Virus record (IMG/VR): IMGVR_UViG_3300027842_000057
Location: 1 to 34,132 of that record
Origin: a virus
Reading direction: 5' to 3' (one strand)
Length of the DNA stretch: 34,132 nucleotides
Shown: positions 1 to 34,132 of the stretch, piece after piece
How positions within the stretch are numbered: position 1 is the stretch's first letter
How the letters are laid out: every line of letters begins with the position of its first letter
Program-made: the position numbers and the translations under genes
Notes under the pieces: generated by a model
What the model saw: the letters and a program-made list of their open reading frames with translations, nothing else
Told to the model about the DNA's origin: nothing
Databases searched by the model: none

Positions 1-41
1 GGGGATTGGACGCTCCCGCACAAGCGGAGGCGGCAGAATGA
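1..41 (+). CDS. 3' end of an upstream gene (partial)
   Basis: Reading from base 3, the frame gives GLDAPAQAEAAE and then a TGA at 39-41. That stop overlaps the ATG of the next gene at 38 in an ATGA arrangement, which is the usual gene junction in this window. The alanine- and glutamate-rich tail looks like a real C-terminus. Too little is present to name the product. Confidence 0.45.
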   Translation, partial: GLDAPAQAEAAE

Positions 42-262
42 CCAATGGCGATCGAATGAGCCCCGACGAAGCGCTTGATCATATCATGCGTTCCACTCGC
101 TGTTCGCGGCGGCAGGCACGCGCCAAATTATGGGCGGCGATTCGATCAGGAAAATTGCCGGTTTTTGGGACCAATCGCGACGGGATTGTAGAGCGAATCC
201 CTCCGGATACGGAGGGTTATATTATCACTGCGAAGGGCGAGCGCATCGGCGCGGAACATTAG
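38..262 (+). CDS. Small hypothetical protein (74 aa)
   Basis: The gene starts at an ATG seven bases after a clear GGAGG ribosome site and overlaps the stop of the preceding frame by ATGA. The product is small, charged and helical in its first half, with an arginine-rich stretch around residues 18-31 (RSTRCSRRQARAKL). It then has a short beta-like part with IPPDTEGYIITAKGERIG. The layout recalls small phage regulators or DNA-binding helical proteins, but I recognise no family. An inner ATG at 56 is a possible second start. It heads a run of tightly packed small genes leading to the HNH endonuclease. Confidence 0.6.
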   Translation: MTNGDRMSPDEALDHIMRSTRCSRRQARAKLWAAIRSGKLPVFGTNRDGIVERIPPDTEGYIITAKGERIGAEH

Positions 263-273
263 CTGAGGTTACG

Positions 274-420
274 ATGATCTTCAAATATCTGACTACATCG
301 ATCCAATGGACTGGCACTAAGCTCGTTTTTGCGACAGTTGCGCCCGGACTTTGGAATGGCGCGCTGTTTCGGCAGTGTGCTTGTGAACGTAAATCGTCTG
401 ATCGATGGGTTATCTACTGA
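274..420 (+). CDS. Small hypothetical protein (48 aa)
   Basis: This short frame starts at ATG 274, seven bases after GAGG, and ends with TGA at 418-420, where the next ATG overlaps (TGATG). The peptide begins MIFKYLTTSIQWTGTKLVFA and has a hydrophobic middle (FATVAPGLWNGALF), so it might be membrane associated. The tight spacing on both sides is the main support. No family is recognised, and a chance frame cannot be excluded. Confidence 0.4.
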   Translation: MIFKYLTTSIQWTGTKLVFATVAPGLWNGALFRQCACERKSSDRWVIY

Positions 421-638
421 TGCCAGACCTCGATATCATCACCCGTCCCGCCCGCATCTTCGCCTCGATCCATGCCAATACCGAGGACGGCCGGCACTGG
501 ATCATGAGCAATCTCCCCGACCGGGAGGCCTCGGTTGTGGCGCTATTTCCGGCGCCCTTCATAGGGGAATATGCGGGTCGAATCGCACGGGAGAGGCTCA
601 AGGTGAGAGTGAGGGAGCGATGTGGCAACTGTTCATGA
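420..638 (+). CDS. Small hypothetical protein (72 aa)
   Basis: I chose the ATG at 420 because it overlaps the upstream stop (TGATG), which implies coupled translation; the in-frame ATG at 405 would lie inside the previous gene. The product starts MPDLDIITRPARIFASIHAN and contains DGRHWIMSNLPDREASVVAL, which looks like a compact alpha/beta fold. Its end overlaps the next small gene by 19 bases. Function unknown. Confidence 0.5.
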   Translation: MPDLDIITRPARIFASIHANTEDGRHWIMSNLPDREASVVALFPAPFIGEYAGRIARERLKVRVRERCGNCS

Positions 639-763
639 ACGTGACCATTGTCTGCGCTGCCGTTTTTATGGTCCGTCGCGCCTATGTCACCATCTTGCGT
701 TTTATCGAAATCAGCAAGCTTGTAGAGGCTGATTCGTCTCTAGAAGAGGGACAAGGACAATAA
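620..763 (+). CDS. Tiny single-span membrane protein (47 aa)
   Basis: The ATG at 620 follows a GAGGGAG ribosome site. The peptide has one hydrophobic span (residues about 3-17, QLFMNVTIVCAAVFM), then a basic turn (VRRAY), a second amphipathic helix (VTILRFIEIS) and an acidic tail. This is the form of a small phage inner-membrane protein. Holin, exclusion or unrelated roles are all possible, and I cannot choose between them. It sits in the run of short genes before the HNH endonuclease. Confidence 0.5.
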   Translation: MWQLFMNVTIVCAAVFMVRRAYVTILRFIEISKLVEADSSLEEGQGQ

Positions 764-825
764 CGCGTAAGCGTCCCTGTGGCTGGTTGAGTCTGCGTTT
801 TTGCTGATCGTCTGGGGAGGGGGTA

Positions 826-1278
826 ATGAGAGGCCAAAGCGCGAGTGCGCTCGCAAAAGCGCTCCAGCGGAAAGAACTGCTTAGGACGACTGGCGGTAGG
901 TGTTTTTATTGTGGCATCCCGCTGCATTGTGATGGCGAGCCGCTTAATCGCGACTGGATCATGCTGCGTTTAAATCACATGACGATCGATCACAAGACGC
1001 CAGCCAAGCGTGAAGGGACGGACATGCCGGATAATTACGTGCCGGCCTGTCGCCTGTGCAATCATCAGAAGCATTCGCTCACCCTTGATGAATATCGGCT
1101 GTTTGTCGGCCTGCGAAAGGCCAATTTCAGCGACGTGTTTGCGTGCGAGCCAATCAGGATTCCGAAACGTGATTGGTTGTTTGTACATAGTTACAAGTTT
1201 GAGCCAGCATTAGTCATTCACAATTTTCCGGCCAGCGCGATCAGATGGCCTGGAAAGGTGTCACCGTCGAGCATCTAA
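826..1278 (+). CDS. HNH endonuclease
   Basis: This is a 150-residue HNH nuclease. It carries a first zinc knuckle CFYCG (C26, C29), the catalytic strand MTIDHKTP with D55-H56, then DNYVPACRLCNHQKHS with N70, a second CxxC (C75, C78), N79 and H83. The pattern is a zinc-bound beta-beta-alpha metal finger, which cuts DNA in the presence of a divalent metal. A strong GGAGGGGG ribosome site precedes the ATG. Free-standing HNH proteins in phages may act in packaging, as homing nucleases or against competitors. Its position before the replication initiator, away from the terminase genes, makes a packaging role less obvious. Its TAA overlaps the initiator's ATG. Confidence 0.85.
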   Translation: MRGQSASALAKALQRKELLRTTGGRCFYCGIPLHCDGEPLNRDWIMLRLNHMTIDHKTPAKREGTDMPDNYVPACRLCNHQKHSLTLDEYRLFVGLRKANFSDVFACEPIRIPKRDWLFVHSYKFEPALVIHNFPASAIRWPGKVSPSSI

Positions 1279-2492
1279 TGAGCTTCCAAGCCATGACCTG
1301 GGCCGCCTCGCACAAGTGGGGAGGCTGTAGCGGTCGCTCAACGATCTATGCGATCGCCAATCACGCAAATGACCTGTACTTCTGCTGGGCGCGTCAGGAG
1401 ACGCTCGCTGAGGAAAGCGAGCAGTCAACCGATAGTGTCGGGCGCCGGATCAGCGAGTTCGTAGCGGCAGGCGAGGTCCGGCGCATCAAGTTGCGCCGCT
1501 TCGGGCGGCGCACCCATGACTTCTTGATCCTCAAGCCGTCGCCCTTTTTTGCGGCGCCCATCGACGATATCGAGCCCTTTATCCCGCGCGGTTGCGATAT
1601 CATGGACGACGCATCATCGGCCATCGACGCTGCCGCAATTTGCGGTAGCGTTGAAAATGATGAAAGCGTTGCTCTGTCGCAGGAAGCTGATAGAGGGTCC
1701 ACTGACGACGCTACCGCAATTTGCGGCAGCGCTGTTCCCGATTTGTCGCTACCGCAACCTGCGGTCCACGCTACCGCACTGGTGCGGCAGCAAGAACCTC
1801 TTTTTGAACCTAAGAAAGATTCCCCCCCAACCCCCCCTTTGGGGGGGCGGTCAAAAGATCAAATCTCGGATTCCAAGCGAGCAAGCTTCGAACGGTTTGC
1901 CAAAATGTACCCAGCCCCGATCGTCGATTACGAGGCAACTCTGCGACTATGGGCCAGCATGAGTGATCCCGATAGCGAAGATGCCATCAAGGGGGCGCGA
2001 GGCTATCGAGATTACCTCGCCGAGCTCGCGGCACAGAAACGCTCTCGCAATGTCCGGGATGCCCATCGTTGGCTCAAAAACCGCCAATGGACAGGCTTTC
2101 TGGGCACGCCCGGCGCCAAGCGTGGCGATGAATCGCAAAGCCCTATATGGATCATCGAAGGCTCGGCTGAGGCCGCCGCATGGGCTGTTTTCAACCGGAT
2201 TTGCCAGCATGAAATGCGATTTACTCAAGGGCGCATGCTGGTTGCGACGCAATGGCCGCCTCCAGTCGGCGATGGGCTGGGCGATTGGATGTTTGTCATC
2301 GAGGGAACTGGGCAATTCGCCGCCTGGATGCGCCGTTTACGAGAAGGGCCGCAGCGCACGATTGGATTGCGTTCGCAGCGAATCGATGGCCGCGATGTCC
2401 GAGGGCTATGGGTTCCGACCGAATGGCCGCCACCGAAGCTTATATCCGGAACGCTATGCACCGATGAAGATCTACGCGATTTCAAAGGATAA
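1278..2492 (+). CDS. Phage replication initiator-like protein with N-terminal helix-turn-helix (O-like)
   Basis: I chose ATG 1278 (404 aa) over ATG 1245. The protein then begins MSFQAMTWAASHKWGG, like the usual start of this HTH_36 type family, and the ATG overlaps the HNH stop (TAATG). Residues 1-90 form a winged helix (STIYAIANHANDLYFCWARQ, then a recognition helix near TDSVGRRISEFVAAGEV). Residues about 105-190 are low-complexity and carry the candidate origin repeats. Residues about 195-280 form a second domain (FERFAKMYPAPIVDYEA to WLKNRQWTGFLG) seen in phage replication proteins. The expected role is origin binding and helicase loading, as with lambda O. No helicase loader follows it. 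Confidence 0.7.
   Translation: MSFQAMTWAASHKWGGCSGRSTIYAIANHANDLYFCWARQETLAEESEQSTDSVGRRISEFVAAGEVRRIKLRRFGRRTHDFLILKPSPFFAAPIDDIEPFIPRGCDIMDDASSAIDAAAICGSVENDESVALSQEADRGSTDDATAICGSAVPDLSLPQPAVHATALVRQQEPLFEPKKDSPPTPPLGGRSKDQISDSKRASFERFAKMYPAPIVDYEATLRLWASMSDPDSEDAIKGARGYRDYLAELAAQKRSRNVRDAHRWLKNRQWTGFLGTPGAKRGDESQSPIWIIEGSAEAAAWAVFNRICQHEMRFTQGRMLVATQWPPPVGDGLGDWMFVIEGTGQFAAWMRRLREGPQRTIGLRSQRIDGRDVRGLWVPTEWPPPKLISGTLCTDEDLRDFKG
1628..1792 (+). other. Candidate replication origin: four degenerate palindromic repeats inside the initiator gene
   Basis: Four copies of a near-palindrome, CGCTACCGCA-n-TGCGGYAGCG, lie at 1628-1650, 1709-1731, 1747-1767 and 1769-1792. The first two are 23 bp and nearly perfect; the last two are degraded in one arm. 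They encode the repeated peptide DA-A-ICGS. The third and fourth sit 22 bp apart, while the others are 38 and 81 bp apart. In lambdoid phages the origin iterons lie inside the O gene in the same way. That this is an origin is inference. Confidence 0.5.
1822..1847 (+). repeat. C7-AA-C7-TTT-G7 homopolymer hairpin in the initiator gene
   Basis: Seven Cs, AA, seven Cs, TTT and seven Gs follow each other. The second C run can pair with the G run over seven pairs with a three-base loop, and the - strand can offer two G7 runs. The frame stays open across it (SPPTPPLGG). It lies 30 bases after the last palindromic repeat, so it may be part of the origin or simply a slippage-prone coding tract. Confidence 0.5.
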
Positions 2493-2495
2493 CCC

Positions 2496-3047
2496 ATGAC
2501 CGCGCCTCAATGGCACATTGCCTTGACCGAGCCTCGTCGCGAAAGCCTAGCCGCGGCTCATCTTCGCGATCGTGGAATCGAGCCCTATTTGCCGACCCTC
2601 ACGATAGAGGTCGCTCATGGTGGCCATGGTGCACGTCGGGCGGTGCAGCGTCCGATGTTTCCGGGTTATTTGCCGGTCAGGTTCTCGACCGACATGCCAA
2701 AATGGCAGCGGCTCTTTACGACACCGGGAATCCGCCCTGTCCACAGCCTTTTGCGGACGAACGGGCATTATGCGATATTGCCCGAGGCAGCCATTGCGGC
2801 GATCGTAGAAACGGAAAATCGTTTGCGTCATCAACGTGCTATGCCTGCCAAGCGATTAGGATTTCAGGTCGGCCAAACGGTGCAATTCAAGTCGTGGCCT
2901 GATGGCGGGGCATTCTCTGGGTTCTTTGCGGAGGTCGAGCGGCTGGACGATAGCGGCCGAATCAGCCTACTTGTGTCCATCTTCGGTCGGGTTTCCAGGG
3001 CTATCGTTGAATCCGACCTCGTTGCATCCCAGACCGCTACGATGTAG
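2496..3047 (+). CDS. NusG/RfaH-like transcription antitermination protein
   Basis: This 183-residue protein has the two-domain plan of NusG. The N-terminal domain (about 4-115) begins QWHIALTEPRRE and contains the signature MFPGYLPVRF (54-63). The C-terminal KOW-type barrel (about 123-176) has GFQVGQTVQFKSWP and a final strand RVSRAIVESDLV. NusG proteins ride on RNA polymerase, and specialised paralogues such as RfaH suppress termination at chosen operons. It sits four bases after the initiator and immediately before a leader with an intrinsic terminator and the packaging operon. This is the place where lambdoid phages keep Q, so a late-gene switch is a reasonable inference. Confidence 0.8.
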   Translation: MTAPQWHIALTEPRRESLAAAHLRDRGIEPYLPTLTIEVAHGGHGARRAVQRPMFPGYLPVRFSTDMPKWQRLFTTPGIRPVHSLLRTNGHYAILPEAAIAAIVETENRLRHQRAMPAKRLGFQVGQTVQFKSWPDGGAFSGFFAEVERLDDSGRISLLVSIFGRVSRAIVESDLVASQTATM

Positions 3048-3124
3048 CGAACGGTACGGCGGCTTTTTGACTTTTTCCAGTTACGTGCACCGGCTGGGAC
3101 GTATTCCTTGCCTCCGCCATGAAG

Positions 3125-3148
3125 CTGTCGGATGAGGGTGCCCGACAG
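3125..3148 (+). other. RNA hairpin in the late leader
   Basis: CTGTCGG at 3125-3131 pairs perfectly with CCGACAG at 3142-3148 around a ten-base loop (ATGAGGGTGC). It precedes the terminator by 28 bases and has no T run of its own, so it is more likely a regulatory or binding structure than a terminator. Confidence 0.5.
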
Positions 3149-3175
3149 GGGGCGCGTATCCTAACCTCCCCAACT

Positions 3176-3209
3176 GGCCGCAGGCTTGCAATGTCTGCGG
3201 CCTTTTTTT
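3176..3209 (+). terminator. Rho-independent terminator before the packaging operon
   Basis: GGCCGCAG (3176-3183) pairs perfectly with CTGCGGCC (3195-3202) around an 11-base loop and is followed directly by seven Ts (3203-3209). It is oriented to stop + strand transcripts coming from the initiator and antiterminator genes. Confidence 0.85.
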
Positions 3210-3264
3210 ATAGGGGAGGTCATCACTATTTGTTACGGTACGGAATCAGTATGGAATCGGCAAA

Positions 3265-3789
3265 ATGGGCAAGCTCGTAAATGATCGCCAGGAGCGCTTT
3301 GCCCAACTCATTGTTGAGGGCGTACCCGCTGCACAGGCCTATGCCCGCGCCGGATACCATAATCCAGGTTTCGCGGCAGAGAACGCCCGCAAGCTCCGCA
3401 ACAAGAAACGCGTCGCGGCTCGCATCGACGAGTTGATGGCCTCGACCGAAGACCTGATCGAGCTACGGCGCCGGCTGCTGGACCGTTTCCTCGTTGCGTC
3501 CATCACGATCGATCGCCTGGCCATGTTCGAGGCAGGCGATCTCCGCGCCGATTTGAGCGACGAAGAGCGAGCCTTGATCGAGGGCATGGAAGCCACCAAG
3601 TTCGGTCCCAAATACCTCATGCCGAAAAAGCTTGAGGCCGCCGCCCAACTCGCGCGGCTTCACGGGCTTGCCAAGGACAAGTCCGAGGTTACCGGCAAAG
3701 ATGGCGAGCCACTGATCCCCACCTATACCGATGAGCAGCGCGCCCAGGCGCTCGCGGATATCATCGCCCGGCATGAGCCTCCGAGTTAA
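3265..3789 (+). CDS. Terminase small subunit
   Basis: This 174-residue protein begins with the helix-turn-helix typical of small terminases: NDRQERFAQLIVEGVPAAQA then YARAGY and NARKLRNKKRVAARIDELM. A central helical oligomerisation part and a C-terminal tail with TYTDEQRAQALADIIARHEP follow. The family forms a ring that recognises the phage packaging site and activates the large subunit. It is the first gene after the late terminator. The large subunit is unusually far away (8066), with about 4.3 kb of accessory genes between them, whereas the two are normally adjacent. Confidence 0.85.
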   Translation: MGKLVNDRQERFAQLIVEGVPAAQAYARAGYHNPGFAAENARKLRNKKRVAARIDELMASTEDLIELRRRLLDRFLVASITIDRLAMFEAGDLRADLSDEERALIEGMEATKFGPKYLMPKKLEAAAQLARLHGLAKDKSEVTGKDGEPLIPTYTDEQRAQALADIIARHEPPS

Positions 3790-3828
3790 CAGCAAGGCGC
3801 TCTACCGTTAAGCAGGTGTCCCCGTCCC

Positions 3829-4173
3829 ATGACGACCAAGATCATGCAGGTCAACGGCAAGCCTCGCCAGGCCACGATTGCCTCGATGGCGCTTGATGCC
3901 GACAGGGACAAGGCGACGCACAAGCAATGCGCGTATGATGAGGGCGGCGTGCGCCCCTTCACGCGTTACACGCCCAAGGGACCAGTCGAAAGCGAGCGCG
4001 AGGAATACTGTTCGAATTGCCGCTATTTTGCAGAGCCGAGCGGCACGACCACGGGCGGGACGGCCTGCAGCCTCGTCCGCAGCCCGATCCACAAGACCGG
4101 ATGGTGCCAATGGTGGCATCCGATGGATCCGAAAGTGAGTGGCGTCGCAGAACCAGCGAGGGCGGCCTATTGA
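3829..4173 (+). CDS. HiPIP-like cysteine-rich protein
   Basis: In this 114-residue protein, residues 61-96 read CSNCRYF, then ACSLV, then GWCQWW, with cysteines at 61, 64, 80 and 93. This spacing and its neighbours (aromatic after CxxC, C-x-L, then GWC-x-x-W) closely match the cubane-binding core of high-potential iron-sulfur proteins, where four cysteines hold a 4Fe-4S cluster. Known HiPIPs are exported by Tat and carry electrons in photosynthetic or respiratory chains. Here there is no signal peptide, and the first 55 residues are an unrelated basic region. A zinc site using the same cysteines is the main alternative. The next gene's ATG overlaps its stop (TGATG). Its ribosome site is weak. 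Confidence 0.55.
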   Translation: MTTKIMQVNGKPRQATIASMALDADRDKATHKQCAYDEGGVRPFTRYTPKGPVESEREEYCSNCRYFAEPSGTTTGGTACSLVRSPIHKTGWCQWWHPMDPKVSGVAEPARAAY

Positions 4174-4388
4174 TGAGCACTTCTCCACAGTGGCGGTGGT
4201 CAAAACCCAAGTGGCGCTTACTCCTGTGTGCTATTGGTTGGCACAAGTTCTACTTTTGCGCGGCAGGAAAGGATGCAGGCCGCGATACTCAGCGGCATTG
4301 TTGGAATTGCGGTTTAACGGAGCAGAGAGAGCATTCCTGGAGCGAATGCCGGCCAGCACCTGGAATGATCCCAATCGTTCGACCGTGA
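4173..4388 (+). CDS. Small zinc-ribbon-like protein (71 aa)
   Basis: The ATG at 4173 overlaps the preceding stop, so it is probably translationally coupled to the HiPIP-like gene. A basic tryptophan-rich N-terminus (WRWSKPKW) is followed by AIGWHKFYFC and RHCWNCGLTEQREHSW. The knuckle C43-x-x-C46 plus C29, H24, H54 or C59 could bind a metal, as in small prophage zinc proteins of the DUF1660 kind; that link is tentative. Two cysteine-rich genes in a row is notable. Confidence 0.55.
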   Translation: MSTSPQWRWSKPKWRLLLCAIGWHKFYFCAAGKDAGRDTQRHCWNCGLTEQREHSWSECRPAPGMIPIVRP

Positions 4389-4483
4389 TGCCCTTCGCCT
4401 ATCCCTTCGGCTGGCCGGCGCCGTCAAGGCCATCATCACCCGCCGGTCAGCCGGCATCCGTGAATCCAACTGGAGAAAACATC

Positions 4484-5908
4484 ATGCGCTTGAAGCTCAA
4501 GCATCTTGCCGCAGCCATTGCGCTGATCGGTATTGGTTCGACCGTGGCCTGGGCCGCCGGCATGTGGTCGACGCTGCCGATTGTCGGTAGTGGCTCGTTC
4601 TGTGCCTCGACCGTGACCGGATTCCCGACGACCGCGGGCGGCCTCTCGACGGGCGGTGGCATTACCGGCCAGGGGGCGGCTACGGGCACAAGCGCGCTCT
4701 GTGCGCAGACCGTCCCGGCTGGCCCCCCTGCCTTGACTGGCAATGAGCTCATTCCGGCCGATACTACGCTCGCCGGCGGCGCGCCTCCGCAGACCGTGAC
4801 CATTCCCTCCGGCATGCTGTCAAGCTTCGGTACAAATGTGCTGGTTGGCGCTGATTTTGGTCAAGCGCTGTGGCAGCGTGGCACAACGCCGCTTAATGCG
4901 GCTGTGGTGCCGGGCGGCAATAATGCGCTTTACGGCCCGGACGGTTGGTATGTTTACGGCGCCGCTGGTGCTTCGACTGTGACGGTCAGCAAGCAGACTG
5001 GTGCGACCGATGTTTTCCAGGGAACGCTCGCCTCGGCACGCATTCAGCGCGTCGCCAGTCAAACATCATTGACGCAGTTGCAGTTTGGGCAGCTTGTGCC
5101 CGACGATACCGCCAATCGTTTTCCTGGCAGCACCGCGATCTTCTCCTGCTACATGCTGGCCGGCGCCAACTTCTCGCCGACGGCGAGCAACGTGAGCATG
5201 GTGATTGCCTATCATTCGGCGGCGGATGCAGCAGCGGGCGCTTCAGGGCAGGGCACCAATTCAGGCACGTTCGCGTCCTCGGCAGGTACCACGCAGAATA
5301 TCACCAACTACACCGAAGCTGTGGTTGGCACAGGCCCAATCTCGACGACCTGGACCCGCTATTCGGTCTCGGCGCAGATTCCCGCCGTGATCCCCGGCAC
5401 AACGACCGCCGTGGCCGGCATTGGTGTCAAGCTGCAATGGACGCCCGTCGGCACGGCGGGTGCCAATGATTGGGTCGAAGTGGCAAATTGCCAGCTTGAA
5501 GCGCGTGCCGGGATGTCAACCGGACCCAGCAATTTCAACCGGCGCAATCTTTCAGACGAATATCTGCTGGAGACCACGCGCTATTGGCAGATTTCGGAAA
5601 ACGGCGCTGCGGGAACGCCAGTTTATGCATCGGGCCAAGCAGAGGCCACCAATACCTGGGGTGCAACGTTTGTTTTCCCGGCTTTGATGCGCATCACGCC
5701 GGTTGTTTCGCCTCTTACGGCTGGCGGCTTCAAGGTCAATGCCGCCGGCACGCTGCAAGCGGTCACGAATCTGACTGTCACGGGCTTCCAACAGACGCAA
5801 CATACTGGCGCTGTTGGCGGAACAGCGACGATCACTGCCGGCCAGGGCACGACCTTTGTCGGCTCTGGCGCAGGCACTGGGGTGATTGGCTTCTCGGCTG
5901 AGCCATGA
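4484..5908 (+). CDS. Fibre-like phage protein with Sec signal peptide and carbohydrate-binding-like domain
   Basis: The frame is open from 4139, but the supported start is ATG 4484: GGAG lies nine bases upstream, and the protein then opens with a classical signal peptide (MRLKLKHLAAAIALIGIGST, cleavage near VAWA, residue 24). The mature part has a glycine- and threonine-rich stretch. It is followed, at about residues 120-365, by a jelly-roll type domain like those in phage receptor-binding proteins, ending in the characteristic NDWVEVANCQLEARAG and DEYLLETTRYW. The final 100 residues are beta-rich. A signal peptide is not expected on a virion protein assembled in the cytoplasm, so it may be exported. 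It lies inside the late operon between the terminase subunits. Confidence 0.65.
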   Translation: MRLKLKHLAAAIALIGIGSTVAWAAGMWSTLPIVGSGSFCASTVTGFPTTAGGLSTGGGITGQGAATGTSALCAQTVPAGPPALTGNELIPADTTLAGGAPPQTVTIPSGMLSSFGTNVLVGADFGQALWQRGTTPLNAAVVPGGNNALYGPDGWYVYGAAGASTVTVSKQTGATDVFQGTLASARIQRVASQTSLTQLQFGQLVPDDTANRFPGSTAIFSCYMLAGANFSPTASNVSMVIAYHSAADAAAGASGQGTNSGTFASSAGTTQNITNYTEAVVGTGPISTTWTRYSVSAQIPAVIPGTTTAVAGIGVKLQWTPVGTAGANDWVEVANCQLEARAGMSTGPSNFNRRNLSDEYLLETTRYWQISENGAAGTPVYASGQAEATNTWGATFVFPALMRITPVVSPLTAGGFKVNAAGTLQAVTNLTVTGFQQTQHTGAVGGTATITAGQGTTFVGSGAGTGVIGFSAEP

Positions 5909-6069
5909 CCGGGGCTGATGTAGCCATTGCGAGCATGGCCGTGATCACGATATGCGATGTTGCTTTATTGGTCACGGCCATTCCCTTCGCGCTTTGGCTC
6001 TTCTGGACGAGGCCAATATCGCCACTGGATCGGCCTGTTGTGAAGAAACGGCCCCCGTCGAAAGCGTGA
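5905..6069 (+). CDS. Tiny single-span membrane protein (54 aa)
   Basis: The ATG at 5905 overlaps the fibre-like gene's stop (ATGA). One long hydrophobic span covers about residues 5-34 (ASMAVITICDVALLVTAIPF) and is followed by a basic, proline-rich tail (RPVVKKRPPSKA), so the tail is probably cytoplasmic. It is the first of three consecutive tiny membrane proteins. A holin-type role is possible but not shown, as no lysis enzyme is adjacent. Confidence 0.55.
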   Translation: MTGADVAIASMAVITICDVALLVTAIPFALWLFWTRPISPLDRPVVKKRPPSKA

Positions 6070-6071
6070 CG

Positions 6072-6167
6072 ATGTTTCTGCCACTCTCAATCGTCTATGC
6101 ATGGGCGTTTGTGACGTTTGCGCTTTGTTTGGCGATTCCAGTCTATTCAATCATGAGGAAAGACTGA
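6072..6167 (+). CDS. Very small membrane peptide (31 aa)
   Basis: The frame begins two bases after the previous stop. Almost the whole peptide is one membrane span (LPLSIVYAWAFVTFALCLAI) with a basic end (IMRKD). Its place between two similar tiny membrane genes supports it, although at this length a chance frame is possible. Its last codons contain the AGGAAAG that serves as ribosome site for the next gene. Confidence 0.45.
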   Translation: MFLPLSIVYAWAFVTFALCLAIPVYSIMRKD

Positions 6168-6169
6168 TC

Positions 6170-6337
6170 ATGTTTGTTCCGGTCTTTGTTTTGCTGGCAT
6201 GGGTCGTGCTGACGCTTGTTCTGGCAGTTCTATTAGCGACATTCATGTGGGCTTATGCTCAGGATGACAAAGAAAAAGCGCTATGGGATCGCCATCGGCG
6301 CGCGACCATTGATCGTCACGGTGTCGGGCCTTATTAG
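6170..6337 (+). CDS. Tiny single-span membrane protein (55 aa)
   Basis: The gene has a good ribosome site (AGGAAAG) nine bases before ATG 6170. It has one strong N-terminal span (residues about 2-29) and a charged cytoplasmic tail (QDDKEKALWDRHRRATIDRH). The stop is followed directly by the TTG start of the O-antigen ligase-like gene, which points to coupled expression. It could be a partner of that membrane enzyme or a holin-like protein. Confidence 0.55.
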   Translation: MFVPVFVLLAWVVLTLVLAVLLATFMWAYAQDDKEKALWDRHRRATIDRHGVGPY

Positions 6338-7504
6338 TTGGTGAGGAAGACGCGAGGCGCTGCTATTCTGGCGTTCTTGGTTACGGCGGCCTATTGGCCC
6401 GGCACCTATGCACCGGCTCTCGTTCCGAAATGGGCTGTCCTCTTAGTTGGATTGCCCCTCGTTGTTCCCCACGGGGAATCGTCGGCGACAGCGCTGCAGA
6501 AAGCGTTTCTTGTCTTTATCGCCTATGCCGTGCTGTCGCTCTTATGGGCACCATTCCGGCTCGATGGCATCTATGAACTCGGGATCTTTGCGCTGCTCGC
6601 TGGAAGCTTTCTGCTTGGCAATTGTCTTGAGCGCTGCGATCTGGTATTTATTGGCGCCGGTTGTGGATTGGTTCCTTCGCTGATCGTCGGGATGATGCAA
6701 TGGTTCGGAGCGAGCCCGGTTCTGGAGTTGACGCCGAATCCGGCGGGGCTGTTCGTCAATGCGAACTTGATGGGCGAGGCTTCCGCACTTGTGATTGCGG
6801 GCTTGCTTGGGAGTGGGAATGGTCTGTGGGCCTGCCTGTTGGCCGTTGTGCCTGTCACTTGCTTGGCGTTGAGCCATCATCGGACCTCGATAATCGCTTT
6901 GGCGATTGCGGGTATGATCTTCGCGATGCAGGCTTCAAAGAAACGCCGATTGTGGATTATCGGGCTTATGGTCTTTCTATCGATCCTCATTGGCTTGATG
7001 GGATATGGGACATCGCTACCGCAATCGTTTGAAGAGCGCATTCAAATCTGGCACGGAACCCTCGCGGGGCTGACCTTGCTCGGGCACGGGGCGGGAAGCT
7101 TCCGGGGCCTCATCTGGCTCTACTTTCTGTCAAAGTCCGAGGGCGGCTTGGATTATGCCCATAACGACCTGTTGCAGCTCGGATTCGAATATGGCGCGGC
7201 GGCGCTTATCCCAGCGGCTTGCTTTGCCATTCTGGCGCTCCGCAGCGTCTCGCCCATGCGTTATGTGTTGATCGTGTTCGGGATACAGTCCTCGCTTGAA
7301 TTCCCTCTGTATATGCCGGTTACGGGGTTTCTGGCGGCATTCGTTGCGGGGCATTGCGCTCGGGAGTGGCCTTCTTACGGTTGGCGCGATGTGCTCCGCG
7401 GAATGGCTCTATTCGACCGGCTTGCAACAAAACGATCTCGACCGGATGGAATTGGCGGCAAAGGTCTTTCCGTTCGATGCCCGATATCGCAGAGGTCCGG
7501 CTGA
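6338..7504 (+). CDS. O-antigen ligase/polymerase-like membrane protein (Wzy/WaaL type)
   Basis: The start is a TTG at 6338 touching the previous stop, with GTG 6341 as an alternative. The product is a polytopic membrane protein with about ten hydrophobic spans. Between spans it carries hallmarks of the O-antigen ligase family: an arginine after a span (SHHRTS, R182), GHGAGSF (249-255) and, in the large periplasmic loop, YAHNDLLQLGFEYG (273-286) with its conserved histidine. Such enzymes join or polymerise lipid-linked sugar chains at the periplasmic face. In phages they are linked to serotype conversion. The last 45 or so residues look like a shadow of the overlapping gene, so the reading frame may be broken near 7350. 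Confidence 0.65.
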   Translation: MVRKTRGAAILAFLVTAAYWPGTYAPALVPKWAVLLVGLPLVVPHGESSATALQKAFLVFIAYAVLSLLWAPFRLDGIYELGIFALLAGSFLLGNCLERCDLVFIGAGCGLVPSLIVGMMQWFGASPVLELTPNPAGLFVNANLMGEASALVIAGLLGSGNGLWACLLAVVPVTCLALSHHRTSIIALAIAGMIFAMQASKKRRLWIIGLMVFLSILIGLMGYGTSLPQSFEERIQIWHGTLAGLTLLGHGAGSFRGLIWLYFLSKSEGGLDYAHNDLLQLGFEYGAAALIPAACFAILALRSVSPMRYVLIVFGIQSSLEFPLYMPVTGFLAAFVAGHCAREWPSYGWRDVLRGMALFDRLATKRSRPDGIGGKGLSVRCPISQRSG

Positions 7505-7724
7505 GCTCGTCATCAAGTGGCCGAGCGATGCGCTGACGATCGATGTGTTGACACGGACGCTAAGGCGAGAGCCTAATGAGCTATGGATATGGGAAGCTCT
7601 GTTCCTGCATTCCCTTCGGCGCGGCGATCGCGTCATGGCTGACGAGGCATTGCAAAACCTCTGGCGCATTGCGCCGCAATCGCAGTTTGTGAAGCGCATC
7701 CTGGCAAATAGGCGCGATCCATGA
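7344..7724 (+). CDS. Membrane-anchored small protein, or C-terminal part of the O-antigen ligase-like protein
   Basis: In the frame one base ahead of the ligase gene, a protein begins at TTG 7344 (MRGIALGSGLLTVGAMCSAE), with ATG 7389 or ATG 7296 as other choices. It has one hydrophobic span, then ELAAKVFPFDARYRRGPAEL and a helical repeat-like part (ELWIWEALFLHSLRRGDRVM) resembling the TPR-like tails of O-antigen ligase family proteins. The overlap of up to 160 bases with the preceding gene is large for this phage. Either it is a separate overlapping gene or the two are one protein split by a +1 shift. Confidence 0.55.
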   Translation: MRGIALGSGLLTVGAMCSAEWLYSTGLQQNDLDRMELAAKVFPFDARYRRGPAELVIKWPSDALTIDVLTRTLRREPNELWIWEALFLHSLRRGDRVMADEALQNLWRIAPQSQFVKRILANRRDP

Positions 7725-7867
7725 AAAAGCAGGGCAAGATCAAAAAGGTGATGGGCGAATTCAAGGAAGGCGCCCTTCACTCGGGCAGCAAGAAGGGTCC
7801 GGTGGTGACGAACCGCAAGCAGGCGGTCGCCATCGCCATGAGCGAAGCGCGCAAAGGTCGAAAGTAG
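7721..7867 (+). CDS. Small basic DUF6496-type protein (48 aa)
   Basis: The ATG overlaps the previous stop (ATGA). The peptide is strongly basic and fits the small family with the pattern K-V-M-x-E-F-K-x-G-x-L-H-S-G-S then V-T-N-R-K-Q-A-x-A-I-A-x-S-E-A. Here it reads VMGEFKEGALHSGSKKG and VTNRKQAVAIAMSEARKG. The family is common in phages and bacterial genomes and has no established function; nucleic-acid binding is a guess from charge. Confidence 0.65.
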   Translation: MKKQGKIKKVMGEFKEGALHSGSKKGPVVTNRKQAVAIAMSEARKGRK

Positions 7868-7883
7868 CAAAAGGAGAAACACC

Positions 7884-8048
7884 ATGGCGAACGACATCGG
7901 AAGCGTAAAAGGCGTCTCGGGCAGTTCAATGGCTCTCAATAACCAGAGTGGCCAGGGGACGGCAAAGCCTTCGGCAGGCGGCAAGCACGATCCGGGCGGC
8001 TTCAAGCCGGCGCGGACGCCGGAAGCGCCCGTGCCGATGCCCAAATAA
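7884..8048 (+). CDS. Small hypothetical glycine/proline-rich protein (54 aa)
   Basis: The gene has one of the best ribosome sites in the window, AAGGAG seven bases before ATG 7884. The product is low in hydrophobic residues and rich in G, S, P and K (SGQGTAKPSAGGKHDPGG), so it is probably disordered. The strong translation signal just before the large terminase gene suggests a product needed in quantity, perhaps a minor virion protein. No family is recognised. Confidence 0.6.
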   Translation: MANDIGSVKGVSGSSMALNNQSGQGTAKPSAGGKHDPGGFKPARTPEAPVPMPK

Positions 8049-8065
8049 TGTAGATCGGATAGTGT

Positions 8066-9553
8066 ATGTTTGATGCGTGGGCGCCGGTCCGCAAGATCGG
8101 CGCCGCAGCCTATCTTGCGGGCGCGAGTCAACAGACGAAAGCCGAGTTGCGGCCGTTGCTCGACGGTCATCTCGACCGTATGGGATTGATCGATCGGATC
8201 AACAGACTTTCCGGCTGGTCGCCGCGCCCCTATCAATTGCGGCTCTGGCAGTATCTCAACGGCGGCGGCACGCGGGCTTGCGTGATCTGGCATCGCCGGA
8301 GTGGTAAGGACGATATCGCCCTTAATTGGGCAATGCGGGCGGCTCATCAAAAAGTGGGCGAATACTGGCACATGCTGCCAGAGGCCGCCCACGGGCGCAA
8401 AGTGCTGTGGGATGCGGTCAATCCGCATACTGGCCGCAGGCGCATCGACCAAGCCTTCCCGGCCGAATTCAAGGAGAAAACCCGCGACGATCATATGGTC
8501 ATCCAGTTCAAGAACGGATCATTATGGCGCGTGGTGGGCTCCGACAACTACGACAGGCTCATGGGCTCGACGCCTGTTGGCGTGGTGTTTTCCGAGTGGG
8601 CGCTGGCCGATCCGAATGCGTGGGCTTTCTTGCGGCCGATCCTGATCGAGAACGGCGGCTGGGCCATATTCATCACGACGCCGCGCGGCAACAACCATGC
8701 CCGCACGACCTACGAGCTCGCCAAGGAAGGCAATGGCTGGTTCGCCGAGCGGCTCGGAGTGGCCGACACCGGCGTGTTCACCAAGGAGCAGCTTGCAACC
8801 GAGCTGTACGAGCTCAAGCACGACTACGGCGAGGAGGAGGGAAGTGCCCTCTTTGAACAGGAATATAACTGCTCGTTCGAATCCGCGCTCGTTGGAGCTT
8901 ATTATGGCGCTCATCTCAATCGAGCGGAGAAAGCGGGCCGCATTGGAAATATTCCGATCGATCGCGCTGTCCTCGTCCACACCGCTTGGGACTTGGGAGT
9001 ATCGGACTCCACGGCGATTTGGTTCGTCCAATGTGTCGGCAAAGAGCGCCGGTTGATCGATTATCATGAGGGATCGGGGTTAGGGCTTGATGATTACGCC
9101 CGCGTGCTTGCCGAAAAGCAGAAGGAGCACGGCTATGTTTATGGACTACATTACTTTCCCCATGACATCGCGGTGCGGGAGCTAGGCAACAAGGGCCTCT
9201 CGCGCGAGGATACCCTGAAAGGCCTTGGCATCAAGGCAAAGATCGTCCCGCAGCACAACGTCAACGACGGCATCAATGCCACGCGCCGGCTGCTCGATGC
9301 AGCATGGATCGACGGGAAGCGGTGTGAACGAGGCTTGAATGCGCTCCGCAATTATCGGCGCAAATGGGATGAGAAGTTGAAGATGTTCAGCGATGCGCCT
9401 CTTCACGACTGGGCCTCACACGGGGCGGATTCTCTGCGATGTTTTGCTGCAGGCTTCCAGGAAACGAAGGATAGGGCTCCGGCTTTGCCCAAGATGAAGC
9501 TTCCCGACTACGGTACAATGCCGCACGAGCGCGGTACGGGATGGATGCGTTAA
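8066..9553 (+). CDS. Terminase large subunit
   Basis: This 495-residue protein is the packaging motor and headful nuclease. The ATPase domain has a Walker A variant WHRRSGKD (75-82), a Walker B strand ending in the catalytic glutamate (GVVFSEW, E177) and the coupling motif ITTPRG (203-208). The nuclease domain has AWDLGVSDSTAI with D309, a helix ATRRLLDAAWID (405-416) and the final acidic cluster HDWASHGADSLR (D448, D455). All key residues are present. It lies directly before the portal gene as expected, but far from the small subunit at 3265. Confidence 0.93.
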   Translation: MFDAWAPVRKIGAAAYLAGASQQTKAELRPLLDGHLDRMGLIDRINRLSGWSPRPYQLRLWQYLNGGGTRACVIWHRRSGKDDIALNWAMRAAHQKVGEYWHMLPEAAHGRKVLWDAVNPHTGRRRIDQAFPAEFKEKTRDDHMVIQFKNGSLWRVVGSDNYDRLMGSTPVGVVFSEWALADPNAWAFLRPILIENGGWAIFITTPRGNNHARTTYELAKEGNGWFAERLGVADTGVFTKEQLATELYELKHDYGEEEGSALFEQEYNCSFESALVGAYYGAHLNRAEKAGRIGNIPIDRAVLVHTAWDLGVSDSTAIWFVQCVGKERRLIDYHEGSGLGLDDYARVLAEKQKEHGYVYGLHYFPHDIAVRELGNKGLSREDTLKGLGIKAKIVPQHNVNDGINATRRLLDAAWIDGKRCERGLNALRNYRRKWDEKLKMFSDAPLHDWASHGADSLRCFAAGFQETKDRAPALPKMKLPDYGTMPHERGTGWMR

Positions 9554-9556
9554 GCC

Positions 9557-11722
9557 ATGGATTACGGCGCAGCCATCGACGATCAAGCCCAACTCCCCGG
9601 CGATCCTGGCATCGTCCAGGAGGCCACCTATTGGTGGAAGGCCGTCAAGGATTGGCAGGGCACCGAAGACGAGCGCACGCGCGAGGATATCAAGTTCGCC
9701 AATGGCGATGCGCGTAATGCCTGGCAGTGGCCGACCAAGATGTATGCGGCGCGCACCGGCGGCGATGTCGAGTTGCCCTGCCTGACCATCAATCAGACGC
9801 GCGTTTACAACGATAACATCATCAATGCGATCTCGAAAAACGCGATCGGTGTCAAGATCAGGCCCACGGCTGGAAAGGCGAGCTACCAATCCGCCAAGGT
9901 CATGATGAATATTGTTCGCCGGATTCAGAACATATCGGGATTTTCCCGCGTTAAACGCAAAATCTGCGAGCATCAAGTCGATGGTGGTATCGGCTATTGC
10001 ATCATTGAGACCAAATGGGTGTCGGAACGCTCATTCGATCAGGACATTTTTTTGAGGGCCGCCGATGATTCGACCGCCGTCTATCTCGATCCGTGGCATC
10101 CCGATGATCCGGACTTTGGGTTTGTTTTCGAACGCAAGTCGCGCCGCAAGTTCAATCGCGAACATCCGAAATGGAAGGATAGGGTTGGCAAGTCGCCGAT
10201 CAATAGCGGGCTTGAATCCTGGCTTTCCGACAAAGAAATCATGCTCGCCAAGTATTTCCGCAAGAAGCAGAAAGCGGACAGGCTCGTAAGCTACACGCGG
10301 CCCGGTGAAGATGCAGTCGAAAAGCTGGCTTCCGAGATCAGGGACGAAAGTGGTCCCGAATTGCTCGATCAGCTCTTGGATGACATCAAGCAGGGCCGCA
10401 TCGATGGCCGCACGCGATCGGTCAAGAACAATCAAGTCGAGTGGTTCCTGATCGCGGGCGATACGATCATCGATCGCGGCGATTGGGCCGGCAAATATGT
10501 GCCGATCATCCGCTGTGTCGGGCGTGAAACCGTCATCGACGGCGCGCTCGACCGCAAAGGCAATACGCGTGCGCAGATCGATGCGCAACGCATGCTCAAT
10601 TACAACGCTTCCTCATCGGTCCAATCGGTCGCGACGCAGACCAAGACGCAATGGCTTGCTCCGGACAGGGCGACCGCAGGCCAAGAACAGTGGAAAACCG
10701 CAAACACGGATAATTTTGCGGTCTTGATGTGGAACGATATCGACGAAGAACAAGCCGACGCGGCGTTAGCGAAGATTCCGCCGCCGCAACGCATCGAGCC
10801 GCCCAAACCATCGGCCGCCTTCACGCAGGGCATGCAAGACGCGGAGCGGCACCTGATGATGGTCAATGGCCAGTTTCAGGCCAATCCATCGGATGCGCAA
10901 GGCGAGTCGCCATTCCCGCAGTCAGGACGCGCGATCAATGAGAGGAAAGAAGCCGGCGTGCTTGCAACCTATCATTTCCCCGAGCACATGGCGGATATGG
11001 AGCAAATGATCGGGGTGCAATTGCTCGACCTCATTCCGAAAATCTATGATACACAGCGCGCGCTTCATGTGCAGGACGAGAAGGGCGAAAAGCATTGGAT
11101 CCGTATCAACCCGAACCAAGTCGATGCGGTGCAAGAATTGGAGCATGTCAAGGACGACGAGGAGGCCGTAAGACTCGCGTTCAATCCTGGCGTGGGCGAA
11201 TATGAATGCGTCTCCGATCCGGGGCCTGATTACGCGACCCAGCGTCAAGAGCAATGGAACGCGATGACGCAACTCCTCGCGGCCAACAAGGAACTGGCGG
11301 CGATCGGTATGGACTTGCTCCTGAAGGCCGGAGATTTCCCCGGCGCGGACGAACTGTCCGAGCGCTACTTGAAAGAGATCAAGGCGCAAAAGCCCTATCT
11401 GTTCGACCAGAATCTCGATCCGGCCATGACGGCATTGCAACAGCAGAATCAACGCCTAGTGGCGCTCAATGCCGAAATGATGACTAAGCTCGCCGATATG
11501 AACCTCAAGCTGAGAGGTCGCGACGAGCGCCGCGACATCGAAGCCCACAAGGCCGATACCGATCGCATGAAGGTGCAATTGGAATTCCTGTTGAAAACCA
11601 TGTTGACGCCAGTGCAGAAAGCGCAGATGGAGCATGAATTGGAGCAGGGACTCCATCAGCACGTCTTCGACATGATTCAGCAGGCGAATGCGCCGCGCGT
11701 CACGAATGGGGCGGCCGAATGA
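9557..11722 (+). CDS. Portal protein (P22 gp1-like)
   Basis: This 721-residue protein matches the length of P22 gp1 (725) and its features: an N-terminal helical region with YWWKAVKDWQGTEDERTRED, and LPCLTINQTRVYNDNIINAI, which is typical of the P22-type portal. It also has DPDFGFVFERKSRRKF, a long crown and wing, and a C-terminal coiled-coil barrel from about residue 625 (QQQNQRLVALNAEMMTKLAD). Twelve copies form the ring through which DNA enters and leaves the head. The long C-terminal helix fits the barrel of P22. It begins three bases after the terminase stop and overlaps the next gene by ATGA. Confidence 0.9.
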   Translation: MDYGAAIDDQAQLPGDPGIVQEATYWWKAVKDWQGTEDERTREDIKFANGDARNAWQWPTKMYAARTGGDVELPCLTINQTRVYNDNIINAISKNAIGVKIRPTAGKASYQSAKVMMNIVRRIQNISGFSRVKRKICEHQVDGGIGYCIIETKWVSERSFDQDIFLRAADDSTAVYLDPWHPDDPDFGFVFERKSRRKFNREHPKWKDRVGKSPINSGLESWLSDKEIMLAKYFRKKQKADRLVSYTRPGEDAVEKLASEIRDESGPELLDQLLDDIKQGRIDGRTRSVKNNQVEWFLIAGDTIIDRGDWAGKYVPIIRCVGRETVIDGALDRKGNTRAQIDAQRMLNYNASSSVQSVATQTKTQWLAPDRATAGQEQWKTANTDNFAVLMWNDIDEEQADAALAKIPPPQRIEPPKPSAAFTQGMQDAERHLMMVNGQFQANPSDAQGESPFPQSGRAINERKEAGVLATYHFPEHMADMEQMIGVQLLDLIPKIYDTQRALHVQDEKGEKHWIRINPNQVDAVQELEHVKDDEEAVRLAFNPGVGEYECVSDPGPDYATQRQEQWNAMTQLLAANKELAAIGMDLLLKAGDFPGADELSERYLKEIKAQKPYLFDQNLDPAMTALQQQNQRLVALNAEMMTKLADMNLKLRGRDERRDIEAHKADTDRMKVQLEFLLKTMLTPVQKAQMEHELEQGLHQHVFDMIQQANAPRVTNGAAE

Positions 11723-11997
11723 CGGACATCGCAACAGAACTGCGGATCATCGCCCGCGATACGCGCAGCATGTCAACGCCGGATCGCTCGGTCATCTGTG
11801 AAGCCGCGAATTTGGTCGAGCAACTGGTTGCCACGCAAGAAAAGCTCATTGAATCTCAGGCGCAGCGCATTGCACTCAACGAGCGGCTGCTATCCGTGAT
11901 CGGGGCGCGCCAAAAACAATTATTTACGCCGATTTCCGGCAACTTTGTCTATAAAGGCTGGGTCACCAGTCCCTGGCGCGAATTCAAAACACGATGA
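11719..11997 (+). CDS. Hypothetical protein (92 aa)
   Basis: It overlaps the portal stop by ATGA and the next gene in the same way, so it belongs to a coupled set. The N-terminal two thirds form a helical, probably coiled-coil segment (EAANLVEQLVATQEKLIESQ and QRIALNERLLSVIGARQK). A short beta-like end (GNFVYKGWVTSPW) follows. No family is recognised; a minor head or assembly protein is possible from position only. Confidence 0.6.
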   Translation: MTDIATELRIIARDTRSMSTPDRSVICEAANLVEQLVATQEKLIESQAQRIALNERLLSVIGARQKQLFTPISGNFVYKGWVTSPWREFKTR

Positions 11998-12449
11998 ACA
12001 CGATCGAGATCAACGGCGAATCCGTTCCGGCATCGGAGGCCTCCGCGCTCATCCGAATGCTCTGCAACGATGCCAAGAAATTCGCGGGCGAGTTTCACAA
12101 TCAAAATCGCAGCGTCAAGTTTCGCGCCAATTGGCCGAATGAATATCTGTTCGCCGATGCGAATTGGAAAACTTTCATCGAAGCAGTGCGGGCGATGTAT
12201 GCCGAGCGGTTGGGCGATCCCAAGACGCCGCCGACGGATGCCCGCAAGATGCATCTCGCAATTGTGCTGTGGACGAAAATGGAGGGCATGGTTGCCCCCG
12301 ATCCGCGCCTGCAGCTCAAGCCCAACACGCAGCAATTCGTGGGTGACAAGTTCGAAAACCACAAGATCGTCGATGCGTTCGGCAAGCAGTCGAATACGTT
12401 CATGGAATTACTGATGAGTTCGGCCGCGGCAACCGAGCGCTTTCACTGA
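11994..12449 (+). CDS. Hypothetical protein (151 aa)
   Basis: The ATG overlaps the previous stop. The protein looks globular and mixed, with segments EINGESVPASEASALIRML, RSVKFRANWPNEYLFADAN and RKMHLAIVLWTKMEGM. It lies between portal and scaffold, a place where P22 has no gene. No motif is recognised. Its end is followed by a hairpin and the scaffold gene. Confidence 0.6.
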   Translation: MNTIEINGESVPASEASALIRMLCNDAKKFAGEFHNQNRSVKFRANWPNEYLFADANWKTFIEAVRAMYAERLGDPKTPPTDARKMHLAIVLWTKMEGMVAPDPRLQLKPNTQQFVGDKFENHKIVDAFGKQSNTFMELLMSSAAATERFH

Positions 12450-12452
12450 AAG

Positions 12453-12471
12453 CGGTTCCGATCAGGAACCG
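12453..12471 (+). other. RNA hairpin between the 151-aa gene and the scaffold gene
   Basis: CGGTTCC (12453-12459) pairs with GGAACCG (12465-12471) around the loop GATCA. Two more A-T pairs can form beyond one mismatch. There is no T run, so it is not a classic terminator. It may mark an RNA processing point or protect the scaffold/coat message. Confidence 0.4.
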
Positions 12472-12489
12472 GTTTAGAAGAGGACACGC

Positions 12490-13350
12490 ATGGACCTTCT
12501 GGAGAAATACCGCATTCCGTTGTTTGACGCAGAGACCGGGACGGGCACGGCGCCGCCGTCCGCGCCGCCTGCGGCTGTAGTCGCCGCGGCCGAACCGCCG
12601 CCCGTCGAGCCGAGTCCCGCGCCGCCAGCCCCGGAGTTGCCCGCTGGCGTCCATAAGACGCCTCCCTCGTCATTGCTCGTCAATGAATTGACGGGCCTGC
12701 GGGCAGAGCGGCGCCGACAGGATGAGGAAATTGCCCGCTTGCGGCGCGAGGCGGCCGAAGCGCGGGCGCTCGCCGAGCGGGCCACCGCTGGCACCAACAA
12801 TCAACCGCCCGCCCCCGCCGCGCCGCGCATCGAGCCGCCAGCAACCGCGGAAGCCGAGATTGACCGCCGCGCCGAATACAAGCTATTCCTGCGGGATGTC
12901 GAAGGTGTCCGCGAACGTGGCAACCGGCAGTTCGGGCCGGCCTTCAATGAAACAGTTCGCGCTCTAGCCGCGGTCGGCGCCGACAACGATCAATTCGTCT
13001 CGCAAGTGATGGCAGCCGATCCTGCCAATGCTCATGTCGTCCTCAATGCGCTCGCGCAAGACCTCGAAGGCACGGTCGCGCTCGTCAATATGGACCCTAA
13101 CCGCCGCATGGCAGAACTCACGAGGCGGGCAATGGCCGCAAGTGCAAGTGTGACTGATCCCGCCAAGACCGCGCCTCCGGCCGCGCCTCCCGTCCCTCCA
13201 AAGACCATCAGCAAGGCGCCGCCGCCGCCGCCGCCCGTTATCGCCAGCACGACCAAGACCGTCGATTGGCGCTCGGATGAGGCGAGCGATGCCGAGTTCG
13301 ATCGAGGGTTCAATGAGGAATTCTTGCGACGGCGGGCGTTGCGACGATGA
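12490..13350 (+). CDS. Putative scaffolding protein
   Basis: The call rests on position between portal and coat, as for P22 gp8, and on composition. The 286 residues have a proline/alanine-rich disordered N-terminus (about 18-60), a charged coiled coil (about 62-98, AERRRQDEEIARLRREAAEA), a second disordered segment, a helical centre (RAEYKLFLRDVEGVRERGNR) and a short charged C-terminal helix rich in arginine (NEEFLRRRALRR). P22 scaffold binds coat through a basic C-terminal helix-turn-helix, which fits. The length is close to P22 gp8 (303). It is strongly biased in composition, so similarity searches may miss it. Confidence 0.65.
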   Translation: MDLLEKYRIPLFDAETGTGTAPPSAPPAAVVAAAEPPPVEPSPAPPAPELPAGVHKTPPSSLLVNELTGLRAERRRQDEEIARLRREAAEARALAERATAGTNNQPPAPAAPRIEPPATAEAEIDRRAEYKLFLRDVEGVRERGNRQFGPAFNETVRALAAVGADNDQFVSQVMAADPANAHVVLNALAQDLEGTVALVNMDPNRRMAELTRRAMAASASVTDPAKTAPPAAPPVPPKTISKAPPPPPPVIASTTKTVDWRSDEASDAEFDRGFNEEFLRRRALRR

Positions 13351-13628
13351 TGACCGATCAACAAGAAAAAGATGAAGCTTATCGGCAACGCAATCATCTG
13401 GTTGCCGCTTTAGCCCGGTTGTTTCCAAGCGGAATCGCCCGCACGAATATACCGGGATGGTCCTCAGATTGGCATGGTTGTTGTTTTATCGACTTGCCAA
13501 CAGGGCAGATCAGTTATCATTATCACGACAGCCAAGCATTTCTTTTCGCCGATCTGCCCCCTTATCAAAAAGAGTGGGATGGTCACGACAAAGAAACGGT
13601 TCACCGGCGTTTAGCTGCATTAAGATAA
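13347..13628 (+). CDS. Conserved-looking hypothetical protein (93 aa)
   Basis: The ATG overlaps the scaffold stop (ATGA). The N-terminal helix is followed by a beta region with WHGCCFIDLPTGQISYHYHD, then AFLFADLPPYQKEWDGHDKE. This histidine- and aspartate-rich pattern recurs in small phage proteins that I remember only as unnamed. The YHYHD and WDGHD clusters could bind metal. Function unknown. It separates scaffold and coat genes and is followed by the structured leader RNA of the coat gene. Confidence 0.6.
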   Translation: MMTDQQEKDEAYRQRNHLVAALARLFPSGIARTNIPGWSSDWHGCCFIDLPTGQISYHYHDSQAFLFADLPPYQKEWDGHDKETVHRRLAALR

Positions 13629-13661
13629 GACGTGACGAGCCGTAGCAGAGTTCGGCGCTGC

Positions 13662-13717
13662 CGCCACCTGAGCGTTATCAGGGTTTGCCGGCCTTCTCCG
13701 TCTCGGCAACGGAGTGC
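13662..13717 (+). repeat. Tandem RNA motif, copy 1
   Basis: It opens with CGCCACCTGAGCGTTATCAG and shares with copy 2 the core CGCCACCTG-GCGT-ATCAGGGTTT-CCG-CCTT. The 3' part forms the hairpin CTCCGT (13696-13701) with ACGGAG (13709-13714), loop CTCGGCA. The stem sequence differs from copy 2, while its position in the motif is identical. Confidence 0.7.
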
Positions 13718-13732
13718 TTGGGAACGTCGCCT

Positions 13733-13789
13733 CGCCACCTGGGCGTCATCAGGGTTTCCCGCCCTTGTCTGATTCGGGACCAGACATGC
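13733..13789 (+). repeat. Tandem RNA motif, copy 2
   Basis: It starts 71 bases after copy 1. The hairpin GTCTG (13767-13771) with CAGAC (13781-13785) begins 34 bases into the motif and ends 52 bases in, exactly as in copy 1. Two stem pairs are changed on both sides (C-G to G-C, C-G to T-A), which points to a conserved RNA structure. In this copy GGGCG and CGCCC can also pair. Confidence 0.7.
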
Positions 13790-13792
13790 ACC

Positions 13793-13810
13793 GCGATCAT
13801 TCGTGATCGC
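13793..13810 (+). other. Seven-pair hairpin with TTCG tetraloop
   Basis: GCGATCA (13793-13799) and TGATCGC (13804-13810) pair perfectly around TTCG. UUCG loops are exceptionally stable in RNA. No T run follows. It sits 54 bases before the coat start and may protect the message or pause transcription. Confidence 0.65.
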
Positions 13811-13863
13811 TCTCAAACCATGCGCCTTGGAGATGGCGCGTAAATCCTCCAGGAGCCATCCCG

Positions 13864-15123
13864 ATGGCAAACAATATTCTGACGCCGAGCATGATCACTC
13901 GGTATGCGATCCGTATGTTTCTGAACACCAACTATTTCCTGCAGAACATCTCACGGCAGTTCGAAAGTCAGTTCGGCATCGAGGGTGCGCGCATTGGCGC
14001 TCAATTGCGCGTCCGCTACCCCAACCAGTACACGGTCACGGACGGGCCGGGCATCTCAGTGCAGGACACGACCGAGCAGCAATTCCTGCTTACGGTCGCG
14101 ACGCAGCGCCATGTCGATGTGGCATTCACATCAGCGGAAACGACGCTCGATATCGACGACTATATGGAGCGCATCGTGTTGCCGCGCGTCAATGCGCTCG
14201 CCGGCAATGTCGCCTACCAGGTCATGGTGAACACTGCGAACTCGGTGCGCAACATCGTCGCCAACGTCGACGCCAACAATAACATCTTGCCCCTTACTGA
14301 TACGCCAGTCGCGCTCGCCCGCGCGATCCTCGAAGAAAATTCGGCGCCCAATTTCGGCGAGATGGGCATTCGCAAGGTGGCTCTGGCGCCACGGAGCGAC
14401 GCCCGCATGCAGCAGGCCTTGCGCGGCCTGCTGAACCCGGTCGAGGACATCTCGTCTCAATACAAGACCGGCATGATGTATCAGGCGTTTGGTCTGCGCT
14501 TCTTCGAAGATCAGACCGTCGTCAACCATACGACCGGATCATTGGCGACCGCGACCGTCAATGGCGCCAACCAGACCGGGCAAACCATTACGGTCAACGC
14601 CCTCGGCGGCACCATCAATGCGGGCGATGTGCTCACGATTGCCGGCGTCAATGCTGTCAACCGCAACACCTATCAGAGCCTCGGCACGGTTGCGCAGTTT
14701 GTTGCAACGGCCGCCGCCGCGGTGGGGGCGACCTCGATATCGATTTTCCCGCCGATCGTGCCGCCGGCCTCGGCTGTTCCTTACGCGGGCCTGCCCTACA
14801 CGCCACAGCAATATATGACAGTAACGGCGTCGCCCGCCAATAACGCGGTCATCACGCCGTTTGCCAACGCGAGCGTCACCTATCGAGAAAATCTCTGTTA
14901 CGCGCCCGATGGGATCACGCTCGTTGTCGCGCCGCTGTGGATCCCGCCCAACGAGAAGGGAGTCATTGCGGCAGCGCGGCACAACTATGATACCCTGTCG
15001 ATGCGCTCGCTCGTCTGCTATGAGCCGACGACGGATCAACCGATCGACCGCTTGGATATCCTGTTCGGTTCGGGTGTGCCCAGACCGGAATGGATCGTGC
15101 AGGTCGCGGACGCGACGCCATAA
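13864..15123 (+). CDS. Major capsid protein (P22 coat-like, HK97 fold)
   Basis: This 419-residue protein agrees with P22 gp5 (430) in length and layout. It has a helical N-terminal arm with ILTPSMITRYAIRMFLNTNY, then the strand region RVRYPNQYTVTDG. The spine helix is near DYMERIVLPRVNALAGNVAY. An inserted beta domain (about 225-330) contains NAGDVLTIAGVNAVNR and a threonine-rich stretch, like the I-domain that stabilises P22 coat. The end is RPEWIVQVADATP. It forms the icosahedral shell. The start has GGAG eleven bases upstream and a long structured leader, and the gene is followed by small virion genes. Confidence 0.85.
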   Translation: MANNILTPSMITRYAIRMFLNTNYFLQNISRQFESQFGIEGARIGAQLRVRYPNQYTVTDGPGISVQDTTEQQFLLTVATQRHVDVAFTSAETTLDIDDYMERIVLPRVNALAGNVAYQVMVNTANSVRNIVANVDANNNILPLTDTPVALARAILEENSAPNFGEMGIRKVALAPRSDARMQQALRGLLNPVEDISSQYKTGMMYQAFGLRFFEDQTVVNHTTGSLATATVNGANQTGQTITVNALGGTINAGDVLTIAGVNAVNRNTYQSLGTVAQFVATAAAAVGATSISIFPPIVPPASAVPYAGLPYTPQQYMTVTASPANNAVITPFANASVTYRENLCYAPDGITLVVAPLWIPPNEKGVIAAARHNYDTLSMRSLVCYEPTTDQPIDRLDILFGSGVPRPEWIVQVADATP

Positions 15124-15153
15124 TCCACCATCGCAAGGGCGGGAAGGGCAAAC

Positions 15154-15399
15154 ATGGACGGCTTTACCTTTCTCGCCTTTGCGCTCTGCGCCCGGATGGT
15201 TATCGGTATGGGTCAAGACCTTGTGGAGGTCGGCCAAGTCGTCAATGGTTCTTGTGAATCCAATTACCTCTTTGGCGATTCGCATGGCGATACGGCCCAT
15301 GTTTACGCGCATGACATCGGCATCATGATCCTTGAAGATGGCGCGGAGGTCACAGTGGATGGCCTTCCGCGCTTTGTGCCCAAAACGACGCCCGCTTGA
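15154..15399 (+). CDS. Hypothetical protein (81 aa)
   Basis: ATG 15154 follows a purine-rich GGGAAGGG. The product has a hydrophobic start (MDGFTFLAFALCARMVIGMG) that could be a membrane or signal-like segment, then a beta-rich body with acidic residues (GDSHGDTAHVYAHDIGIMIL). It follows the coat gene directly, so a small virion decoration or assembly role is possible. No family is recognised. Confidence 0.55.
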   Translation: MDGFTFLAFALCARMVIGMGQDLVEVGQVVNGSCESNYLFGDSHGDTAHVYAHDIGIMILEDGAEVTVDGLPRFVPKTTPA

Positions 15400-15413
15400 A
15401 AGGAATCCCAATC

Positions 15414-15773
15414 ATGGCTCTCGATCCGAATACTCATATCCTCGATCCGGCCTCCGGCTTTGCTGTTCATAACCAAAGCGGCGCCCTGCTTGGTGTCGAA
15501 CAGATAGCATGGCCGGTTCCGAAGGAATCGACCGATTTTCCCAAATGGGTGACGCCGCATGAAAGCCACATCGCCAGGCTGGGCGATGCAGTGTCGACGC
15601 CGTTGTTCGAGCATCATGTCGCTCGCGATGGCGCTGTGACGGTCCTCGTGGTTGATGCTGAGCACGAGGCGAAGGCCCTAGCGCCTCAAATGGCGCCAAC
15701 GTCGCAACCACTTGCGCCAGCCGAGGCGCCGGCCCAAACCTCTCACGAAGCAAAGGATTCCCATGACCTTTAA
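15414..15773 (+). CDS. Hypothetical virion-region protein (119 aa)
   Basis: I chose ATG 15414, which has AAAGGAA nine bases upstream, over ATG 15396. The product has a globular beta-rich part (THILDPASGFAVHNQSGALL to AVTVLVVDAEHEA) and a disordered alanine/proline tail from about residue 88. Its end overlaps the next gene by 11 bases. No known family is recognised; expression with the coat gene suggests a minor head component. Confidence 0.6.
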   Translation: MALDPNTHILDPASGFAVHNQSGALLGVEQIAWPVPKESTDFPKWVTPHESHIARLGDAVSTPLFEHHVARDGAVTVLVVDAEHEAKALAPQMAPTSQPLAPAEAPAQTSHEAKDSHDL

Positions 15774-16581
15774 GCCTTTCATCTTGCCGCCGCGCAACGC
15801 GGTCGGCGTCATCGACCAGCAGATCGCCGGGGAGGGTCAGAAAATCATCCTCTCGGATGGCGAGCAGGTGAATTATTCCCCGCCGCCGACCAAGCCGGTG
15901 ATCCCCGACTGGAGCGAGATCAAGTCGATTCGGCATCTCTTCAATCGCCGCGGCCATGTCGTCTATCCGGCATGGCTCTATCACCGCGATACAACGGAAC
16001 AGCGCCTCGTCAAGAACGCGGAGGAAGCCGCGGCACTGGGCGTCTGTTATCGGAAGACCTCCGATGATGAACGCGGACGCTACGGCGCCAATGCGGTCTG
16101 GGATTGGACGGACGATTCGCCATGGCGGCCGACGCCGTTTGCCCAGCATCTCAAGTTCAATCCCGAGAGCCCTGGGCAAGGCAAGGAGTTTGTAAGGCCA
16201 GGGGCAGATTCCGCTGTGGTGCGTAATGCGCAGATGCGAGATATTGCGCTCGTGGTGGCCCAGGCGGTGGCATCGGAGCTTGCCAAATCCGGCCCAGCCA
16301 AACCCGCGGCGCTCGATCAGGGCGATTGGGAGGAGTTCCTGCGCTTCAAGGCTTGGCAGAAATCCGACGCCGCAGTGCGTGCCTTGGCGGACTCCGAGGA
16401 TCAGAACGAATCGCCAAGTGCGCTCGCCAACGCGCTTTCGGAGGACGAGGAGCGCAAGCTGTGGGAGGAGGAGGCCACCAAAAAGGGCGTCAAAGTCGAT
16501 CGACGATGGTCGCTCCAGCGGCTGCGGGATGAGGTCACGAAGGCCGCTAACGCTCTTGGTGGTGGTGAGAGGGCAGCCTGA
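15763..16581 (+). CDS. Hypothetical virion-region protein with a C-terminal SAP/HeH-like segment (272 aa)
   Basis: ATG 15763 has AAAGGA nine bases upstream. The first 150 residues look globular (HLFNRRGHVVYPAWLYHRDT, YGANAVWDWTDDSPWRPTPF). A helical middle follows. The end, EDEERKLWEEEATKKGVKVD then RRWSLQRLRDEV, resembles the small helix-extension-helix (SAP/HeH) units at the tails of many phage proteins, which may bind DNA or other proteins. That resemblance is from memory. A structural or DNA-associated role in the head is inferred from position. Confidence 0.6.
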   Translation: MTFKPFILPPRNAVGVIDQQIAGEGQKIILSDGEQVNYSPPPTKPVIPDWSEIKSIRHLFNRRGHVVYPAWLYHRDTTEQRLVKNAEEAAALGVCYRKTSDDERGRYGANAVWDWTDDSPWRPTPFAQHLKFNPESPGQGKEFVRPGADSAVVRNAQMRDIALVVAQAVASELAKSGPAKPAALDQGDWEEFLRFKAWQKSDAAVRALADSEDQNESPSALANALSEDEERKLWEEEATKKGVKVDRRWSLQRLRDEVTKAANALGGGERAA

Positions 16582-16582
16582 T

Positions 16583-16765
16583 ATGCCGAAGGATAAAGGC
16601 GGTCACGGTTCGGATAAGCGTATGGCGGGGCTCGCGGGGCTCAGTCGCCTCGCCGGTCAAATGCGGCAATCGCCTGCCACGAAAAATGCAGAAAGAAAAC
16701 TGCGACAATTGCGAGTGCAAGAGGCGCGTCGCCAAGCAGTTAAAGAATCTCAAACAAGAAAATGA
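16583..16765 (+). CDS. Small basic protein (60 aa)
   Basis: The frame begins one base after the previous stop and overlaps the next gene by ATGA. The peptide is very rich in lysine and arginine (AERKLRQLRVQEARRQAVKE), with a glycine-rich start (MPKDKGGHGSDKRMAGLAGL). It is probably a helical nucleic-acid binding or head-internal peptide. No family is recognised. Confidence 0.55.
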   Translation: MPKDKGGHGSDKRMAGLAGLSRLAGQMRQSPATKNAERKLRQLRVQEARRQAVKESQTRK

Positions 16766-17085
16766 TAATGTGGACACTCGCCGCGCTCCAAGATGAAATC
16801 CGCCGCCGCTATGGGCCATCGATCATGGTGTCCTATGACGGCGGCCAGTGTCGTCTGACGCATGGCAATGGCCGCACAGCGCGGTTCGATCTGCCGGATG
16901 GCGATCTATCCGCAGATGCCCTCCATTCCCGCATTCTAGGCCCGCTGATCGCTTCTTGGGGCATAACGCCAAACCCTCCCCTGGGCCGGCAATCCCGGCC
17001 CAGGCGCCTGCGCCCAAGCCACCTGACCCGCTCACCGCAAATATCCAATCGGCACAAGCTCAAGTGTCTGCCGCGCACGGCTTGA
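16762..17085 (+). CDS. Zero-frame short product of the frameshift gene (107 aa)
   Basis: Without the shift, translation from ATG 16762 runs to 17085. Residues 1-72 are shared with the long form. The remaining 35 (from PLGRQSRPRRLRPSHL on) are basic and look like a by-product of the overlapping frame. The ATG overlaps the previous stop (ATGA). Making a short and a long form with a common N-terminus is how tail chaperones of long-tailed phages work; nothing comparable is known to me in P22. Confidence 0.55.
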   Translation: MIMWTLAALQDEIRRRYGPSIMVSYDGGQCRLTHGNGRTARFDLPDGDLSADALHSRILGPLIASWGITPNPPLGRQSRPRRLRPSHLTRSPQISNRHKLKCLPRTA

Positions 17086-17396
17086 TCGAGATCGGGAAAA
17101 GGATGGCATTCAAGCATCTGCGGAGCTTACCCGGCATCGATCAGTCGATCATGACCGAGCTGGACAATCGCGCTGCAATCCTCAAACGGCGCTTGCGCGA
17201 GCAGCATCATCGAGCGTTGAAGATCATCGTCGCGCGTCATAGGCAGGCCGATGCCGACGATGAGGCGTTGTACGCCACCAAGCAATTCAACGATCAGATG
17301 GAGGCTGTCCGAGGCGACAACAGCCCCCCGGAGGACGAAAAGATGGCGGCAGAAATCGAGGCGCTTCAAGCCGAACTCGATCGGCTTGGCAAATAA
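16762..17396 (+). CDS. Predicted -1 frameshift fusion protein (211 aa)
   Basis: Coding character switches frames exactly at a slippery site. The zero frame from ATG 16762 looks real up to about 16977 (TLAALQDEIRRRYGPSIMVS, GRTARFDLPDGDLSAD). After that the frame one base back looks real: a proline/alanine linker (GPAIPAQAPAPKPPDPL), then GLIEIGKRMAFKHLRSLPG and a long charged helical part to 17396. The heptamer A AAC CCT and a perfect nine-pair hairpin lie at the junction. Slippage joins 72 residues to 139. If no shift occurs, the downstream part would need its own start, for example ATG 17104. The family is unknown; it lies between head genes and the gp4-like gene. Confidence 0.6.
16971..17003 (+). 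promoter_or_regulatory. Programmed -1 ribosomal frameshift signal
   Basis: The in-frame heptamer A AAC CCT (16971-16977) has the X XXY YYZ form. After a three-base spacer come CTGGGCCGG (16981-16989), the loop CAATC and CCGGCCCAG (16995-17003), a perfect nine-pair GC-rich stem. The spacer is shorter than the usual five to nine bases, but partial melting of the stem base would lengthen it. Confidence 0.65.
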
Positions 17397-17412
17397 TCGG
17401 TGATATCATCCG

Positions 17413-18174
17413 ATGCCCCCGCCCGCCGAACCTGTCCTCCCGATCGACACCTGTGCGGCGCTTCTAGCGAACATGCTGGTCGATGCCGGCATTGTCGGCA
17501 TTGATGAGGATATCGAACAGCCAGTGCTTAACCGGGCATTCACGCAGATCAACTGGTTGCTGGCCGAATGGGCGCGCAGGCGCTGGCTCTGCTATCGGCT
17601 GCAAGATTATGCGGTGCTCTCGACCGGCGCACAGAGCTATACCGTCGGCCTCAAGCAGAATATCGACATCAATCCGCGACCGGATCGGATCGAGTTCGCT
17701 TATCTGCGCTTTGTGAATCAATCGGCTGGAACGCTTCCGGTCGATATTCCGCTCGACATTATCCAGAGCCAGGAGGATTATTCGCGGATTACCGTGAAGA
17801 CAGTCGGAACGCTGCCCTGGCGGGTGTTCTATGATCCGGTATGGCCGGTTGGCTTGCTCAAGCCGTGGCCGGTGCCGCAGGCCAACATTTATGAGGTGCA
17901 TGTCGGCTTCAAGGTCGTGCTGCCGCGGTTTTCCTCGCTCAATCAACCCATCACGTTTCCGCCGGAATACGAGGCGGCGCTGAACTGGTGCGGTGCACGG
18001 CGATTGCGGGAAAGCTATCAGCTCGAGCCGCGGCCGGTGCTTGATTCGCTCGCCCGGCAATCGCTCAATGCGATGCGGCTCGCGAATCAGGCGATGCCGA
18101 CGTTGCGAATGCCGGCATTTCTGCGCAATCGCCAACGCGCATACGATTACCGAGGGGATTCGGACGGGTTCTGA
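17413..18174 (+). CDS. Head-to-tail adaptor, P22 gp4-like tail accessory factor
   Basis: This 253-residue protein follows the plan of P22-type tail accessory proteins. A helical N-terminus (CAALLANMLVDAGIVGIDED) and AFTQINWLLAEWARRRWLCY lead into a beta region with TGAQSYTVG, DIPLDIIQSQEDYSRITVKT and WRVFYDPVWPVGLLKPWPVP. C-terminal helices follow. Such proteins plug into the portal ring after packaging. Its position just before the gp10-like gene matches P22. P22 gp4 is shorter (166) and also acts as a muramidase; I see no matching active site here. The last 45 bases region is duplicated at 18343-18387. Confidence 0.65.
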   Translation: MPPPAEPVLPIDTCAALLANMLVDAGIVGIDEDIEQPVLNRAFTQINWLLAEWARRRWLCYRLQDYAVLSTGAQSYTVGLKQNIDINPRPDRIEFAYLRFVNQSAGTLPVDIPLDIIQSQEDYSRITVKTVGTLPWRVFYDPVWPVGLLKPWPVPQANIYEVHVGFKVVLPRFSSLNQPITFPPEYEAALNWCGARRLRESYQLEPRPVLDSLARQSLNAMRLANQAMPTLRMPAFLRNRQRAYDYRGDSDGF

Positions 18175-18189
18175 ACAACGGAGATAACC
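18145..18189 (+). repeat. 45-bp direct repeat, copy 1 (end of the gp4-like gene)
   Basis: This copy spans the last codons and stop of the gp4-like gene plus the following ribosome site (GGAG). It recurs 198 bases later at 18343-18387 with a single difference (T18185 against C18383). Confidence 0.9.
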
Positions 18190-18190
18190 G

Positions 18191-18391
18191 ATGCCTGTGA
18201 CGCATTATCCGCGGCCGGGACTCACGACATTGTCGCTGCCACCCGTGCAAGGCATGGGGCGGTATCTCTATGCTGCCTCGAATGGCGCGCTCTATGCCGT
18301 CGTCGCCAATAATATCTATTACATCAATTCCGATTTCGTGTGGATTACCGAGGGGATTCGGACGGGTTCTGAACAACGGAGACAACCATGA
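18191..18391 (+). pseudogene. Fragment of a gp10-like gene (duplication remnant)
   Basis: The first 153 bases (18191-18343) match 18961-19113 inside the gp10-like gene with about eight differences, encoding the same MPVTHYPRPGLTTLS and YAASNGALYAVVANNIYYIN. The fragment lacks the first 38 residues and everything after the DFVW segment. It then runs out of frame through the second copy of the gp4 gene end, giving a 66-residue frame with a good ribosome site. It may be translated but is probably a recombination scar, not a working protein. Confidence 0.7.
18343..18387 (+). repeat. 45-bp direct repeat, copy 2
   Basis: This is the second copy of the gp4-gene end. It now follows the gp10-like fragment and supplies the GGAG ribosome site for the gene at 18388. 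With copy 1 it brackets the gp10-like fragment. Confidence 0.9.
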
Positions 18392-18846
18392 AAACCATCC
18401 TTCACATGCTGGCTGGCGCCCTCATCTGCGCTGCGATCGGCGCGGCTTTTGCGGTGACCGGCACGCCTCCCGGCAACGGCCCGCAGCTCGTCGATGGCCT
18501 CTGGCTCCAGGGCCTCGCGAACGGCGTCAATAATTCTTATCAATCAGGTCTGACTGGGGCCGGCACTACGCAGGCGACGGCAACGGCGTTGCCTGCTGCC
18601 ATTTATATGTTGGAGGCCGATACCGTCGCGGCTTCGACGGGTTTCAACCTGCCTACCGCGCTCGCCGGCGCGGAACTTAGTTTTTATAACAACGGCGCCA
18701 ATACAGCGACCCTTTATCCTGCCGTAGCCAATAATCCAATCACGGCGATACAAGACACGATCAATAATACGACATCAGTCTCAGTCGCTTCGCATGTCGC
18801 GGAATTTTGCTTCGCGGCCAAAAATGGCATATGGGCTTGCAAGTAA
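18388..18846 (+). CDS. Hypothetical protein with signal peptide (152 aa)
   Basis: The start follows GGAG in the duplicated segment. A clear signal peptide (MKTILHMLAGALICAAIGAA, likely cut after FA at residue 22) is followed by a beta-rich domain with QATATALPAAIYMLEADTVA and FYNNGANTATLYPAVANNPI. The latter part resembles the gene product at 20346 (NNGAN, then V/L-[FY]-P-A), so the two probably share a fold. Export of a phage structural-type domain is unusual. The gene seems to have been inserted between gp4-like and gp10-like genes, with the repeats as the trace. Confidence 0.6.
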   Translation: MKTILHMLAGALICAAIGAAFAVTGTPPGNGPQLVDGLWLQGLANGVNNSYQSGLTGAGTTQATATALPAAIYMLEADTVAASTGFNLPTALAGAELSFYNNGANTATLYPAVANNPITAIQDTINNTTSVSVASHVAEFCFAAKNGIWACK

Positions 18847-20349
18847 ATGGTCGCGCTGCCGCTCACCTCGGGGGCGTATAGTTCGCAGTCTTTGATCGCG
18901 GATGCGCAGCGCTCGATCAATCTGTACCCTGAGAAAAATCCCGAGAATACCCGGCCGCCGATGCCGGTCACCCATTATCCGCGGCCGGGACTCACGACAT
19001 TGTCGGCGCCACCCGTGCAAGGCATGGGGCGGTGTCTCTATGCTGCCTCGAATGGCGCGCTCTATGCCGTCGTTGCCAATAATATCTATTACATCAATTC
19101 CGATTTTGTGTGGACGCTGCTCGGTGTGCTTCAGACGCCAGGCAATACACCGGTCATTATGGCCGACAATGGCACGACGATTCTTGCAGTTGATGGCGAC
19201 CAGACTGCCGACCTGATTACGCTCGGGACGAATGCCTTTGCCTTTAACGGCGATCCCAATTTCCTTGGCGCTCGTGGTGTCGATTTTATCGATGGTTTTC
19301 TGGTAATGGATGTTGCCGGAACGAATAAATGGCAATCGACGCTCGCGGAATCGGTTACATTCAATCTGTTATATCAGGGCGTTAAAACTGCCTCACCCGA
19401 TCCGATTCAGCGCGTAATCTGTTGCGAGCGTCAGGTCTATCTTCTCGGGACTCGTAAAAGCGAGCCCTGGGTCAATGTCGGCGCCGTCCCGTTTCCGTTC
19501 AATATTCAGCCCGGCATGATCATCGAGCAAGGTTGCGCCGCGCCCTATTCGGCCTGCAAACAAGATACCAACGTCTATTGGCTCTCGCAGTCGCCGGAAG
19601 GTGCGCGGATGATCATGAAGGTGAATGCTCAAAATGTCGCAGAGCGCATCTCGACACACGCCATCGAAACCGAGTTTCTGAAATATCTACGCGTCGATGA
19701 TTGTTTGTCTGATACCTATCAGATATCGGGGCATAGTTTCATCCGTTTTCACTTTCCGTCCGCCGATAAAACCTGGGTTTATGATCAGGCAACCGGCCAG
19801 TGGTTCGAGGACAATTGGATCGATAACAATGGCGTGCTCCATCGTGCCCGCAATGCGTTCTCGGCCTATGCCTATGGGCTCAATCTCGGGCTCGATTGGG
19901 CAAATGGCGCGCTCTATCAGATCGACCAGCAGGCATTCACCGATGCTGGCCAGCCGATTGTGCACATTCGATCATTTCCGCACATCATCAATGAGTTGAA
20001 ATACGTCAACTATATGGGATTTGTCGCTGATTTCGAAACCGGAACGCTTGCCGGAAGCGATGAAACAACAAAGACCGTGAGCCCATGGTCGCCAGGATTC
20101 AGCAGCGGCTTTGGTCCACTGACAGTGGTCGATACGCCAACCCTGAATCTGCGTTATTCAAACGATGGCGGCTACACTTGGTCAAATAACCGACCTAAAA
20201 AAATGATGAGCGCCGGTCGCTATCGATCAATGATGCGGTGGCGCGGATTAGGCAAAGCGCGCGATCGAGTCTATGAACTCGGCTGGTCGGCGCCGATGAA
20301 GACGGCTCTCCAGGGTGCCTATTATGATGCGCAGCCGGGGGCTTCATGA
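18847..20349 (+). CDS. Packaged DNA stabilisation protein, P22 gp10-like tail hub
   Basis: This 500-residue protein fits P22 gp10 (472) in length and signature. The N-terminus has SGAYSSQSLIADAQRSINLY then PEKNPEN and YPRPGLTTL, a pattern typical of the family. A beta-propeller-like body follows (NGALYAVVANNIYYINSDF, GFLVMDVAGTNKWQST, RQVYLLGTRKSEPW, KTWVYDQATGQWFEDNW). In P22 it forms the hexameric hub beneath gp4 that closes the head and holds the tail needle and tailspikes. It begins right after the previous stop and overlaps the next gene by ATGA. Part of it is duplicated at 18191-18343. Confidence 0.8.
   Translation: MVALPLTSGAYSSQSLIADAQRSINLYPEKNPENTRPPMPVTHYPRPGLTTLSAPPVQGMGRCLYAASNGALYAVVANNIYYINSDFVWTLLGVLQTPGNTPVIMADNGTTILAVDGDQTADLITLGTNAFAFNGDPNFLGARGVDFIDGFLVMDVAGTNKWQSTLAESVTFNLLYQGVKTASPDPIQRVICCERQVYLLGTRKSEPWVNVGAVPFPFNIQPGMIIEQGCAAPYSACKQDTNVYWLSQSPEGARMIMKVNAQNVAERISTHAIETEFLKYLRVDDCLSDTYQISGHSFIRFHFPSADKTWVYDQATGQWFEDNWIDNNGVLHRARNAFSAYAYGLNLGLDWANGALYQIDQQAFTDAGQPIVHIRSFPHIINELKYVNYMGFVADFETGTLAGSDETTKTVSPWSPGFSSGFGPLTVVDTPTLNLRYSNDGGYTWSNNRPKKMMSAGRYRSMMRWRGLGKARDRVYELGWSAPMKTALQGAYYDAQPGAS
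18961..19113 (+). repeat. Source-like copy of the 153-bp gp10 segment
   Basis: This segment inside the intact gp10-like gene is about 95% identical to 18191-18343. The eight or so differences include one amino-acid change S-A-P against S-L-P and C against Y, so the two copies have diverged or came from related phages. Confidence 0.85.
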
Positions 20350-20813
20350 CGGCGCAGGCGTTCTCGCAGAACTTTATCGGTCCCAAGACCCAGATCGTCG
20401 ATCGGGATGGAGCTTTTACTCAGGTTGCGCTCTATCTCGCGCGGGCGCTGTGGCTCCGCACAGGGCAAGGGAACGGCATTATCCCCATCGTTACGGGGTT
20501 TCCGTCATCGCAGAACACGGTTCTACTCGTTGCTGCCGGAAACAGCCAGGCAACCGCACTCGCCTTATCGGATGACTGGAACAATTTCGGGACCGTCGAT
20601 GCCGGAACGAGCTGTCTGCTCCAGGCGCTCAAGCCAGGACAAGATGTGTGGATTTGGAATAACGGGGCGAACAACTTGAATGTGTTTCCGGCGCCGGGAT
20701 ACAACATCGACGCGCTGGCGCCCAACGGGGCGCAGGTGCTTGCTAAAGGCAAGCTGCGGAATTTCCAGTGCTGGACGCAAACCCAGATATTGTCGAGCGC
20801 GATATGGGCATGA
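20346..20813 (+). CDS. Hypothetical virion protein (155 aa)
   Basis: The ATG overlaps the gp10-like stop. The sequence is beta-rich, with AGNSQATALALSDDWNNFGT and DVWIWNNGANNLNVFPAPGY, and a C-terminal strand ending FQCWTQTQILSSAIWA. It shares a domain with the signal-peptide protein at 18388 but has no signal peptide itself. In P22 this position holds the tail needle gp26; the present protein has no long coiled coil and so is not an obvious needle. A tail-tip or decoration protein is a guess. Confidence 0.6.
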   Translation: MTAQAFSQNFIGPKTQIVDRDGAFTQVALYLARALWLRTGQGNGIIPIVTGFPSSQNTVLLVAAGNSQATALALSDDWNNFGTVDAGTSCLLQALKPGQDVWIWNNGANNLNVFPAPGYNIDALAPNGAQVLAKGKLRNFQCWTQTQILSSAIWA

Positions 20814-21502
20814 ATCGCATCGAGCATCTCGCCGACGGCGTGACGCTCTATCTCGGGGATTGCCGGGAGATTCTTCCGGGGCTGGGGCGCGTCGATGCGG
20901 TGGTGACTGATCCGCCTTATGGAATCGGCGAGAACGCAAAGCGCGTCGCGTCTCGCGGCAAACTGGCGGCGCCAGTCGATTATGGGCAATTCGATTGGGA
21001 TCAAGAGCCGATGGACGCAGTTCAACTCGAACTGATCCGCATCAAGAGCCGTCACCAAATCATCTTCGGCGGCAACTATTTTCCGTTGCCGCCGGCCACG
21101 TGCTGGCTGGTGTGGGACAAACTCAACGGTGATAATGATTTTGCGGATTGCGAGCTTGCCTGGACGAATTTGCCGAGAGCGGTGCGCCGCATTCAATGGC
21201 GCTGGAATGGCATGATCCGCGCCGAGTCTGGAACGCGCGAACACCCGACGCAAAAGCCGCGCGAGGTCATGAAATGGTGCATTGAGCATCTGCCGTCCGG
21301 CAGCAAAACCATCCTTGACCCCTTCATGGGCTCCGGCACCACAGGAGTTGCCGCCGTCAAGCTCGGCCGCAAGTTCATCGGCATTGAGATTCATGAACCC
21401 TATTTCGACATCGCCTGCCGCCGCATCTCGGAGGCCCTGCGCCAGCCTGATCTGTTCATCGAGGCCCCGAAGGCCGCCAAGCAAGAGGCGCTTGCGCTAT
21501 GA
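20810..21502 (+). CDS. DNA adenine-N6 methyltransferase (beta-class order)
   Basis: I chose ATG 20810 (230 aa), which overlaps the previous stop and gives a start close to the first strand (GVTLYLGDCREILPGL). Motif IV is DPPYG (34-38), which favours adenine-N6 methylation. The target region follows, then HPTQKP (145-150), motif I DPFMGSGTTG (170-179) and GIEI (191-194). The order IV-target-I marks the beta class. No restriction enzyme is adjacent, so this is an orphan enzyme. It likely protects phage DNA from host restriction or marks it for packaging or regulation. It is wedged into the tail gene cluster, which is not its place in P22. Confidence 0.88.
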   Translation: MNRIEHLADGVTLYLGDCREILPGLGRVDAVVTDPPYGIGENAKRVASRGKLAAPVDYGQFDWDQEPMDAVQLELIRIKSRHQIIFGGNYFPLPPATCWLVWDKLNGDNDFADCELAWTNLPRAVRRIQWRWNGMIRAESGTREHPTQKPREVMKWCIEHLPSGSKTILDPFMGSGTTGVAAVKLGRKFIGIEIHEPYFDIACRRISEALRQPDLFIEAPKAAKQEALAL

Positions 21503-22326
21503 CCGCAAAGCTCAAGCTTGTACCCTCTGATTCGGCGTATCGCGTTTCGGCGATCCATCGCACATTCGATCCGGCCGAGGTCAATCCAATCCTCAACGAT
21601 CCTTCCGTGTTTCCGCTGATCTCGTTTCCTGGCCAAGGTCCGATGGACGCGACCACGCTCCTCGCCGATGCCCGAAATGTCGCGCTCGCGACCGATGGCG
21701 GTGTGATTCTGTTCTCGCCCGATCCCGATTGGGCATCTGGCATCTACAACGTCCACACCAATTTTCTAGGTGACTGCCGCGGCGAATATGCGCTCGCCGC
21801 GTCGCTTGCCGCCTATCGCTGGATGTTCACGCATACCGAATGCCTGCAGCTCCAGACCATGGTGCCGGTCTTCAACAAAGGGGCCGATGCATTCTGCCGG
21901 CGCGTAGGGGCGAGTCTGGCATTCACGCTAAAGGCCCTCTGGCCGCGGCCGGAAGGCCCCCCATGCGATATCAAATATTACTATCTCTCAGTGCATGATT
22001 GGCTGCGCAAGCATGGCATCCCGCTAATCGAGGTCGGCAGGAGCTTCCATAAGCGTCTCCACGAGGAGTATGTCCGTCATGCCTTCGTGCCGAAGATCCA
22101 TCCCGATGAGGCTGCACACGACATGCACGTCGGATTCTGCATCGAAACGATTCATGGCGGGGAGCCCGAGAAGGCCGTGATCCTCTATAACCGCTGGGCG
22201 CGGTTCGCCGGTTATGGTCAGATCAGCCTCAATGCAAAGAATCCATTGTTGATCGATATCGGCGAGGCGTTGCTTGAGGTCAAGAACGGCAGCTTCAAGG
22301 TGATCAAATGCCGACCGCAGCCCTGA
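21499..22326 (+). CDS. GNAT acetyltransferase-like phage protein (P22 gp14 position)
   Basis: The 275-residue protein has a GNAT-like core: VALATDGGVILFSPD, then IYNVHTNFLGDCRGEYALAA, AYRWMFTHTECLQLQTMVP and NKGADAFCRRVGASLAFTLK. The order (strand, acceptor strand, acetyl-CoA loop region, helix, later strand) follows that fold, although a standard R/Q-x-x-G-x-G/A loop is only loosely matched by GDCRGEY. Phages often carry such proteins in virion operons. P22 gp14, a virion assembly protein at the same map position, is the likely counterpart; I believe it has a related fold but could not check. It overlaps neighbours on both sides. Confidence 0.6.
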   Translation: MTAKLKLVPSDSAYRVSAIHRTFDPAEVNPILNDPSVFPLISFPGQGPMDATTLLADARNVALATDGGVILFSPDPDWASGIYNVHTNFLGDCRGEYALAASLAAYRWMFTHTECLQLQTMVPVFNKGADAFCRRVGASLAFTLKALWPRPEGPPCDIKYYYLSVHDWLRKHGIPLIEVGRSFHKRLHEEYVRHAFVPKIHPDEAAHDMHVGFCIETIHGGEPEKAVILYNRWARFAGYGQISLNAKNPLLIDIGEALLEVKNGSFKVIKCRPQP

Positions 22327-23027
22327 TCTCGGGTGGTCTTGGACTTGCCGGCTCGATCGGCTCGGCCTACATCGGATCGAATGCCGCCCGACAAGCGTCA
22401 CAGGCGCAGATCGGCTTTGGCCAGCAGGCTTTGGCACAACTCCAGAGCGCCTTGGGGCCGCTCTTGAGCGCGGGCCGCTCGATTACGGATGCCTCCCTCG
22501 GCCCGTTGACTCGGCTCCTCACACCAGGCCCGGATCAGACGGCAGCTCTTTCACAGCTTCCCGGCTTTCAGTTCGCCCAGGATTGGGGCCAGCGTGCCGT
22601 CGAGAATCTTGGTTCAAGAATGGGCTTTGGCGGCAATACACTTGCGGCCGGAGCGCAGTTTGCGACCGGCACGGCGCAACAGGGATTCGGCAGTCTTGTC
22701 GGGATGTTGCAGAATTTCCTGGGAAGCGGTCTCGGAGCGCAAGCTCACGCTGGGACTGCATTAGGCCAGGGCACGGCGGGTGTGCTGGGTGGCATGGGTA
22801 ATGCGGCGGCCTCGGGCATCCTTGGTTCAGCCAATGCCATCTCAGGCGGCATTACCGGGGGCACCAATGCGCTATCCAACGCGGCGATGATTAATGCCCT
22901 CGGATCGAAGTTGGCAGCCTTGCGCGGCGGCGGTCCCGGTGGCGACGGCATCTATGGAACTCCAAGCGAATTAGGAGCTGGCGGCTTTTCAATGCCGGGA
23001 TTTGATCCGATAGGGTTCGGTGGGTGA
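22308..23027 (+). CDS. DNA transfer / ejection protein, P22 gp7-like
   Basis: This 239-residue protein is rich in glycine, alanine and glutamine. It begins with a glycine-zipper-like hydrophobic segment (LISGGLGLAGSIGSAYIGSN), then NAARQASQAQIGFGQQALAQ, and ends in a glycine-rich, disordered tail. This is the usual appearance of the smallest ejection protein, released from the head with the DNA to help cross the cell envelope. It follows the gp14-like gene as in P22 and overlaps it by 19 bases. P22 gp7 has a similar length (229). Confidence 0.65.
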   Translation: MPTAALISGGLGLAGSIGSAYIGSNAARQASQAQIGFGQQALAQLQSALGPLLSAGRSITDASLGPLTRLLTPGPDQTAALSQLPGFQFAQDWGQRAVENLGSRMGFGGNTLAAGAQFATGTAQQGFGSLVGMLQNFLGSGLGAQAHAGTALGQGTAGVLGGMGNAAASGILGSANAISGGITGGTNALSNAAMINALGSKLAALRGGGPGGDGIYGTPSELGAGGFSMPGFDPIGFGG

Positions 23028-23028
23028 T

Positions 23029-23241
23029 ATGATCCGGCGTCAGTTCTATGGCTGGTTTGACGCGCGCCGTCGTGATTTCAGGCTATCGCTGGCGCCGGCC
23101 GACGCTCCGGTGCGGCCATCGCTCGGATTTGCCACCAAGGCCGAGGCGATTGAGTTCGCGCAACGCAAGCGCGGTAGCATCATGTGGTGGCCAATCTTGA
23201 CGTATGACCAGGAAATGATCGGGCGGGAGATGCACGGATGA
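23029..23241 (+). CDS. Small hypothetical protein (70 aa)
   Basis: The ATG at 23029 lies one base after the previous stop; ATG 23020 in the same frame is an alternative. The product starts MIRRQFYGWFDARRRDFRLS and contains GFATKAEAIEFAQRKRGSIM, a compact beta-helix layout. Its last codons (M-H-G-stop) overlap the next ATG and are part of a duplicated 64-bp segment. Function unknown. Confidence 0.55.
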   Translation: MIRRQFYGWFDARRRDFRLSLAPADAPVRPSLGFATKAEAIEFAQRKRGSIMWWPILTYDQEMIGREMHG

Positions 23242-23294
23242 CTCCCCAAGAAGAATGGAACGCAAAATGGCTGATGTCTATAAGCGAGCTTGAG
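23231..23294 (+). repeat. 64-bp direct repeat, copy 1
   Basis: This copy covers the end of the 70-aa gene and the first 19 codons of the next. It recurs at 23495-23558, 264 bases (88 codons) later, with two differences. The copies bracket an inserted domain in the alpha-CTD-like gene. Confidence 0.9.
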
Positions 23295-23789
23295 TCAAAG
23301 GACGGGACCATGACCGAACTTAAGACCAGCGAATCCCTATTGGCGACCCTACAAAAGGCGTCAAAACGCGTGCTTACTGCCGAGGAACTCAAGAAGCAGC
23401 GCGTCTCCTTCATCATGGGCTCCCTCAAGGAGTCCAGCACAGTCACGCGCGCCCGCATCCAAGAAGTGCTCGCCCGACAGGAGGGGAACGGAGGTGCACG
23501 GATGACTCCCCAAGAAGAATGGGACGCAAAATGGCTGATGTCCATAAGCGAGCTTGAGATATCCATTAGAACTCGCAATTGCTTGCAATATGCAGATGGT
23601 AAATATTTCCATGCTATAAACAACATGTTGCAACTATTGACTACAGGCGAATGCGAGCTATTAAGAATCCCGAATTTTGGTCGTAAAAGTCTTTTAGATT
23701 TGAAAGAAGGTCTTGCAATGAAAGGTTTTTATTTAGGAATGAGCGTTCCGCCCAGGCCTATTGAGCATCATTTCATGGCAACGGGATAA
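23238..23789 (+). CDS. RNA polymerase alpha C-terminal domain-like protein
   Basis: Residues 103-172 of 183 resemble the alpha-CTD of RNA polymerase: ISELEISIRTRNCL, then CELLRIPNFGRKSLLDLKEG and MKGFYLGM. The residues that contact UP-element DNA in E. coli alpha (R265, N268, G296, K298, S299) correspond to R111, N114, G148, K150 and S151, all conserved. There is a loop about six residues longer between them. The N-terminal part holds the duplicated segment MTPQEEWNAKWLMSISELE and an inserted piece (TELKTSESLLATLQ to RIQEVLARQEG) like small phage proteins. The alpha-CTD stretch is clearly AT-richer than its neighbours. It may compete with or recruit host polymerase; that is inference. Confidence 0.75.
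   Translation: MTPQEEWNAKWLMSISELESKDGTMTELKTSESLLATLQKASKRVLTAEELKKQRVSFIMGSLKESSTVTRARIQEVLARQEGNGGARMTPQEEWDAKWLMSISELEISIRTRNCLQYADGKYFHAINNMLQLLTTGECELLRIPNFGRKSLLDLKEGLAMKGFYLGMSVPPRPIEHHFMATG
23495..23558 (+). repeat. 64-bp direct repeat, copy 2
   Basis: This copy is in frame inside the alpha-CTD-like gene and encodes ARMTPQEEWDAKWLMSISELE in part. It keeps the stop region of the upstream small gene as coding sequence. It probably marks the original start of the alpha-CTD gene before the insertion. Confidence 0.9.
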
Positions 23790-23791
23790 CG

Positions 23792-24352
23792 ATGACCGCG
23801 CTCGCGAACAGCCTCCCTCCGGCACCAGACCTCAACGCCAATCCGCCGGGGCCGCTCGCTGGCGCGATGGGGCCGCAGCCTGCCATGGGCGCCCTGCAAG
23901 GCGTTCCGGGGGCACCGCAGGACCAGCAACAGGCTGCGCCTGCGCCCGCGCCCACACACGAGCAGGCCGTTGCGGCGCTGCGCCATTTTCAAGCCATCAT
24001 CGCCGAAGGCAGGACTCTCCTCAAGAATCCCGATATCGGTAAGGCTTCGATCAAGTCAGCCATTCAAGACGGCGCCGTAAAGCTCGTCGCGGATGGGATT
24101 ATATCAGCGGCCGACGCGGTGTCCCAACTTGCAACCGTGCCGGAGCGCCCATTTGATCAAAAGCAATGGGTCGAAAAGCTCTATGTTAATGCAGTCCAAG
24201 CGCAGGCTGCGGTGCTTGATCATCATCGCGCCGCCCATATCGGCACGGGCGATTACGGCATCGAAAGCCAAATGCACAAGTCAGATCCCGACATGCACAA
24301 GCAGACGTTGGCCGGCATGATGGAAACGCACTATCGCGGAAAGGCGGCGTAA
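23792..24352 (+). CDS. Hypothetical virion/ejection-region protein (186 aa)
   Basis: The gene starts two bases after the alpha-CTD-like gene. Residues 1-55 are disordered (proline, alanine, glutamine). Residues about 56-180 are helical (THEQAVAALRHFQAIIAEGR, KQWVEKLYVNAVQAQAAVLD) with a histidine-rich end (HHRAAHIGTGDYG). It lies between gp7-like and gp20-like genes and probably belongs to the ejected set. No named family is recognised. Confidence 0.6.
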   Translation: MTALANSLPPAPDLNANPPGPLAGAMGPQPAMGALQGVPGAPQDQQQAAPAPAPTHEQAVAALRHFQAIIAEGRTLLKNPDIGKASIKSAIQDGAVKLVADGIISAADAVSQLATVPERPFDQKQWVEKLYVNAVQAQAAVLDHHRAAHIGTGDYGIESQMHKSDPDMHKQTLAGMMETHYRGKAA

Positions 24353-24353
24353 C

Positions 24354-25637
24354 GTGCCGGATGCTTCTGCATTATATCCCCAGCCGCCCGCGCCGCCTGA
24401 GCCCTCATCGAGCCTGATGAGCGATCCGCTGCGGGCGCTTTCGGCATTGGGACAGATCAATTCGCTGCTCGAATTCAGTGGCCGGCGCGCGGCGGCTGGT
24501 GCGTTGCAGAACGCCATCAATCCCGATGGTTCGATCGACCGCGGCCGGTTGATGGAGGGGCTGAAAAATTCCCCAATCGTCACGCCGGGAGCCATGACCG
24601 ATGCGCTTACGGCACATAATGTCCTGATCCAAAATGATACAGCTCAGTTTGAACAATGGGCAAAACAAAGCGATTATGCTCGGCAGAACTTTGCGGCACG
24701 GCTGAATCAGAAAACGCCGATCACGGCAGAACAAGTGCGGCATGATCAGGCGTCGATGAGCACAAATGCCGATCCGCGAGCGCTTCCGTCATCGGTCATA
24801 GCGAATATGGCCGATTCGATCCTTAATGATCCCGCTGGCGTCAATCAAGCCTATCGGAACATGGGTGCCCGTGTGATGGGTCCGGCGGCGGCGCTCACGC
24901 CCGCACCTGCGCCACCCACAGCCGGCGGCGTCGAACAAAAACAACCTCTCATTCAATTTGGACAGGCACCTGCTCCCGGCGGCGCTCCGGCTGGCAGCGC
25001 CGTGCCGGTCGGCAATCCGCCGGGGACAGAAGAATCTTCAAAATTCATGCAAGAGGAACTGCGCCGCCAAGGCAATTTTGGCCAGGAAATCTATCCTTTG
25101 CAAAGGGCGTTGGAGCTGGCGCAAAAGCTCGGTCCCGGCGGAATGGCGCCAGGATCAAAAGGCCGGCAGGATTTCGAATCGTTTATCTATGGGCTGGCGC
25201 CCGAGCTTGTTCCGGCGGGAATGCAGGACAAAATCAAGAATTATGCCGAACTGGAAAAGTACCTCACCCAAAATATGTCGATGCGGGCCAATAATCTTGG
25301 CCCGCACACCAATGAAGGTCTGGCAACCGCGGTGACCGGAAGCCCAAGCGTGCACATTAACGACCTCGCCGGCGTTGATCTCATCAAGGCCGGCATCATG
25401 TTGCGTCGCATGGAATATGCGCAGGTGCAGCAAGCCGCAAAATCGGGGCCAGTCCAATATGCGCAGAAAAAGGCGCAATTCGCGCCTACTCAAGACCCGC
25501 GCGCTTATGGCATCGATCTCGCATCGCCCGATCAGATCCAACAATGGCAGAAAAGTCTCAAGGGCAAAGAGCGCGATCGTTTCAATCTTTCACTCCGCTC
25601 GGCAATCGATAGCGGTGTCGTCTTGCCGCAACAATGA
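24354..25637 (+). CDS. Ejection protein, P22 gp20-like
   Basis: The start is GTG 24354 with GGAAAGG nine bases upstream. The 427 residues are mainly helical, with disordered proline-rich joints around 175-235. Recognisable segments are LRALSALGQINSLLEFSGRR, YARQNFAARLNQKTPITAEQ and SPDQIQQWQKSLKGKERDRF. P22 gp20 (471) occupies the same place, before gp16, and is ejected with the DNA. The assignment rests on position, size and composition, not on a motif. Confidence 0.55.
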   Translation: MPDASALYPQPPAPPEPSSSLMSDPLRALSALGQINSLLEFSGRRAAAGALQNAINPDGSIDRGRLMEGLKNSPIVTPGAMTDALTAHNVLIQNDTAQFEQWAKQSDYARQNFAARLNQKTPITAEQVRHDQASMSTNADPRALPSSVIANMADSILNDPAGVNQAYRNMGARVMGPAAALTPAPAPPTAGGVEQKQPLIQFGQAPAPGGAPAGSAVPVGNPPGTEESSKFMQEELRRQGNFGQEIYPLQRALELAQKLGPGGMAPGSKGRQDFESFIYGLAPELVPAGMQDKIKNYAELEKYLTQNMSMRANNLGPHTNEGLATAVTGSPSVHINDLAGVDLIKAGIMLRRMEYAQVQQAAKSGPVQYAQKKAQFAPTQDPRAYGIDLASPDQIQQWQKSLKGKERDRFNLSLRSAIDSGVVLPQQ

Positions 25638-25654
25638 ATCGGTTATAAGGCGCC

Positions 25655-26407
25655 ATGCGCACCGTCTACATCATCCGCCACGGCCAGACATTGCTCAACA
25701 AGCAGGACAAGATCAGGTCATGGCTGAACATCCCGCTCGATGAGCAGGGCTTTAGCGAGGCGCGCAAGCTTGGTTGGGAACTCAATCGACAGGGAGTCCA
25801 GATCGATGGCCTGTTCTCCTCCGATCTCCTGCGCTCTGAGCAGACCACGATCGAGGTCGCCAAGATGGCGGGCTTCCAGATTCTTGGGACCACCATCGGA
25901 TTGCGTCCTTGGAACGTCGGCAGCCTGTCGGGCACCGATGGGCCTACCGCCCACAAAGTCATGATGGAGCACGCCCGAAATGATCCCGATAAAGTGATCG
26001 GCGGGGATGGCGAATCGTTCAACATCTTCAAATATCGCGTCCTGACTTGCGTCATCGGCTTGCTCAATTCCCATCCGGGGAAGGTGCTCGGGCTTGTCTC
26101 GCATAGCCGCGGCGAGCGGATCATTCATGCCTGGGCAGCTGGCGGCTCCTGTGAATCGCTCGGGATTGATCTCGACGTATTCGGCGAGCGTGGCGAGGCC
26201 ACGGCGAGCGCATCGCGGGTCGAGATCAAATGTTCGCTGGTCGTGGGGGGCGACGACGGGCCTTCGACTGCGAATAACGATCAGGAACAGCCGCCCATGG
26301 CCGGTGCCCGCAAGAGTGCGCTCGATGGTCAATGGTATGTGAACGATCAGTCCCGTCCAGGCAAGTATCTCCGTGTAAGGCGAGGCCAAGGCCGTGCCGC
26401 CGCCTGA
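25655..26407 (+). CDS. Histidine phosphatase (phosphoglycerate mutase-like) with C-terminal virion-type tail
   Basis: The fold and active site are clear: RHG at 8-10 (YIIRHGQTLLN), R60 in SSDLLRSEQT, RPWNVGSLSG (84-93), GESF (119-122) and the second catalytic histidine H150 in GLVSHSRGER. The enzyme would use a phospho-histidine intermediate; the substrate is unknown. After the domain (about 200) comes a linker and a short segment DGQWYVNDQSRPGKYLRVRR. Its DG-x-Y-x-x-P-x-x-P-G-K-Y pattern recalls short repeats in other phage virion proteins. The ribosome site is AAGGCG. It lies between gp20-like and ART-like genes, so it may be carried in the virion. Confidence 0.85.
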   Translation: MRTVYIIRHGQTLLNKQDKIRSWLNIPLDEQGFSEARKLGWELNRQGVQIDGLFSSDLLRSEQTTIEVAKMAGFQILGTTIGLRPWNVGSLSGTDGPTAHKVMMEHARNDPDKVIGGDGESFNIFKYRVLTCVIGLLNSHPGKVLGLVSHSRGERIIHAWAAGGSCESLGIDLDVFGERGEATASASRVEIKCSLVVGGDDGPSTANNDQEQPPMAGARKSALDGQWYVNDQSRPGKYLRVRRGQGRAAA

Positions 26408-27641
26408 CGATCTCTCCCTTGAGCCGGTGGATCATGATCCGTTCCCTGGCCAGCCATCGCCATCTGACGTGCAATCGATGACGCATCAAGCCATAGGGCC
26501 TAATCCGGCAAAGCCGATCCTCGATGCCCTGCGGGCCTTCATGACGGGAGGTCTGCAAGGCATGGCCAATGTTCAAGGCATGAACACGCCGGAATGGTCG
26601 CAACGGCTGGGTTCGATCTTGACAAGCCCGGAGGCGAATGCGGCGCTGGGGGTCATGTCGCCAGTCGGCACCAAAGGCATCACCGCCTTCCATGGCTCCC
26701 CCCATGATTTTGACGCCTTCGACATCTCCCAGATCGGAACGGGAGAAGGCGCACAAGCTTATGGGCATGGGCTGTATTTCGCGGAGAATGAGGGCGTGGC
26801 GCAAAGTTATAGGAGTAAGTTGTCCGACAACAGTTTTCGAATACAGTCACCTGATGGTGATAGTTTTGGTCACAAAGAATTGGCAGACGCTGTGCGCATG
26901 GAAACCAATCCAGAGCTAGCTGATGATGCCCGCGAAGGATGGGATTGGGCATTTCGCAATTTTGCTGAACAGAACGGTAAATTTAATACTCATCCTGGAA
27001 AAAGTGCCGAATTCCACCAAGGTTATGACTCTGCAAAGGGTCTTCTTCAGGAGCATGGATTTGCGCCGGTTGAGCCCGGCCGCATGTACCAAGTCTCCAT
27101 TAACGCCGATCCCGAGCATTTCCTGGATTGGGACAAGCCATTGAGCGAGCAGAGTCCGAAGGTGCAGGAGGCGTTGCGTCCGGTCATAAATCAACTTGAA
27201 CCTGGAGCCGGAGAGGGAAATTTGCCGAAAAGCGTTTCTGGTGATTCGTGGTTGCAATTCGCTGAAAACAAGCTTGGACGAGAAGGTGTGTCTAAATCAT
27301 TGAAAGAAGCCGGCATCCCCGGCATCAAGTATCTGGATCAAGGATCACGGAACGTTGGCTTAACCTTTGAGGTTGCCAGCAATCCAAACGGCAGCTTTGA
27401 TTTGATAAAACATCGCCTCGGTACGGAGAATGTCATAGGAAATTATGAGACGCGCGAAGCTGCAAACGCTGCTCGTGACGCGCAGATTCCACAAGAAACC
27501 CACAACTACGTCGTCTTCGATGACAAGCTTATCGACATCATGAAGAAATATGGCATCGCGGGAATAGGCGCCCTTCCCGCAATGGGCGCCTATCATTTCC
27601 AGACCGATTCCGTTGATCACGATCCCTTCTCAGGTCAATGA
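26394..27641 (+). CDS. ADP-ribosyltransferase-like protein (ART-PolyVal type)
   Basis: The start is GTG 26394, overlapping the phosphatase by 14 bases. From about residue 96 the sequence follows the ADP-ribosyltransferase domain known from phage polyvalent proteins: ITAFHGSPHDFDAFD (H100), then YGHGLYFAENEGVAQSYR (Y128), a long insert, GIPGIKYLDQGSRN (307-320) and HNYVVFDDKLIDIM (370-383). The first two match the H and Y positions of the H-Y-E type. The insert (about 142-260) is AT-richer than its surroundings. Both ends carry VDHDPF-x-GQ (12-20 and the last nine residues). It might modify host proteins on entry; target unknown. Confidence 0.7.
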   Translation: MPPPDDLSLEPVDHDPFPGQPSPSDVQSMTHQAIGPNPAKPILDALRAFMTGGLQGMANVQGMNTPEWSQRLGSILTSPEANAALGVMSPVGTKGITAFHGSPHDFDAFDISQIGTGEGAQAYGHGLYFAENEGVAQSYRSKLSDNSFRIQSPDGDSFGHKELADAVRMETNPELADDAREGWDWAFRNFAEQNGKFNTHPGKSAEFHQGYDSAKGLLQEHGFAPVEPGRMYQVSINADPEHFLDWDKPLSEQSPKVQEALRPVINQLEPGAGEGNLPKSVSGDSWLQFAENKLGREGVSKSLKEAGIPGIKYLDQGSRNVGLTFEVASNPNGSFDLIKHRLGTENVIGNYETREAANAARDAQIPQETHNYVVFDDKLIDIMKKYGIAGIGALPAMGAYHFQTDSVDHDPFSGQ

Positions 27642-29956
27642 CCATGCCCGATCCCTCCGATGTAATCCCGACCATCACGAATGCTTGGCGCGATGCCGGC
27701 ATGCCGGATCGAGGCATTGCGGGCGTGCTGTTCAATATCAAAGAAGAGTCCGGCTTTGATCCCACGCAACGAGTTTTCGATCAACGAGCTTGGACTGCGC
27801 GTCACGGCCTCGGCGAGCCATCCTATGCTCATGGGCTTTACCAGGAGGGTGCGGACGAGTGGCAGCGCTATCAATCCTTCCTCGCTGGCCGTCAAGGCGC
27901 GGATTGGCGTGATCCCGAACTGCAAAGCCAGTTCGCGGCCTGGAACCTGAAAAACAACTATCCCTCGACTTGGGCAAAGATGGTCAATGCCAAGTCGCCC
28001 GAACAGGCGGCGGCGGTCTATGCCAATGAGTATTTGAAACCATCTGCGCCCAATCTCGCCAGCCGCATGAACAAGATTTTCGGCGGGGTTCCAAAGATGT
28101 CCGCCTATGATGCGGCGCCCCCCGAGGATTTGCTAGGAAAATGGCTGGCGGCGCCAACTGGCAATCAACCGGCCGCGCCTCAACCGGGAATCGCGGCATC
28201 CGAACCCGCTTCGCCGCCCGAAGATTTGTTAAGTTCATGGAAAGTACCGGAATCGCCAGCCGCCCCCTCGATGCAGACTGCCGCGCCAGCCGCGCCGCAA
28301 GGCGCTCCATCGGCCGTTTCATCTCCCGCCATCTCACAGCCTTCCGGTCCCGAAACCGCACCCCAGGCTCTTACGCGGCTTATGGCAGAGCATCAAGGTG
28401 ACACCTGGACCGATCGATCGATTGCCGCGGCCGCTGGCGTTGGCCGTGGTCTCGGCAATGTCGGGGATACGATCGCGCAGGGAATTACCGCCTTGGGCGA
28501 TAATGCCGCAAAGGCGCTGGCGCGATATGGCGCGATTTCCCCGGAAAGTGCCAAGGCAGTTGAGGACTGGCGGACATCGGTAAATCAAGGCATCGATCAG
28601 GATCAGGCTGCGTTTCAGACGGCCGCCAAGGGAAGCTTGTCGGCGGCGTTCGGTCAGGTCGGTGGTGAGATTGCAGGAACGGGGCCATTTCTTGGTATTG
28701 GCGCCGCAGCTCTGCGTGGGACGCCACTTGCGGCGACACTTGCGGCGCGACCGATCGTCGGATCGATTGTCAAGGGTGCCGCAACTGGAGCCGGAACAAC
28801 GGCGCTGACATCGGCTGCATCCGACATGCCACTTGGCGAACAATTGGCTGCTGGGGGCGGTGCCGGTGCAGTTCTTGGGCCGCTGGGACATGCTGCGACC
28901 CGTGCATTGGGCGCGGGAGTCAACCCAGAAGTCGGGCGGCTGGCAGGTCTTGCCATTGACAAATACGGCATCCCGCTCCGCGCCGATCAATTGTCAACGA
29001 ATCCCATGGTGCGCTTCCTTGGTTCGGTATTGCAGCGCCTTCCATTGACGGGGCTTAATCCGGCCGAGCAGCAGGCGACATTTTCGCGGGCGATCGCCCA
29101 TGAAATGGGTGAAGTGTCCGATAATGTGACGATGCCGGTTCTGCAGGCCGTCAAGACCCGCACGGGCCAGATGTTTGACGATGTTGCCAATCGCACCGGG
29201 CCGATCCGCATCGATCATGCATTTGCGGCAGACGTTGGAAACGTCTTGAGCGATGCCCGGACTGTTTTGGGCGATGAGGCCAAGCCGATTGAAAATCTGA
29301 TTCAGAAAATCGGCAGCCGCATCGATCCGGCGACCGGCACGATCAGCCCGAAGGCGTATCAAGCAACGATCGCCCATGGGAGCGCGCTTGATCGCGCAAT
29401 GGAATCGAATAATTCCAATGTCGGTTTCTATTCGGGAAAACTACGCGATGCACTCGACGACATGATGCAGCGCACGGCGCCGGCTGATGCGGTGGCTGAT
29501 TTGAAGACTGCCCGTTACCAATATGCCATCATGAAAGCAGTTGAGCCACTGGCCAAAGAATCGCCGACTGGGGATATCAGCCCGGCCAAGCTGTTGAGTA
29601 AGGCGACCGGCGGCAATCTCATGGAATTGGGCCAGATCGGCAAACAATTCCTGCGTGAGCCGCCCAGCTCGGGAACTGCGGAGCGTTCATTGCTTTTAGG
29701 AGCGTTAAGTGCGGGACTCGGAACCGATTATGCGTTCGATCCCGAGGGCTTCCAGAGGCATGCTTTAATGGCTGCGGCTGGACTGGGGGCGGCGCGCGCG
29801 GGTGGCGCGCTAATCAAATTGCCGGCCCTGACGAGATTCCTTGCGCGGCGGGGGCAGCAACAGCAAGGGAGTCTGTTGAGTAATATAATTCCGGCTGCGG
29901 GAGCCTTGGCGACCCGCAATATCGGAACTGCGTTTTCGGCGCCGCAAGGCCCTTAG
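27638..29956 (+). CDS. Large ejection protein with N-terminal tail-lysozyme domain (P22 gp16 position)
   Basis: The start overlaps the previous stop (ATGA). Residues about 8-145 resemble the phage tail lysozyme domain: IPTITNAWRDAGMPDRGIAG, LFNIKEESGFDPTQ with the likely catalytic glutamate in KEESGF, then YAHGLYQEGADEWQRYQSFL and LQSQFAAWNLKNNYPSTW. It would cut peptidoglycan during entry. A disordered linker (about 150-250) follows, then glycine/alanine-rich hydrophobic segments (about 340-440) that could enter the membrane, and a helical end. P22 gp16 (609) has the same place and ejection role. The 772-residue size fits a fusion of gp16-like and lysozyme parts. Confidence 0.75.
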   Translation: MTMPDPSDVIPTITNAWRDAGMPDRGIAGVLFNIKEESGFDPTQRVFDQRAWTARHGLGEPSYAHGLYQEGADEWQRYQSFLAGRQGADWRDPELQSQFAAWNLKNNYPSTWAKMVNAKSPEQAAAVYANEYLKPSAPNLASRMNKIFGGVPKMSAYDAAPPEDLLGKWLAAPTGNQPAAPQPGIAASEPASPPEDLLSSWKVPESPAAPSMQTAAPAAPQGAPSAVSSPAISQPSGPETAPQALTRLMAEHQGDTWTDRSIAAAAGVGRGLGNVGDTIAQGITALGDNAAKALARYGAISPESAKAVEDWRTSVNQGIDQDQAAFQTAAKGSLSAAFGQVGGEIAGTGPFLGIGAAALRGTPLAATLAARPIVGSIVKGAATGAGTTALTSAASDMPLGEQLAAGGGAGAVLGPLGHAATRALGAGVNPEVGRLAGLAIDKYGIPLRADQLSTNPMVRFLGSVLQRLPLTGLNPAEQQATFSRAIAHEMGEVSDNVTMPVLQAVKTRTGQMFDDVANRTGPIRIDHAFAADVGNVLSDARTVLGDEAKPIENLIQKIGSRIDPATGTISPKAYQATIAHGSALDRAMESNNSNVGFYSGKLRDALDDMMQRTAPADAVADLKTARYQYAIMKAVEPLAKESPTGDISPAKLLSKATGGNLMELGQIGKQFLREPPSSGTAERSLLLGALSAGLGTDYAFDPEGFQRHALMAAAGLGAARAGGALIKLPALTRFLARRGQQQQGSLLSNIIPAAGALATRNIGTAFSAPQGP

Positions 29957-30109
29957 CCAATTGCTGATGCGAAGCAGTTCGCCGCAGTTGTAGACGAATC
30001 GCCGAAACGGCTCGCCGAACCTTGGTTGAAGAAAACACGCAACAAGATAAATCCCAATCCAGATCAACCACGCCTCAAGCTTGACATCATCCATCCGTTG
30101 GACACTCCG
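29957..30109 (+). other. 153-base gap before the fibre-like genes
   Basis: The + strand has a short open frame from TTG 30026 that joins the next gene but no good ribosome site. The - strand has an open frame starting at ATG 30094 with a membrane-like beginning (EAWLIWIGIYLVACFLQP). It would overlap the end of the ejection gene and lacks a clear ribosome site. I could not decide whether anything here is translated, and no terminator is visible. Confidence 0.35.
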
Positions 30110-31894
30110 ATGATATTTCGCGCCCGCGCAATCCTCCTAATTATGCTCTGCCTCTTGCTCTGGCAAGGGCTCGGTCCCGCTTTTGGCCAAGCCACCCAAC
30201 TTGCCCCTGGTGAACAGTGCTTCTCGGCCAATACCTCTACATCAGGCGGCGGCGCCGGAACCGGAACTGGGATGATCGGCGTCCTAGGGACGATTACCGG
30301 TGGAACTGGCGGCGCGGCCGGCAGCTATGCCAACGTGGCACTGACGGGCGGAACGGGTTCGGGCGCCACGGCAAATATTACCGTCGCAGGAGGCGCGGTC
30401 ACTGCGGTTGCCGTGCTCAATCCGGGACTCGGCTATGCAGTCGCGGATGTTCTTTCGGCTGCTGCGGGCACGATTGGCGGAACGACGGGCTTCTCGGTTC
30501 CAATCAATTCCGTCTCGATCAATTCCAATCTAGCCGGCGGATCGGTCGATTACTACATTCCCTCAACCAATACGCGCAAACAGACTTGGCAGAACGCCGC
30601 CCAGACCATCCTCAATGCCAATCCGGTGCCACTCGATGCCAACGGCTGCGCCATCGTCTATGGCACGGGCAGCTATCGACAGGTGCTCAAGGATAGCCTC
30701 GGCAATATCATCTGGGACCAGCTTACGACGGCGCCAGGTGCTGCCGCCAATGTCTTTTGGGCCGGGACCGCTGGCGGCACGCCCAATGCAATAACGGTCG
30801 TCGATCCTGGCTTTGCCGCCGTCGATGGATCGATCATCAATTTCCTGGCGCTCGCCAATAATACTGGGGCGACGACGCTTAATCCGTCGAACTATTTTGG
30901 TGGCTCGCCCCCTGCGATCGTCAAGGATACGACGGCGGGGCCGGTTGCCCTGGTCGGCGGCGAAATCAACGGCACCTCGGGCGGCACGCCGACCGTTATC
31001 TCGGTTATCTGGTCAGCCTCTCAGAATAATTTCCATTTGCTCAATACCGTCATCGCTTCGGCCTCGGGCGCTGCAGCGCCGCTGTGTGGGGCTGTCGGCC
31101 TCAAGATCACAAATAGTGTAGGGACGCCAAGCTCGATCATAACGCTGACTGTAGCACAGGTCGTCACGCAGACGCCTTCGGGTTTGGTGATTAATCGCTC
31201 GAATATCATACTCAATATCAACCTGACGACCGGGACAGTGACGGCTGCCGCGAACGGCATGGATGGCGAGGCCGTTGGCACTAGTCGATGGCTCGATGTC
31301 TGGGTGATCGATAACGGCGCGGCGGCGGCTGGTCTCGCCTCAGTGCATGCCGGTAATGGCCTCTCGCCAAATATGCCGTCAGGCTACACCTACAAATGCC
31401 GTCTAGGAGCAATGGCGGTCGATGGCTCGGGGAACCTGTTCCGCACGCTGCAATATGGCCCAATCGGGCAATATCAGGTGGTTTTAGCATCGAATACTCT
31501 GACGCCATGTCACATCGCTGATAGCTCAGGTGGCGCCGTTGGCACTTATTCGTCAACATCGCCCGTTCTTGCGAACGCCTCAGTTGCCGGCGATGGCTTC
31601 TGCGCGCCAGCCACAACAACCGATATCAATGTCATAGCGACTGGCACCTGGAAAGCAGGAGGCGGCACACCATCCGTACTAGTTGCGCCAAGTACGGCAT
31701 ATGGTGGCACTAACAATGGTCCTACCGGGTCAAACGGGCAGATTTATCCGATCTGGATAGTCGAGCCAGCCACAACGACGATCAACCAAACGGCCTGGAT
31801 GACGCTTGAAGCATCAACCATTGCATGGGCATCATCTGGCTCTGGCGGCGCAATTTATGTTCTCAACTGGAGGGATAGCGTCAATGCGAATTAA
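30110..31894 (+). CDS. Fibre-like phage protein with Sec signal peptide (594 aa)
   Basis: I chose ATG 30110 because the protein then opens with a typical signal peptide (MIFRARAILLIMLCLLLWQG, cut near PAFG, residue 26); TTG 30026 would add 28 polar residues in front. The mature protein is glycine- and threonine-rich. It has TGGTGSGATANITVAGGAVT and LNPGLGYAVADVLSAAAG, which resemble beta repeats seen in phage fibres. A region with WQNAAQTILNANPVPLDANG follows, then a large beta domain (about 370-590). It is the first of three such genes in a row. No chaperone or collagen-like repeat is seen. Confidence 0.6.
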   Translation: MIFRARAILLIMLCLLLWQGLGPAFGQATQLAPGEQCFSANTSTSGGGAGTGTGMIGVLGTITGGTGGAAGSYANVALTGGTGSGATANITVAGGAVTAVAVLNPGLGYAVADVLSAAAGTIGGTTGFSVPINSVSINSNLAGGSVDYYIPSTNTRKQTWQNAAQTILNANPVPLDANGCAIVYGTGSYRQVLKDSLGNIIWDQLTTAPGAAANVFWAGTAGGTPNAITVVDPGFAAVDGSIINFLALANNTGATTLNPSNYFGGSPPAIVKDTTAGPVALVGGEINGTSGGTPTVISVIWSASQNNFHLLNTVIASASGAAAPLCGAVGLKITNSVGTPSSIITLTVAQVVTQTPSGLVINRSNIILNINLTTGTVTAAANGMDGEAVGTSRWLDVWVIDNGAAAAGLASVHAGNGLSPNMPSGYTYKCRLGAMAVDGSGNLFRTLQYGPIGQYQVVLASNTLTPCHIADSSGGAVGTYSSTSPVLANASVAGDGFCAPATTTDINVIATGTWKAGGGTPSVLVAPSTAYGGTNNGPTGSNGQIYPIWIVEPATTTINQTAWMTLEASTIAWASSGSGGAIYVLNWRDSVNAN

Positions 31895-32333
31895 TCGCCT
31901 CATTGCGCTCGTTTTTATAGCGACCTTGTCGCTATTGACGGCGCCAACCATCGCCCAGACGCCAGTCGAGGGCATCCCGACCGACGCCGGCACACTCAAT
32001 CATTCATTGGTTCCTGGGACGACCTATGTGCAGGTTTTGGCCGCGGCGCCCCCGACCACGAACAACTCGAATCCGCGCCGCGCGATCACGATCCAAAACA
32101 ACAACACCAATACGGACAATTGCTTTGTCGATGATACGGGATTAGTCGCGATCGGCAACTCCACTGCAACGAGTGTGACGACGACGGATGGAAACACGAT
32201 CACATCAGGGCAGGCATCAATCCTGCTCTCGCCGGGCGGCAGCTATCAACGCTATTGGCCGATGATTCCCAATGGCAGGATCGTGGCAGTTTGTGCGGGA
32301 GGGTCCGATTCGCTGTTCATCGCCGTGCAATAG
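31884..32333 (+). CDS. Secreted small beta-rich protein (149 aa)
   Basis: ATG 31884 follows GGAGGG and overlaps the previous stop by 11 bases; the open frame extends back to 31806 inside the previous gene. The signal peptide MRINRLIALVFIATLSLLTA is cut near TIA-Q (residue 24). The mature part contains NPRRAITIQNNNTNTDNCFV and ASILLSPGGSYQRYWPMIP, a jelly-roll-like pattern seen in small tail or decoration proteins. It shares the start MRxNRL/MRTKL and the A-Q cleavage style with the next gene. Confidence 0.6.
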   Translation: MRINRLIALVFIATLSLLTAPTIAQTPVEGIPTDAGTLNHSLVPGTTYVQVLAAAPPTTNNSNPRRAITIQNNNTNTDNCFVDDTGLVAIGNSTATSVTTTDGNTITSGQASILLSPGGSYQRYWPMIPNGRIVAVCAGGSDSLFIAVQ

Positions 32334-32365
32334 AACTCACGCTGATAATTGGAGGAGCGGCATCA

Positions 32366-33340
32366 ATGCGAACTAAACTGATTCTTTTTCTTTGTCTTGC
32401 TTTCGCCTGGATTACTCCGGCTTATGCGCAGACCGGATCAAGCAAATCGGTCTCCGTGCTCAATAGTGAAGTGAATTCACTTTGGCCGGATAATACTGTC
32501 GGCACGATCACGCCGTTTAATGCGCGGCAGACATTGCTCGATATTATCGCGTCCAGTCTCAATTTGCCGACCGGCGTTCCTGCGACAGTCGCCCAGGGCG
32601 GCACGGGTTTGGTCAGCGGTACAAGTGGCGGCGTGCCGTATTTCAGCAGCGCGACGACTATGGGGTCGAGCGGGGCGCTGACGAGCAATGCCATCATTGT
32701 CGGCGGAGGTGCAGGCCAGCCTCCGACGCCGACCGCATGCACGATTGACGCAAATCCGACTCTGGCCTGCGCATCCAGCACGTCTGGTTTCCCAAATGTT
32801 AGTTTGAATAACTCTACCGCTGATAATACCAGCGTGACCTTCAATATAAACAAGTCGCGCGCTGGTGGGAACACGCTTAGCGGAGACTTTCTAGCCCTGA
32901 TGCAGTTTAAGGGCTTTGCCAACTCGGCTGCGCAAACGGCAGCGCAAATTTTTGCAAAGCAAGTCGCAACATCGAGCGGCAGCAATATTCCGTCATCCAT
33001 TACCCTGGCTACCAGCAATACGAGCGGAAGTGCTAATCAGACGCTGACTTTCGATACCAATTCCCATCTGTCGAATGTCTCAACGACGGCGCCAACGGCG
33101 AATGCATGTACCGGCTTTTCTCTGCAAACTGGAGCCACAGATTTAGCTGGCACGTTAACCATGACTTCCGGCACTTCCTGCTCGATAAATTTTGGAACCG
33201 CCTTCGCCAATCCGCCGAACTGTGTTATCTCGCCAGGATCGGCGCCATCAACTCATGTAGTCACGAGAACCAGTAGTGTCCTGAATGTAACGTTCGGGAC
33301 GGCGCAAACGGCATTCTCGTGGATTTGCGTTGGCGGATGA
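32366..33340 (+). CDS. Tail-fibre-like protein with Sec signal peptide (324 aa)
   Basis: ATG 32366 follows GGAGGAG ten bases upstream. The signal peptide MRTKLILFLCLAFAWITPAY is cut near AYA-Q (residue 21). The mature protein has the phage fibre motif VAQGGTGLVSGTSGGVPYFS, then SGALTSNAIIVGGGAGQPPT. Its C-terminal beta domain has TGATDLAGTLTMTSGTSCSI and FANPPNCVISPGSAP, as in fibre tips of many phages. It is the last gene of the + strand operon. A fibre with an export signal is unexpected. Confidence 0.65.
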   Translation: MRTKLILFLCLAFAWITPAYAQTGSSKSVSVLNSEVNSLWPDNTVGTITPFNARQTLLDIIASSLNLPTGVPATVAQGGTGLVSGTSGGVPYFSSATTMGSSGALTSNAIIVGGGAGQPPTPTACTIDANPTLACASSTSGFPNVSLNNSTADNTSVTFNINKSRAGGNTLSGDFLALMQFKGFANSAAQTAAQIFAKQVATSSGSNIPSSITLATSNTSGSANQTLTFDTNSHLSNVSTTAPTANACTGFSLQTGATDLAGTLTMTSGTSCSINFGTAFANPPNCVISPGSAPSTHVVTRTSSVLNVTFGTAQTAFSWICVGG

Positions 33341-33350
33341 GGCGCTCGCC

Positions 33351-33497
33351 TTACCAAATCTGCATCTCCTCGTCCTCTTTCTGACGCTCCTCAAGAGTTA
33401 GTTTGGCTCGCCGTTTGTTTTCGGAGACATTGAGCCAAATTAAGATCGCGGTGATCATGCCACAAACAAAGACACCATAAAGAAATATGCTGATCAT
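33351..33497 (-). CDS. Tiny single-span membrane protein (48 aa)
   Basis: Reading leftwards from 33497, an ATG preceded by GGAGGAAAACC opens a 48-residue peptide. It has one span (ISIFLYGVFVCGMITAILIW) and a charged helical tail (ENKRRAKLTLEERQKEDEEM). The strong ribosome site and the position 22 bases after the coiled-coil gene support it. The type would suit a small holin-like or Rz-like membrane protein, but there is no lysis gene next to it in the window. Confidence 0.65.
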   Translation of the reverse strand: MISIFLYGVFVCGMITAILIWLNVSENKRRAKLTLEERQKEDEEMQIW

Positions 33498-33519
33498 GGT
33501 TTTCCTCCGCCGCCGCCCC

Positions 33520-34038
33520 TTAGCAAACGGGTCCGCCCTTCTGCCTGGGCAACCTGCCTTCCAACTCGCGCACGCGGGCTTCAGCGGCCTCGGCGCGTCC
33601 CTTCCAAATGTCTTCGGCCCTTACAATGATCTGCTCCGATACTTGCTTGAGCCGCTCGATCTCCTGCGTCAACTCGCGCACGCGGGCTTCAGCTGCTTCG
33701 GCGCGCTTGGTTTCTTCGGAAAGTTCCATGCCGAACTCTATTTCTCGCTGAGATCGGGTTGCGCGAAGACCGAAGCATTCGTCTTTCAATTCCGCAATCT
33801 TCTGCGTCTGCACGGCTATTTCTTCGGCCTGATCGCAGACCAGGCTGCCATCAGCTGTGCCAATAATGGTTTGTCGCATGGCGGAAATCTCATGCGCCTG
33901 CGCGGCGAGGACAGTTTCCGTCTCGACAAGAATTTGCTCCCATATCTCGCGCTGACCAAAACGACCACTATGCAGTTGTTCGCGAATGTTTGCAATTCGC
34001 GCGATCAAGTCAGGCTCTATTGGTTCCTTAAGGGTCAT
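33520..34038 (-). CDS. Coiled-coil protein (172 aa)
   Basis: I chose ATG 34038 because it overlaps the stop of the gene entering from the right (ATGA); ATG 34044 would add two residues. The N-terminal part (IEPDLIARIANIREQLHSGR, WEQILVETETVLAAQAHEIS) and the rest are helical. The second half contains twice the heptad-like unit RAEAAEARVREL, from a 36-bp DNA repeat. It resembles phage coiled-coil proteins of unknown role. It is transcribed towards the late operon and converges with it near 33345. Confidence 0.65.
   Translation of the reverse strand: MTLKEPIEPDLIARIANIREQLHSGRFGQREIWEQILVETETVLAAQAHEISAMRQTIIGTADGSLVCDQAEEIAVQTQKIAELKDECFGLRATRSQREIEFGMELSEETKRAEAAEARVRELTQEIERLKQVSEQIIVRAEDIWKGRAEAAEARVRELEGRLPRQKGGPVC
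33562..33597 (-). repeat. 36-bp in-gene repeat, copy 1
   Basis: This segment matches 33670-33705 with two differences and encodes RAEAAEARVREL in the coiled-coil protein. The distance of 108 bases is 36 codons, so the heptad register can be kept. Confidence 0.85.
33670..33705 (-). repeat. 36-bp in-gene repeat, copy 2
   Basis: This is the partner of the copy at 33562-33597 and encodes the same 12 residues. It probably arose by internal duplication of a coiled-coil segment. Confidence 0.85.
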
Positions 34039-34132
34039 ATCCATAGCTCGTTTCTAGCCGCTTTTTCGTACACCATGACGCGAAGGCCGGCTTTCCGGAT
34101 GGCGCCCAAATGTTCGTCAAGAAAACGCGGAT
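34035..34132 (-). CDS. 3' end of a gene entering from the right (partial)
   Basis: On the - strand one frame is open from the window edge and ends FLDEHLGAIRKAGLRVMVYE then KAARNELWI and a TGA at 34037-34035, which overlaps the ATG of the coiled-coil gene. The sequence looks like a real C-terminus with helix and strand. Too little is present to name it. Confidence 0.5.
   Translation of the reverse strand, partial: PRFLDEHLGAIRKAGLRVMVYEKAARNELWI

Follow-up and report, generated by a model that had tools for sequence, protein, structure and literature searches.

In MS2-type RNA phages the coat operator is a hairpin that contains the start codon and acts as a translational control point, and in HK022 the put RNAs, hairpins that lie close to where early operons begin, act on RNA polymerase. 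How tailed dsDNA phages control the ratio of coat, scaffold and portal is only partly understood. In phage T4, a pseudoknot sits 67 nt upstream of the start codon of gene 32, and a 2010 review remarked that this is perhaps the sole viral pseudoknot with a known role in translational autoregulation (PMC3014915). Here we analysed positions 1–34,132 of IMG/VR virus record IMGVR_UViG_3300027842_000057 (34,132 nt; hereafter, the window), from an uncultivated P22-like phage, in which the leader of a P22-type coat gene contains two tandem pseudoknots.

The window carries, in this order, a terminase gene (phrog_2), a P22-type portal gene, a probable scaffold gene, a small WDGH-domain ORF, the leader and the P22-type coat gene. 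The features of this region are:

12490..13350, plus strand: probable scaffold gene, named from its position between portal and coat by P22 gene order; no family match
13347-13628: WDGH-domain ORF, between the probable scaffold gene and the leader
13639..13661, plus strand: module A, GCCG-ta-GCAG-agtt-CGGC-g-CTGC, two overlapping helices (a pseudoknot or two alternative hairpins)
13667..13682, plus strand: copy 1 hairpin B, CCTG-AGCGTTAT-CAGG, with a stem that covaries in near relatives
13685-13690 with 13704-13709, plus strand: copy 1 pseudoknot C, stem S1, TTGCCG/CGGCAA (unit spans 13685..13714)
13696-13700 with 13710-13714, plus strand: copy 1 pseudoknot C, stem S2, CTCCG/CGGAG (unit score 54.3 bits with covariance model R1)
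13738..13753, plus strand: copy 2 hairpin B, CCTG-GGCGTCAT-CAGG
13757-13761 with 13775-13779, plus strand: copy 2 pseudoknot C, stem S1, TCCCG/CGGGA (unit spans 13757..13785)
13767-13771 with 13781-13785, plus strand: copy 2 pseudoknot C, stem S2, GTCTG/CAGAC (unit score 72.1 bits with covariance model R1)
13793..13810, plus strand: hairpin D, GCGATCA-TTCG-TGATCGC
13822..13839, plus strand: hairpin E, GCGCC-TTGGAGAT-GGCGC, kept in most near relatives
13851..13855, plus strand: AGGAG, ribosome-binding sequence of the coat gene, 8 nt 5' of the coat ATG
13855..13868, plus strand: hairpin F, GCCAT-CCCG-ATGGC, predicted to close over the coat start codon
13864..15123, plus strand: coat (major capsid) gene, P22 type (PF11651, E 2e-28; phrog_283 major head protein)

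No terminator-like site was found within 13300-13950 and the promoter-like sites around the leader were weak only, so the leader is most likely part of the coat mRNA. Elsewhere the window encodes an HNH protein (PF01844, 826-1278), a DNA methylase (PF01555, 20768-21502), a histidine phosphatase family protein (PF00300, 25655-26407) and, at 26394-27641, a weak ADP-ribosyltransferase-like match below the cut-off (PF18760). The ORF at 18847-20349 has near its start a 157-nt stretch (18958-19114) that recurs at 18188-18344 with 95% identity. Two direct repeats of 45 nt (98%), at 18145 and 18343, flank this second occurrence; the region (18145-18387) is a partial gene duplication or insertion.

The original prediction described two tandem copies of an RNA motif before the coat gene, each with one hairpin at the same offset. 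The copies lie where it placed them, at 13662-13714 and 13733-13785 (52 nt, 79% identity without gaps, 71 nt apart), as do their 19-nt hairpins, with the stems it quoted, at 13696-13714 and 13767-13785. Their shared 5' half has two matches in the window at up to 3 mismatches against 0.01 expected, and none elsewhere in the window. The description of one hairpin per copy was nevertheless incomplete. The loop of the hairpin in each copy is the complement of a short strand slightly 5' of the stem, so that the hairpin is half of a pseudoknot (C, stems S1 and S2), and the conserved 5' half contains a hairpin of its own (B, CCTG-AGCGTTAT-CAGG). The letters of S1 and S2 differ between the copies with pairing kept, S1, the helix formed by the loop, being UUGCCG:CGGCAA in copy 1 and UCCCG:CGGGA in copy 2, with changes as compensatory as those of the hairpin stem. 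Two non-overlapping pseudoknots of this strength occurred in none of 1000 dinucleotide shuffles of 13629-13800, while one alone occurred in 2 to 18 of 1000. The minimum free energy of the whole leader showed no extra stability over shuffled sequence (z -0.05), and folding energy is therefore not counted as evidence.

Loops L1, L2 and L3 measure 4-9, 1-4 and 0-1 nt, respectively. A classic coaxial knot does not fit these lengths because an L3 of 0-1 nt is too short to bridge stem 1; according to a rough geometry check with an ideal A-form helix, a kissing-like, 3'-stacked knot in which S1' and S2' would stack as one strand fits. When 5-bp stems were fixed and the loops left free, an excess over shuffles appeared at L1 of 3-8 and L3 of 0-3, a spread that partly reflects register slip. 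Module A, which adjoins copy 1 upstream and is found with altered stems in about ten near relatives, may be bistable, as its loop lengths hinder both helices from forming together.

The compensatory changes between the copies had been taken as direct evidence of RNA structure; the covariation is real, but two copies alone are weak evidence and its strength comes from the relatives. Coat homologues were collected from viral contigs, mostly 77-93% identical, and many of their leaders had the same units. Segmentation by hand of 28 loci and both window copies, in which a few rows were mismatched and several of these came from hand-cut segments of unequal length, yielded B stems CCUG/CAGG, CUUG/CAAG, CAUG/CAUG, CGCG/CGCG, CCGG/CCGG and CGUG/CACG and, among the S2 stems, GUCCG, GUCUG, GUCAG, GCUUC, CUCGA, GUUCGA, CCUGA and CCUAG, all with complementary partner strands. 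Seventeen near-relative sequences, not a random sample since they were picked for carrying hairpin B, were aligned with MAFFT on sequence alone; on this alignment the structure was 94.5% paired, with double changes in 10 of 14 pairs (31 double-change cells). None of 500 shuffles reached any of these measures and the signal was lost on sliding the partners; the statistical test thus bore out the proposed covariation, the stems being preserved through replacement in relatives. S1 is nearly invariant in the near clade, altered in window copy 1 and in one relative (L018, CCCA/UGGG); hairpin B of this clade has a conserved loop, AGCGUUAU. Two units are also present in six other loci (L002, L017, L021, L026, L028 and L031); in the five of these that were segmented, the first unit likewise forms a knot, a weaker one in L026 and L031. 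The leaders of L005, L011 and L016 have in common another conserved paired element, GCTCGGATATCTCCGAAGCTCC, 3' of the pseudoknot.

Downstream of the tandem units, the window and 15 relatives have at the same place a hairpin D whose stems vary in sequence yet pair fully (the L017 entry was mis-segmented), while the stem of hairpin E is nearly invariant, so that little can be read from its covariation. Hairpin F is limited to the near clade and, being mostly invariant, has a pairing that is predicted rather than proven. In the window the pairing probability of the coat start codon is 0.89, and values above 0.7 are found in 48% of near relatives versus 14-18% elsewhere. In L004 and L029 the hairpin F pairing is shifted yet kept (CCCA:UGGG), with the second codon changed. 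The hairpin F loop UCCCG (13855-13868) could also pair with S1' CGGGA (13775-13779), and its 5' strand GCCAUC with GAUGGC of hairpin E (13834-13839). Judged from complementarity, which seems kept in the divergent L030 and L031 and in L004, L025 and L029, these alternative pairings could possibly constitute a switch.

Broader coat searches gave 343 usable loci, 206 of them with distinct upstream regions. The gap between scaffold and coat is bimodal, with 56 non-redundant loci below 60 nt and 131 at 100-420 nt. We searched positions -130 to -40 of the coat start for the mechanical pattern S1-L1-S2-L2-S1'-L3-S2', a match being strong at a score of at least 22. Among the 131 long-gap loci, which like the others are related rather than independent, are mostly metagenomic fragments and were counted without account of the tree, 50% had a strong knot, compared with 5.5% for shuffled versions of them and 15% when the opposite strand was searched; at score 25 the corresponding values were 30.5%, 1.0% and 1.5%. 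About half of the long-gap loci gave no strong match to the search pattern. The 56 short-gap loci were not above chance (1.8% versus 3.1% in shuffles). Far-clade stems include GCUCG/CGAGC with GUCUG/CAGAC, GCCCG/CGGGC with UGACGG/CCGUCG, and GCCC/GGGC with GUCUC/GAGAC. Across loci, U(C/U)AA or UAAA is frequent in loop 1 and a lone A in loop 3, and there are almost no invariant unpaired columns across clades. In an alignment of 36 loci (A6), S1 was 95% paired, through several kinds of base pair, and S2 only 62%, in part owing to misregister; its rows were picked for pairing, so the mechanical pattern search is the fairer test.

The position of the knot is set relative to the coat gene. In the near clade it begins ~104 nt 5' of the coat start (IQR 101-107) and in two far clades at medians of 83 and 100 nt, whereas its distance to the preceding gene is more variable. 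In four relatives (L005, L016, L024 and L027) an HNH endonuclease gene, following a scaffold-sized ORF, lies directly 5' of the leader, in the place where the window has the WDGH ORF. The tight coat spacing, the varying upstream distance and the foreign genes 5' of the leader together indicate that the leader travels with the coat gene.

Searches with covariance model R1, built from hairpin B and S2, across whole phage records of up to 62 kb recovered both window copies and coat leaders only, marginal scores apart; the search suggested with the original prediction has thus shown that many further copies exist; homologous leaders stand before the P22-type coat gene of dozens of IMG/VR phages. 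A second copy in record G014 (18.2 bits) was not accepted. An exact-pattern scan of viral contigs for the shared 5' half gave no match because the near relatives are too variable, and a pattern scan for pseudoknot C returned eight known loci together with L059/L066, an unrelated phage in which S2 does not form and whose match we judged to be chance. As expected from the original prediction, which recognised no known family, the window and 19 related loci had no Rfam 15 match at gathering scores; a hit of PhotoRC-I RNA (RF01716) to 17 nt of copy 2 (12.3 bits where the gathering score is 45; E = 1) is chance. Isolate phages contained no similar DNA. No such knot was found in the 140-nt gap of Acetobacter phage phiAX1, an isolate and coat relative, and PAE2 and P22 have almost no gap before the coat gene, the scaffold and coat ends of P22 overlapping. 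The sole cellular record with both coat and leader is a 58-kb contig, probably phage, in a Beijerinckiaceae MAG (L049, JARLIW010000323.1), which is a weak hint at the host group; among 248 genomes of that family only this contig has the leader, other matches being weak and without a coat gene nearby. The part of the literature that was covered held no report of this element. With no Rfam family, no similar isolate-phage DNA and no paper found in the literature covered, we rate the leader as a new RNA family within a known kind of element, the structured phage leader RNAs, and its knot as unusual.

Comparison of relatives gives good support to the conserved RNA pairing, to the strand on which it lies and to its constant association with the coat gene. 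An element acting in cis on coat expression, as originally proposed, is most likely from these comparisons because of the tight coat-start spacing and the foreign genes between the scaffold gene and the leader; compensatory structure and a consistent position before one gene mark it as a structured cis-regulatory leader RNA, with a putative effect on expression. Our leading interpretation, held with about even confidence, is that the leader sets coat translation through a docked phage protein, most likely unassembled coat. The leader would set how often ribosomes start on coat, and the pseudoknot units would be the docking site, with scaffold as the second candidate ligand. Protein in excess would bind the units and the start region would be held closed, so that coat supply would track assembly demand, of which free coat would be a natural sensor; the logic would be that of T4 gp32 and its leader pseudoknot. 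A protein-bound operator is favoured because the stems change freely whereas certain loop letters persist within a clade, and also because some lineages have tandem units and the near-clade start codon tends to be closed. More tentatively, and with less than even confidence, the leaders could form a large, old family of pseudoknots in phages with P22-type coats that senses free coat or scaffold and throttles coat translation. If so, capsid assembly would feed back on capsid synthesis through RNA, by a knot topology unlike the classic one, with one clade having tandem units and a switchable start-codon hairpin.

The same position and structure data would be shared by a leader that boosts coat expression, or protects it, with no phage repressor involved, as a nuclease shield of a processed 5' end or a strong independent ribosome entry that makes coat exceed scaffold. 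The bimodal gap is in keeping with this, since a short gap, as in P22 itself with its overlapping scaffold and coat ends, could allow translational coupling of coat to scaffold, and the long gap has the leader. However, a near-clade start codon that tends to be closed matches repression better than enhancement, and no processing site was identified, so that we regard this explanation as rather unlikely, though the most serious competitor. For a riboswitch, in which the pseudoknot would bind a small molecule and gate coat translation, the resemblance of compact and sometimes tandem pseudoknots before a start codon to some aptamers could be cited, along with the conserved near-clade B loop. That loop is kept in the near clade only, however, and almost no unpaired letters are kept across clades, unlike a typical aptamer core; the element also occurs only before a phage coat gene rather than metabolic genes and matches no Rfam riboswitch, which leaves this reading quite improbable.

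Two functions that the original prediction had listed are not supported at this locus. A put-like or other antitermination element that lets polymerase read through the late operon would account for tandem structured RNA inside a phage operon, but the HK022 put sites lie near early promoters, and here the element sits within the head-gene operon directly 5' of coat, with spacing that follows the coat start and not a promoter, and no terminator-like site in 13300-13950; we consider it improbable. A signal for DNA packaging, or a separate RNA acting in trans like the packaging RNAs that some phages encode, would suit the location among head genes. Against it stand the strand-specific pairing geometry (50% versus 15%), the fixed coat-start spacing, the short-gap relatives that do without the element, and the lack of a terminator or convincing promoter of its own, and we hold it to be very improbable.

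The phages concerned are known almost solely from metagenomes, and a covarying RNA so widespread at the start of coat provides a handle on the control of head-protein ratios; the leader could also be used to mark this phage group and as a part for controlling expression. Compared with the described systems, it is like the HK022 put RNAs in being a structured, cis-acting and tandem-like phage RNA, but it is pseudoknotted, lies mid-operon among head genes and not in an early operon, and is tied to the coat start. It shares with the MS2 type a hairpin at the start codon and coat as a putative ligand, but belongs to a dsDNA tailed phage with an HK97-fold coat, precedes the coat's own gene and has a pseudoknot as its main element. 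As in T4 gene 32, a leader pseudoknot precedes the gene of an abundantly needed phage structural or binding protein, at 67 nt there and about 75-105 nt here (PMC3014915). The gene and phage group are different, however, the units here are in tandem, and the classic H-type knot of the T4 type, with a short L1 and an L3 spanning stem 1, contrasts with an L3 of 0-1 and an L1 of 4-9 nt. Given this difference in geometry and with no homology known, the leader is not a member of the T4 gene 32 family; it could instead be the second viral pseudoknot in translational autoregulation after that of T4 gene 32, and one that serves a capsid gene.

Follow-up and report, generated by a model that had tools for sequence, protein, structure and literature searches.

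We have found, in a small gene of a P22-type phage, a signal for programmed -1 ribosomal frameshifting that very probably yields two products, a short protein (A) and an extended form of it (A-B). The window analysed is the whole of an IMG/VR virus record (34,132 bases), which contains a P22-type module, and the features discussed here are collected in Table 1. A slippery heptamer in the zero frame of ORF A is followed by a GC-rich hairpin and by a long -1 frame that encodes the extension. The conservation of the heptamer, the codon that follows it and the core of the stem in a second, distantly similar phage (locus L010) supports the programmed signal that a sequence-only reading of this DNA had proposed.

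Table 1. Features of the window near the candidate frameshift gene, and predicted slip sites of the same kind in other viral loci.
Feature	Position	Strand	Remarks
Portal gene	9557-11722		P22_portal match
Coat gene	13864-15123		P22_CoatProtein match
289-aa ORF	ends 16581		
Small ORF	16583-16765		
ORF A, zero frame, 107 aa	16762-17085	+	nine-member family; conserved A domain ends at ca. 16968
Weak Shine-Dalgarno-like TTGGGGC, possible stimulator	16956-16962	+	8 nt 5' of heptamer
Slippery heptamer A AAC CCT, then CCC	16971-16977	+	zero frame of ORF A; identical in L010
-1 extension, 139 codons after the slip	16977-17396	+	proline/alanine-rich linker, then helical B; from frames and codon usage
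Putative stimulatory hairpin, 10 bp, 5-nt loop	16980-17004	+	predicted fold; arms 16980-16989 / 16995-17004
Stem core GGGCCGG/CCGGCCC, common to L010	16983-16989 + 16995-17001	+	5 nt 3' of heptamer
In-frame ATG of B, possible separate start	17103-17105	+	weak Shine-Dalgarno match (-4.3 kcal/mol) immediately adjoining the ATG
gp4-like tail accessory factor gene	17413-18174	+	relatives include a 'tail accessory factor'; used to find relatives
Head closure Hc3 gene	18847-20349		
AAACCCTCCC slip site, L149	474-480		
AAACCCTCCC slip site, L152	4339-4345		
AAACCCTCCC slip site, L051	2883-2889		
AAACCCTCCC slip site, L055	6770-6776		
AAACCCTCCC slip site, L200		minus	

Counted from the heptamer, the -1 frame has 141 codons before it meets its stop at 17394-17396, and a slip at the heptamer would give an A-B product of 211 aa. 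The lengths of the frames thus agree with the two forms of 107 and 211 aa predicted earlier, although the products may be of 105 and 209 aa, because the start of the homologues aligns with the second ATG of A, at 16768. With a codon usage model trained on the other genes of the phage we could confirm that coding character changes frame at the heptamer. The zero frame is favoured 5' of it and the -1 frame 3' of it, where the 41 codons up to the ATG at 17103 score +0.10 in the -1 frame vs. -0.38 in the zero frame; false frames have their 99th percentile at -0.06, which the former score exceeds. The structural models give a compact alpha-beta-beta-beta-alpha domain for A (pLDDT 84) and helices after the linker for B (pLDDT 80, from two sequences only); the first predicted helix of B spans residues 20-52, the ATG corresponding to residue 45. 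A fold search for A gave no match at E <= 0.001, a profile search against solved structures gave nothing convincing, and neither A nor B had a match in Pfam or PHROG. The A profile did show a weak, consistent match (ca. 1e-5, in a small database) to part of the P22-type coat proteins found in the relatives (coat genes of L002-L030; that of the window is at 13864-15123); A might be derived from a piece of coat protein, the match reflecting either kinship or a chance resemblance.

The heptamer belongs to the X_XXY_YYZ class, and the reading frame of ORF A confirms that it lies in the zero frame, where it had been placed before. The stem that follows had been described as nine perfect GC pairs (16981-17003); the predicted fold confirms it, but with ten pairs, and one of the nine is A-U. 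Its predicted stability is -22.2 kcal/mol, with a z of -2.6 against shuffled sequences. The short spacer and the unusual heptamer had been given as reasons for caution, and both have lost weight. If the full 10-bp stem is intact at the moment of the slip the spacer is of 2 nt only, which does count against frameshifting, but the 7-bp core conserved in L010 begins 5 nt past the heptamer, inside the usual distance of 5-9 nt (PMC5009743). As for the heptamer, besides its recurrence in tail-assembly-chaperone-like pairs (see below), all heptamers except three shifted in Escherichia coli when a strong stimulator was present, A_AAC_CCU not being among the three, and C_CCU is one of six shift-prone tetramers in that species (PMC4066793). 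On the other side, X=A with Z=C falls outside the most efficient E. coli motifs (PMC4066793).

Within the phage the combination is rare. In its 13 genes the XXXYYYZ pattern is found in the zero frame at 8 of 3816 codon positions, and the heptamer at 16971 is the only one of these that is paired with a long -1 ORF and a strong hairpin. A scan by ORF geometry, covering all ORFs of both strands, gave two further candidates that we rejected: at 1842 the hairpin is weak (-6.1) and the "zero frame" differs from that of the real gene, while the candidate on the minus strand runs against the genes identified in its region and belongs to an ORF that corresponds to no known gene. The Shine-Dalgarno-like motif 5' of the heptamer is weak in the window vs. 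L010, where a stronger one (TGGAGGC) is located 9 nt 5' of the heptamer. In L010 this motif falls within a possible 6-bp hairpin, GGAGGC-GAA-GCCTCC, just 5' of the heptamer, which is not conserved in the window.

No homologues of A and B were found in annotated phages, and direct protein searches with A or B in the viral contigs retrieved nothing, or only the L010 contig itself. Relatives were instead located through the gp4-like neighbour, first in 29 and then in 50 viral-contig loci (overlapping sets), plus one in a genome. Most of the gp4-like loci inspected were without A and had a protein of ca. 270 aa directly before gp4 instead. Two of the relatives (L002 and L014) carry in the head module, upstream of a gene of 264-293 aa, ORFs of 196 and 248 aa with an HNH-endonuclease-like motif recognised by eye. 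A is present in nine phages, the window included. In seven of them (L015, L016, L018, L028, L096, L123, and L142) it is a stand-alone protein of ca. 72-80 aa, mostly encoded directly before gp4 (downstream of it in L028), and only in the window and L010 does A continue into B. No further case of A with B appeared among A or gp4 relatives in about 1180 genomes.

The A proteins of the window and L010 are ca. 30-33% identical and appear as sisters with 95/96 support, which is consistent with a single gain of the B extension. At the end of A, in the same place in both phages, twelve bases (CCAAACCCTCCC) are identical, and so is the core of the stem, with a different loop. Immediately after CCAAACCCTCCC the zero frame of L010 stops at a TAG (..KPPNPP-TAG), and its -1 frame continues without a stop across a linker rich in proline to reach a charged stretch that forms a second ORF; the codon usage of this linker is ambiguous. 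An alignment of homologues had been suggested as a check on the signal, and L010, the one homologue that carries it, keeps the heptamer, the following codon and the stem core exactly, in a gene pair that as a whole is ca. 41% identical in DNA. In no other 22-nt window of the pair is conservation as high as in the signal (19/22), which also holds the longest run of identical bases (12). The similarity of the two B sequences, matched in score by 78 of 500 shuffles, lacks significance. Since the stand-alone A homologues end before the PNPP block, and have neither slip site nor B extension, the conservation of the signal is not accounted for by constraint on the A protein.

The slip site itself is not unusual, because five other viral loci (L051, L055, L149, L152, and L200) also have AAACCCTCCC in this register, each time with a -1 extension after it, in what look like tail assembly chaperone pairs. 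The usual place of such a pair is between the tail protein and the tape measure, and the pair of L055 sits between a 387-aa ORF and an ORF of >1523 aa. The pair of L051 resembles it; no annotated relatives of these two pairs were found, and we take both to be chaperones on the gene order of L055 and a motif of actinophage chaperones. The family phrog_2115, "tail protein", is matched by the zero-frame parts of L149 (E 9e-9) and L200 (E 3.5e-6), and phrog_19318 by the -1 parts of L152 (E 2.5e-8) and L200 (E 8e-18); L149 and L200 also have weak Phage_TAC matches, below the cut-offs of Pfam. Hairpins are predicted 3' of all five sites, at variable distance and with variable strength. Other AAACCCTCCC matches that passed the ORF filter (L042, L076, L160, L164, L171, L195, L198, L204, and L210) were set aside, as no credible protein pair was evident. 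Taken as predictions, these chaperone-like pairs would use the heptamer in the same way in unrelated genes, of unrelated phages. In every case CCC follows the heptamer and the zero frame reads Asn-Pro-Pro, and slow formation of the Pro-Pro bond may add a pause at the slip site.

Frameshifting is not the only way in which two such frames could be arranged. A and B might be two separate genes with an incidental overlap, B being translated from its ATG at 17103 (put at 17104 by mistake in the sequence-only reading) or from a GTG at 17064, by reinitiation after the stop of A at 17085. The ATG is indeed 18 nt past this stop and preceded by GGGAAAAGG, and the B of L010 also has an in-frame ATG. However, the Shine-Dalgarno-like bases touch the ATG in the window, and in L010 the ATG comes ca. 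100 nt past the stop of A with a weak Shine-Dalgarno match (-2.8). Besides, the linker 5' of ATG 17103 already shows the codon usage of the -1 frame, the first predicted helix of B begins upstream of this ATG, and the conserved heptamer and stem would be left unexplained, so that we consider separate genes unlikely.

Even less credit can be given to a one-base mutation or sequencing error that split a continuous A-B gene, for which the C-rich runs around the junction would provide an opportunity. It is improbable to a high degree because L010 keeps the two-frame signal, with the same frame relation at the same site and a stop in the zero frame, and because A ends on its own in seven relatives; a homologue with both parts in one uninterrupted frame, the finding that had been named as fatal to frameshifting, did not appear among the relatives. 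Slippage at base runs can also alter the frame, and transcriptional slippage could in principle make the -1 product, but the runs here (three A and at most four C) are shorter than those at which it usually takes place, and a slip of the ribosome agrees better with the codon register and the conserved hairpin. We regard slippage of the polymerase as the most remote of these explanations.

By programmed -1 frameshifting, most ribosomes would translate A and end at 17085. A minority, stalled by the GC hairpin while AAC occupies the P site and CCU the A site, would undergo a tandem slip of one base backwards (AAC to AAA, CCU to CCC) and go on in the -1 frame to 17396, producing A-linker-B. The outcome would be a small alpha/beta protein A together with a probably scarcer A-B that bears a helical arm; that slipping takes place in the cell, and in what product ratio, is what we infer. 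The position of the gene suggests that A and A-B may act together in head completion or at the head-tail junction, A being a protein of these structures in two forms, or an assembly factor. The earlier designation as a virion protein goes further than gene position, the evidence for it, can support.

Two-product -1 frameshifting is best known from the tail assembly chaperones of long-tailed phages. The likeness to the lambda-type pair G/GT consists in the two products and in the -1 slip near the end of a small ORF, and the chaperone-like pairs described above share also the heptamer in register and a predicted downstream hairpin. However, the gene of the window is not between a major tail protein and a tape measure: its phage is of the P22 type, its neighbours are the coat gene on one side and the gp4-like gene on the other, and no ORF there has the size of a tape measure. 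Pfam and PHROG relate neither A nor B to chaperone families. Neither its family nor its place among the genes makes it a tail assembly chaperone, though it may work in a similar two-form way. More specifically, in some short-tailed P22-type phages A and A-B could function as G and GT do, but for head completion or a short tail, with the frameshift setting the ratio, a parallel that we put forward tentatively and with considerable doubt. Another precedent is gene 10 of T7 (10A/10B), a frameshifted head protein of a short-tailed phage in which the -1 slip likewise adds a C-terminal part (PMC5009743). There it is the major capsid protein that is extended, at a G_GU-type site with a distant stimulator, whereas here A is a small protein separate from the coat, with a canonical XXXYYYZ heptamer and an adjacent hairpin. 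The stand-alone A proteins of the related phages share the homologous domain and, mostly, the location directly before gp4, but have no slip site or B extension. By position alone, A can also be likened to orf69 of P22, a small ORF between genes 5 and 4, which is a single ORF. When the phiAX1 and PAE2 loci, which have small ORFs in that place, were compared with the A profile, no match reached significance.

A host among the Alphaproteobacteria is suggested by the genome collection, where the gp4-like gene has a single match, in a Beijerinckiaceae genome bin. Downstream, the end of the gp4-like gene (45 nt; region from 18145) is found again at 18343-18387 (98%), and a second copy of 157 nt from the Hc3 gene (18958-19114) occupies 18188-18344 (95%), where it precedes a 152-aa ORF. 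This mosaic duplication could be either a recombination scar or an artefact of the assembly. Elsewhere in the genome there are genes for a NusG-like protein (2496-3047; Pfam E 3.8e-9) and for an RNA polymerase alpha C-terminal domain protein (23238-23789; Pfam E 1.4e-11) with an internal repeat of MTPQEEWxAKWLMSISELE, the two together suggesting that the phage modifies the transcription of its host. An O-antigen-ligase-like protein (6338-7504; Wzy_C, E 4e-10) is possibly surface-modifying.

Programmed frameshifting in tailed phages is found mostly in tail chaperones and in a few capsid or tail proteins. In the literature searched we found no matching report of AAACCCT or of podovirus frameshifting, and no earlier report for this gene. 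This is a new case of a known mechanism, an increment and not a new mechanism. With a conserved example from a small gene in the head region of P22-type phages, one more gene family would join the list, and the phages with stand-alone A, next to those with A plus A-B, offer a natural comparison. Along the same lines, AAACCCTCCC followed by a hairpin would make a recurring slip signal for annotation to screen for.

Follow-up and report, generated by a model that had tools for sequence, protein, structure and literature searches.

Phage T4 Alt and ModA ADP-ribosylate Arg265 of the alpha subunit of RNA polymerase (PMC2988021), and alpha is cleaved through the action of Rac (PMC7552054). In isolated form, the C-terminal domain of alpha (alpha-CTD) shifts AT-rich promoter DNA in gels, and the activator Spx does not engage the DNA-bound form (PMC2801614). 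Alpha-CTD itself is a well-known domain, and individual phage genes for it have been annotated before, one of them in Erythrobacter phage vB_EliS-L02 (PMC9127768). Free-CTD genes are also carried by the isolates CcrColossus, Goe8 and Ruegeria V16. In Goe8 (L236, 1959–2591) the gene is annotated 'RNA polymerase subunit alpha' and lies near the genome end; the record has two matches to it, as though it were within a terminal repeat. A literature search that was thin on subscription journals found no work on the function of a free alpha-CTD from a phage, so that this absence is weak evidence.

Organization of the locus

The gene described here lies in a 34,132-base virus record whose portal, head-closure and ejection genes are P22-like; the record was analysed over its whole length (the window) and likely belongs to a phage of an alphaproteobacterium. 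The following features are relevant:

2496–3047, plus strand: NusG-like transcription antiterminator (phrog_6386, 8.3e-16; NusG, 3.8e-9)
23020–23241, plus strand: upstream ORF of 73 aa, no family, overlapping the start of the next ORF
23226–23294, plus strand: direct repeat, copy 1 (69 nt, 96% identical to copy 2), covering the last bases of the upstream ORF together with the CTD leader
23238–23789, plus strand: ORF of 183 aa encoding the alpha-CTD, its start overlapping the upstream stop codon (ATGA)
23310–23501, plus strand: small segment between the repeats (MTELK...) with its own ATG, unrelated to alpha, no Pfam family
23490–23558, plus strand: direct repeat, copy 2 (69 nt, 96% identical to copy 1), running into the CTD
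23502–23789, plus strand: the alpha-CTD itself (95 aa), starting at an internal ATG preceded by a GGAGG Shine-Dalgarno sequence
26394–27641, plus strand: probable ART-PolyVal protein, a weak match (Pfam PF18760, 1.5e-5, 26.2 bits, below the cut-off of 31.2)
27638–29956, plus strand: phage tail lysozyme and DNA ejection protein (family matches)

The immediate neighbours of ORF 23238–23789 matched no family, and no promoter or terminator candidates were found near it on the plus strand. The preliminary description had assigned the gene to an ejection module, which holds in part: ART-like (sub-threshold) and lysozyme/ejection genes follow downstream, but the adjoining genes lack a family. A DNA methyltransferase gene (20768–21502) is situated inside the structural region, between the head-closure and the ejection genes.

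The two copies of the 69-nt repeat duplicate the leader peptide MTPQEEWxAKWLMSISELE and enclose the unrelated segment 23310–23501, which resembles the tail of a 1,232-aa ORF in the prophage locus L136, part of a bacterial assembly (42% identity across 55 aa, E 1e-7, small local search). Residues 1–88 are thus a recombinant front. Shine-Dalgarno-like sites are present at three starts including the internal one at 23502, which has the strongest duplex energy among the 14 starts tested (-10.8 kcal/mol). To judge from this start site, the CTD probably functions as the free 95-aa protein, made by itself or beside the longer form. A comparable arrangement is seen at 18145–19114, where a stretch of 157 nt copied from the head-closure gene (18188–18344, 95% to 18958–19114) is flanked by 45–49-nt repeats (96%) resembling the repeat in the CTD gene. 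Such diverged repeats (95–96%) suggest that strains differing by about 5% have recombined or been mis-assembled, and this possible event touches the front half of the ORF, whereas the CTD itself is unaffected.

Identity and origin of the domain

Residues 97–159 of ORF 23238–23789 match the Pfam family RNA_pol_A_CTD (PF03118) with E=1.4e-11 and 44.3 bits, and the value is slightly better (3.9e-12) for the 95 aa that start at ATG 23502; the profile scores of 44.3–46.1 bits lie well above the curated cut-off of 23.8. All 40 PDB sequence matches of the protein are RNA polymerase alpha subunits, the best with 9.8e-13 and the E. coli alpha-CTD with 4.7e-10. Among the PHROG families none matched the protein. 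In the PDB alignment Arg111, Asn114, Gly148, Lys150 and Ser151 pair with Arg265, Asn268, Gly296, Lys298 and Ser299 of E. coli, and Glu107, Glu105, Cys115 and Asp154 correspond to Glu261, Asp259, Cys269 and Glu302, the E. coli numbers being those we take to apply to the aligned positions. The 95 aa from the internal start are modelled confidently by AlphaFold2 (mean pLDDT 89.6). The closest fold is that of 9zum, Caulobacter alpha-CTD in complex with AT-rich DNA (45% identity, Foldseek E 4e-7), and the top matches likewise include complexes of the E. coli alpha-CTD (VIA Z 11–12). In the model of the full ORF the front half forms a long helix of moderate confidence.

The preliminary description had read the C-terminal part of the protein as an alpha-CTD with all five UP-element contact residues conserved, and had named a profile search and a structure prediction as checks; both agree with this reading, and the five residues pair exactly as named. 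A better match to another helix-hairpin-helix family, which would have spoken against it, was not encountered, no such family (HHH_5 etc.) being reported for the protein up to E=1. The alpha-CTD assignment is correct, far beyond chance, and it is well supported by alignment and model that the ORF ends in a genuine alpha-CTD with an intact predicted DNA-binding surface. The 183-aa ORF does not match the N-terminal dimerisation/assembly domain of RpoA, and the protein is therefore not a polymerase subunit.

The CTD part has a GC content of 40% (38% after the repeat, GC3 34%) compared with about 58–60% in the surroundings, confirming the earlier remark that the segment is AT-richer than its neighbours. 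On average, phage CTD genes have 5 points less GC than their own contigs; at 17 points the window copy is extreme, its offset of -0.17 being the lowest among 70 phage CTD genes (mean -0.05, sd 0.04). The suggestion of capture can be upheld only for its source: GC3 makes acquisition from a foreign AT-rich source plausible, but the tree gives no indication of recent direct capture of a host rpoA. In this tree, which comprises only 75 columns and is mostly weakly resolved, the window groups with the phage contigs L125 and L206 (98/86), beside but outside the rpoA rows. Recent direct host capture was rejected on this placement with phage CTDs and on an identity of about 36–45% to solved alpha-CTDs. 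Among 190 alphaproteobacterial genomes PF03118 was found in 182, nearly always as one match and in a handful as two. The relative L002 groups with L111 and L122, and the relative L003 is placed elsewhere; this scatter suggests separate CTD acquisitions within one phage group.

The strong GC3 offset, the 69-nt repeat with its 4% divergence and two further diverged repeats of this type in the contig would also fit a functionless recent passenger or recombination product, the 183-aa frame being in part an assembly joint between strains. We regard this as one of the less likely explanations, and as improbable, since the frame and the key residues are intact behind a strong start site, CTD genes are kept in the same region of related phages, and CTDs of other phage families are under purifying selection.

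Recurrence and conservation among phages

A first alignment-based scan of viral contigs yielded 46 CTD loci, and a second one 124 confirmed relatives, of which 80 were kept. When a single sequence (the window ORF, its CTD part or the front segment) was used to scan viral contigs, no match was obtained; alignment queries succeeded. At the inspected loci the CTD is encoded in ORFs of about 50–275 aa, some of them cut by contig ends, and no full-length RpoA was found among the viral loci whose frame was inspected. Free alpha-CTDs have probably been acquired several times by phages.

In an alignment of 69 phage CTDs with rpoA rows, positions 265, 296 and 299 are invariant as Arg, Gly and Ser. Lys298 is retained in 65, Glu302 in 66, Pro293 and Asn294 in 67 each, and Asn268 in 52 of the 69. 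Because the PNFGRKSL stretch served as search pattern, its conservation is partly built in; Arg265 lies outside the pattern. Position 261, a sigma contact, is Glu or Asp in 56 phage CTDs, and positions 287 (CRP contact) and 317 are variable. Codon comparisons within four phage CTD families gave dN/dS values of 0.07–0.6 where computable; these figures come from other phage families, as no close relative of the window CTD was found. As far as alignments can tell, this conservation agrees with the proposed roles, namely stealing activators, occupying UP elements or attracting polymerase to phage promoters.

The conserved residues are DNA contacts, and in the window, L002 and L003 the gene is located among structural or ejection genes. 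The protein could thus be a general module for binding AT-rich DNA, for instance an accessory protein of the virion or of ejection, with no role in transcription. We consider this reading less likely, and quite unlikely in itself, in view of the acidic residue kept at the sigma contact and of the genomic positions of the relatives. The position of the gene is what speaks for the suggestion in the preliminary description that the protein might enter with the DNA. In many other phages the CTD gene lies outside structural modules, and genes for DNA polymerase, helicase, primosomal or recombination functions, or portal/terminase genes, are found nearby. The proximity to replication-type genes argues that a virion role is not general. 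In addition, fusions of the CTD with helix-turn-helix (HTH) domains suggest regulation: L206 890–1636 (HTH_23, 2.3e-5) and L224 7812–8429 (Mor-like, 7.6e-4), with weaker cases in L098 4683–5195 and L188 7797–8615.

A further fusion partner is a small, common phage domain without Pfam family ('LRDYFAAKAM...YxxADAMLKAR'). It is N-terminal to the alpha-CTD in the L094–L130 group and C-terminal to it in L176 4186–4629 and L199 701–1222, and stand-alone copies occur in the same contigs as the fusions. Its fusion to alpha-CTD links this domain to transcription.

The ART-like gene at 26394–27641 is also common to L002 and L003. Among 50 viral records sharing it, a CTD ORF is present in the corresponding region of these two, which are its best relatives. 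For injected polyvalent proteins with ART domains an action like that of T4 Alt has been proposed (PMC7824862), and the CTD could accordingly be a decoy, substrate or partner of the ART-like ejection protein, which might modify an alpha-CTD arginine as Alt does. However, the other 48 ART relatives, many of them fragments, have no CTD match, no ART homologue clusters in the flanks of other CTD contigs, and the ART match itself is below the Pfam cut-off. Also among the less likely explanations, this one appears most improbable.

A CTD gene and a NusG-like gene occur together in the window, L002, L003, L087, L111 and L120, separated by about 0.4 kb in L087, and a NusG-like gene is present in 6 of 24 CTD-negative relatives. 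The NusA-AR2 domain of gamma-proteobacteria binds both alpha-CTD and the N-terminal domain of NusG (PMC7171158). For this reason the main rival explanation is antitermination or recruitment: the CTD would bind host NusA or work with the phage NusG-like protein and help late transcription past terminators, or act as an extra CTD at phage promoters. The co-occurrence, on which the NusG-like protein of the window can be named as a possible functional partner, is only suggestive, the sample being small and confounded by lineage. In most of the other CTD contigs no NusG-like gene lies within the stretch examined, and descriptions of NusA AR domains concern gamma-proteobacteria, whereas the host is likely an alphaproteobacterium. 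Taken together, we judge this explanation unlikely.

Proposed competition with host polymerase and relation to known systems

The explanation that we favour, giving it about an even chance, is that a free CTD competes at UP elements and activators with the CTDs belonging to the polymerase. The gene would produce a free alpha-CTD, as the 183-aa protein or, more likely, mainly as the 95-aa protein from the internal start. Untethered to polymerase, this domain would bind upstream DNA rich in AT, and possibly also activators or region 4 of sigma, opposing the two CTDs of the polymerase at UP elements and activator sites, so that UP- or activator-dependent host transcription would fall and phage genes would be favoured. 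Competition is preferred because the domain, its fold and its DNA-contact residues are intact, because Arg265, Gly296 and Ser299 are invariant among phage CTDs while the CRP-contact position varies, and because related phage families evolve at dN/dS values of 0.07–0.6 and some CTDs are fused to HTH domains. Moreover, isolated alpha-CTD binds AT-rich DNA, and phages attack alpha by other means. On the other hand, the gene lies among late genes, where host shut-off might come too late; phage CTDs are found in many different modules, so that a single common role is not shown; and the kept surface around position 265 would also fit NusA binding.

Free phage CTDs point to a little-studied interference with host transcription. 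Somewhat more tentatively, at a little short of an even chance, they may form a widespread and repeatedly acquired class of phage transcription takeover, unrecognised as such, which acts through an intact minor-groove surface and has several times become part of phage regulators through fusion with HTH domains. The dozens of phage CTDs constitute a panel to distinguish competitor, recruiter and antitermination part, their natural variation separating the DNA, sigma and activator surfaces.

Comparison with the bacterial RpoA C-terminal domain (PF03118; Caulobacter 9zum, E. coli 3n97/1lb2) reveals the same fold, length and DNA-contact residues, with 45% identity to the Caulobacter CTD. In contrast to RpoA, the window protein lacks the N-terminal assembly domain and has roughly six residues inserted behind helix 1. 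The annotated phage alpha-CTDs, CcrColossus gp133, Bacillus phage Goe8 c00050, vB_EliS-L02 ORF 40 and Ruegeria phage V16 gp23, share with it an alpha-CTD outside RpoA in a phage genome and differ in their extensions and genome positions. In T4 (Alt/ModA), phiKMV-like phages (Rac) and Mu (Mor) the alpha subunit is likewise the point of attack. However, these proteins modify, cleave or contact alpha, whereas the window gene supplies a copy of the CTD; to provide it in free form would be a strategy distinct from the known phage routes.
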